Below are positions 1 to 38,473 of a stretch of DNA of 38,473 bases, one piece after another (positions within the stretch are counted from its first letter, which is position 1; each line of letters opens with the position of its first letter). The notes under the pieces are model-generated. The model saw nothing but the letters and a program-made list of their open reading frames with translations, ran no database searches and was not told the origin of the DNA. Where the stretch lies: positions 1 to 38,473 of the forward strand of contig JAQSDX010000033.1 in assembly GCA_029946125.1 (NCBI GenBank). Direction: 5' to 3'. The position numbers and the translations under genes were made by a program. This DNA is from Candidatus Methylobacter titanis (GTDB taxonomy: Bacteria; Pseudomonadota; Gammaproteobacteria; Methylococcales; Methylomonadaceae).

Positions 1-269
1 CTGTTAAAGCGTTTGATTAGGCTGACATAGTGGGCAACACTATCCGGTAAGTCATTACGTTGCCATAACTTGGCGATGCCGTTGTCAAATTCCCGGTTTT
101 TTAAGGCGTAGTCACCATCCAGCGCATATTTTCCGGGCCCGGCATGGGTATCGATGCAGCAGAATGGTTTGTCTTTGTTTCTTAAGTACTCAAGGCTTTG
201 TATCAGGGTAATATGTTTTAAAACGTCGGCAAAGTTGCCTGCGTGAAAAGAGTGTCGGTAGCTGAGCAT
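1..269 (-). CDS. rlmJ: 23S rRNA (adenine2030-N6)-methyltransferase RlmJ, 3' end outside window
   Basis: Partial gene on the minus strand: the ATG is at 267-269 and the frame stays open to base 1, giving about 89 N-terminal residues. The start MLSYRHSFHAGNFADVLKH is the family signature. DTHAGPGKY near residue 40 is the SAM-binding motif I. RlmJ methylates A2030 of 23S rRNA in the cytoplasm. It lies 15 bases downstream of the DUF155 gene and is probably co-transcribed with it. No good ribosome binding site is visible. The missing C-terminal two thirds would hold the catalytic motif, so intactness cannot be judged. Confidence 0.93.
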   Translation of the reverse strand, partial: MLSYRHSFHAGNFADVLKHITLIQSLEYLRNKDKPFCCIDTHAGPGKYALDGDYALKNREFDNGIAKLWQRNDLPDSVAHYVSLIKRFN

Positions 270-284
270 GATGAATTTAATTGT

Positions 285-1079
285 TTAGAGTACTTTGTCG
301 ACTATTGCCATGCCTATTTCAAAAGCAATCAGCCAGATAATAATCCATTCCAGTATTGATGAATGTCGATGTTTTTGCTCATCGGCCAGCATTTCAAATA
401 ACTCGCGGATAGTTTCCAGCTTTTTTGACAATACGTCAGTTCGCGGGCTTACTTCGAGGTATTTTGCGGTGACCCCGTAAAATACCTCATATTCCGGATA
501 TTCCCAAAAGAAATCAGGCGTATCCAGCAAGTCGTAATTTAAAATGATGTCGCTTTTGGTTAAAAACAGTTGTCCGCGAATTTTCGCGATTTGATGGCGG
601 CTTAAGTTGATTTTTCCGGTTTTAGCTAATGATTTTGGAATGTAGCTGGTATTGTTGATGGTGGTTATCGCGTTGGTTTCAAAAGAGGCGAGCTTAATCG
701 ATTGGGCCATACCTTGGGATAATGAAAATATCACAATGGGATCGGAAGACTCGATTTCAAGATGATCTTCAATAATGCGTGTGATCGGGCAATCAAGAAT
801 GAAAGTGAAATGGTCTTCCTCTGTAGAGGCCAGTATGTTTTCTGCATGATCTAATAATAAATGATGTAGTTTGATCTGCTGTTCTGAGCTGACATTCCAG
901 TGTACGACAGCACCATAAGCAAAAACCACCGACCAGGATTGATTGTCCTCAATGAGTAATGCTCCTTTAATAAGTCGTATCAGCGCTGAGTCTGATAGTT
1001 GTTTTGCTAAGGCGCTAATATCAAAGCGTTGTGCCAAGCAGTAAGCTACGCATTGTTTAATTGACTTATTTGTAGGCAT
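285..1079 (-). CDS. RMD1/YagE family (DUF155) protein
   Basis: 264-residue protein of the DUF155 family. Family marks are the F-x-YG-x-VVHW segment (around residue 55), AQSIKLASFE, the strongly conserved LLDTPDFFWEYPEYE near residue 200, and a C-terminal hydrophobic helix (LEWIIIWLIAFEIGMAIV) that should anchor it in the inner membrane. I chose the ATG at 1079 because GGGAG sits at a good distance before it; the frame stays open 17 codons further up but without a comparable site. Yeast Rmd1 relatives act in mitochondria; the bacterial role is unknown. The gene lies between a small secreted protein and rlmJ on the same strand. Confidence 0.85.
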   Translation of the reverse strand: MPTNKSIKQCVAYCLAQRFDISALAKQLSDSALIRLIKGALLIEDNQSWSVVFAYGAVVHWNVSSEQQIKLHHLLLDHAENILASTEEDHFTFILDCPITRIIEDHLEIESSDPIVIFSLSQGMAQSIKLASFETNAITTINNTSYIPKSLAKTGKINLSRHQIAKIRGQLFLTKSDIILNYDLLDTPDFFWEYPEYEVFYGVTAKYLEVSPRTDVLSKKLETIRELFEMLADEQKHRHSSILEWIIIWLIAFEIGMAIVDKVL

Positions 1080-1117
1080 AAAGTACTCCCAAAAGTTGAG
1101 TCGGTGTGGCAGTGAAT

Positions 1118-1140
1118 TAGGGCGCGCCACTCGCGCCCTA
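1118..1140. repeat. Short GC-rich inverted repeat (REP-like)
   Basis: Perfect 9-bp arms TAGGGCGCG / CGCGCCCTA around a 5-base loop (CCACT). It lies between the secreted-protein gene and the DUF155 gene. No T-run follows on either strand, so a terminator is unlikely. A related GTAGGGCGCG motif occurs in the mlaA-pyrC gap near 17505, which suggests a small dispersed palindrome family. Confidence 0.6.
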
Positions 1141-1151
1141 CAAAATCATCA

Positions 1152-1562
1152 TTATTTTTCGGTAATTTTTACCAGCCAGCCATTTTCGACATCACATCTT
1201 GAAATTTTACTATTCACCTTGATGTTGATTCTTGCAGTGGTGTTAACTAAATCGGTGGGTAATTTCCCTTTTACCAGAAAAAATGTGTCCTTATTTTCCG
1301 TAGTCACTTCAACGGGAATGGTTTTAACGGTGACCTGAATTTGTTCAGGCTTGCTCACGTTAAAAGCCAGAAAAGAGAACGCTGATCCCGGTGCAACGGA
1401 CGCTAAATGGGCAGGCGTAAATTTGGTTAACTGTGGCTTTACACAGGATTGCTCCCCGCCACCACCGCCACCACCACCGTGTCCGCTGTGATGCTCAGAG
1501 GCGTTGACGGTGCTAAAACAAGCTGCGATAAAAAATATAGCGAGTAGTCTTGGTGTTTTCAT
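1152..1562 (-). CDS. Hypothetical secreted protein with a polyglycine run
   Basis: I do not recognise this 136-residue protein. It begins with a clear signal peptide (MKTPRLLAIFFIAACFSTVNA, cleavage expected after residue 21). A His/Gly segment (HHSGHG followed by a run of eight glycines) comes next, then a roughly 100-residue domain rich in beta-forming residues with two cysteines (SCVKPQ and SRCDVE) that could form a disulfide in the periplasm. The TTENKDTFFLVKGKLP and ARINIKV segments resemble an Ig-like strand pattern, but that is impression only. It is likely periplasmic or extracellular. Both neighbours on the same strand are separated from it by more than 70 bases, so it may have its own promoter. 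Confidence 0.7.
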   Translation of the reverse strand: MKTPRLLAIFFIAACFSTVNASEHHSGHGGGGGGGGEQSCVKPQLTKFTPAHLASVAPGSAFSFLAFNVSKPEQIQVTVKTIPVEVTTENKDTFFLVKGKLPTDLVNTTARINIKVNSKISRCDVENGWLVKITEK

Positions 1563-1687
1563 AGGATGACCTTTAAATTATTTTTGTCGTAACCAATATA
1601 AGGTGAGCTCTCGTTATGCTGTGGGTTGTCGTTAAAGCTAACAACTCTGTAGACGAAACCATCACTCACATTTTAAATAACGTGTCA

Positions 1688-2980
1688 TCATAAAACATTG
1701 GCGTAGTCTTGTTCCAGTTGTTTGAAATTCATTGATGACATGAAGCGGCTGAAACTCAGCCAGGATGAAAGTCCCATTAGATCTTTAAACTGCGGTGGTA
1801 GAAAACGTGGTGCTATTACCGTGCCTTCGTCAACCAAATCGACCAGCACTTTCATATCTTCGATCATGGTTTTGCCACAAAACAGTAACGGAATGCGATC
1901 CGGCTTGCCCTTGCTGACCGCCAGTCGCATGAAATTATAAGTCAATACGAAGCCTTTGATATAGGTCAGGTCTTTGGTAAACGGCATACCGTCAGAGCTG
2001 CTGCCTCTAAATACTCGGCTGCTTAAGGTATAACTTTCTTCATTATCCAGGCCTTTTTCGATAAAGAAATTAAATATGTCCAAAAAGTCAGCGCCTTCTT
2101 CGGCCAGCGTGATAGCGCGAACCCGGTTGATCAGGCGCATCAGCCGATTAGGCGTGGAGCTGAAGGTTAATATTTCCATCAATACCGCCAGTCCTTCCTG
2201 GGTGATGGTCGCGGAAGGCGGTCCTTTGCCGAGAAAGGTGCAATAAGGTTGAGCCAGACCGTTCAGGGTGGTGCCCAGATGAACCCATATTTCATGAACT
2301 TCGAGCACGCGCAAATCGCGCATATTGAATAATGCATCGGCGCGCAATTTGATGTAATCGGTACCGGCGGCGGCATCGGCGACGATACCGTCGCTGAGCA
2401 TGGCGCGCAGGCCATCGCCGGGAAATACGGCCTCTATTTTTTCGTTAAGGATGGCTACTGCATCCTTGGCATTGATGGTCTTGGGTTCTTCGACCAGGAA
2501 ATCCAGCTTCAATAATTGCGCCAGGGTTTCTTCCATCATGCTGCCCAGACCGGCAATGGTCGGATCGCCGACATGAAAAACGTCCTGGGATGAGCCGTAT
2601 AATTCCTGAGAAATATTGGAAAATGTCGGGGTTCCTCGCGCCTCCAACATGCGTACTACGTCCTGATACTCCCGGCAAATTCGGCGCATGATCACACTGA
2701 GCGGGTTGAGTTGGCCAAGTTTTCGCATTAAATCACGCTCAATCTGATAAAACTCAAGTCTCTTTTCGTTTGGATCAAACCCCAGTGGACGTTTTTGATA
2801 ATAATCCGGTGTGACTATGGGCGGTTTTTTGCAATTGCCATCAAAAAAAGCCTGCTTAATATGGTCATCCCATTTGATTGCGTCGAGTATGCGAATCGGT
2901 TGTTGAGCCTTGACGATCCGATCCGATAGCGTTTTGACTTCGGTCAGATAAGCAGAGGGTTTAACGGCTTTTTTGCGCAT
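1688..2980 (-). CDS. DUF1704 / QEGLA-motif (MATCAP-like) putative metallopeptidase
   Basis: 430-residue cytoplasmic protein of the family often named 'flavohemoglobin expression-modulating QEGLA motif protein' (DUF1704). The QEGLA motif is at residues 261-265. About thirty residues earlier is HEIWVH (229-234), matching the HExxxH zinc motif of the related eukaryotic tubulin tyrosine carboxypeptidases MATCAP/TMCP. H229, E230 and H234 are therefore the predicted zinc-site and catalytic residues. The bacterial substrate is unknown; the 'flavohemoglobin' name is historical. The gene starts 43 bases after the stop of the upstream permease gene, so the two are likely co-transcribed. Family call is firm, peptidase activity is inferred. 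Confidence 0.85.
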   Translation of the reverse strand: MRKKAVKPSAYLTEVKTLSDRIVKAQQPIRILDAIKWDDHIKQAFFDGNCKKPPIVTPDYYQKRPLGFDPNEKRLEFYQIERDLMRKLGQLNPLSVIMRRICREYQDVVRMLEARGTPTFSNISQELYGSSQDVFHVGDPTIAGLGSMMEETLAQLLKLDFLVEEPKTINAKDAVAILNEKIEAVFPGDGLRAMLSDGIVADAAAGTDYIKLRADALFNMRDLRVLEVHEIWVHLGTTLNGLAQPYCTFLGKGPPSATITQEGLAVLMEILTFSSTPNRLMRLINRVRAITLAEEGADFLDIFNFFIEKGLDNEESYTLSSRVFRGSSSDGMPFTKDLTYIKGFVLTYNFMRLAVSKGKPDRIPLLFCGKTMIEDMKVLVDLVDEGTVIAPRFLPPQFKDLMGLSSWLSFSRFMSSMNFKQLEQDYANVL

Positions 2981-3023
2981 GTGTGTCGTCCATTAGCGGT
3001 GCAATATTTAAATAGGGACGCGG

Positions 3024-4265
3024 TTAGTCATACCCATAGCGAAACCAGGTCCAGTATATCAATAGATTGATAAAGCCCAAGGGAATTCCAATTCGGGCAA
3101 ACTCAAAAAAACCCAAGGTAGCTTCATGCTTTTCCGCATGCTGAATAATAATTACATTACTGGCGGCCCCCAGAATCAGCATATTACCGGCGATAGTGCT
3201 GCCGACTGCCAGAGCCATTAGCGATTCGGAGCTCGGATGGGGCAGCATCGGCAGATACAGCGCTACCAGCGGCACATTGGAAATCAACTGACTGAACGAG
3301 GCGCTGAGCAACATGATAGCCGAAGTTGTTGTCAGGTCTATGTGCAATTCATTAACCTGTTGCTGCATGATGCCGGTTTGCCAGACGCTGGACATTAACA
3401 CAAACATGGCAGCAAAAAACAGTAAGGTTGACCAGTCCAGACTTTTTAATAAGTTTAGCCGGGCAGGGCTGAATAAAATTGGCGGTAGGGCGGCGAGAAT
3501 GGCGATATGGCTTAATTTAAGCTGCATCGTGCTGTGCACGGCAGAAAGAATGATGTTAAGTGTTATTAATCCGATCAACAAAAATATCGATATTTGGGCC
3601 AATTTGGCCAGTTTTTTATCCAATAGTTTGACCGGATTATGAGTAAGCGGCATAGCGGCAATGAATTGTTGTCGATAAAACAGCCTTAACATTAAATAGG
3701 TGACAATCAAATTAATCAGCGTAGGGATAGTGAGCGCCTTAAAAAAAGTCAGAAAAGGTGCGGGTAATCCGCCCTGACTGGCAATCAGGAAATTTTGGGG
3801 ATTGCCGATAGGGCTCATTACGCTGCCGATGGTAATGGCATAAGCCAGGGTTAATAACAGCAGCGTACTGTTGATGTTGTGTTCCCGAGCAAGGCGCAGC
3901 ACTAGCGGTGTGCCTATGATCGCGAGCGTATCGTTCATCAGCAGCGCAGAGCTCAAGGCCGCGCCGAATAAAATGCCGAAAATCAGTTGCGGCACTGAGG
4001 TCATCCGGTTAAATAAATGATAAGCGAGGGCGTACAGATAGCCGCTGGCAACCAGCGCCTGGCCGACGACAAACATGCCGAACAGAAACAGCATCACATT
4101 GAAATCGATGGCCTTTAGGGCGTCAACTCCGCTAATCTCGCCGGTAGCCAATACCGTCAGTGCGCCGCAGGTCATTGATTGCCAGATCTTGATATTAAAA
4201 TGGCCGATTTTACGCACGGTGATCAACGCAAATACCGCAAACAGGGTTAATATCGATATGTTCAT
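3024..4265 (-). CDS. SLC13/ArsB-like anion permease
   Basis: 413-residue polytopic inner-membrane protein with about ten to twelve hydrophobic segments over its whole length. The two halves carry the inverted-repeat signature motifs of the ion-transporter superfamily: MSPIGNPQNFLIA around residue 155 and GNMLILGAASNVIIIQ around residue 360. These Asn/Ser-rich hairpins form the ion and substrate site in SLC13, NhaD and ArsB relatives. The substrate (dicarboxylate, sulfate, arsenite or Na+) cannot be told from sequence. The ATG at 4265 has AGGA upstream. It is the first gene of a minus-strand unit with the DUF1704 protein and is divergent from the MepK-like gene. Confidence 0.85.
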   Translation of the reverse strand: MNISILTLFAVFALITVRKIGHFNIKIWQSMTCGALTVLATGEISGVDALKAIDFNVMLFLFGMFVVGQALVASGYLYALAYHLFNRMTSVPQLIFGILFGAALSSALLMNDTLAIIGTPLVLRLAREHNINSTLLLLTLAYAITIGSVMSPIGNPQNFLIASQGGLPAPFLTFFKALTIPTLINLIVTYLMLRLFYRQQFIAAMPLTHNPVKLLDKKLAKLAQISIFLLIGLITLNIILSAVHSTMQLKLSHIAILAALPPILFSPARLNLLKSLDWSTLLFFAAMFVLMSSVWQTGIMQQQVNELHIDLTTTSAIMLLSASFSQLISNVPLVALYLPMLPHPSSESLMALAVGSTIAGNMLILGAASNVIIIQHAEKHEATLGFFEFARIGIPLGFINLLIYWTWFRYGYD

Positions 4266-4358
4266 TGTGTTCCTGATAATGGGGCGGTCTTAAATATAGA
4301 GTAATAGTTTCATGATGCTACACATACAGCAGCAGAAAGGATGTTTTTGTATGGAATA

Positions 4359-4389
4359 TTTAAGGTTACTTAAGACTAATTTAAGGTTA
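4359..4389. promoter_or_regulatory. Two 10-bp direct repeats, candidate activator site
   Basis: TTTAAGGTTA occurs at 4359-4368 and again, identical, at 4380-4389. The 21-base step is two helical turns, the layout used by OmpR-type response regulators. About 30 bases downstream is a possible -10 (TATAAA, 4422-4427) with a poor -35, which would fit an activated promoter for the MepK-like gene at 4452. It lies in the divergent gap to the permease gene and could serve either side. The regulator is unknown. Confidence 0.4.
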
Positions 4390-4451
4390 AATGATCAGAA
4401 TAATGTAACGATACTAATATCTATAAAGCATCAACGCGAGCACAACCAACT

Positions 4452-5138
4452 ATGAATGAAAGTGATCTTATTTTATCACGACGCAAGTTTTTGAAAAATA
4501 TGGCTTATGGTTCCTTGTTAATGGTGGGAGGAATCGATGTCGTCAATGCTAGAGCTAGACATCATATAGACCCACATGTACATGCTTCGCATAAAACACC
4601 TCTTCATGACAGGTTAAATCATCACCTTTCCTCAAAAAAGTCCTCACATAAGATTGCTACTCATACCACATTAGCTCAAAACTCGCCTTCGCATAAGGTT
4701 CTAGCTTTACATAATACGCATACCGGCGACCGGTTAAAGCTGACTTATTTTGAGCAGGGGGATTATGTTGAAGATGCACTTCTCGAAATCAATCATCTGT
4801 TTCGCGACTACCACGATGGTAGTGTTCATCCCATTGATCCTGCATTGCTGGATCAGTTGTATGATTTAAAACACAGTCTGGAAGTCAGAAAGCCTTTTAA
4901 TATTGTTTCCGGTTACCGTTCACCGGCTACTAATGCCGATTTGCGTAAACACAGCGATGGCGTTGCCAAAAACAGCCTGCATATGCAGGGCCGGGCTATT
5001 GATATACGTCTTGAGGGTATAGATTCCAAACGGATTAGAAATGCAGCGCTGGCCATGCAGCGTGGTGGTGTTGGTTATTACTCAAGATCCAATTTTGTGC
5101 ATTTGGATACCGGCAGCGTAAGAAGCTGGGGCAGTTAG
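4452..5138 (+). CDS. mepK: Tat-exported murein DD/LD-endopeptidase, MepK/YcbK-like (DUF882, M15 fold)
   Basis: 228 residues. The N-terminus has a twin-arginine signal (SRRKFLKN, residues 9-16) followed by a hydrophobic stretch, so it is exported folded to the periplasm. Residues about 30-85 form an unusual His/Ser-rich linker. The DUF882 peptidase domain fills the C-terminal half: SGYRSPATN, then LHMQGRAIDI giving ligands H177 and D184, and FVHLDTG giving H217. E. coli MepK cuts 3-3 (meso-Dap-meso-Dap) and some 4-3 cross-links. The next gene, convergent, is an LdtD-like enzyme that makes 3-3 links, which supports the assignment. Orthology to MepK rather than another M15 member is likely but unproven. 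Confidence 0.85.
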   Translation: MNESDLILSRRKFLKNMAYGSLLMVGGIDVVNARARHHIDPHVHASHKTPLHDRLNHHLSSKKSSHKIATHTTLAQNSPSHKVLALHNTHTGDRLKLTYFEQGDYVEDALLEINHLFRDYHDGSVHPIDPALLDQLYDLKHSLEVRKPFNIVSGYRSPATNADLRKHSDGVAKNSLHMQGRAIDIRLEGIDSKRIRNAALAMQRGGVGYYSRSNFVHLDTGSVRSWGS

Positions 5139-5196
5139 CTTATATCCAGGTATAAGCTTGGTGTAATGTAAGCCGTAATAAACCACGAAACACACA

Positions 5197-5231
5197 AAAG
5201 GACACGAAGAAAACTTCGTGTCCTTTTTTTT
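5197..5231. terminator. Strong bidirectional Rho-independent terminator
   Basis: Perfect 13-bp stem AAAGGACACGAAG / CTTCGTGTCCTTT with an AAAA loop (5197-5209 and 5214-5226). It is followed by T's to 5231 and preceded by A's on the other side. It sits between the convergent mepK and ldtD genes and can serve both. Confidence 0.85.
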
Positions 5232-5366
5232 GGCAATTGTTCTGCCCTGTTTAATCCGATCCGCATGAAAGTGGTCGACAATTACCTTGCGCCATGGATC
5301 GTGAGCAGTAAAGGTAATTATCGAGAGAAATCAATAGCTGTTTACGTCATAATGTATGTTTATAGT

Positions 5367-7190
5367 CTATTTGATTAACGCTTCCTGTGCCGTATTGCTG
5401 CTGAAAAAAAGTGACTGATCAGGCAGATCATTCGCTTTACTCAAGGCTTTTAGTAATACAGCATCATGACCATAAATATCAGGATGAAACTCTAAATTAT
5501 CAAATTGGTCAAAAAAAGCCGTGGTATAAAAAAACAACACCGGTATAGGTTCCTTCAAAAGAACACGTCGATTTTTTGGTGTATTCATGGCGAGCTGTAT
5601 CGTTTCCGGATTCCAGTCATCCTGATTTTTAAGTACAAACTCAGCCAGTTTTTGAGGGTTCGCAACCCGCACGCAACCGTGGCTGAAATCCCTTCGCGAT
5701 TGGCTAAATAAGGCATTTGCCGGAGTGTCATGCAAATACACGTCTTCCTTATTGGGAAAAATAAATTTTATTCTGCCCAAGGCATTCTTTCCCCCCGGAC
5801 GCTGTCGGATTCTTAACTTGCCTTGTTGAAGCATATTCAGGGTTTCTCTATTAAGTGCAGTAGGCGTTTCCGTGTTGCGGTTAACTGAGACCAGTTCCAT
5901 GTTTTCCTGATTAAGATAGTTGTTGTTTTGAAGCAACTTGGGCAATATTTCTTTTTTTGTGATGCTGAAAGGAACATTCCAGTAAGGCATGAAATCTATA
6001 TAATGCATTTCTGCCATCAACACCGGGGTTTGATGTTTCAGTGCTTTGCCGACAACGACCTTCATATTAACGATGTTGGCATCGGCCTGAGCAATCGAAT
6101 CAAATGCCCATAATTGGAAGGCGGGAATATTAACAATAATGGATGTTCCGGTATTGAGCTCAGGTAACCAGCGCAATCTTTCCATAGCTAATTCGATTTG
6201 TATGACTCGCTGGCTTAAAGGCTCATTGAGCATAGCGACAGTGCCTTTTCCGATATGTCCATCCGCAGTAAGTCCATGCCGTTTTTGAAACGCCTTAACT
6301 CCGGTAGCGATAGCGTCAGTGTAGATCGGCACTATTTTAGTGCTGATAGCCGTTTTATCTTTAGGCAAATGGGAGGGTTTTTCAGCGCTGATAACGGTTT
6401 TATCTTCAGGCAAATCGCCGACAGCGATTAGAAACCGGCGTAGTTCGCCAATTTGCGGGTGAGCGTCTCCGGGGAGCAAGGTTTTTTTCATATTCAGTTT
6501 TAAACGCGGCGTATTCGCAGCAAGTTGGCGGTAGTTAGCCAATGCCTGTTTTAACTTTGGATATTGTTTTAACTGAGGTTCAGCCGACAACGGTAATTCA
6601 GTCAGGGTATTTTGTGTCAGACTATTTTTAATTAATACCGGTAAATCGAGTAGCTTTTTTTCTCTTAACTTTAAATTAAAATTGATACCCTGTGGATTTA
6701 TTCGTCCATAATGCAAGTCATGCAAGTAGCGTAGCAATGAGATACTGAGCGCTGTATCGTATAACGCTAATTCCTTATACGAATCAGGCTTGAGCAATAA
6801 GGCAATTTGTCGATTTCGTTGTAGGGTTTCAACATCGTAATTGTTAGGATTTAAACCGTGATCAGCTGCCTTAGCCAACAGATTAAGCCCATCGGTGATA
6901 TTTTTTTCGGTATTCCGATTGCCTAGCCACAGTAATTGATGGTTCGACATTTTATAGAGGGATTCAATATCTTCGGTACGATTTTCGAAATTGGACAGCA
7001 TCAGGTAGGGGTGCTGTTTTGTCAAAATAATGGCGGTAATTTCCTGAGCTATGCCGGGTTCCTGATTGAGGGGATCTTCAGTAGGCGCTGCTGGCATAGG
7101 TAGGCCCAAAGCAAGCAGTGTTTGCATGGGGAGACCTAAGCAAAAAAACAGGAGCAATCGGGGGATAGAGTGTCTTATGGTCTTTTTCAA
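5367..7190 (-). CDS. ldtD: L,D-transpeptidase, LdtD/YcbB type
   Basis: 607-residue periplasmic enzyme forming 3-3 murein cross-links. In order: an N-terminal signal sequence (MKKTIRHSIPRLLLFFCLGL), a YcbB scaffold domain, a peptidoglycan-binding domain with the core HGLTADGHIGKGTVAMLN near residue 310, and a YkuD catalytic domain with SHGCVRV, the nucleophile being C506. Length agrees with E. coli LdtD (615). The start codon is TTG at 7188-7190; no ATG upstream competes. Residues near 255-285 contain an imperfect 15-residue tandem duplication (LPEDKTVISAEKPSH / LPKDKTAISTK), visible as a 45-bp step in the DNA and placed just before the peptidoglycan-binding domain. It is convergent with the MepK-like gene. 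Confidence 0.93.
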   Translation of the reverse strand: MKKTIRHSIPRLLLFFCLGLPMQTLLALGLPMPAAPTEDPLNQEPGIAQEITAIILTKQHPYLMLSNFENRTEDIESLYKMSNHQLLWLGNRNTEKNITDGLNLLAKAADHGLNPNNYDVETLQRNRQIALLLKPDSYKELALYDTALSISLLRYLHDLHYGRINPQGINFNLKLREKKLLDLPVLIKNSLTQNTLTELPLSAEPQLKQYPKLKQALANYRQLAANTPRLKLNMKKTLLPGDAHPQIGELRRFLIAVGDLPEDKTVISAEKPSHLPKDKTAISTKIVPIYTDAIATGVKAFQKRHGLTADGHIGKGTVAMLNEPLSQRVIQIELAMERLRWLPELNTGTSIIVNIPAFQLWAFDSIAQADANIVNMKVVVGKALKHQTPVLMAEMHYIDFMPYWNVPFSITKKEILPKLLQNNNYLNQENMELVSVNRNTETPTALNRETLNMLQQGKLRIRQRPGGKNALGRIKFIFPNKEDVYLHDTPANALFSQSRRDFSHGCVRVANPQKLAEFVLKNQDDWNPETIQLAMNTPKNRRVLLKEPIPVLFFYTTAFFDQFDNLEFHPDIYGHDAVLLKALSKANDLPDQSLFFSSNTAQEALIK

Positions 7191-7223
7191 TTTAGTTCTT
7201 CGCTGAAAAAATTCGTGAAGTTA

Positions 7224-7251
7224 AGTTTTGTCGCTGGGTTACGACAAAACT
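7224..7251. promoter_or_regulatory. 10-bp perfect inverted repeat upstream of ldtD
   Basis: AGTTTTGTCG (7224-7233) and CGACAAAACT (7242-7251) flank the 8-base loop CTGGGTTA. The element lies 34 bases before the ldtD start codon in the gap between divergent ldtD and the beta-CASP RNase gene. It could be an operator or a leader hairpin of the ldtD mRNA. On the plus strand it is followed by TCTTTT, a weak terminator look, but no gene ends there. Confidence 0.45.
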
Positions 7252-7394
7252 CTTTTAATAGGATAATAAGCTTTTTGCTGAACGACTCGGTGATGGCCCG
7301 ATTTTAACATCAACTCTGTCATTCGAGGAAATTTGATGTGATCATTTGCAGATGACATCATTATGTTAATTTTTACACATGACGAGGCAATGCG

Positions 7395-8795
7395 ATGGCA
7401 AATCTTACTTTTTTAGGTGCAACAGGCCAAGTTACCGGCTCCTGTTATTTATTGGAAACCGACTCCAGCCGAATACTGCTTGATTGCGGGTTATTTCAGG
7501 GTTCAAGAGCAACAGAAGAACAAAATGAAGCTGATTTCCCCTTTAATCCAGCGACTATTGATGCGGTGGTGTTGTCTCATGCCCATCTTGACCATTGCGG
7601 ACGCTTGCCCAAGCTGGTTAAAGAGGGTTTCAAGGGACCGGTCTTTCTGACTAAAGCCAGTTTTCCGTTGCTGGAATTGATGCTCATGGATGCTGTCCAT
7701 CTGCAATTAAGAGACATCGAATGGGAAAATAAACGTCGGGAACGCGCCGGTAAGCCGTTGCTTGAACCTTTATATACGGAGGCCGATGTAAAAGCGACAT
7801 TGGCGTTACGTCAGCCGATAGCTTATGGCGTGGAAAGCAAAATATTGCCTGAGCTGAGCGTTTCTTTTCATGAAGCCGGGCATATACTCGGTTCATCCAT
7901 CGTACGATTGCAAGTCAAGGATCAAGATAAAACCAAAATACTGGTTTTTTCCGGCGACTTGGGCAACAAGAATGCGCCGTTACTGCGTGATCCAACCGTT
8001 CTAACCGAAGCCGATGTGTTGTTGCTTGAATCCACTTATGGTGACCGTGACCATAAACCTCTGGAAAATACCCTGGAGGAATTACGTGAGGCTTTGGCAG
8101 AAGCCGCAGAAAGCGGCGGCAATGTGATTATTCCGGCTTTTGCGGTAGGCAGAACTCAGGATCTGATTTATTGGCTGGGTAAAATTCAGCGTCAGGGCGG
8201 ATTGTCGCAGCAAAAGATTTATCTGGATAGCCCGATGGCTATCGGTGCCAGCAATATCTACGCTGAACATACACACTTATTCAATATCGATGATCCCGAG
8301 TTTACCAAAGTTGCGCCTAACGGCTGGCAAGCTTGGTTGCCTGGGTTGGTCTATTCACAGACTGCGGAAGAATCCATGGCCGTCAATCGTATTGCCGGTG
8401 GTGTGATTATTATTGCCGGTAGCGGCATGTGTACCGGCGGGCGCATTCGTCACCATCTTAAATACAATTTATGGCGGCGCAATGCGCATATCATCATCGC
8501 AGGTTTTCAGGCCGAAGGCACCTTGGGTCGGGCTATTGTTGACGGGAAAAAATCGCATTTGAAAATCCTGGGCGTAGACGTCAATGTGGCGGCCAAAGTG
8601 CATACATTGGGCGCGTTAAGCGCTCATGCCGATCAAAGTCAGTTGTTGGCTTGGGCTAGTCATTTTAAAGAACCCAAGCCGCGTCTTTATTTAATACATG
8701 GTGAGAAAACGGCCACATTGTCATTGCAGACCTGCTTCAAGCGCAGCGGATGGAATGCCAATATTCCTCGAGTAGGGGAGAAAATTATTATTTAA
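7395..8795 (+). CDS. MBL-fold / beta-CASP RNA-processing ribonuclease (CPSF-like)
   Basis: 466-residue metallo-beta-lactamase-fold nuclease. Motif 2, HAHLDH, is at residues 62-67, with the earlier conserved D30 of LLDCG and later zinc ligands in HEAGHILGS and FSGDLG. Beta-CASP motifs follow: LLLESTYGDRDH, the IIPAFAVGRTQDL segment, SGMCTGGR and LGALSAHADQ. An RMMBL-type C-terminal segment (YLIHGE) closes the fold. The order matches TTHA0252-like bacterial relatives of CPSF73, which act on RNA; the cellular substrate here is unknown. The ATG follows a GAGG. The gene is divergent from ldtD and 60 bases before the DUF808 gene. Confidence 0.9.
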   Translation: MANLTFLGATGQVTGSCYLLETDSSRILLDCGLFQGSRATEEQNEADFPFNPATIDAVVLSHAHLDHCGRLPKLVKEGFKGPVFLTKASFPLLELMLMDAVHLQLRDIEWENKRRERAGKPLLEPLYTEADVKATLALRQPIAYGVESKILPELSVSFHEAGHILGSSIVRLQVKDQDKTKILVFSGDLGNKNAPLLRDPTVLTEADVLLLESTYGDRDHKPLENTLEELREALAEAAESGGNVIIPAFAVGRTQDLIYWLGKIQRQGGLSQQKIYLDSPMAIGASNIYAEHTHLFNIDDPEFTKVAPNGWQAWLPGLVYSQTAEESMAVNRIAGGVIIIAGSGMCTGGRIRHHLKYNLWRRNAHIIIAGFQAEGTLGRAIVDGKKSHLKILGVDVNVAAKVHTLGALSAHADQSQLLAWASHFKEPKPRLYLIHGEKTATLSLQTCFKRSGWNANIPRVGEKIII

Positions 8796-8855
8796 CGGCC
8801 TTGTAGATTAAGCGCTGAAATTTCTTCAACTAACTTTTAACCCAAATAATTCAAT

Positions 8856-9803
8856 ATGGCCGGTACCAGCCTTTTAGTTTTACTCGATGATATTGCCACA
8901 GTCTTGGATGACGTGGCTCTGATGACCAAAATTGCGGCGAAAAAAACTGTCGGCGTCTTGGGCGATGATTTGGCGCTGAATGCCGAACAGGTATCCGGCA
9001 TTCGGGCAGACCGGGAGCTGCCAGTGGTGTGGGCGGTAGCGAAAGGTTCGCTGAAAAACAAGCTGGTTTTAGTGCCGACGGCGCTGACAATCAGTTGGCT
9101 TGCGCCGTGGTTGATCATGCCGTTGCTGATGCTGGGTGGCGCCTATCTGTGTTTTGAAGGTTTTGAAAAACTGGCGCACCCGTTATTGCATTCCCATGAC
9201 GAAGATGAAAGTCGTCGTGCCGAACTGGCTGCGGCAGTCGCCAATCCCGAGATTGACCTGGTGGCGTTTGAACGGGATAAAATTAAAGGAGCCGTTCGTA
9301 CCGACTTTGTGTTGTCGGCAGAAATTGTTGTTATCACACTGGGTACCCTGGCAACAGCGGCTTTTACAACCAAAGTGGCGGTGGTTTCCGGCATTGCGCT
9401 GATGATGACCGCCGGTGTATACGGTCTGGTAGCAATCATAGTGAAACTGGATGACGCAGGCCTTTATCTGTGCCAAAAGCCTGGACTCGGTTTATGGGCG
9501 AAAATTCAACATCAAATTGGTCGGATCTTGTTGCATGGCGCGCCTTATCTGATGAAGTTGCTGACAGTTGTCGGCACGGCGGCAATGTTTATGGTGGGCG
9601 GCGGGATTCTGATTCACGGCATTCCCGTAGCGCATCACTTCATTGAGCAACTGGCTCAAAGCGCCAGCGTTGTGCCTGCTATCGGCGGCATGGCGGAAAC
9701 ACTGACTGCTTCGCTGCTCAATGCCTTAGCGGGTGTTGTTGCCGGTGCGCTTACCTTGGTCGGAGTGACAATGGCGGGTAATATTTATCAGCGTGTTAAC
9801 TAG
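8856..9803 (+). CDS. DUF808 (YedI-like) inner-membrane protein
   Basis: 315-residue membrane protein of the DUF808 family. The N-terminus MAGTSLLVLLDDIATVLDD and the following KIAAKKTVGVLGDDLALNAEQV are the family signature. Several hydrophobic helices follow (around 85-105, 150-200, 245-265 and 290-312), with AYLCFEGFEKL after the first. Length equals that of E. coli YedI (about 305). Function is unknown for the whole family. The ribosome binding site is weak. It lies between the beta-CASP nuclease and rpiA on the same strand with gaps of about 60 bases, so shared transcription is possible. Confidence 0.88.
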   Translation: MAGTSLLVLLDDIATVLDDVALMTKIAAKKTVGVLGDDLALNAEQVSGIRADRELPVVWAVAKGSLKNKLVLVPTALTISWLAPWLIMPLLMLGGAYLCFEGFEKLAHPLLHSHDEDESRRAELAAAVANPEIDLVAFERDKIKGAVRTDFVLSAEIVVITLGTLATAAFTTKVAVVSGIALMMTAGVYGLVAIIVKLDDAGLYLCQKPGLGLWAKIQHQIGRILLHGAPYLMKLLTVVGTAAMFMVGGGILIHGIPVAHHFIEQLAQSASVVPAIGGMAETLTASLLNALAGVVAGALTLVGVTMAGNIYQRVN

Positions 9804-9859
9804 CCTCTCAAGAAGAACCCTACAGTGTCGCATTCTGCTATTAAATAAAGGGGTAAACG

Positions 9860-10546
9860 ATGAGCGATAAAGAATGTGTTGCCAAACATGCCGCTAAGCA
9901 AGTGGTAGATGGGATGCTGGTCGGGCTTGGCACCGGCTCTACAGCGAATTATTTTATTGAAGAGCTGGCGTATCGTAGCCGTGAACAGGGGCTTAAAGTG
10001 ATCACGGTCGCCAGCTCGGTTGTGAGCGCGATTAAGGCGCAACAACTCGGTTTAACCACGGTTGATTTCGAGCGGGTTAGCTACCTTGATCTTTATGTCG
10101 ATGGTGCTGATGAGGTGTCGCCGGAATTAACCTTACTTAAAGGTCAAGGGGCTGACTTGGTGCGCGAAAAACTGCTGGCAACTGCCAGTGAGCAATTTAT
10201 CGTGTTGATTGAAGCGAGTAAGTTAGTTGCGCGAATCGGTCAGCATTTTGCTATTCCCATTGAAGTGATGCCATGTGCCTGGCAACTGGTTAAAAAACAG
10301 TTGGAAGCGAACGGCGGGCATGGCGATTTACGCCAAAATACCTATAAAAATGGTGTTGCGATAAGCACTCACGGCAGTTTAATAGCGGATATAAGCTTTG
10401 ATCAGCACATCGATGCTAAAACACTCAATGAAATCTTAAACGGCATTTCCGGTATTGTTGAGCATGGTATTTTTTATGGGCTGGCAACGACAGTTTTAGT
10501 TGGCATCAATGGGCAGGTGCAAGAACGGCAGGCTGGTAATTTTTAA
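9860..10546 (+). CDS. rpiA: Ribose-5-phosphate isomerase A
   Basis: 228-residue cytoplasmic enzyme interconverting ribose-5-P and ribulose-5-P in the pentose phosphate pathway. If the host is a RuMP-type methylotroph it would also serve regeneration of the formaldehyde acceptor (inference). Motifs are GLGTGSTANYFI (phosphate loop near residue 26), DGADEV with the catalytic aspartates around residue 80, and KGQGADLVREK holding the catalytic lysine and glutamate. The last motif is usually KGGGGALLREK; the Gln and Asp substitutions are unusual but spare the catalytic residues. A good site (AAGGGG) precedes the ATG. Confidence 0.95.
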   Translation: MSDKECVAKHAAKQVVDGMLVGLGTGSTANYFIEELAYRSREQGLKVITVASSVVSAIKAQQLGLTTVDFERVSYLDLYVDGADEVSPELTLLKGQGADLVREKLLATASEQFIVLIEASKLVARIGQHFAIPIEVMPCAWQLVKKQLEANGGHGDLRQNTYKNGVAISTHGSLIADISFDQHIDAKTLNEILNGISGIVEHGIFYGLATTVLVGINGQVQERQAGNF

Positions 10547-10710
10547 TCATCGGCAGACGAATCGGCATCTGGAGCATTACACACGTGCAACCCGTTTGAC
10601 CGGGGTGGCAAATTTGGCTATTTCTGGGAAAAGCTGTCAGTGCAAATTCTGAAAAATAGAGTGTTTGGCCGTTGAGATAATGAAGTGGATTAGACCCAAT
10701 AATGACTGAT

Positions 10711-10738
10711 GTGTGGGGCGACTTTAGTCGCCCCACAC
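10711..10738. repeat. 13-bp perfect inverted repeat between rpiA and csgG-like gene
   Basis: GTGTGGGGCGACT and AGTCGCCCCACAC are separated by TT (10711-10723, 10726-10738). No T-run follows on either side, but a stem this strong between two convergent genes may still stop or stabilise both transcripts. The GGGGCGAC...GTCGCCCC core resembles common intergenic palindromes. The rest of the roughly 200-base gap shows no gene. Confidence 0.6.
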
Positions 10739-10754
10739 AATCATGATCATGTCT

Positions 10755-11555
10755 TCACTGACTAAAATGCATGACTTCGCCTTCCTGCATGCTATTGCCG
10801 ATGCTAGGTTCGGCATTCTCATAGGTACCATCGCCGCCCAGTTGTTCGTTAATTTGTTGCGCCACCTCAATCCCTAAACTTTTAGAGACTTCCGAGACCA
10901 CTCTGGCGCGGCTTGGCGCCACACGGCTTCCGCCGGTAACCACGCGCATATCCTGTCCTTCGCCGGTAGCGCTAAAGGCAGCTTTGACTTCGTAAGTATG
11001 GGTATTGATCAGACTAAATTCTGCAACCAGCATCAGGCTGAAGGTGTTCGACAGCGTGGTAGTGCCGATAATGGGATTTACCTCGTCGCGAAAATCAAGC
11101 TCGCTGACCGTGCCGAACAACACATAATCGGCTCCCGGATAAGAACCTTGTTTGATTCGGCTGATAATGTCGTAGATTTTTTCATCGCTTTTAGCGGTAT
11201 AAGGCTTGGCTTGAGTTAATGTAAACTCGCCGGTTTTAAGGATTTCCCCCTTAATGTCGCCGATAAATTTACGCAATTCGCCATACTCGATATAACTGTA
11301 ACTGCTTTCGACCTCGGTATAATCAGTCTGTGATTTTCCGCTATACGATGAACGACTCGAAGCCGAAGAGTTTTCGAAACTATCGCGCTCGCTCTGGCTG
11401 CCTCGCGCCGATGATTTGTTGTGATAATCAACCAGATGAAAATAACCGCTGACCCGCTTGGCATAAGCCAGATCGGTCACAGCGATTTTGGCTGCTTGGC
11501 TGTTGCCCGCCCCAAACAGCGACGATAGCAAGAATAACAAACCTAATGGTTTCAT
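10755..11555 (-). CDS. CsgG/LpoB-fold periplasmic protein
   Basis: 266 residues with a signal peptide ending in QAA (residues 1-22) and no lipobox cysteine, so probably periplasmic. KIAVTDLAYA followed by a long alpha/beta region with GADYVLFGTVSELDF, FSLINTHTYEV and a conserved-looking tail is the CsgG/curli-assembly-like pattern, a fold shared with LpoB. A Ser/Tyr-rich low-complexity insert occupies about residues 45-95. It is the last gene of a four-gene envelope operon, 11 bases after lpoB, with GGGGTAG as ribosome binding site. No csgA, csgB or csgE-like gene is nearby, so curli export is not implied. Function unknown. Confidence 0.7.
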   Translation of the reverse strand: MKPLGLLFLLSSLFGAGNSQAAKIAVTDLAYAKRVSGYFHLVDYHNKSSARGSQSERDSFENSSASSRSSYSGKSQTDYTEVESSYSYIEYGELRKFIGDIKGEILKTGEFTLTQAKPYTAKSDEKIYDIISRIKQGSYPGADYVLFGTVSELDFRDEVNPIIGTTTLSNTFSLMLVAEFSLINTHTYEVKAAFSATGEGQDMRVVTGGSRVAPSRARVVSEVSKSLGIEVAQQINEQLGGDGTYENAEPSIGNSMQEGEVMHFSQ

Positions 11556-11566
11556 TGGCTACCCCA

Positions 11567-12175
11567 CTAAAACATGGATTTATTTGAAGTTTTGCGTATT
11601 TCTTTTTCATCTGCCCATTCCATAGTGCCGGATTCAATATCTACCAGTTGCAAACTGAATTTGTAATACACGTCTTTGACATCGTCAGCGCGTTTAACGA
11701 TAGAGGTGATAGTGCCTTCGATACGGAAATCAGCCCCTTCCATATTACCCATTTTTTTAGACTTGCTTTTTTTGTACAGGCCTGTTTGATTTTGCCGGGA
11801 TAATTCATCAACCTGGGTTTGCATGGCACTGGTATCTACCGCAAAGCGCACCATACCGCTCTTGATGATTTTGGTACGTATTGAATCGGTGATTGATTTT
11901 GTGTCTATATATTCGCTGGTTCGGTTTTTTACTTCGGCAACCGTCACTAAAGGACGCGATTTGGCAAACAGGGCAGGGGATTGCAATAACGAGCTGGCCA
12001 TGGATTCAGCGATGGTTTGCAGGTCGGTAGAGCCAAATTCGTTGGTTAACGATTCAACCGCTTTGCTGTCGCCGTACTCGACATTGCCGGAGCTGAGTGT
12101 GGGTGATTGTGTTGCACAACCGCTTAACAACAAAGCTACTGCAGTAGCTTTGAAGACGTTATTTGTTTTATACAT
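11567..12175 (-). CDS. lpoB: Penicillin-binding protein activator LpoB
   Basis: 202-residue outer-membrane lipoprotein; the lipobox LLLSGC makes C20 the acylated residue. Family features are SLLQSP, then RPLVTVAEVKNRTSEYIDT (near residue 85), ITDSIRTKIIKSGMVRF, and GADFRIEGTITSIVKRA. In E. coli LpoB reaches through the murein to stimulate PBP1b. The downstream CsgG-like gene encodes a protein of the same fold class, and the upstream YcfL-like gene repeats the E. coli ycfL-lpoB order, which supports the call. The segment before the ordered domain is short compared with E. coli, so its reach would be shorter (inference). Confidence 0.85.
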   Translation of the reverse strand: MYKTNNVFKATAVALLLSGCATQSPTLSSGNVEYGDSKAVESLTNEFGSTDLQTIAESMASSLLQSPALFAKSRPLVTVAEVKNRTSEYIDTKSITDSIRTKIIKSGMVRFAVDTSAMQTQVDELSRQNQTGLYKKSKSKKMGNMEGADFRIEGTITSIVKRADDVKDVYYKFSLQLVDIESGTMEWADEKEIRKTSNKSMF

Positions 12176-12253
12176 AGAAATTATCTCTCTTAAAGTATGT
12201 TGAAGGGCGGCTTCTGGTCGCCTCTACGGAACATTATTATTTTGGGCTATGTC

Positions 12254-12297
12254 GGAGTGCAAGCTTTGCTTGTGCTTGCAGGCGAAGCCTGCACTCC
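12254..12297. repeat. Imperfect palindrome, copy A of a dispersed repeat
   Basis: Begins GGAGTGCAAGCTTTGCTTG and ends GCGAAGCCTGCACTCC; the arms pair over about 14 of 17 positions. A second copy with the same left arm is at 22484-22525. Here it lies inside the 168-base gap between ycfL-like and lpoB, within the presumed operon, where it could act as an mRNA hairpin. Confidence 0.55.
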
Positions 12298-12343
12298 AGT
12301 AGTCAGTTGCTTTCACACTTAACGATGGTTTTTTGGGAATCGC

Positions 12344-12745
12344 TTAAGGCAGGTCACCCGTGTTATCAGGGCTTTGCACCACAAGCCTAAAATCCGCAAC
12401 TTGAGGCGAAGGAGCAACCGCCGTCAGCGTTTGTTTCTGGTACGCGTAAACCAGTACCGGTTTCCAGGGTTCTTCACTTCCGATCGTAAAACCGCTGGCA
12501 TCCAGCCATTTAAACCGATAGTAGAGTTGTTGGTTATCCGAGTCGGTATTGTTGATTTCCACCTGCATAGTCAAAAGATGATTGCGTTTTACGGCGCGCA
12601 GGTCGGTCACTTGCAAATACGACATTTCACTCAGTTGCTCAACTTTGGCATGGATGCTGCCAGGCGGCGGTGCAGGCTTATGCGTAGCGCAGGCACTCAA
12701 CAGCGACAAAGCGATAACTAAGGGTATGATTTTGAATGGATGCAT
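12344..12745 (-). CDS. ycfL: YcfL-like lipoprotein (DUF1425)
   Basis: 133-residue lipoprotein: the hydrophobic N-terminus ends in the lipobox LLSAC, so C19 is the lipidated residue. The domain is a small Ig-like fold with YYRFKWLDASGFTI, matching the HYRFYWYDARG segment of E. coli YcfL. A Pro-rich linker (KPAPPPG) follows the cysteine. It starts only three bases after the COG3014 stop, with AGGATAATCT as ribosome binding site, so the pair is coupled. Function is unknown beyond constant association with lpoB. Confidence 0.8.
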   Translation of the reverse strand: MHPFKIIPLVIALSLLSACATHKPAPPPGSIHAKVEQLSEMSYLQVTDLRAVKRNHLLTMQVEINNTDSDNQQLYYRFKWLDASGFTIGSEEPWKPVLVYAYQKQTLTAVAPSPQVADFRLVVQSPDNTGDLP

Positions 12746-12748
12746 AGA

Positions 12749-14203
12749 TTATCCTTGTGCTTGGTGGACAGGTTTTTTAACTTTTTTCTTTTTGGATTTT
12801 TTAGCAGGGGTATTGATTGCTGAGCCGTCAACCTTTTTAAGGGGTTGAATCATAGCGGGTGCAGCATAAACCGGCATTTGCGGTCCATAAGCAGGTTGGG
12901 ACCAATAAGTCTGATTACCCAGTAAGCGTGTAACCACGATGGCGTGCGACCCTTGAATATCAATAGATTGCTTGCTGCTGCCAATGGCGATGTCATGCTT
13001 GCCGGAAGGCAGCGTCATACGAGCAATGCTGATGGTTGCAGGCAACATGCGCCAAGTACGTTCATCCGCAGATTCGGTAATGACATTGGCTATATTCAAC
13101 GCAATACCGGCAAGCGCCACACCGCCGCCTTGATCCATCAAAGCCTTTTGAGACAGGGTTTTTGCCGCAGCACGAAGAATGCCGCGAACAATAATTCCCG
13201 GCATATCATCCCTTAATGCACGCTTGGATAGGGTATCCAGGCTGGTGATAGCAGCTAACGGCAGGGTGTTTTTACCATCAATGCCGACGGTGCTTGGCTG
13301 TAATGTGTGGCTGGTGTCTGAGTGCAGCACCGGAAACGATATAGGAATAACCCCCAAATTGCTGACGATGACCGGGACAGGAATAGTGATTGAATTGAGC
13401 GTCGGCGCGGTGCCGGATTCGACGACAAATAACACATCGGTTTCCGAGGATTTACGAAGGCCGGGACGTGTTTCTAGGGTAGACAAGCCATCTTCCAGGA
13501 TTTTTATATCGGGCCGCAGTTCAATCGCCTGCCGGTAACCGGGGGAGGCGAGACCCTGCTCATTTAAAGCTTCGTAGACAAAACCGGCCAAATAATGACT
13601 GAAAGCGCTTTGGTAACCGTTTTTTAGCGTAGTGACTTCGGCCGAGTTAAGCGTTTCGACTGGATAACCGTTCAGATCCTTAAAGGTTGTACTAATGCCT
13701 TTTTCTTTGCTTTCCTGTTCCAGCGCCTCGGTATCTTTCGCGTTAATTTCCGCGATAATGGCTTCACGCTCGTGAGTTTTCTTGATCTCGGTTCTGGCTG
13801 CATTCCAGTCGCCTGTTAACACGTGATCCAGCGCAAGCCGGGTAGACAGCATCACTTTTTCATAATCATGACCATCGTAGCGACGGGTCTTGTCATTTAA
13901 AACCACAGTGCCGACATTTTCCAAAATGGCACCGGCCCGAATTTTAGCTTCATTCTCCCATTCGTTGACTTTTTGATCAGCTAACAGCCATGCACTAGCG
14001 CTATCGTTGTATTGGCTGTTCAAGCGCAATAATTCGCCTTTTTCCAGATAATAAAGCAAATCAAAATCGCCGCCGGTATTATTGGATTCATGTTGAGTTA
14101 ACGCTTGATCAATCTGGCCTTTTCCTACCAGATCAATAGTTTGTTTGAGTTCATCATCGTAACTGCGCATCACAGAACAGCCGGACAGAGTCGCAGTTAA
14201 CAA
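12749..14203 (-). CDS. COG3014-family lipoprotein; start region out of frame with best ATG
   Basis: 484 codons in the uninterrupted frame, beginning at a TTG (14201-14203). N-terminal LTATLSGC is the end of a lipobox. TPR-like helices follow (residues about 15-215, e.g. AFSHYLAGFVYEAL), then a beta-rich domain and a Lys-rich tail (KKSKKKKVKK). This is the COG3014 family found next to ycfL-lpoB in gammaproteobacteria. The TTG has no ribosome binding site and would leave almost no signal peptide. An ATG at 14245-14247, with AAGGA before it and a TATAAT box further up, is one base out of frame; adding one T to the T8 run (14202-14209) would give MPLFTHPSSLVLPFF joined to LLTATLSGC, a proper lipoprotein signal. 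See the finding on this junction. Confidence 0.8.
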   Translation of the reverse strand: MLTATLSGCSVMRSYDDELKQTIDLVGKGQIDQALTQHESNNTGGDFDLLYYLEKGELLRLNSQYNDSASAWLLADQKVNEWENEAKIRAGAILENVGTVVLNDKTRRYDGHDYEKVMLSTRLALDHVLTGDWNAARTEIKKTHEREAIIAEINAKDTEALEQESKEKGISTTFKDLNGYPVETLNSAEVTTLKNGYQSAFSHYLAGFVYEALNEQGLASPGYRQAIELRPDIKILEDGLSTLETRPGLRKSSETDVLFVVESGTAPTLNSITIPVPVIVSNLGVIPISFPVLHSDTSHTLQPSTVGIDGKNTLPLAAITSLDTLSKRALRDDMPGIIVRGILRAAAKTLSQKALMDQGGGVALAGIALNIANVITESADERTWRMLPATISIARMTLPSGKHDIAIGSSKQSIDIQGSHAIVVTRLLGNQTYWSQPAYGPQMPVYAAPAMIQPLKKVDGSAINTPAKKSKKKKVKKPVHQAQG

Positions 14204-14225
14204 AAAAAAGGCAGCACAAGGCTGC
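14202..14225 (-). other. Hairpin followed by T8: slippage or attenuator-like site
   Basis: On the coding strand GCAGC-CTTGT-GCTGC is followed by C and eight T's (stem 14221-14225 with 14211-14215; T-run 14209-14202). It lies within the first 16 codons of the COG3014 gene, exactly where the reading frame must change. Such an RNA hairpin plus U-run can terminate transcription or favour polymerase slippage. Confidence 0.5.
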
Positions 14226-14281
14226 TTGGGTGGGTAAATAGGGGCATTGATAATTCCTTGTTGTATTATTTTTATTATTTA

Positions 14282-14287
14282 ATTATA
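14282..14287 (-). promoter_or_regulatory. Perfect -10 box for the COG3014-ycfL-lpoB operon
   Basis: TATAAT on the minus strand, about 35 bases before the ATG at 14247. The -35 region (around 14305-14310) is poor, which would fit an activated promoter. Expected transcription start is near 14275, giving a short leader that contains AAGGA. Confidence 0.4.
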
Positions 14288-14481
14288 GCCGGCAGTTTAG
14301 TGCTAATCCGTAGTCAGAACGCCAGTATGCGGATGAGTATAAATCTTTTTTTGGCTAGTGGCCGGTTATTTTTTGGGGATTTCAGGTAAGTGAATTGGCT
14401 GGAAGATAGTGATTTACTCAAACGTAACGAACGATGCGCTTTGTGTTGCCGTATCTATGGGTATGAAATGTGGCGGTATAT

Positions 14482-14640
14482 TTAAGCCCATCGTGCACTC
14501 AAACTCTCCGCCGAATTCAGAGCCAGTTGAAGCGCCTCTTCCTGTTTGGTAGCAAAGCTATTTATACTACACTTACATAAGGGTGCTAATTTTTTAATGA
14601 TTTTTGCTGGAGAAATCCGCAGAATAGCGGGGTAGATATG
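14482..14640 (-). pseudogene. Possible gene remnant (52 open codons, no start)
   Basis: The gap 14288-14771 holds no complete gene. Inside it one minus-strand frame is open for 52 codons and ends in TAA; its C-terminal half (SFATKQEEALQLALNSAE) looks like a real amphipathic helix and ends in SARWA. There is no start codon and no ribosome binding site. I do not recognise a family. It may be the tail of a decayed gene or simply chance. Confidence 0.22.
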
Positions 14641-14661
14641 TCATATTTAAAGGTGACATAT
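14636..14661. promoter_or_regulatory. 8-bp perfect dyad, candidate operator
   Basis: ATATGTCA (14636-14643) and TGACATAT (14654-14661) flank a 10-base spacer. Just beyond it is a second near-palindrome around 14671-14691 centred on GTTTGCAAAC. Both lie several hundred bases upstream of the COG3014 operon and downstream of the hydroxylase-like gene; which gene they serve is unclear. Confidence 0.35.
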
Positions 14662-14771
14662 GCGAAGCGTGATGGGGTTTGCAAACTCATCACTCATGTT
14701 TTGTAATTTGTTGTGTTCTTCAAACGTTTCGATCGGGGTTGCAAGTTCCGACCGGCTTAGGATTTGTCAGC

Positions 14772-15389
14772 CTAATCAAGCTTTTTGTCTTTAATGCGGG
14801 TTCCCATCAGGTAGTCGAACCAAGGCCAGGTCACACACCAATTCGCGGCGCAGTTACCGCCAAGATGGTGATCGTAATGCCAGCGTAAATGCTGTTTAGC
14901 CCAGGCAGGATTTAGATGAGCTTTGCGATGTTTGTAGTAATAAAGCATTAACGATGCATACACCGCGCCGGTAAACAGGGGGAAGAGTGGAAACAACGGC
15001 AGATGCAGCAGTACAATGCCTGCTAACACCGCCAATTCCTTGGTTTGGGTGTTCCATGTCGTTAATGACAAAGATCGATAGCCCGGATCGAGCATCGCGT
15101 TTTTGGCGCAAACCGCATGGTGTTCATGCCAATGATAAGTCCAGAAACTCTGCCGGTTTTTGCCCAGCGCGTGCAGTATGTATTTATGCATCAGCCATTC
15201 GCCGGCATTGGCATACAGCAGGCCCAAGATGACTGGTACGGCTAAGCTAAACATGGGACATAAAAATAAGTTGCAAAAGAAACCTCGTTCTTCTTGGAGG
15301 AGCTTAGTGACAATGACTGTTGGGTAATCCATTGATGTCAGTTGGAATATAGACGCTTTGCCGCTGTTGTCAAAACTGTTAAAAGCCAT
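14772..15389 (-). CDS. Fatty acid hydroxylase / sterol desaturase superfamily membrane protein
   Basis: 205-residue membrane protein with the His clusters of the di-iron hydroxylase superfamily: HKYILH (residues 68-73), HWHEHH (86-91), HRKAH near 155 and HLRWHYDHH near 168. Hydrophobic helices are at about 46-62 and 112-150. Members oxidise lipids in the inner membrane; the substrate here is unknown. The start is uncertain: the first ATG (15389) and M20 have no convincing ribosome binding site, and M46 (MFSLAVPVI) just before the first helix would give a protein still containing all His boxes. No neighbour hints at a pathway. Confidence 0.75.
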   Translation of the reverse strand: MAFNSFDNSGKASIFQLTSMDYPTVIVTKLLQEERGFFCNLFLCPMFSLAVPVILGLLYANAGEWLMHKYILHALGKNRQSFWTYHWHEHHAVCAKNAMLDPGYRSLSLTTWNTQTKELAVLAGIVLLHLPLFPLFPLFTGAVYASLMLYYYKHRKAHLNPAWAKQHLRWHYDHHLGGNCAANWCVTWPWFDYLMGTRIKDKKLD

Positions 15390-15521
15390 TGCAGAATAAA
15401 GTTAATGTATTTTGCGTTCTCTGCTTGGGTTCCGAGCCGAAACAAGCTGAATCTATTTAAATGCCCTCCCAATATAATGGTTGGAGTGTTGAATTGAAAG
15501 ATTTCCTTTTTTAATAAATAT

Positions 15522-15546
15522 AAAGTTGATAAAATTACTAGGTTTA
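15522..15546 (+). promoter_or_regulatory. IscR type-1-like site upstream of grxD
   Basis: The segment around TTGATAAAATTACTAGGTTT resembles the degenerate IscR type-1 consensus (ATA-S-YYGACT-R-WWW-YA-S-TC-RR) and matches the element before erpA (33943-33966) in TTGA, AAA, TACT and GGT at the same spacing. It begins within a possible -10 (TATAAA, 15519-15524) whose -35 would be TTGAAA at 15494. Assignment to IscR is inference. Confidence 0.4.
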
Positions 15547-15567
15547 TTATTAATCGGGTGAATCATC

Positions 15568-15891
15568 ATGAGTGTTGTTGAAAGAATTAAAGACCAACTT
15601 GAAAATAATCAGGTTGTTTTATATATGAAAGGGTCGCCGGATTTTCCTCAATGCGGCTTTTCCGGCCAGACAGTTCAAATATTAGAAGCCTGTCATGCTA
15701 AATATAAGCACGTTAATATTTTCGAGGATCCTGAGCTTCGCGAGGCACTGAAAGAATATTCAAGCTGGCCGACCTATCCGCAGCTTTATATCGGCGGCGA
15801 ATTGGTCGGCGGCTGCGATATTGTTATCGGTCTGTATCAAAAGGGTGAACTTGCAAAAATGCTGGCTGAGGCGGGTGCTGTAGCGGAGTAA
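15568..15891 (+). CDS. grxD: Monothiol glutaredoxin Grx4 family
   Basis: 107-residue single-domain monothiol glutaredoxin with the CGFS active site (C29 in FPQCGFSGQTV), the WPTYPQLYIGGELVGGCDI glutathione-binding stretch and length equal to E. coli GrxD (115). Such proteins hold a [2Fe-2S] cluster between two monomers and glutathione and deliver it to Fe-S assembly targets in the cytoplasm. GGGTGA precedes the ATG. Convergent rnt follows, and grxD and rnt are near each other in E. coli too. An IscR-like site upstream suggests Fe-S-responsive control. Confidence 0.95.
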   Translation: MSVVERIKDQLENNQVVLYMKGSPDFPQCGFSGQTVQILEACHAKYKHVNIFEDPELREALKEYSSWPTYPQLYIGGELVGGCDIVIGLYQKGELAKMLAEAGAVAE

Positions 15892-15897
15892 GGTATG

Positions 15898-15952
15898 GCA
15901 CGCGGATGACGTGGATTTTTATGGAAAAGTCCGTCATTCGTGTGCTTGTTTT
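15898..15952 (+). terminator. Probable terminator after grxD
   Basis: Imperfect 14-bp inverted repeat GCACGCGGATGACG (15898-15911) and CGTCATTCGTGTGC (15932-15945) with a 20-base loop, followed by TTGTTTTT. It lies between convergent grxD and rnt. Confidence 0.5.
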
Positions 15953-15957
15953 TGTCA

Positions 15958-16581
15958 TCAACTAGCAATCGACTCCAGTTGTTTCCATCGATTGACTATC
16001 ATACAGAATAATTCTGCTGTTTTTTCCGCGTCATAGAGCGCTGCATGTGCTTTTTCGTTATCCCAGTCTAATCCTGCCGTTTGGGCGATTTTTGCCAATA
16101 CGGTCTGTTGATAGGCCAATCCCCCTAATGTTGCGGTATCGAAGGTACTGAACGGATGAAAAGGACTGCGTTTTATTTGGGTTCTTTGAATGGCTGCATT
16201 TAAGAAGCCGATGTCGAAAGCCGGGTTGTGTCCGACCAGAATTGCCCGAGTACAATTGTTACGCTTGACGGCCTCTTTAATCGGTTTAAACAGCATGTGC
16301 AGTGCCTCTTTTTCGTCGATCGCCATGCGAAATGGGTGGTGCGGGTCTATGCCGTTAAACTTGAGTGCGGCAGCATCGAGTTCGGAGTTTTTAAAGGGAA
16401 TAACGTGTGTGGTATAACGTTCGGTAATTTCCAGATCACCGTTACCGTCAAATTCAACGATGACGGCCGCAATTTCCAGCAATGCATTTTTTTTGGGATT
16501 AAATCCGGCTGTTTCTATGTCGACGACTACCGGGAGGTAACCGCGGAAGCGTTTGTCTAAGGGAGTTACAGGTGTATCCAT
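15958..16581 (-). CDS. rnt: Ribonuclease T
   Basis: 207-residue DEDDh 3'-5' exoribonuclease that trims the CCA ends of tRNA and other stable RNA precursors. Catalytic positions are D21 and E23 in VVDIETAGF, the aspartate of GHNPAFDIGFLN, and the HAALYDAEKTA segment with the His and last Asp. Length is close to E. coli RNase T (215). The N-terminal basic stretch (LDKRFRGYLP) belongs to the RNA-binding surface in known structures. It is convergent with grxD, and its 5' end faces mlaA with a 118-base gap. Confidence 0.95.
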   Translation of the reverse strand: MDTPVTPLDKRFRGYLPVVVDIETAGFNPKKNALLEIAAVIVEFDGNGDLEITERYTTHVIPFKNSELDAAALKFNGIDPHHPFRMAIDEKEALHMLFKPIKEAVKRNNCTRAILVGHNPAFDIGFLNAAIQRTQIKRSPFHPFSTFDTATLGGLAYQQTVLAKIAQTAGLDWDNEKAHAALYDAEKTAELFCMIVNRWKQLESIAS

Positions 16582-16699
16582 TTTTTAAAGTTTGCCAAGA
16601 AGTGCTGAAATGATGGGGGAATAAATGCGGTAATTTATGATATGTTACGCGAAAGTTTACTCAATTATAAAAAATAATAGCAAAAGTAGAGAGAATGTA

Positions 16700-17461
16700 A
16701 TGCAACAGAAAAAATTAATGACCCCGCTTGGATTTCTCGTTTTATTGAGTACGTTGGGAGGATGCGCGACTGTTGCCAATGACCCTAAAGATCCATACGA
16801 AGAATGGAATAGGGGCGTGCAATCGTTTAATGACAATCTTGACGATTATGCAATGAAGCCTATTGCCAAGGGTTATCGCTGGATAACGCCATCGTTTGTT
16901 GATCAGGGAGTGACTAATTTCTTTGGTAATATTAGAGATATAGGTGTGACAATTAATGATCTGTTGCAGTGTAAAATAGAGCAAACCGGTATGGATGGCT
17001 CGCGTTTTCTGGTTAATAGTATTGCCGGTATTGGCGGTTTGGTTGATGTTGCAAGCCTAATTGATTTGCCCAAACATAATGAAGATTTCGATCAAACCAT
17101 GGGCGTTTGGGGGGTGCCGATGGGGCCTTATCTGGTGTTGCCGTTTTTTGGCCCCAGTTCTCCTCGTGGCGTGGGTGGTCTGGTCGGCGATGCGGCGATG
17201 AATCCTATTAGCTATATTGATAGTGGCATTATCACCGGCAGTCTGTTTGCGTTGAATGCCGCTGACTTACGGGCAGACAATCTGGACACCGAAAAAATTG
17301 CCTCGGAAGCGGCTGTAGATCGGTATGCGTTTTTTAAAAGTGCCTATTTTCAGCAGCGTGAATATCTGATTCACGATGGCAATTTGCCGGAAGGAGTGGA
17401 TCTGCTGGATCTTGATGAGGACTTTAATGAAGATAATTTGGCTCCGGTTAAACCGTATTAA
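16700..17461 (+). CDS. mlaA: Outer-membrane phospholipid-retrieval lipoprotein MlaA (VacJ)
   Basis: 253-residue lipoprotein that removes misplaced phospholipids from the outer leaflet of the outer membrane and hands them to MlaC. I start at the ATG at 16700, which has GAGAGAA before it and gives a clean lipoprotein signal ending LGGC (C22). A start at 16637 would put 21 odd residues ahead of the signal. Family features: DPYEEWNRGVQSFND, the NFFGNIRDIGVTINDLLQ helix, DFDQTMGVWGVPMGPYLVLPFFGPSSPR, and an acidic C-terminal tail. No mlaBCDEF genes are near, as in E. coli. Confidence 0.95.
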   Translation: MQQKKLMTPLGFLVLLSTLGGCATVANDPKDPYEEWNRGVQSFNDNLDDYAMKPIAKGYRWITPSFVDQGVTNFFGNIRDIGVTINDLLQCKIEQTGMDGSRFLVNSIAGIGGLVDVASLIDLPKHNEDFDQTMGVWGVPMGPYLVLPFFGPSSPRGVGGLVGDAAMNPISYIDSGIITGSLFALNAADLRADNLDTEKIASEAAVDRYAFFKSAYFQQREYLIHDGNLPEGVDLLDLDEDFNEDNLAPVKPY

Positions 17462-17504
17462 AAATCAGGCGAAGGGCGAAAAAATACGTTATTACCTCGA
17501 AAAA

Positions 17505-17528
17505 GTAGGGCGCGCCGCGCGCGCCTTT
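17505..17528. terminator. Bidirectional terminator-like GC hairpin between mlaA and pyrC
   Basis: GTAGGGCGCGC and GCGCGCGCCT form a very GC-rich stem, with TTTT following on the plus strand and CTTTTT on the minus strand. It lies between convergent mlaA and pyrC. A related GGCGCG/CGTCCTAC motif recurs at about 17560-17582, so this may be an altered copy of the 1118 palindrome. Confidence 0.5.
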
Positions 17529-17601
17529 TCCTCAGATTTGGATTAAATTGACGCTCATCTCTGGCGCGCTGCACGTCCTACGCTTGTCGTTTGCCGGCAG
17601 A

Positions 17602-18633
17602 TTATTGTAACTTCCACCCCAACTCTTCGTTGGCCTTGAGCGGCGTGATGGACAGGTTACCCTCTCCATAAGTAGGCGGCACTTTCCAGGCGGTTTTTTC
17701 CAGCGTGACCGTGCCTGAGTTCCTGGGCAAACGGTAAAAATCAGCACCGTAAAAACTGGCGAAGCCTTCCAGTTTGTCCAAGGCGTCCGCCCGCTCAAAT
17801 GCTTCCGCGTATAGCTCCAAAGCTGCATGAGCGCTGTAACATCCGGCGCAACCGCAGGCGGTTTCCTTTAATGAAGTCAGATGCGGAGCACTGTCTGTGC
17901 CCAGAAAAAATTTTGGATTGCCGCTGGTCGCGGCCTCGACCAATGCCAAACGATGAGACTCGCGTTTAATAATCGGCAGGCAGTAATAGTGCGGTCTGAT
18001 GCCGCCAGCCAGGAGCGCATTGCGGTTAAACAGTAAATGTTGGGGGGTAATGGTCGCAGCAACATTTGTGCTGGATGCTTGTACAAACTGCACGGCTTCA
18101 GCGGTGGTTACATGCTCAAGCACGATGCGCAAACCGGGAAAATTATCGGTGATGTCGGTAAGATAGGTGTCGATAAATGCCCGTTCCCGGTCAAAAATAT
18201 CGCAAGCGTCATCGGTGACTTCGCCATGAATCAGCAGCGGGATGTCCAGTCGCTCCATTGCCGCCAATAACGGATAAATCGCCTTGATGTCAGCGACGCC
18301 GGAATCGGAATTGGTGGTCGCACCTGCCGGATAAAGTTTAAAGGCATGGATATGTTCGGATGCGGCGGCTTTTTTTATTTCAGCCTCGGTCGTCGAACCG
18401 GTCAGATACAGCGTCATCAGCGGTGCAAAATCCAGTTCGGCAGGAATGGCTTGCAGAATTTCTTCCCGATAAGTCAAGGCCTGAGCGACCGTAGTTACCG
18501 GCGGCTTGAGGTTGGGCATGATGATCGCGCGGGCAAATTGCCTGGCGGTATGCGGCAGAACGGTTTTTAAAACGGCCCCGTTTCTGACGTGTAAATGCAG
18601 GTCATCCGGTTTGGTGATGGTTATTGTTTTCAT
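17602..18633 (-). CDS. pyrC: Dihydroorotase, class II
   Basis: 343-residue zinc amidohydrolase closing carbamoyl-aspartate to dihydroorotate in pyrimidine synthesis. Residues seen: H13 and H15 (DDLHLH), the carboxylated lysine in HAFKLYPAG near residue 98, zinc histidines in LLIHGE and LEHVTT, and the catalytic aspartate in GTDSAPH near 246. The loop GIRPHYYCLP and overall length match E. coli PyrC (348). The Cys-rich CGCAGCY patch after GTDSAPH is common in the class. No clear ribosome binding site precedes the ATG. It stands alone, divergent from fmdB. Confidence 0.96.
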   Translation of the reverse strand: MKTITITKPDDLHLHVRNGAVLKTVLPHTARQFARAIIMPNLKPPVTTVAQALTYREEILQAIPAELDFAPLMTLYLTGSTTEAEIKKAAASEHIHAFKLYPAGATTNSDSGVADIKAIYPLLAAMERLDIPLLIHGEVTDDACDIFDRERAFIDTYLTDITDNFPGLRIVLEHVTTAEAVQFVQASSTNVAATITPQHLLFNRNALLAGGIRPHYYCLPIIKRESHRLALVEAATSGNPKFFLGTDSAPHLTSLKETACGCAGCYSAHAALELYAEAFERADALDKLEGFASFYGADFYRLPRNSGTVTLEKTAWKVPPTYGEGNLSITPLKANEELGWKLQ

Positions 18634-18740
18634 TATTGAAGGTAAATTCTGTAAAATAGGCGGTTATTTTATAGTAAGTGTCTTGAAAAACTAAACATAG
18701 CACTTATCGTAGCTATTATTTTTTGTTATCGGAGCGGTAA

Positions 18741-19007
18741 ATGCCAATATACGAGTACCAATGTCAATCATGCGGTCATGAGCACGAAGCGCTACAAAAA
18801 CTCAGCGCCGAGCCTCTCATTACCTGCCCGGCCTGTAGCAAGCCGGAATTAATGAAGAAGATTTCTGCGGCGGGATTCCGATTAAAAGGCAGCGGCTGGT
18901 ACGAAACTGATTTTAAGAGCGGCACCAAAAAAAATATAGCGGGCGAGGCGAGTAGTCCGAGTTCCGCACCATCCTCCGGCGGCTGTTCAGGCGGCGGTTG
19001 TAAATAG
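18741..19007 (+). CDS. FmdB-type zinc ribbon protein
   Basis: 88-residue protein with the FmdB zinc ribbon at the N-terminus: MPIYEYQC plus CGHEHEALQKLS, and a second CPAC pair giving four cysteines. Then comes the family's SAAGFRLKGSGWYETDF and a Ser/Gly tail ending in GGCSGGGCK. Function is not established; regulatory or assembly roles have been suggested for relatives. It lies directly before aspS, a neighbourhood I recall in many proteobacteria, with GGAG before the ATG. The hairpin between the two genes may reduce read-through into aspS. Confidence 0.9.
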   Translation: MPIYEYQCQSCGHEHEALQKLSAEPLITCPACSKPELMKKISAAGFRLKGSGWYETDFKSGTKKNIAGEASSPSSAPSSGGCSGGGCK

Positions 19008-19020
19008 TAAAGCAGGCGAA

Positions 19021-19080
19021 GGCCTCAAGGCGAAAGGCAAAAAAAAAGGCTTTCTCCTTGAGCCTTTCGCCTTTTATCTT
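19021..19080 (+). terminator. Long imperfect stem-loop between fmdB and aspS
   Basis: GGCCTCAAGGCGAAAGGC (19021-19038) pairs imperfectly with GGCTTTCTCCTTGAGCC (19048-19064) across an A-rich loop. TTTCGCCTTTT follows. An alternative 12-bp perfect pairing (AAGGCGAAAGGC with GCCTTTCGCCTT) overlaps it, so two mutually exclusive folds are possible. It may act as a weak terminator or attenuator; the arms belong to the GGCGAAAGGC repeat family of this window. Confidence 0.45.
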
Positions 19081-19103
19081 AATCAAATCAACAGGGAAAA
19101 TTT

Positions 19104-20897
19104 ATGCGTACTCACATGTGCGGAGTATTAAACACACAACAGCTGGACGAAACGGTTTCAATCTGCGGTTGGGTACATAGACGCCGCGACCACGGCGGCG
19201 TTATTTTTATCGACCTCAGAGACCGCGCCGGCTTAGTACAAGTCGTGGTTGATCCCGACATGGCTGATATTTTCGCGATTGCTGAAAGCGTCCGCAGTGA
19301 ATATGTATTAAGAATTACCGGATTGGTTCGCCACCGTCCCGAAGGCACGGTTAATGCCAATATGCATTCCGGTGCGATTGAAATACTGGCTAAGGACATC
19401 GAAGTCCTGAACGAGTCGGAAACCCCGCCGTTCCCGGTGGAAAGCGAGATCGAAGTTAACGAAGAACTGCGCTTGCGCTATCGTTATATCGATTTGCGCC
19501 GTACCGTAATGCAGGAAAAAATGAAAGTGCGCCGCGATGTGACGCGGGTGTTAAGGAACTTTCTTGATGACAACGAGTTCTTCGAGATTGAAACGCCTTA
19601 CCTGACCAAAGCGACACCCGAAGGCGCGCGCGATTACATCGTACCAAGCCGTACCCACGAAAACTCGTTTTTCGCGCTGCCGCAATCGCCGCAATTATAC
19701 AAGCAGATGTTGATGGTGGCGGGCATGGATCGCTATTATCAGGTCGTGCGTTGTTTCCGCGATGAAGATTTGCGCGCCGACCGTCAGCCTGAATTCACCC
19801 AGCTGGATATCGAAACCTCGTTCATGAATGAAAACGAAATCATGCACATCATGGAGGAAATGATCCGGCAGTTGTTCATCAAAGTGATCGGCGTGAATCT
19901 GGGCGACAAATTTCCGCGTATAACTCATCAGGAATCCGTATCACGTTACGGCGTTGATAGGCCTGATTTGCGAATTCCGCTGGAATTGGTCGATATTGCC
20001 GAGGACATGAAGGATGTCGATTTCAAAGTTTTCTCGGCACCGGCTAACGACCCGAAAGGCCGTGTCGTGGCGATGCGCGTACCGAATGCAGGCGATTTAA
20101 GCCGCAAAGACATTGATGCGCTGACCAAGTATGTCAGCATTTACGGCGCACGCGGTTTGGCTTATATCAAGGTTAACGATCTTGCCGCCGGTGTCGATGG
20201 TTTGCAATCGCCTATCGTTAAATTCGCCCCTGCTGAAGTGTGGGACAGTGTGTTGGCTAAAACCGGCGCACAAAACGGCGATTTAATCTTCTTCGGCGCG
20301 GATAAAGCCAATATCGTGAATGAAGCAATGGGCGCGTTGCGGGTCAAACTGGGACATGATCTTAATTTGATTGAAGGCGAGTGGAAACCGGTTTGGGTGA
20401 TCGACTTCCCGATGTTCGACTGGGATGAGAAAAGTCAGCGTTGGAATGCGATCCACCACCCGTTCACCGCACCTAGTTGCTCGGTTGAAGAGTTGGTAGC
20501 CAATCCGGGTACGGCCTTGTCACGCGCTTACGATTTGGTGTTGAACGGCACCGAAGTCGGCGGCGGTTCAATTCGTATCAATCGTACGTCCATGCAACAA
20601 ACCGTATTTGAAATTTTGGGCATCGGCGAAGACGAAGCCAGGGAAAAATTCGGCTTCCTGTTGGATGCATTGAAATACGGCGCACCTCCGCATGGCGGCC
20701 TTGCTTTCGGCCTTGATCGTTTGGTGATGCTGATGACTGGATCGAGTTCTATCCGTGACGTAATCGCTTTCCCCAAGACGCAATCGGCGGCTTGTCCTTT
20801 AGTCAGCGCACCGGCGGTAGTGACGGATGAGCAATTGAAAGAGCTGGGTATTCGCTTGATTAAGCCAGCGGGAAAAGAAAAAGCTAAGCAGGATTAA
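19104..20897 (+). CDS. aspS: Aspartyl-tRNA synthetase
   Basis: 597-residue class IIb synthetase. The OB-fold anticodon domain spans residues 1-105 ([23 protein letters not shown]), motif 2 is [19 protein letters not shown] near residue 218, a bacterial GAD insertion covers about 285-420, and motif 3 is [12 protein letters not shown] near 530. Length equals E. coli AspRS (590). Whether it is strictly tRNA-Asp specific or also charges tRNA-Asn cannot be settled here. AGGGAAAA precedes the ATG. In many relatives ruvC or yebC follows aspS; here nadA does. Confidence 0.97.
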
Positions 20898-20916
20898 GGC
20901 TGCTTATTTTTGTATT

Positions 20917-20950
20917 GTTTACCACGAAGGGTACACTCTTGGTGGTAAAC
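20917..20950 (+). promoter_or_regulatory. 9-bp inverted repeat before nadA
   Basis: GTTTACCAC (20917-20925) and GTGGTAAAC (20942-20950) around a 16-base centre that is itself partly self-complementary. There is no T-run, so it is not a clear terminator of aspS. An operator or leader hairpin for nadA 40 bases downstream is possible. Confidence 0.4.
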
Positions 20951-20990
20951 AAATTTTACCGAAGTAATTCTCCCTAGAGGAGTATCATTT

Positions 20991-22088
20991 ATGACCAATA
21001 CCCCATTTCCGATTCAAGATTATGCCTTACTCAGCGATGAGGAATGCGATGCCCGGATTATCGCTGCCAAAGCAAAACTTGGCCGTCGTTGCGTAGTCCT
21101 TGGCCATCATTATCAGCGCGATGAAGTGTTCAAACACGCCGATTTTTCCGGTGATTCGCTAAAACTGTCCCGAGATGCGGCGCAATCCGATGCCGAATAC
21201 ATCGTATTTTGCGGCGTGCATTTTATGGCCGAAGTCGCCGATATATTGTCCCGTCCGGAGCAGATTGCAATCTTGCCGGATATGGCGGCAGGTTGTTCGA
21301 TGGCCGATATGGCCAATCTGATCAAGGTGCAAAAGTGCTGGGATGAATTGGCGCAAATAATTGGCGTGGAAGCCGAAGTTACCCCGGTTACCTATATCAA
21401 CTCGGCGGCCGACCTTAAAGCCTTTTGCGGCAAGCATGACGGCATCGTCTGCACCTCGTCAAATGCCCAGAAAATATTGGAATGGAGCTTTGCCAAAAAA
21501 CCGAAAGTGCTGTTTTTTCCCGACCAGCATTTAGGCCGCAATACCGGTTATGGCATGAGCATTCCGTTGGAACAGATGGTCACCTGGGATTTCACCAAGC
21601 CGATGGGCGGTTTGACCGAGGAGCAAATCCGCAACGCAAAAATCATCCTTTGGAACGGTTTTTGTTCGGTGCATCAGGTATTCAAGCCGGAACAGATTGA
21701 TGAATTTTTGAAGCGCTTTCCTGAAACCAAAGTCATTGCGCACCCGGAAGCCTCGTTTGAGGTGTGCCAAAAATCGGATTATATCGGTTCCACCGAGTAC
21801 ATTTTAAAAACCGTGCGCGAAGCCGAACCCAACACCCGCTGGCTGGTGGCGACGGAACTCAATCTGGTCAACCGCCTGCACGAAGAGTGCAAGGCGCAGG
21901 GTAAAAACGTACATTTTATGTCGCCTACACTGTGTATGTGCTCGACCATGTTCAGAACCGACCCGCAACATTTGGCCTGGGTGCTGGAAAACCTGGCCGC
22001 AGGGCAGGTAGTTAACCGGATTTCGGTGCCTGAGGACGTAGCAAAGTACGCTAAAAAAGCGTTGGATAACATGTTGGAGGTAAAGTAA
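20991..22088 (+). CDS. nadA: Quinolinate synthase NadA
   Basis: 365-residue [4Fe-4S] enzyme that joins iminoaspartate and dihydroxyacetone phosphate to quinolinate in de novo NAD synthesis. Three pseudo-repeated domains are visible. Cluster cysteines lie in VFCGVHFMAEVADIL, in NGFCSVHQ and in the C-terminal CMCSTMF segment. Substrate-side motifs are GHHYQRDEV, DFSGDSLKLS and AHPEASFEV. An excellent ribosome binding site (GAGGAGT) precedes the ATG. The stop codon overlaps the start of the next gene by one base. nadB and nadC are not in the window. Confidence 0.97.
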   Translation: MTNTPFPIQDYALLSDEECDARIIAAKAKLGRRCVVLGHHYQRDEVFKHADFSGDSLKLSRDAAQSDAEYIVFCGVHFMAEVADILSRPEQIAILPDMAAGCSMADMANLIKVQKCWDELAQIIGVEAEVTPVTYINSAADLKAFCGKHDGIVCTSSNAQKILEWSFAKKPKVLFFPDQHLGRNTGYGMSIPLEQMVTWDFTKPMGGLTEEQIRNAKIILWNGFCSVHQVFKPEQIDEFLKRFPETKVIAHPEASFEVCQKSDYIGSTEYILKTVREAEPNTRWLVATELNLVNRLHEECKAQGKNVHFMSPTLCMCSTMFRTDPQHLAWVLENLAAGQVVNRISVPEDVAKYAKKALDNMLEVK

Positions 22089-22432
22089 TGTCGGTAGATT
22101 TTAATCGCTTAAAGCATTTTTCCATGACTTATGTGTTTACGGATGGAGAAGATATAGCCTGCGAATATGAGCAAACAGAACAAGGTCCCGTCGTTGCCCC
22201 CGATGGCAACAGCATCAGTTTCAGCTTAAGAAATATCGACCCAAACGAAGACAAAGCGTGTTATTCGGTCGTTCTGGTCAAAGAGGGCGATGACGAATTT
22301 TATATCAAGTCCGATTATTTTGACGATGCCGCCGAGCCTTACCCGCTGGATGTGGAGATTTCCGATGACGATGTAAAATTCATCCTGGAAGGCGAGGATG
22401 AGGATATGTATTTATACGGCTTTTTTGAGTAA
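22088..22432 (+). CDS. Acidic hypothetical protein coupled to nadA
   Basis: 114 residues, no recognised family. The ATG overlaps the nadA stop (TAATG), so translation is coupled and co-expression is near certain. The sequence is strongly acidic, especially at the C-terminus (EISDDDVKF, EGEDEDMY), has no signal peptide or membrane segment and looks like a compact beta-rich cytoplasmic fold (FSMTYVFTDGEDIACEYEQ, KACYSVVLVKEGDDEFYIKSD). The position suggests a role near NAD synthesis or Fe-S protection of NadA, which is inference only. Confidence 0.75.
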   Translation: MSVDFNRLKHFSMTYVFTDGEDIACEYEQTEQGPVVAPDGNSISFSLRNIDPNEDKACYSVVLVKEGDDEFYIKSDYFDDAAEPYPLDVEISDDDVKFILEGEDEDMYLYGFFE

Positions 22433-22483
22433 AGTCTCTTGACGATGGCGGATTACTGACCTAAAGAGACATTGTGAGTAGCT

Positions 22484-22525
22484 GGAGTGCAAGCTCTGCT
22501 TGCGAACAAGCAAAGCCTGTACTCC
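22484..22525. repeat. Imperfect palindrome, copy B of a dispersed repeat
   Basis: GGAGTGCAAGCTCTGCTTG on the left and CAAGCAAAGCCTGTACTCC on the right pair over most positions. Same left arm as the copy at 12254-12297. It lies between the nadA-coupled gene and the convergent DUF2897-type gene. Confidence 0.55.
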
Positions 22526-22533
22526 GGGTTTAG

Positions 22534-22665
22534 TTATTCATCATCATCTTCATAAGGTTGCGCCTTTACCTTATCAGGAATTTTCGGTATTTTAGCTGAG
22601 CGCAACAGTATCAATGCGCTGCCCAAAACAAACAGCACTATGACTATAAACAACACTATCCACAT
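22534..22665 (-). CDS. Small single-pass membrane protein (DUF2897-like)
   Basis: 43-residue microprotein: MWIVLFIVIVLFVLGSALILL forms one membrane helix, followed by a basic Pro-containing stretch (KIPKIPDKVKAQ) and an acidic end (YEDDDE). I start at the ATG at 22665 because AGGAGAA precedes it at the right distance; the frame is open 33 codons further up without such a site. Layout fits the DUF2897 family of gammaproteobacterial inner-membrane microproteins, function unknown. It is divergent from the U32 peptidase gene. Confidence 0.65.
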   Translation of the reverse strand: MWIVLFIVIVLFVLGSALILLRSAKIPKIPDKVKAQPYEDDDE

Positions 22666-22768
22666 TGCATTTCTCCTGTTTTTGGCTTGCCTAAGCCGGT
22701 TACGATAGAATACCGCTACCTGGATTATTGACCTACTCAACATGACAAATATGTCTGGAACCAATTTA

Positions 22769-22996
22769 CATTTACCCGAAGGGCGTCAGGAAGGACAGTC
22801 TGACGTGACCAATCCGCCGGCAGCGGATTTACATTTACCCGAAGGGCGCAGGGCAGGGCAGCCCTGCGTGACCAATCCGCCGGGAGCGGATTTGCATTTA
22901 CCCGAAGGGCGCAGGGCAGGACAGCCCTGCGTGACCAATCCGCCGGGAGCGGATTTGCATTTACCCGAAGGGCGCAGGGCAGGACAGCCCTGCGTG
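22769..22996 (+). repeat. Four 63-bp tandem repeats with two hairpins per unit
   Basis: Units begin at 22769, 22832, 22895 and 22958 (each with CATTTACCCGAAGGGCG); the last is cut after CCCTGCGTG at 22996, which abuts the U32 peptidase core. The 63-bp period is 21 codons and both strands stay open. Each unit carries GCAGGGC/GCCCTGC and AATCCGC/GCGGATT dyads. The first unit has GTCAG/CTGAC instead, with compensating changes that keep three base pairs. The core would be translated as LHLPEGRRAGQPCVTNPP per unit if the upstream ATG (22742) were used. Confidence 0.9.
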
Positions 22997-24334
22997 AAAC
23001 AAGTCGAATTACTTTCTCCTGCAGGAACGCTTAAAAACATGCGTTATGCTTTTGCCTACGGCGCCGATGCCGTTTATGCAGGATTGCCGCGTTATAGTCT
23101 GCGAGTGCGCAACAATGATTTTCTTGAAGATAATTTGGCCAAGGGCATCAATGAGGCGCACCAACTGGGCAAAAAGTTTTTCCTGGCGACCAATGTGATT
23201 CCGCATAATGCCAAGATTAAAACCTTTGTTAAGGATCTTACTCCGATTATTGCGATGCAGCCGGATGCCCTGATTATGGCCGATCCGGGCTTAATTATGA
23301 TGGCGCGGGAAGCATGGCCGGATATGCCGATACATCTGTCGGTACAAGCCAATACGGTCAATTATGCGTCGGTCAATTTCTGGAAAAGCATGGGCGTTGA
23401 ACGGGTCATTTTGTCCCGCGAATTGTCGCTGGATGAAATCGAAGACATTCGCCAGCGCTGCCCTGATACCGAGCTTGAAGTATTCGTCCACGGTGCGTTA
23501 TGTATCGCTTATTCGGGACGCTGTTTGTTATCCGGGTACTTCAACCATCGCGATCCTAACCAGGGCACTTGCACCAATTCGTGCCGTTGGAAATACGACA
23601 CCCTGCCTGCCGAAGAAAATGCCGAAGGCGATTACCTGCCTGTTGGCGAAGTGCTGTCCATGTCCGACATCAGCAACGCCAGTTGCGGCGGTGCGGAACG
23701 GCACCCGTTGGCCGATAAGGTGTATTTCCTGGAAGAAGAAGGCCGCAAAGGCGAGTTGTTGCCGGTCATGGAAGATGAAAACGGCACCTATATCATGAAT
23801 TCAAAAGACTTACGGGCCATCGAGCATGTGCAGCGTCTGGTCGAAATCGGCATAGACAGCCTTAAGATCGAAGGCCGCACCAAGTCGCATTATTATGTGG
23901 CACGTACTGCACAAACCTATCGTCAGGCGATTGATGATGCGTTGGCGGGGCGTGCATTTCAGCCGGAACTGCTCGGCGTGTTGGAGAACCTCGCCAATCG
24001 CGGCTATACCGACGGTTTTTATCAACGCCACCATACCCATGAGCAGCAAAACTATATCACCGGTTATTCCAAAAGCCATCAGCAGCAATTTTGCGGTGAA
24101 ATCAGAAATTATGATCAGGCAACCGGTCTTGCGACTATTGATGTTAAAAACAAGTTTTCGGTCGGCGATAAACTCGAATTGATACTGCCGACAGGCAATC
24201 AGGATATTATTGTCGAACGCATGGAAGGCATGTTCGGGCAAGTGATGGAAGAAGCGTCGGGCGGCGGCTACGAAGTGAAAATACCGCTGCCGGAAATAGG
24301 CGGTGATAAGGGTCTGCTGGCGCGTTATACTTGA
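22994..24334 (+). CDS. trhP: TrhP/YegQ-type U32 peptidase family tRNA hydroxylation protein
   Basis: Peptidase U32 family member; E. coli TrhP (YegQ) is needed for 5-hydroxyuridine formation at tRNA position 34. From the GTG at 22994 the protein has 446 residues, close to E. coli (453), and begins VKQVELLSPAGTLKNMRYAF, aligning with the known N-terminus. The family core shows ADPGLIMMAREAWP, HLSVQANTVN, the cysteine block VHGALCIAYSGRCLLSGYFNHRDPN and CTNSCRW, and SLKIEGRTKSHYYVARTAQ. An in-frame ATG at 22742 would add 84 residues made of tandem repeats; it lacks a ribosome binding site, whereas AGGA precedes the GTG. A possible promoter (TTGGCT, TAGAAT at 22706) would give a leader containing the repeats. 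Confidence 0.88.
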   Translation: MKQVELLSPAGTLKNMRYAFAYGADAVYAGLPRYSLRVRNNDFLEDNLAKGINEAHQLGKKFFLATNVIPHNAKIKTFVKDLTPIIAMQPDALIMADPGLIMMAREAWPDMPIHLSVQANTVNYASVNFWKSMGVERVILSRELSLDEIEDIRQRCPDTELEVFVHGALCIAYSGRCLLSGYFNHRDPNQGTCTNSCRWKYDTLPAEENAEGDYLPVGEVLSMSDISNASCGGAERHPLADKVYFLEEEGRKGELLPVMEDENGTYIMNSKDLRAIEHVQRLVEIGIDSLKIEGRTKSHYYVARTAQTYRQAIDDALAGRAFQPELLGVLENLANRGYTDGFYQRHHTHEQQNYITGYSKSHQQQFCGEIRNYDQATGLATIDVKNKFSVGDKLELILPTGNQDIIVERMEGMFGQVMEEASGGGYEVKIPLPEIGGDKGLLARYT

Positions 24335-24341
24335 AATAGAC

Positions 24342-24553
24342 AAAGGGTAAAGGGCGAAAGGCTAAAAAAGCCTGCCGCCTACTTTTAGTATTCTGCCCTT
24401 TTAGGTAGCTCGCAATAACTATAATGGAACGTAGGTAAATAGGATAAATATGGATAATTTATGAAAAAATCTTATTTAAATCATAATTATCAGCGTCATC
24501 AGCGTTTTATTTTTTGCGGGTTACCTTTGCCTTTTGCCCTTCGCCTTATTTAT
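24342..24553. repeat. Inverted pair of GGCGAAAGG-type repeats around a 160-bp non-coding stretch
   Basis: AAAGGGTAAAGGGCGAAAGG near 24342 and, in opposite orientation, CCTTTGCCTTTTGCCCTTCG near 24526. The stretch between has no convincing reading frame but holds TATAAT near 24420, a possible promoter for rraA. Similar units occur near 17467 and 19013. Confidence 0.45.
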
Positions 24554-24571
24554 CCTTTTGAGACTTGAATC

Positions 24572-25057
24572 ATGACCTTTACTACCGCCAATCTTTGCGA
24601 TGCCCATTCAGAGGAAGAAAACTTCCAAATTGCCGAGCCGTTGCTCAAATCTTATGGCGGTCAGGCTGGTTTTTGCGGCCAAATCACCACAGTCAAGGTT
24701 TTTGAGGATAACGTCTTGATCAGAACGGTTCTGGAAGAGAAAGTCGAAAACAGGGTGTTGGTTGTTGATGGCGGCGGCTCCCACCGTTGCGCTCTGCTGG
24801 GTGAGGATCTGGCAAGGATCGCCATCGCCAATGGTTGGCAGGGCATTGTCATTCATGGCTGCATCCGCGATTCTGCAAGCATCAAACAACTTCCTATCGG
24901 TATTCTGGCATTGCATACTCATCCGTTAAAAAGCCACAAGAAAGATCATGGCGACCGCGATTTATTGGTTACTTTCGCCGGAATCAATTTCAAGCAAAAT
25001 CATTTTTTATATGCTGATGCCGACGGAATTATCGTCTCAGAAACCCTGTTGGGTTAA
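24572..25057 (+). CDS. rraA: Regulator of ribonuclease E activity A
   Basis: 161-residue RraA-family protein, same length as E. coli RraA. It begins TTANLCDAHSEE and contains the conserved phosphate-loop-like VVDGGGSHRCALLGEDLA, then GIVIHGCIRDSASI and the C-terminal DADGIIVSE. In E. coli a trimeric ring of RraA binds RNase E and the degradosome and inhibits RNA decay. Related aldolase-type members have extra catalytic residues, so function in this species is inferred. It lies 36 bases before ispH on the same strand. Confidence 0.94.
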   Translation: MTFTTANLCDAHSEEENFQIAEPLLKSYGGQAGFCGQITTVKVFEDNVLIRTVLEEKVENRVLVVDGGGSHRCALLGEDLARIAIANGWQGIVIHGCIRDSASIKQLPIGILALHTHPLKSHKKDHGDRDLLVTFAGINFKQNHFLYADADGIIVSETLLG

Positions 25058-25093
25058 AATGACCGCACATTAACCTAGCAAAGAACTCAAGAT

Positions 25094-26041
25094 ATGCAAA
25101 TTATACTCGCTAACCCCCGTGGATTCTGTGCCGGCGTCGACCGGGCTATTGAAATTGTCGACCAAGCCATTGAGGCTTTCGGCGCGCCTATTTATGTCCG
25201 TCATGAAGTTGTTCACAACCGTACGGTTGTCGACGGACTTAAAGAAAAAGGCGCTATTTTCATTGAAGATTTAACCGATGTGCCGGTCGGTTCTTATTTG
25301 ATTTTCAGCGCCCATGGCGTATCCAAGCAAGTACAAAAGGAAGCTAAAGAACGTAATTTAACGGTTTTTGACGCTACCTGTCCCTTGGTCACCAAGGTTC
25401 ATTTACAGGTCGCCAAACATGCCAAAGAGGATCGTGAAGTTATCCTGATCGGTCATGCCGGACACCCGGAAGTTGAAGGTACCATGGGGCAATATGAGCG
25501 CTGTACCGACAAGGGCGGCATTTATCTGGTAGAAACGCCGGACGACGTTAAAAACCTGGTGGTAAAAAACCCGGATGATCTGGCTTATGTAACTCAGACT
25601 ACCTTATCGATGACCGACACCAAGATTATGGTCGACGCCTTAAGAGCGCGCTTTAAAGGCATACAGGAACAGAAAAAAGACGACATCTGTTACGCTACAC
25701 AAAACCGTCAGGATGCGGTTTTCGAACTGGCTAAAACAGCCGATATTATCTTGGTAGTCGGCTCGCCGAACAGCTCCAATTCCAACCGTTTACGTGAAAT
25801 TGCACAACAGTTAGGTAAAAAGTCCTATCTGATCGATACCGCAAAAGATATGCAGCAAAACTGGTTCGACGGCATTGCCGTGGTCGGCGTTACCGCTGGA
25901 GCCTCTGCACCGGAAGTCCTGGTTCAGGAAGTCATCAATCAGTTAAAACAATGGGGCGGACAATCGACTATTGAGATTCAAGGTATAGAAGAAAAAGTGG
26001 TGTTTTCTTTGCCTAGAGAACTAAAAAAACACATCAACTAA
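25094..26041 (+). CDS. ispH: 4-Hydroxy-3-methylbut-2-enyl diphosphate reductase IspH
   Basis: 315-residue last enzyme of the MEP isoprenoid pathway, reducing HMBPP to IPP and DMAPP with a [4Fe-4S] cluster. Cluster cysteines are C12 (NPRGFCAGV), C96 (FDATCPLVT) and C199 ([11 protein letters not shown]). The substrate-side [20 protein letters not shown] and [10 protein letters not shown] motifs are all present, so the enzyme looks intact. Length equals E. coli IspH (316). A good terminator follows. Confidence 0.97.
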
Positions 26042-26053
26042 CATTCCCTATTA

Positions 26054-26092
26054 CGGGGTGACGGCTTCAGTGATCGCCCCGGCTTTCTTTTT
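26054..26092 (+). terminator. Terminator after ispH
   Basis: CGGGGTGA (26054-26061) pairs with TCGCCCCG (26074-26081), one pair being G-U; CTTTCTTTTT follows. It begins a dozen bases after the ispH stop. Confidence 0.65.
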
Positions 26093-26280
26093 GCATTCGT
26101 GATTCCGGCACTGTGCTCATCCAGCCGTGGGTTGTTATTAAAATAAAGACAAAAACTATTTTTTTTATCTAAAATAGCCCTCGCTGTAAAACCAATCTTA
26201 ACGCTAAGAATGAAAAGTCCTCAAATATCGTATAAAAACTAACTCTTAGTTATTACTAACATGAATTTATTTTCTCAGAG

Positions 26281-26646
26281 ATGATTATGATACTTACTGC
26301 AATGGATCTTGTTGCCCAAGCTAAACAAAATATCGTTGAAATCGATATTGATGCTGCAAAAAATTCCCTGGAAACAAGCCTAATCCTGGATGTCAGGGAG
26401 CCTGCTGAATATGCCGCAGGTCACTTGCCTGGAGCGTTCAACATACCTCGCGGCGTATTGGAATTCAAGATAGGCTCACATCCTGACTTTCAGGATAAAC
26501 AAGACGCCCACATCATCGTTTATTGTCAGTCCGGCGGCCGCTCGGCCTTGGCAACCGAGGTATTAAGCAAAATGGGCTTTAACAATGTCGTCAGCATGGC
26601 TGGGGGATTTAAGGCGTGGACTGACAACGGCAATGAAGTCGTCTAG
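26281..26646 (+). CDS. Single-domain rhodanese
   Basis: 121-residue rhodanese-like sulfurtransferase with LDVREPAEYAAGHLPGAFNIP and the active-site loop YCQSGGRSA (nucleophilic Cys near residue 82), then AGGFKAW. It lacks a signal peptide, so it is cytoplasmic. The first ATG (26281) and a second at 26287 are both usable; the ribosome binding site is weak. It overlaps the start of hslR by one base, so the two are coupled. The sulfur acceptor is not evident. Confidence 0.9.
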   Translation: MIMILTAMDLVAQAKQNIVEIDIDAAKNSLETSLILDVREPAEYAAGHLPGAFNIPRGVLEFKIGSHPDFQDKQDAHIIVYCQSGGRSALATEVLSKMGFNNVVSMAGGFKAWTDNGNEVV

Positions 26647-27038
26647 TGTCTGAGCTGGAAGCTATCCGTCTGGATAAATGGTTATGGACTGCGCGTTTTT
26701 TTAAAACGCGCAAATTGGCCGCTGAGGCTATTGCCGGCGGTAAAGTTCATGTTAATGACCAGCGTAGCAAACCCGGAAAAGAAGTCAAAATCGGCGCAAT
26801 GCTTTCCATCAGTAAAGACAATTATCGCTGGGACATTACGATTATCGCTATTAACGGTCAACGGCGCTCGGCTAAAGAGGCGGTTTTGCTCTATGAGGAA
26901 AGCGCTGAAAGCCTTGCCAAGCGTGAGCAACAAATCATAAAGAACCGTGAACAGCGGGAGTTATTCGACTTTAGCGGCAGGGAGCATAAGCCGAATAAAA
27001 AGGAACGGCGTCTGATTCACCAGTTTAAGCAAGGCTAG
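26646..27038 (+). CDS. hslR: Heat-shock ribosome-associated protein Hsp15
   Basis: 130-residue S4-domain RNA-binding protein. The S4 fold spans about residues 8-66 (IRLDKWLWTARFFKTRKLA, GGKVHVNDQRSKPGKEVKIG), followed by a basic helical tail (NKKERRLIHQFKQ). E. coli Hsp15 binds stalled 50S subunits carrying nascent chain-tRNA. The start is GTG at 26646, sharing one base with the rhodanese stop (TAGTG). Length matches E. coli (133). Confidence 0.92.
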   Translation: MSELEAIRLDKWLWTARFFKTRKLAAEAIAGGKVHVNDQRSKPGKEVKIGAMLSISKDNYRWDITIIAINGQRRSAKEAVLLYEESAESLAKREQQIIKNREQRELFDFSGREHKPNKKERRLIHQFKQG

Positions 27039-27052
27039 GGTTGTCAATATTG

Positions 27053-27385
27053 CTACAAACAAGTAGGCGGCTTAGGCAAGCCAGCCAGTTTGCAGGCGTA
27101 TTTTAAAGGGCCGTCCGGAAATAATTTATGCAAATAACGACTGTTGCCCTTAGCCTCGCCTAATGCCTTGGCAATCGCTTTAGTAAAAACCCGCGCATTG
27201 GGCAAATGTTTAAATTGCTGATAATAGTGCCGAATAAATACAATAATTTCCCAGTGCTCATCACTCAGCTTGATATGGTTTAAGACAGCCAGTTGCAGAG
27301 CTACCCCTTCATTCCAGTCAGCCTGATCCACCAAAAAACCCTGGTCTGTTGTCTTCAGGCGCACATTCTGGTCTATTAAGTCCAT
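27053..27385 (-). CDS. tusE: tRNA 2-thiolation sulfur-relay protein TusE
   Basis: 110-residue DsrC/TusE family protein. EHWEIIVFIRHYYQQF, EAKGNSRYLHKLFPDGP and the C-terminal LPKPPTCL with penultimate C109 are diagnostic; that cysteine takes sulfur from TusD and passes it to MnmA for s2U34. The earlier Arg-linked cysteine of dissimilatory DsrC is absent, as expected for TusE. It overlaps tusB by 10 bases and is the last gene of the minus-strand operon, convergent with hslR. Confidence 0.93.
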   Translation of the reverse strand: MDLIDQNVRLKTTDQGFLVDQADWNEGVALQLAVLNHIKLSDEHWEIIVFIRHYYQQFKHLPNARVFTKAIAKALGEAKGNSRYLHKLFPDGPLKYACKLAGLPKPPTCL

Positions 27386-27666
27386 GACTGAATAATCGGG
27401 TTAGTAACGGTCAATTCAACCAGTTCGGCATATGTTATTGCTTCGATGCCTTTAACTAACTCATCAGCAGTGATTCCACGCACGGCAATGTCGTCTGACA
27501 GCACACAAAGACGATTACTGCTAAGTTGTTTAGTTAACGCATCACTTATGTTGCTATGTTGATATATCCGCAGAACTGCATTTTCGAGAAATACCGCCAC
27601 ATCGCCGGAATCCATACGCTCCAAGACCGCAGTGTCAATCGGCGACTGAAAAATAAGGTGCAGCAC
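27376..27666 (-). CDS. tusB: Sulfur-relay protein TusB (DsrH-like)
   Basis: 96-residue DsrH/TusB family protein with MLHLIFQSP at the start, DVAVFLENAV and LSDDIAVRGI in the middle. In the known TusBCD complex TusD carries the active cysteine and TusB is structural. The start codon is GTG (27664-27666), one base after the SMR gene stop. tusC and tusD, usually immediately upstream, are missing here; an SMR transporter takes that position. Confidence 0.85.
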   Translation of the reverse strand: MLHLIFQSPIDTAVLERMDSGDVAVFLENAVLRIYQHSNISDALTKQLSSNRLCVLSDDIAVRGITADELVKGIEAITYAELVELTVTNPIIQSWT

Positions 27667-27667
27667 G

Positions 27668-27988
27668 TTAAGCGTTGTCCGTTAATTTAAGGCCGATTAT
27701 TCCAGCAACGACCAGGGTGATTGATAATAAGCGATACCAGTCAGAAGATTCTTTAAAAAGGAAAATGCCTAATATTGCCACACCGACTGCGCCCATGCCG
27801 GTCCAAACGGCATAAGCCGTTCCCAGTGGCAACGTTCTAATTGCTATTATCAATAAATAAAAACTACAACCGCCGGAAGCCATCGTTATGAGACTGGGCC
27901 AAAGCTTGGTAAAGCCTTGGTTATATTTAAGACTTAAAGCAAATATTATTTCTGCAAATCCTGCGGAAAATAAAAGAAACCACGCCAC
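27668..27988 (-). CDS. Small multidrug resistance family transporter, Gdx/SugE-like
   Basis: 106-residue SMR protein with four membrane helices. The GTG at 27988 has AGAGG just upstream and yields VAWFLLFSAGFAEII, placing the essential glutamate at position 13; starts farther up would add a non-family N-terminus. LPLGTAYAVWTGMGAVG is the signature of the guanidinium-exporter (Gdx/SugE) branch rather than EmrE. The Trp normally following the glutamate is replaced (AEIIFALSLKY), so substrate is uncertain. No guanidine riboswitch is seen upstream. It is in an apparent operon with tusB and tusE. Confidence 0.85.
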   Translation of the reverse strand: MAWFLLFSAGFAEIIFALSLKYNQGFTKLWPSLITMASGGCSFYLLIIAIRTLPLGTAYAVWTGMGAVGVAILGIFLFKESSDWYRLLSITLVVAGIIGLKLTDNA

Positions 27989-28189
27989 GAATACCTCTTT
28001 CCTTTGTGCCCAAATACTAAATATTCTACAATACACTAAATTTAACGGCATTTTAAAAAATTTAGTTGCTCTCAACGGAACATTAAGCTTTTCTAGTGAT
28101 GCTGCCTTTTTTTCTGATTCCTCATAAGTTTTTGCTAATAAAGAAAATAAAATTATAATTTTCGATGATGGCCTTAAAGAATATTCAAA

Positions 28190-28915
28190 GTGACAATGAG
28201 CGACATATCATCTTTTTCGGTTCAAAATACCAAACAAATAATTCATCATTTAACGCTCTTATTAAAAAGCAGATGTTTGCTAAGTGTTCGTTTTGGGACG
28301 AATAGTGAGTCCTATATCACGACCTTGCTCGAAATCGATGGGGAAAACAATACCGTAATTCTAGACTGCGGATCTAAAGAAGATTTAAATCAACGGCTAC
28401 TTAATGCCGGTAAGGTTGCATTCGATGCGGATTATAACGGTATTAAGGTTTCTTTTGCCGGAGTTGAGCTGAAAGAAATCACCCATAAGGGAGAGATGGC
28501 ATTCAGTATAACTATTCCTAAGTCGCTTTATTGGATGCAGCGTAGAGAGTATTACAGGGTAAAATCGCCGCTTTCAAAACCCAGTTATTGCCAATTAATA
28601 CGAGAAGATAGGGAAACCGTTAATCTTAGATTATACGATATCAGCCTTACCGGTTTTGCAATGCTTAATGTATCGAAAGATATTTCTGAATTAATGAGCT
28701 CCGGTAAAACCATGGCGCAATGTAAACTTATTCTTTCGGACGCGGGTGAGGGTATGATTTCTTTTGAGGTTTGTGCCAAGTACATCATTAACCCTGACAA
28801 ATTACAAAAGATTCAAAAAATAGGCTGTAAGTTCATCAATCTAGCGCGTCCGGTTGAAGATATTATTCAACGTTATATGCAGCAGATTCAACGAGAAAAC
28901 TTACAGAAAGAATGA
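28190..28915 (+). CDS. YcgR-type PilZ domain protein (c-di-GMP responsive)
   Basis: 241 residues with two domains: an N-terminal YcgR-N beta domain (about 10-108) and a C-terminal PilZ domain. The PilZ switch RREYYR (R119 and R123) and the DISLTG motif (D150, S152, G155) are complete, so binding of cyclic di-GMP is expected. E. coli YcgR slows flagellar motors when loaded. No flagellar gene is in the window. The start may be GTG at 28190 or the ATG two codons later; neither has a strong ribosome binding site. Confidence 0.85.
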   Translation: MTMSDISSFSVQNTKQIIHHLTLLLKSRCLLSVRFGTNSESYITTLLEIDGENNTVILDCGSKEDLNQRLLNAGKVAFDADYNGIKVSFAGVELKEITHKGEMAFSITIPKSLYWMQRREYYRVKSPLSKPSYCQLIREDRETVNLRLYDISLTGFAMLNVSKDISELMSSGKTMAQCKLILSDAGEGMISFEVCAKYIINPDKLQKIQKIGCKFINLARPVEDIIQRYMQQIQRENLQKE

Positions 28916-29022
28916 TTGAATGACAGTCATAGTCTTCCTCGATTTTTACCCGAATGACCTCTTCTATTTGAGTTAACCGTCCAGCGTTATATCAATCGGC
29001 TTCAACCAGAAAGCATACAAAA

Positions 29023-30444
29023 ATGAGTGAGCAGCCATTGGCTTTCCTTAACAAGCACATCCTCAGTTCACGTAAAACCATGGTTACAACCTCCACATCG
29101 ACTGCTATACAGCGCAATATCATCACTGTTACCCAGCTTAACCGTGAAACCAGTCAATTGCTTACCGAGCATTTCCTGTCTGTATGGGTTGAGGGTGAGT
29201 TGTCCAACACCGTACAACCTTCATCAGGACATATTTATTTTACGTTGAAGGACGCTAACGCTCAGGTACGCTGCGCGATGTTTCGCACTCAGCAACGCCG
29301 ACTGGGGTTTAAACCGGAAAACGGTAAACAGGTCATCGTCAGGGCGCAAGTCAGTCTATACGAACCCAGAGGCGACTATCAGCTGATCGTCGAGCATATT
29401 GAGGAAGCCGGCGAAGGGGCTTTACGCAGGGCGTTTGATGCATTAAAACTGAAGTTGTCCGAACAAGGCTTGTTTGATGCCGCGCACAAACAAATCTTGC
29501 CTACGCTACCAACAGCAATCGGCGTCATAACCTCTCCATCAGGCGCGGCGATCAGAGACATATTGACTGTGTTACAAAGACGTTTTCCGGCGATACCGGT
29601 GATTATTTATCCGGTTGCGGTGCAGGGCGATAACGCCAAACATGAAATTGCCAAGGCGATAACCACCGCCAATCGGTTTAAGCAATGCGACGTTATCATT
29701 CTCGGACGGGGCGGCGGGTCATTGGAAGATCTTTGGGCGTTCAATGAGGAGTTGGTCGCCAGAGCCATTTTTGCCAGCGAAATTCCGATCATTTCAGCGG
29801 TCGGGCACGAAACCGATTTTACCATTGCCGACTTTGTCGCCGACCTGCGTGCGGCAACACCCTCGGCGGCCGCAGAATACGCCAGTCCCGATCAACAGCA
29901 ATGGTTGTCCCGATTCCACTACCTGGAATCGCAGCTGCAACAGCAATTGCAACGCAAGCTGAACCAAAAACAGCAGACCTTGGACTGGCTAATAAAGCGT
30001 CTGCAACGGCAACATCCCGGTCAGAAACTGGCAGGAAACGCGCGGCGCATGGATGAACTTGAAGCCAGACTTAAGCTAGCCATGCACACCAGACTTCGGC
30101 ATATGGCCGGTAGTGTTGATGCGAGAATCGCCCAATTATGGCAACATAATCCCGCGATAACCATCAACAGCCACAAACAACGGCAGGCCTATTTGAGTCA
30201 ACGCCTGATTGGCGCAACCAGACATCAATTGGAGCAGTTTAATCAGCGCTTATTCAATGCCAGTCAGACCTTGCATGCGGTCAGTCCGTTGGCAACATTA
30301 AACCGGGGTTATGCGATGGTAATAAATCCGTCTACCGGGGTAATCATCCGCTCTACTGAACAACTTAAGCCAGGCGATATGGTTCAAACCCGCCTCGCGC
30401 ATGGCCGGTTCACCAGCGAGATTAAAGTTATTGATCGGGATTAG
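29023..30444 (+). CDS. xseA: Exodeoxyribonuclease VII large subunit
   Basis: 473-residue large subunit of exonuclease VII, which degrades single-stranded DNA from both ends. Order: N-terminal OB fold (about 35-130, VWVEGELSNTVQPSSGHIYFTLKD), catalytic domain (GVITSPSGAAIRDIL, VIILGRGGGSLEDLWAFNEE, SAVGHETDFTIADFVADLRA), long coiled-coil region rich in Gln, and a C-terminal segment (LNRGYAMV). Residues 1-30 precede the conserved core and may be partly untranslated; M20 is an alternative start. xseB is not adjacent. The 3' end overlaps convergent thpR by 17 bases. Confidence 0.96.
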   Translation: MSEQPLAFLNKHILSSRKTMVTTSTSTAIQRNIITVTQLNRETSQLLTEHFLSVWVEGELSNTVQPSSGHIYFTLKDANAQVRCAMFRTQQRRLGFKPENGKQVIVRAQVSLYEPRGDYQLIVEHIEEAGEGALRRAFDALKLKLSEQGLFDAAHKQILPTLPTAIGVITSPSGAAIRDILTVLQRRFPAIPVIIYPVAVQGDNAKHEIAKAITTANRFKQCDVIILGRGGGSLEDLWAFNEELVARAIFASEIPIISAVGHETDFTIADFVADLRAATPSAAAEYASPDQQQWLSRFHYLESQLQQQLQRKLNQKQQTLDWLIKRLQRQHPGQKLAGNARRMDELEARLKLAMHTRLRHMAGSVDARIAQLWQHNPAITINSHKQRQAYLSQRLIGATRHQLEQFNQRLFNASQTLHAVSPLATLNRGYAMVINPSTGVIIRSTEQLKPGDMVQTRLAHGRFTSEIKVIDRD

Positions 30445-30973
30445 CAGTGGGTTTGATAAAAGGCCATTGCTGTATCACCTGATAACGGATGCCGTCCGGT
30501 TCGCTACAGGATTCAATCAGGCAAAACGCCTCGGCGCGCCAGACTATCGGCTCAATCTTCACGTCCGGCAAATAGCGGGCATGCCGGGCCAGGGTAATAT
30601 GCGGGGTATAAGGCCGGGTATCCGTTTGCAAACCGCAGTTTGCTGCCGTTGCCGCCAACGCGGCTGCCAATAACACCGCAGCTTCCGGCGCAGGTTGCAG
30701 GCAGGTCAGACATAAAATCTTTGGCTTACTCCAGTAACTTAAGCTGTCGAAGGTCAACGAAAAAGGCTGGGCGGTAATGCCGGCGACGGACTGTTTAATC
30801 AATAATTCAGCATCTTTGTCAACGTGCCCCAGAAACACCAAAGTCACATGGAGGTTGTGCGGTTGCACCCATTTGAATTCTTTAGCCGGAATGGATCGAC
30901 CCAGGCGTGTCAAGGTTTGCCGGGTTTCATCGTCAGGCCATAAGGCGAAAAACAATCTTGAAGTATTGTCCAT
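30428..30973 (-). CDS. thpR: RNA 2',3'-cyclic phosphodiesterase ThpR
   Basis: 181-residue 2H phosphoesterase. Two HxT motifs, HVTL at residues 42-45 and HITL near 127, form the active site. LFFALWPDDETR near the N-terminus and FLGHV are family marks. I start at the ATG at 30973, which has GGAG upstream and matches the family N-terminus; the frame stays open 26 codons above. E. coli ThpR hydrolyses 2',3'-cyclic phosphates and reversibly makes 2'-5' RNA links in vitro; its cellular role is unclear. It is last of the QOR-sseA-thpR unit. Confidence 0.9.
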   Translation of the reverse strand: MDNTSRLFFALWPDDETRQTLTRLGRSIPAKEFKWVQPHNLHVTLVFLGHVDKDAELLIKQSVAGITAQPFSLTFDSLSYWSKPKILCLTCLQPAPEAAVLLAAALAATAANCGLQTDTRPYTPHITLARHARYLPDVKIEPIVWRAEAFCLIESCSEPDGIRYQVIQQWPFIKPTANPDQ

Positions 30974-30992
30974 GGTTTTAAACTCCGAAAAA

Positions 30993-31838
30993 TCAGCCTT
31001 TCGCAACCACCCGATTTTTATTCCTGATCCATTCGCTCCACGATCCCGCATAAAGCTTGGAACCGGTTAATCCGGCATGTTCCATCGCCAGTAAATTATG
31101 GCAGGCGGTGACGCCGGAGCCGCAATAATGTACGACTTGCTCGGGTGCGGTAGCGCCGATAAGCTGTTTAAACTGATCGCGTAATTGTTCTGTCGATAAA
31201 AACAAGCCGTTGCTGTCCAGGTTCAATTGAAACGCCCGGTTTAATGCATAGGGAATATGGCCTGCGACCAGGTCGATGGGTTCTTGTTCGCCGCGATAGC
31301 GTTCGGGCGTCCTGGCATCGATCAGGCAAATGGATTTTTTAGCCAGACTGTTTTGTACCTGTAGTGTATTCAGCCAAGCTGCATCGTTTAGATACGGCCT
31401 GAATGTTGCGGGCTTGATTGCGGGCGAGGTTGTGGTGATGGGCAGACCTTGTTTTTGCCAGTGCTTGATGCCGCCATCCAATACCGCAACTTTATCATGG
31501 CCCATGCAACGCAATAACCACCAGAGACGGCCTGCAAAAGCGCCGCCTGCATCGTCATAAATAACAACCTGGGCGTTATTGTCGATACCCCAGTCGCCCA
31601 GTTTTTTTGCCAATAAGGTAAAGTCTGGCAAAGGGTGGCGGCCGGTAAAGTCGGTAATCGCAGAGGACAGGTCTTTATCCAGGTGGGCGTAGCGGGCGTT
31701 GGGGATGTGCCCGTGTCGATAGGTTTTGGCGCCGGCCTCGGTATCGGCCAATGAAAACCGGCAGTCAACGATTACCCAGTTGGGATGGTTGAGTTGTTGA
31801 TGGAGTGTTTCTGTAGAAATGAGGGTAGTGTAGGTCAT
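30993..31838 (-). CDS. sseA: Two-domain sulfurtransferase, 3-mercaptopyruvate type (SseA)
   Basis: 281 residues in two rhodanese domains. The N-terminal inactive domain has VDCRFSLADTEAG, YRHGHIPNARYAHLDKDLS and VVIYDDAGGAFAGRLWWLL. The C-terminal domain holds the catalytic loop HYCGSGVTACHN, whose CGSGVTA sequence is that of mercaptopyruvate sulfurtransferase rather than of thiosulfate enzymes. Cytoplasmic. It begins four bases after the quinone reductase stop, indicating an operon. Confidence 0.92.
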   Translation of the reverse strand: MTYTTLISTETLHQQLNHPNWVIVDCRFSLADTEAGAKTYRHGHIPNARYAHLDKDLSSAITDFTGRHPLPDFTLLAKKLGDWGIDNNAQVVIYDDAGGAFAGRLWWLLRCMGHDKVAVLDGGIKHWQKQGLPITTTSPAIKPATFRPYLNDAAWLNTLQVQNSLAKKSICLIDARTPERYRGEQEPIDLVAGHIPYALNRAFQLNLDSNGLFLSTEQLRDQFKQLIGATAPEQVVHYCGSGVTACHNLLAMEHAGLTGSKLYAGSWSEWIRNKNRVVAKG

Positions 31839-31842
31839 AGTT

Positions 31843-32826
31843 TTATACCGTTAAGATGATTTTGCCGATGTGTTGGCTGCTTTCCATCAGTTGATGGGCT
31901 TTTGCAGCATCGGTCAGTGCAAAAGTTGAATGTATAACCGGTTTGATTGATCCCGATGCCAATAATGGCCAGACCTTTTCAAGCAACCGCTTGGCGATTG
32001 CTGTTTTAAAATCATCGTCTCGGGCTCTTAAGGTGGAGCCGGTAATGGTCAGCCGTTTAAGCATCACGGGCAGCAGGTTTAGTTCGGTTTTTGAACCGTT
32101 TTGAATGGCGATTTGCACCAGTCGACCATCATCAGCCATGCATTTTAGGTTGCGCGGGAAATAGTCGCCGCCGATCATGTCCAGAATAACAGCTACGCCT
32201 TTGTTGTCGGTAAGCTGTTTGATCGCTTCGACAAAATCCTGTTCCTTGTAGTTGATCGCGGCATCGGCGCCCAGTTGCAGGCAGAAATCGCATTTGGCTG
32301 TTGAGCCTGCGGTGATTATGACTTTGGCGTTAAAAGCCTTGGCCAGCTGTATCGCTGTCGTGCCTATGCCGCTGGTGCCGCCATGTACCAGCAATGTTTC
32401 GCCCGGTTGCAACTGTGCGCGGTCAAAAATATTACTCCAGACGGTGAAAAAAGTTTCCGGCAATGCGGCGGCTTGAATAAAAGACAGGCCTTCCGGTACG
32501 GGCAAACATAACGCTGCCGAGGCGAGGCAGTATTCGGCATAACCGCCGCCGGTTACCAGTGCGCAGACTCGGTCACCTGCATTGAAAGAGCTGATGTTGT
32601 TGCCCAATGTATGAATGGTTCCGGCAACTTCAAGTCCCGGAATGTCGGATGCGCCGGGTGGGGGTGGATACAGGCCTTGGCGCTGCATCACATCGGGTCG
32701 ATTGACACCGGCGGCAGCGACCTTAATCAACACCTGGTTGGCTGACGGCGTGGGCATGGCGCGTTTTGTCGGCTTTAAAGCCCCGTTTTCAATTTCAATG
32801 GCAAGCATCTGTGCAGGTAGCGGCAT
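31843..32826 (-). CDS. Zinc-independent NAD(P)H:quinone oxidoreductase (PIG3/QOR-like MDR)
   Basis: 327-residue medium-chain dehydrogenase/reductase. GVNRPDVMQRQGLYPPPPGASDIPGLEVAG is the PIG3-family N-terminus (residues about 40-70), followed by the Rossmann loop LLVHGGTSGIGTTAIQLAKAF near 145-165. The catalytic and structural zinc ligands of alcohol dehydrogenases are missing, as in quinone reductases. The family reduces quinones with NADPH; the substrate here is unknown. First gene of a minus-strand unit with sseA and thpR; divergent from argC. Confidence 0.88.
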   Translation of the reverse strand: MPLPAQMLAIEIENGALKPTKRAMPTPSANQVLIKVAAAGVNRPDVMQRQGLYPPPPGASDIPGLEVAGTIHTLGNNISSFNAGDRVCALVTGGGYAEYCLASAALCLPVPEGLSFIQAAALPETFFTVWSNIFDRAQLQPGETLLVHGGTSGIGTTAIQLAKAFNAKVIITAGSTAKCDFCLQLGADAAINYKEQDFVEAIKQLTDNKGVAVILDMIGGDYFPRNLKCMADDGRLVQIAIQNGSKTELNLLPVMLKRLTITGSTLRARDDDFKTAIAKRLLEKVWPLLASGSIKPVIHSTFALTDAAKAHQLMESSQHIGKIILTV

Positions 32827-32911
32827 CGTTACAACATCGTCAATAAGCTGAGTTGCGGTTATTATAGGCTCCAGTTATTTTCATAAACAATGTGTGGGTA
32901 GGATAAAACAG

Positions 32912-33943
32912 ATGATTCGTGCAGGTATTGTGGGCGGAACCGGATATACCGGTGTTGAGCTATTGCGGATTTTGGCGTTGCATGCGGACGTTGAGGTGTC
33001 GGTCGTCACGTCACGCGCCGATGCCGGGCTTAGGGTGGATGCGCTTTATCCCAGCTTGCGCGGTGCTATCAATGCGGTATTCAGTTTGCCCGAAGTCGAA
33101 ACCTTGGCCGGGTGCGATGTGGTATTTTTTGCGACACCGAATGGTACGGCGATGCTGATGGCGGAGCAGTTGTTGGTGCGTGGGGTTAAAGTGATAGACC
33201 TGTCAGCTGATTTCAGGTTGAAAGACGTAAAGCAATGGAGCACGTGGTATGGCATGGAGCATGCCTGCCCCGATTTAATCGCCGAGGCGGTTTATGGTTT
33301 GCCCGAATTGAACCGTGAGGCGATTAAACAGAGTCATTTAATCGCTTGCCCTGGTTGCTATCCAACTGCTGTGCAATTAGGATTTTTTCCGTTGCTGGAA
33401 AACGATCGGGTTGATGTTAAACATTTAATTGCCGATGTTAAATCGGGTGTCAGCGGAGCAGGGCGTAAAGCGGAGTTGGCGACGTTAATGAGCGAAACCG
33501 GCGAGAGTTTTAAAGCTTATGCAGTTGGGGGGCATCGGCATTTGCCGGAAATTGTACAGGGGCTTGAGTTGGTGGCCGGTAAATCGGTCGGATTGACCTT
33601 TGTTCCGCATTTAACGCCGATGATTCGCGGCATACACGCTACCTTATATGGTCAAGCGCATGGCAGTCTGGACGATGTACAGGCCTTGTATGAAAAAAGA
33701 TACGCCAATGAAATGTTTGTCGATGTGCTGCCCCAAGGTTCGCATCCTGATACCCGAAATGTCAGAGGTAGCAATAATTGCCAGATTTCGATTCATCAAC
33801 CGCAGGGTGGGCAAACTATCGTGGTGTTATCGGTGATTGATAACTTGGTTAAAGGGGCGGCGGGGCAGGCGGTGCAAAATATGAACTTAATGTTCGGGTT
33901 GAAAGAAGACTCAGGATTAAAAATAATTGCCCTTTATCCATAA
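32912..33943 (+). CDS. argC: N-acetyl-gamma-glutamyl-phosphate reductase
   Basis: 343-residue NADPH-dependent enzyme of arginine synthesis. I start at the ATG at 32912 ([20 protein letters not shown]) because the conserved dinucleotide loop GGTGYTG then falls at its usual position and AGGATA precedes it; a GTG at 32894 adds six residues. The nucleophilic cysteine is in [10 protein letters not shown] near residue 150, and [17 protein letters not shown] and [10 protein letters not shown] are present. Length equals the family norm (334-345). The erpA promoter begins at its stop codon. Confidence 0.95.
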
Positions 33944-33975
33944 TTCTTGACTAAAATACTTGGTATAGTCATAAT
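33943..33975 (+). promoter_or_regulatory. erpA promoter overlapped by an IscR type-1-like site
   Basis: TTGACT (33947-33952), 17-base spacer, CATAAT (33970-33975): a near-consensus sigma70 promoter. The stretch 33943-33966 with CTTGACTAAAATACTTGG matches about 17 of the first 21 positions of the IscR type-1 consensus as I recall it, covering the -35. Repression by holo-IscR would be expected if an iscR gene exists. Confidence 0.5.
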
Positions 33976-34012
33976 TTAGTCCATTCAATTTCATTTTTAT
34001 AGTGTTAAACAT

Positions 34013-34345
34013 ATGTCTAATCCAATAGTTTTTACTGACAGCGCGGCCTCTAAGGTTGGCGAATTAATAGCCGAGGAAGGCAATGATAATCTGAAGCTGA
34101 GGGTTTATGTTTCAGGCGGTGGTTGCTCAGGGTTTCAATACGGATTTACTTTTGATGAAGAAGTCAATGAAGATGATACTCGCGTTGAAAACGGCGGTGT
34201 TACGGTATTGATCGATTCGATGAGTATTCAATATTTAACTGGCGCCGAAATCGATTATAAAGAAGATTTGTCGGGTGCCCAGTTTGTTATTCGCAATCCT
34301 AACGCGACCACAACCTGTGGCTGCGGGTCTTCTTTTTCAGCGTAG
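34013..34345 (+). CDS. erpA: Iron-sulfur cluster insertion protein ErpA
   Basis: 110-residue A-type carrier. Cluster ligands C38 ([12 protein letters not shown]), C102 and C104 (TCGCGSSF) are all present, with the acidic EEVNEDDTR segment typical of ErpA. E. coli ErpA passes Fe-S clusters to IspH among others; IspH and NadA, both [4Fe-4S] enzymes, are in this window. The argC-erpA-anmK order matches Pseudomonas. Weak ribosome binding site. Confidence 0.95.
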
Positions 34346-34384
34346 CTGATCTATAGTTTCTTCCCTCGGGGCGACAGGACTGTT

Positions 34385-34402
34385 ACCTACAAGGATGTAG
34401 GT
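34385..34402. repeat. 7-bp hairpin between convergent erpA and anmK
   Basis: ACCTACA and TGTAGGT around AGGA. No T-run; a weak terminator at most. It abuts the anmK stop codon. Confidence 0.35.
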
Positions 34403-34404
34403 GC

Positions 34405-35535
34405 TTAACGTGAGCAGGAGCGGAAGCTGTGTCCCTGATAAATCCCCCCAAGAATAACGGAGTTAATGGCTCCTGTGACTTCTTTAAGATTACCCGGCAG
34501 ATTGTTCATGGTTTGTCTGGCTAACCATGCAAAAGCCATCGCCTCGACATGATCGGGATGAAGGTGATATTTTTCTGTTGATTCAACAGGGCATCCAATG
34601 TGTTGCTGGATGAGTTCCAGTAAATAGCCATTGTGTATGCCGCCGCCGCAAATCAATACCCGCTCAGTAGCCGGTGCGTACTTTTTGATCGCATCGCAAA
34701 TGGTTATCGCCGTTAAAAAACACAAACTGGCTTGTATGTCTTCGGCGTTATAACTGAATGCGTCGAAATACTGATAAACCCAAGGTAGTGAAAAATACTC
34801 TTTGCCGGTGCTTTTTGGCGGGGCGGTATTGAAATAAGCATCTTGTTTTAACAGCGCCACCAAGTCATGATCAATGTTGCCGGATTTACCCCAGGCACCA
34901 TTTTTATCATAAGACAGGTTCCGGTGTAGCTTGATCCATAGATCCATCAAGGTGTTGCCGGGGCCGGTATCAAAACCGATGACTTGTGCCGACAGCTGTT
35001 TAGGCAATACCGTAATATTGGCGATGCCGCCGACATTGACGATGCAGCGATGTTCGTTCGGGTGATGGAACACGGCTTGATGAAAAGCTGGAACTAATGG
35101 TGCGCCTTGACCTTTGGCAGCAATATCCCTGCGCCTGAAATCAGCTACGGTGGTAATGCCGGTAAGTTCGGCAATTATGTTGGGGTCGCCGATTTGCAGG
35201 GAAAAAGGGCGTTTTATCTCGGGCGCATGGTAGATGGTTAGTCCATGACTGCCGATGGCATTGACTGCTGAAGCGGGAATATCGGCTTTAGCCAGCAAGG
35301 TATTAACCGACTCAGCGAATAAGACACCTAGTCGGGTGTCCATAGTGCCATATTCTTTAAGCGAGATTAGCGCGTCAGGCTTGCTGAGTCGCTGAATTGT
35401 ACTTTGAATTTCGTCGGAAAAGGGCAGGTATTCAAATTCGATCAGCTCGACTTTGTTGTCTTTGAAGTCAACAAGAGCAGCGTCAATGCCATCCAGACTG
35501 GTTCCGGACATGAGTCCAATATAAAGTTCGGGCAT
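34405..35535 (-). CDS. anmK: Anhydro-N-acetylmuramic acid kinase
   Basis: 376-residue sugar kinase of murein recycling, converting anhydro-MurNAc to MurNAc-6-phosphate. The phosphate loop LMSGTSLDGIDAALVDF is at residues 8-24, followed by VADFRRRDIAAKGQGAPLVPAFH, the IVNVGGIAN block and GFDTGPGN, and ICGGGIHN near 290. Length matches E. coli (369). It starts eight bases after the M23 peptidase stop, linking murein hydrolysis and recycling. murQ is not in the window. Confidence 0.96.
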   Translation of the reverse strand: MPELYIGLMSGTSLDGIDAALVDFKDNKVELIEFEYLPFSDEIQSTIQRLSKPDALISLKEYGTMDTRLGVLFAESVNTLLAKADIPASAVNAIGSHGLTIYHAPEIKRPFSLQIGDPNIIAELTGITTVADFRRRDIAAKGQGAPLVPAFHQAVFHHPNEHRCIVNVGGIANITVLPKQLSAQVIGFDTGPGNTLMDLWIKLHRNLSYDKNGAWGKSGNIDHDLVALLKQDAYFNTAPPKSTGKEYFSLPWVYQYFDAFSYNAEDIQASLCFLTAITICDAIKKYAPATERVLICGGGIHNGYLLELIQQHIGCPVESTEKYHLHPDHVEAMAFAWLARQTMNNLPGNLKEVTGAINSVILGGIYQGHSFRSCSR

Positions 35536-35543
35536 TGCTTGAG

Positions 35544-37061
35544 TTAATCGTAACGAGATGATCGTATGGATGCAGGAGGTAGGGCGATGTCGGGAGCAAT
35601 AGCCTCCTGGTTTTTTGCAAATAAACTCTTGGCTTTGGTCTGATTAAGCTGAGCATAAAACGGTTGGGTTTGCGCTTTAAAGTCAGTCAGTAATGCGCTA
35701 CTGATAGGCATTGAATGCGGTATCTTGACGGTTTCCGGGTCGCGATAAAGTCCATCGACATGAAACTCATAATGCAAATGGGGGCCGGTCGCTAGGCCGG
35801 ATTGGCCCACATAGCCAATAACATCACCTTGCTTAACATGATTGCCGGCGGTTAAGCCTTTTTTGAAGCCGGACATATGGGCATAAAGTGTTTCATAGTG
35901 ATCGTTATGTTGAATAATCACGACTTGCCCATAAGCGCCTTTGCGTCCACTAAAGGTAACAATTCCATCTCCGGTTGTTTTTACAGGTGTTCCGGTTCTT
36001 GCTGCATAATCAATGCCTTTGTGAGCCCGAATTCTGTTCAGGATAGGATGCTTACGGTGCATGTCAAAATGGGAGCTGATTTTTATGAAATCAACAGGCG
36101 TGCTTAAAAACGCTCTTTGCATGGATTGTCCGTCAGGCGAGTAGTAACTGGTTGTGCCAGATTTATCTATGTATCTTATCGCTGTGTATGATGACCCTTG
36201 GTTAACGAATTCGGCGGCAATAATGTCATCACTATCAGTCTCTGTGCCATTAACTATTTTTTTGCCATAAACAATCGTGAATTGATCGCCAGGACGTAGA
36301 TTGGTGGCAAAATCAATATCCCATGCAAATATATCCGTCAGTTGCAGGATTAGCTCTTTTGATAAACCGACTTCGAGTCCGTCGAGAAATAAAGAGGTCT
36401 CTATAGAGACGTGAGCCGTGTTAGTTTTTATGGTTTGTGGGCGATTGAAGGTGATTGGATGTAATTGTTTATCATTATTTGTCTGGATAATTTGATCTGT
36501 CCTGATGTTACCCAGATTCAGCTCGGCAGGTACGTGCTTTTGCCGTTCTTTGTGGCCTAGTACGGGTTTCAGTGATTTGGAAGCAATAAAGATATGTTGT
36601 CTACGCGCAGGTTCAAAAGCAACAGCTGGATGAGATGTATGCTTCGATTTAGCCGAGGCAATGGCTTGTTTGTTATGTTTTGATTTGGTGGAAATGAGTG
36701 CCTTGTTGTTTCTCGCGGATTTGGCGACAACGGATTGTTTGTTGTTTTTTAGTTTGGTTGGAACAACCGTTTGTTTTTTTGTAATAGATTTTTTTTGCGT
36801 AGCTATCTTGCTTGCAGTGGCCGCATTTTTTTTGTTAGCGGACTTCGATGTGACGGCGGTTTTTTTGCTGTTTGGTGTCGATTTAACTGCAGCTACGATA
36901 CTTTTCTTGTTAACCGTTTTGGTATTTTTTGAATGAACAGTGACAGTATGAACCGTTTTGGCTGTTGTGCTTTTGCTGATGGGTTTTGTCTGAGTGTGGC
37001 CGGCTACTGAAAAGGCTACGCTAATTCCAAAGAGCATGGATGTATAGATTTTTTTTTTCAC
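35544..37061 (-). CDS. M23-family murein endopeptidase with a Lys/Ser-rich linker
   Basis: 505-residue periplasmic peptidase. Signal peptide at 1-25 (MKKKIYTSMLFGISVAFSVAG), then about 150 residues of Lys/Ser/Thr/Ala low complexity with repeated KSKHNKQA-like units, an OapA/LysM-like segment (LFLDGLEVGLSKELILQLTDIFAWDIDF), and a C-terminal LytM domain with HKGIDYA and GPHLHYEF zinc motifs. Architecture resembles MepM. The start is GTG at 37059-37061, followed by a run of ten A's covering codons 2-5. Gene order with anmK and tyrS is as in Pseudomonas. Confidence 0.9.
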   Translation of the reverse strand: MKKKIYTSMLFGISVAFSVAGHTQTKPISKSTTAKTVHTVTVHSKNTKTVNKKSIVAAVKSTPNSKKTAVTSKSANKKNAATASKIATQKKSITKKQTVVPTKLKNNKQSVVAKSARNNKALISTKSKHNKQAIASAKSKHTSHPAVAFEPARRQHIFIASKSLKPVLGHKERQKHVPAELNLGNIRTDQIIQTNNDKQLHPITFNRPQTIKTNTAHVSIETSLFLDGLEVGLSKELILQLTDIFAWDIDFATNLRPGDQFTIVYGKKIVNGTETDSDDIIAAEFVNQGSSYTAIRYIDKSGTTSYYSPDGQSMQRAFLSTPVDFIKISSHFDMHRKHPILNRIRAHKGIDYAARTGTPVKTTGDGIVTFSGRKGAYGQVVIIQHNDHYETLYAHMSGFKKGLTAGNHVKQGDVIGYVGQSGLATGPHLHYEFHVDGLYRDPETVKIPHSMPISSALLTDFKAQTQPFYAQLNQTKAKSLFAKNQEAIAPDIALPPASIRSSRYD

Positions 37062-37193
37062 TAGGCTAAATAATTGAAATTTACGTAAATCATAAAAATT
37101 AATGAATTTATAGTTTCATTCTAAGTGGTTTTAGGCGTTTTTACCAATTTTAGGCTAAGCAAAGTTTTTATTCAGGGAGTTGATTATTAATTC

Positions 37194-37218
37194 TATAATG
37201 AACTATTTGTAAATAGTT
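37194..37218 (+). promoter_or_regulatory. tyrS -10 box and adjoining 18-bp palindrome
   Basis: TATAAT at 37194-37199; the -35 is poor. Directly after it AACTATTTGTAAATAGTT (37201-37218) is a perfect 8+2+8 palindrome at the expected transcription start. It ends just before the GGAGAAGGAA ribosome binding site. It could be an operator or a 5' stem protecting the mRNA. No T-box features are seen. Confidence 0.45.
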
Positions 37219-37229
37219 GGAGAAGGAAA

Positions 37230-38426
37230 TTGCAAGAGGACGTATTGGCACACCTACTTAGAGGGACTGACGAGGTTTTAATTAAGCAAGAATTAATTAA
37301 AAAGCTGGAAGAGGGGCGGCCTCTTCGCATTAAGGCGGGTTTTGACCCAACTGCCCCTGATTTGCATTTGGGACATACTGTACTGATTAATAAATTGAAA
37401 CAGTTTCAAGATCTCGGGCATGAGGTATTGTTCTTGATTGGCGATTTTACCGGGATGATCGGTGATCCAACCGGGAAAAATGTTACGCGTAAGCCATTGA
37501 CTCGAGACGAGGTGATTGATAATGCAAGAACCTATGAAGAGCAGATATTTAAAATTCTGGATCCGACTAAAACGCTGGTGATGTTCAATTCAAGTTGGAT
37601 GAACGCCATGTCACCTGCTGATTTAATTCAGTTGGCAGCAAAACATACCGTAGCCAGAATGCTGGAGCGAGATGATTTTAGCAAACGCTTTAAGGGTGGA
37701 CAGCCCATTGCGATACATGAATTCTTGTACCCATTAATACAAGGCTACGATTCGGTGGCGATGAAAGCGGATGTGGAGTTGGGTGGTACGGATCAGAAGT
37801 TTAACTTGCTGGTTGGACGGCAGTTGCAAGAGGCTTTTGGACAAAAGCCTCAAGTTGTGATGACTATGCCTATATTAGAGGGGTTGGATGGCGTGCAAAA
37901 AATGTCCAAGTCACTCAATAATTATGTTGGGATAGCTGACTCTGCCGATGATATGTTCGGCAAGCTCATGTCCATATCAGATGAGTTGATGTGGCGTTAT
38001 TTTGAACTGCTGAGTTTTCGTCCCATGACTGAGATAGAGTTATGGGCAGAGGAGTGTAAGCAAGGCGCCAATCCGAGGAATTATAAAGTAAAGTTGGCTC
38101 AGGAAATGATAGAAAGGTTTCATGATGCTGCTGCAGCTGTCAAAGCTTTAGAAAACTTTGAAGCCAGATTTCAACGTGGCGCGATACCTGATGAAATGGA
38201 TGAGCTGGAATTAAAGATTGATGGTGCAAGTCACTGTATAGCGAATATATTGAAAGATGCCGGATTGACGGAGAGCACATCAGAAGCTAATCGTATGATA
38301 AAACAGGGCGCGGTAAAAATTGACGGAGAAAAGGTTTCCGATCAAAAAATGGAGATTCCGACAGGCACTCAACATGTTTATCAGGTAGGAAAAAGAAAAT
38401 TTGCGCGAGTTAAGATATCTGCTTGA
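37230..38426 (+). CDS. tyrS: Tyrosyl-tRNA synthetase
   Basis: 398-residue class I synthetase. HLGH at residues 46-49 is the HIGH motif; KMSKS is near residue 230 ([11 protein letters not shown]). The C-terminal S4 RNA-binding domain starts near 338 ([22 protein letters not shown]). The start is TTG at 37230, supported by the strong GGAGAAGGAA just before it and by conservation of the N-terminus; no in-frame ATG lies close. Length fits the approximately 400-residue TyrRS group of Pseudomonas rather than E. coli TyrS (424). Confidence 0.96.
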
Positions 38427-38450
38427 CCTTATGAAAAGGCGTTGTATAAT
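38423..38450 (+). promoter_or_regulatory. Strong sigma70 promoter at right edge, probably rRNA or tRNA operon
   Basis: TTGACC (38423-38428), a 16-base spacer and TATAAT (38445-38450), followed by a GC-containing discriminator (ACGC). It overlaps the tyrS stop codon. In Pseudomonas aeruginosa the same gene order ends with tyrS followed by an rRNA operon, so a stable-RNA operon beyond the window is likely. The last 20 bases show no gene. Confidence 0.6.
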
Positions 38451-38473
38451 ACGCAGCTCTTCCGGGGTCAAGG

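Follow-up and report, generated by a model that had tools for sequence, protein, structure and literature searches.

The tandem array at the 5′ end of trhP in Candidatus Methylobacter titanis is best explained by a small palindromic element, non-autonomous and inserted in tandem, that is read through as a passenger of its host gene, a reading to which we assign a probability of about 0.87. Exact empty and filled sites, dispersal, in-frame positions in many genes and unit numbers differing between species were all observed. The element is likely to be mobile, with arrays that self-targeting and slippage would build and shrink, and the trhP extension is predicted from the sequence to be translated as a mostly tolerated passenger.

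The trhP array and its empty and filled sites

The window, that is the whole stretch of 38 kb analysed, is one contig of a 3.5 Mb genome (G000) and holds a single tandem array. A repeat search located this array at 22,764–22,997 (period 63, 3.7 copies, score 394) and base-by-base reading resolved exactly four 63-nt units at 22,745–22,996, confirming the repeat reported in the preliminary description, whose start at 22,769 fell within the array and cut off the left part of unit 1. On the + strand, the native trhP start codon ATG (22,742–22,744) is followed directly by the element, at a target reading ATGA^AAC, and the four units by the trhP/yegQ core, starting AAACAAGTCGAA. Unit 1 (CAAAT..GTGA, 22,746–22,808, +) is of the CGTCAGG/CTGACG subtype and carries the CAAATATG variant; units 2 (22,809–22,871, +), 3 (22,872–22,934, +) and 4 (22,935–22,997, +) are of the CGCAGGGC/GCCCTGCG subtype, with no difference between units 3 and 4. 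Since each unit comprises 21 codons without a stop in the trhP frame, every copy leaves the gene open and would add 21 residues. The units share their frame with the core, as had been stated, in an ORF of 530 aa (22,742–24,334, +; Peptidase_U32 and U32_C in Pfam), including a predicted 84-aa element-encoded extension. The antisense strand is open as well, again as described, and this is predicted by the element's own sequence. A promoter-like site, TTGGCT-18-TAGAAT (22,682–22,711, +), lies upstream of the native ATG and is weak alone (one found, 0.8 expected); a stretch resembling it was seen by eye in Methylobacter relatives with the insert or with none.

A search for the trhP locus gave a match in 57 of 61 genomes, and 30 loci were compared, 21 from Methylobacter (the own genome included) and nine from genomes of other genera of the family. 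Twenty of the 30 genomes are without an insert, and in 19 of these (L025, L030 and L033 among them) the ATG directly abuts the first lysine codon of the core, G016 having two codons more. The insert follows the native ATG in ten genomes, is open and a multiple of three in length in all ten, and measures 252 nt in G000, 189 nt in G011, 126 nt in G018, 63 nt each in G013, G015, G019 and G022, and 51 nt each in G001, G002 and G008; in three genomes, 12 nt of the element were lost in frame and the hairpin is shortened there. Repeat number had been expected to vary, and it does so from 0 to 4 units, with four here against one in the nearest relative in the tree, G015.

The junction GTG (22,994–22,996, +), previously taken to match the start of the family, comes from the element's right end. 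The codon ahead of the core is GTG in seven of the ten insert-bearing genomes, CTA in G022, CTG in G002 and ACG in G001; with no ATG, GTG or TTG at the junction in these three, the proposed GTG start lacks conservation. Their in-frame starts lie inside the insert or at the native ATG, so that the insert is partly or wholly translated if whole TrhP is made. In the seven GTG-bearing genomes, initiation may take place at the junction GTG too. Taken together, the abutting ATG of empty sites, the preserved frame and the lost GTG codons support the 84-residue N-terminal extension, which had been ranked behind a structured leader; the array is probably not such a leader. A structure prediction for the 530-aa TrhP (12-row alignment) gave a mean pLDDT of 46.9, and of about 25 in the extension, too poor to use.

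Dispersal, hairpins and host genes

A BLAST search gave 19 matches in the own genome, and a covariance model gave at least 30 at E ≤ 0.01 among the best 150 of 1386 candidates. At E ≤ 1e-4 the model matched in 37 of 61 genomes, including all 23 of Methylobacter, the counts per genome being lower bounds from the best 85 candidates at most in each, and a 24-base core pattern was present in 30 of 301 genomes of the order. The hosts found were Methylobacter and other Methylococcales. In its commonest form, the element consists of CAAATCTG-TCTGGAA-CAGATTTG, CATTTA, CCCGAAGGG, and CGTCAGGC-AGGAAA-GCCTGACG or a different subtype, followed by TGA. It had been proposed that copies scattered genome-wide with no positional bias would point to a simple mobile palindrome; the scatter was largely found, in the own genome and in relatives, but positional neutrality was not, since a target preference is present. 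No match was obtained in viral contigs searched with the pattern or in phage and plasmid records searched with the hrcA array as query, and no Rfam match at E ≤ 1 overlapped a copy at the six loci searched.

G025 (genus g4) gave at least 85 model matches, many of the same score, which suggests a recent spread there, and 22 exact matches to the core pattern. Three cores at G254:C1:525479-525630, in a different genus of the family, follow one another at 64 nt instead of 63. Copies at L093, L119, L124, L129, L131, L142 and L146 lie, by eye, in the apparent loop of another inverted repeat, with flanks ..CCGGCA^ and ^ATCC..GCCGG.., and the palindromes seem to be nested. An Rfam match to a group II intron, RF00029, above the gathering score was found at L139:897-970 (−).

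In 19 genome copies, 18 of them distinct, pairing in the three hairpins of the unit holds for 94.4% of cells. Double-sided changes numbered 44, against a shuffle mean of 14.7 (0 of 500 reaching 44) and 2–9 in slid versions, and nine pairs had such a change, against 5.8 in shuffles (7 of 500); further pair types, 17 against 18.6 with 488 of 500 shuffles reaching 17, were the one measure of five that did not favour covariation. Among the 13 full-length trhP units, the right hairpin has eight of eight pairs in eight, seven in three and six in two, and the left hairpin keeps five to seven of eight. The three swapped pairs described for unit 1 are present in the sequence. The covariation is therefore real, but it belongs to the dispersed family: unit 1 and units 2–4 are two element subfamilies, and it was their difference that had been seen.

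Ninety-four places were examined, orthologous places of different species being counted apart, and Pfam was run on chosen proteins. Ten internal in-frame sites were found in nine genes with Pfam domains: hrcA, tilS, comF (two sites, in opposite orientation) and the genes of a GDPD protein, an ABC transporter, an M1 peptidase, a penicillin amidase, a spermine-synthase-domain protein and a DUF4912 protein. N-terminal sites occur in trhP, an ABC-2 membrane protein (four assemblies, Pfam for one) and a DsrC-like protein (two units), and C-terminal sites in a histidine kinase and a tetrapyrrole methylase. The frame at L069 also runs on through the element, with no Pfam match, and many further copies lie outside long ORFs; ambiguous sites, including L007 (Mur ligase start), L008 and L099 (hypA start), L017 and L086, were left out of the coding count. 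Comparison with empty orthologues covered four of the ten internal sites, namely hrcA, tilS and both in comF. Exact empty sites were found for trhP, hrcA (ATGA^A), comF site B (CTGA^AAC) and comF site A (GCA^AAG), while relatives without a full unit at tilS have altered sequence, not an exact empty site.

In all seven real copies tested for reading frames, one sense frame is stop-ended and one antisense frame has an inner stop, the remaining four being open or closed depending on subtype. In the tested copies with loop GGATAG (L015 and L116), the trhP-type frame is closed, and both are antisense in their genes. It is thus the open frames that the genes use. Site lengths are multiples of three in 38 of 38 cases in ORFs against 46 of 56 others, a comparison that is not relied on, because open ORFs defined the classes, partial copies were assigned lengths by extrapolation from the model and most non-ORF copies are of 63 nt as well. 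In comF of G000, G015, G022 and G021 (L205, L206, L208 and L215), two elements in opposite orientation are both in frame. The histidine kinase (L015, L094, L098 and L137) and the tetrapyrrole methylase (L018 and L125) end in or just past antisense copies, with Pfam run for L015 and L018 only. A 64-nt subtype lies at the start of hypA (L008, L096 and L099), and its end, ATGCATGA, overlaps the native start.

Ends, target and turnover

At comF site A, the empty GCA^AAG and the filled GCA-CAAA..ATGA-AAG, a copy of 69 nt, show that the final TGA belongs to the element and that, at this one site, it inserted between A and A without target duplication. Unlike at comF site A, the left flank itself has a terminal TGA, by coincidence, at trhP, hrcA and comF site B. 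Among 75 sites with intact ends (the 94 places minus 19 without, orthologous sites counted apart per species, and the filter itself demanding a right end (A/G)T(G/A)A), C stands at −5 in 61, A at −1 in 72 and A at +1 in 55, and the left triplet is TGA in 29 and another in 46. C is fifth from the right end in 16 of 19 copies by eye. This end, usually CRTGA, resembles the favoured target, which would explain the head-to-tail arrays of period 63; among adjacent same-strand copies, chosen as at most 12 nt apart, the starts are 63 nt apart in 21 of 22 pairs and 64 nt in one. In the mechanism we propose, the 63-nt element with its three short hairpins would have entered trhP directly after the start codon, inserting after a C-N-K-S-A-like site and before an A with no target duplication. 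A new copy could insert at the end of the last one via the target-like CRTGA, or units could multiply or drop out by slippage between TGA repeats.

Unit numbers vary at hrcA too, from 0 to 3, with 13 of 23 genomes filled and 10 empty, the filled genes of G005 and G020 being strongly diverged, that of G002 shortened and that of G000 beside an assembly gap. On a three-gene tree, the minimum number of changes is five for trhP presence, four for hrcA, and two and four for the comF sites, rough counts given that 10 of 20 inner branches are open and that hrcA of G005 and G020 is missing from them. At trhP, G021 has no unit, and three and one are found in its well-supported relatives G011 and G019, respectively. 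The single unit of G019 is a hybrid whose left half is of type 1 and whose right half is of type 2, as expected from unequal recombination, which may have produced it. The CAAATATG variant occurs in 10 of 23 Methylobacter genomes, always at trhP, and at one other place, G011:C18; this near confinement suggests that the trhP inserts probably share one origin, so that the ten insert-bearing genomes are not independent.

Y1_Tnp matches number seven in the own genome and 59 in eight of eight relatives. At the 37 loci looked at (of 66 matches in nine genomes), no element copy lies within about 1.5 kb of Y1_Tnp, one chance-level match having E 0.84, and no mobilising enzyme was found beside the element. 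Unlike ends, no duplication and hairpins are reminiscent of IS200/IS605-type transposition, and we infer that Y1-like single-stranded transposition moved the element.

In the closest pair, G000 and G015, divergence is 0.079 in the element, 0.017 in the core and 0.025 in the 40 nt upstream; the element thus changes faster than the core, as for a passenger. Among G011, G013 and G018, the trhP element differs by 0.03–0.05, against 0.29–0.34 at third core positions. Across four genes, pS is lower in the element in every case (0.09–0.20 against 0.37–0.53 in the flank), and dN/dS is 0.44–0.62 in the element, not 1, against 0.00–0.23 in the flank, the hrcA window being shifted by one codon and so including one flank codon. 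Such low divergence and low pS would not be predicted for an old neutral passenger; allele spread, gene conversion or lineage-specific constraint could each account for the pattern.

Competing explanations and related elements

The structured 5′ leader, in which translation starts at GTG 22,994 and the upstream hairpins regulate trhP as RNA, draws on hairpins that covary, on the GTG that 7 of 10 genomes have where the family starts and on AGGA in the last hairpin loop 9 nt ahead of it. The right hairpin, complete in 8 of 13 units, cuts both ways, and in three genomes in-frame losses have truncated a hairpin. The junction has no start codon in 3 of 10, the frame from the native ATG is kept in 10 of 10, and the element also lies in the middle of hrcA, tilS and comF, so that we regard this leader as very unlikely. 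We give little more credence, and still hold it unlikely, to a selected N-terminal tag, a recruited peptide whose copy number tunes TrhP stability, partners or activity. Ten species keep the in-frame insert, dN/dS is 0.62 at trhP unit 1 and distant species diverge little; against this, 11 of 21 Methylobacter trhP genes are without the insert, its lengths range over 51–252 nt, similar peptides to the trhP extension are found in unrelated proteins, and the element outpaces the core in the closest pair.

A plain minisatellite, arisen by tandem duplication within trhP without a mobile element, would account for the identity of units 3 and 4 and for the exact period. Copies of the unit that share their ends are nevertheless scattered over the genome and the genus, and empty sites exist, which makes this origin highly improbable. 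Within the preferred reading of a tandemly inserted palindromic element, slippage is likely to lie behind the unit number at trhP.

Rickettsia palindromic elements (RPE) are likewise described, in the available parts of PMC2229807 and PMC3767692, as dispersed palindromes in conserved genes with the frame unbroken, and ATGAC is frequent in RPE-4, -6 and -7 (PMC3767692, in part). The Methylobacter element resembles these in the GTGAC or ATGAC at its tandem junctions and in its in-frame insertion inside conserved protein genes (ten sites in nine genes, with empty sites for hrcA and twice for comF). It differs, in a comparison by description only, in its other host group, in its three separate hairpins and in its length, 63 nt per unit against 68–192 nt for RPE inserts (table of PMC3767692, in part). 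GTAG- and CGTC-tagged REPs are dispersed hairpins, some of them in ORFs, encoding 20–30 aa or, when clustered, 43–82 aa; some lie at N-termini, and the CGTC class has no known transposase, as far as the available text of PMC3733652 goes. They are 20–40 bp long with an unpaired tag, and head-to-tail dimers are negligible for CGTC REPs (same source, in part); the Methylobacter unit is 63 nt long, commonly forms such dimers, and its CGTC, where present, takes part in stem pairing and differs between subtypes. The same authors warn, in the part available, that many N-terminal cases may precede the true start (PMC3733652), a concern answered for trhP by the empty sites and the lost GTG codons. ERIC and RU MITEs of enterobacteria are small and mobile repeats too, and likewise have open frames that are fused to genes; they have terminal inverted repeats and mostly a target duplication (PMC2229807, in part), and the Methylobacter element has neither. 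Its ends are unlike, the left triplet varying and the right end being constant, and no duplication was found at comF site A. IS200/IS605-type and RAYT-mobilised elements have hairpins, unlike ends, no target duplication and insertion 3′ of a short motif. The Methylobacter element differs from them in that no Y1 transposase lies beside a copy (37 loci).

Searches of the open-licence PMC literature turned up no description of elements of this type from Methylobacter or Methylococcales, and the available part of PMC4853749 holds nothing on them. By analogy, the element would work like RPEs and intragenic REPs, yet as a separate kind, in free-living methanotrophs. It is possible, albeit doubtful, that it represents a class adapted to enter coding sequence and moved in trans by some enzyme. 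If so, its 21 codons, its insertion without target duplication and its freedom from stops in up to four of six frames would be part of this adaptation; the right end would rebuild the target to give in-frame arrays of 21-residue modules, and such modules would be written into conserved genes of free-living methanotrophs. Obligate intracellular Rickettsia are the best-known hosts of in-frame palindromic insertion. Free-living methanotrophs show the same behaviour here: empty and filled sites coexist within a single genus, the ends are defined and unit numbers run from 0 to 4. How targets are chosen, how arrays grow in tandem or are lost, and how host proteins tolerate them thereby become testable. 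For annotators, it means that element-made inserts are present in conserved Methylobacter proteins.
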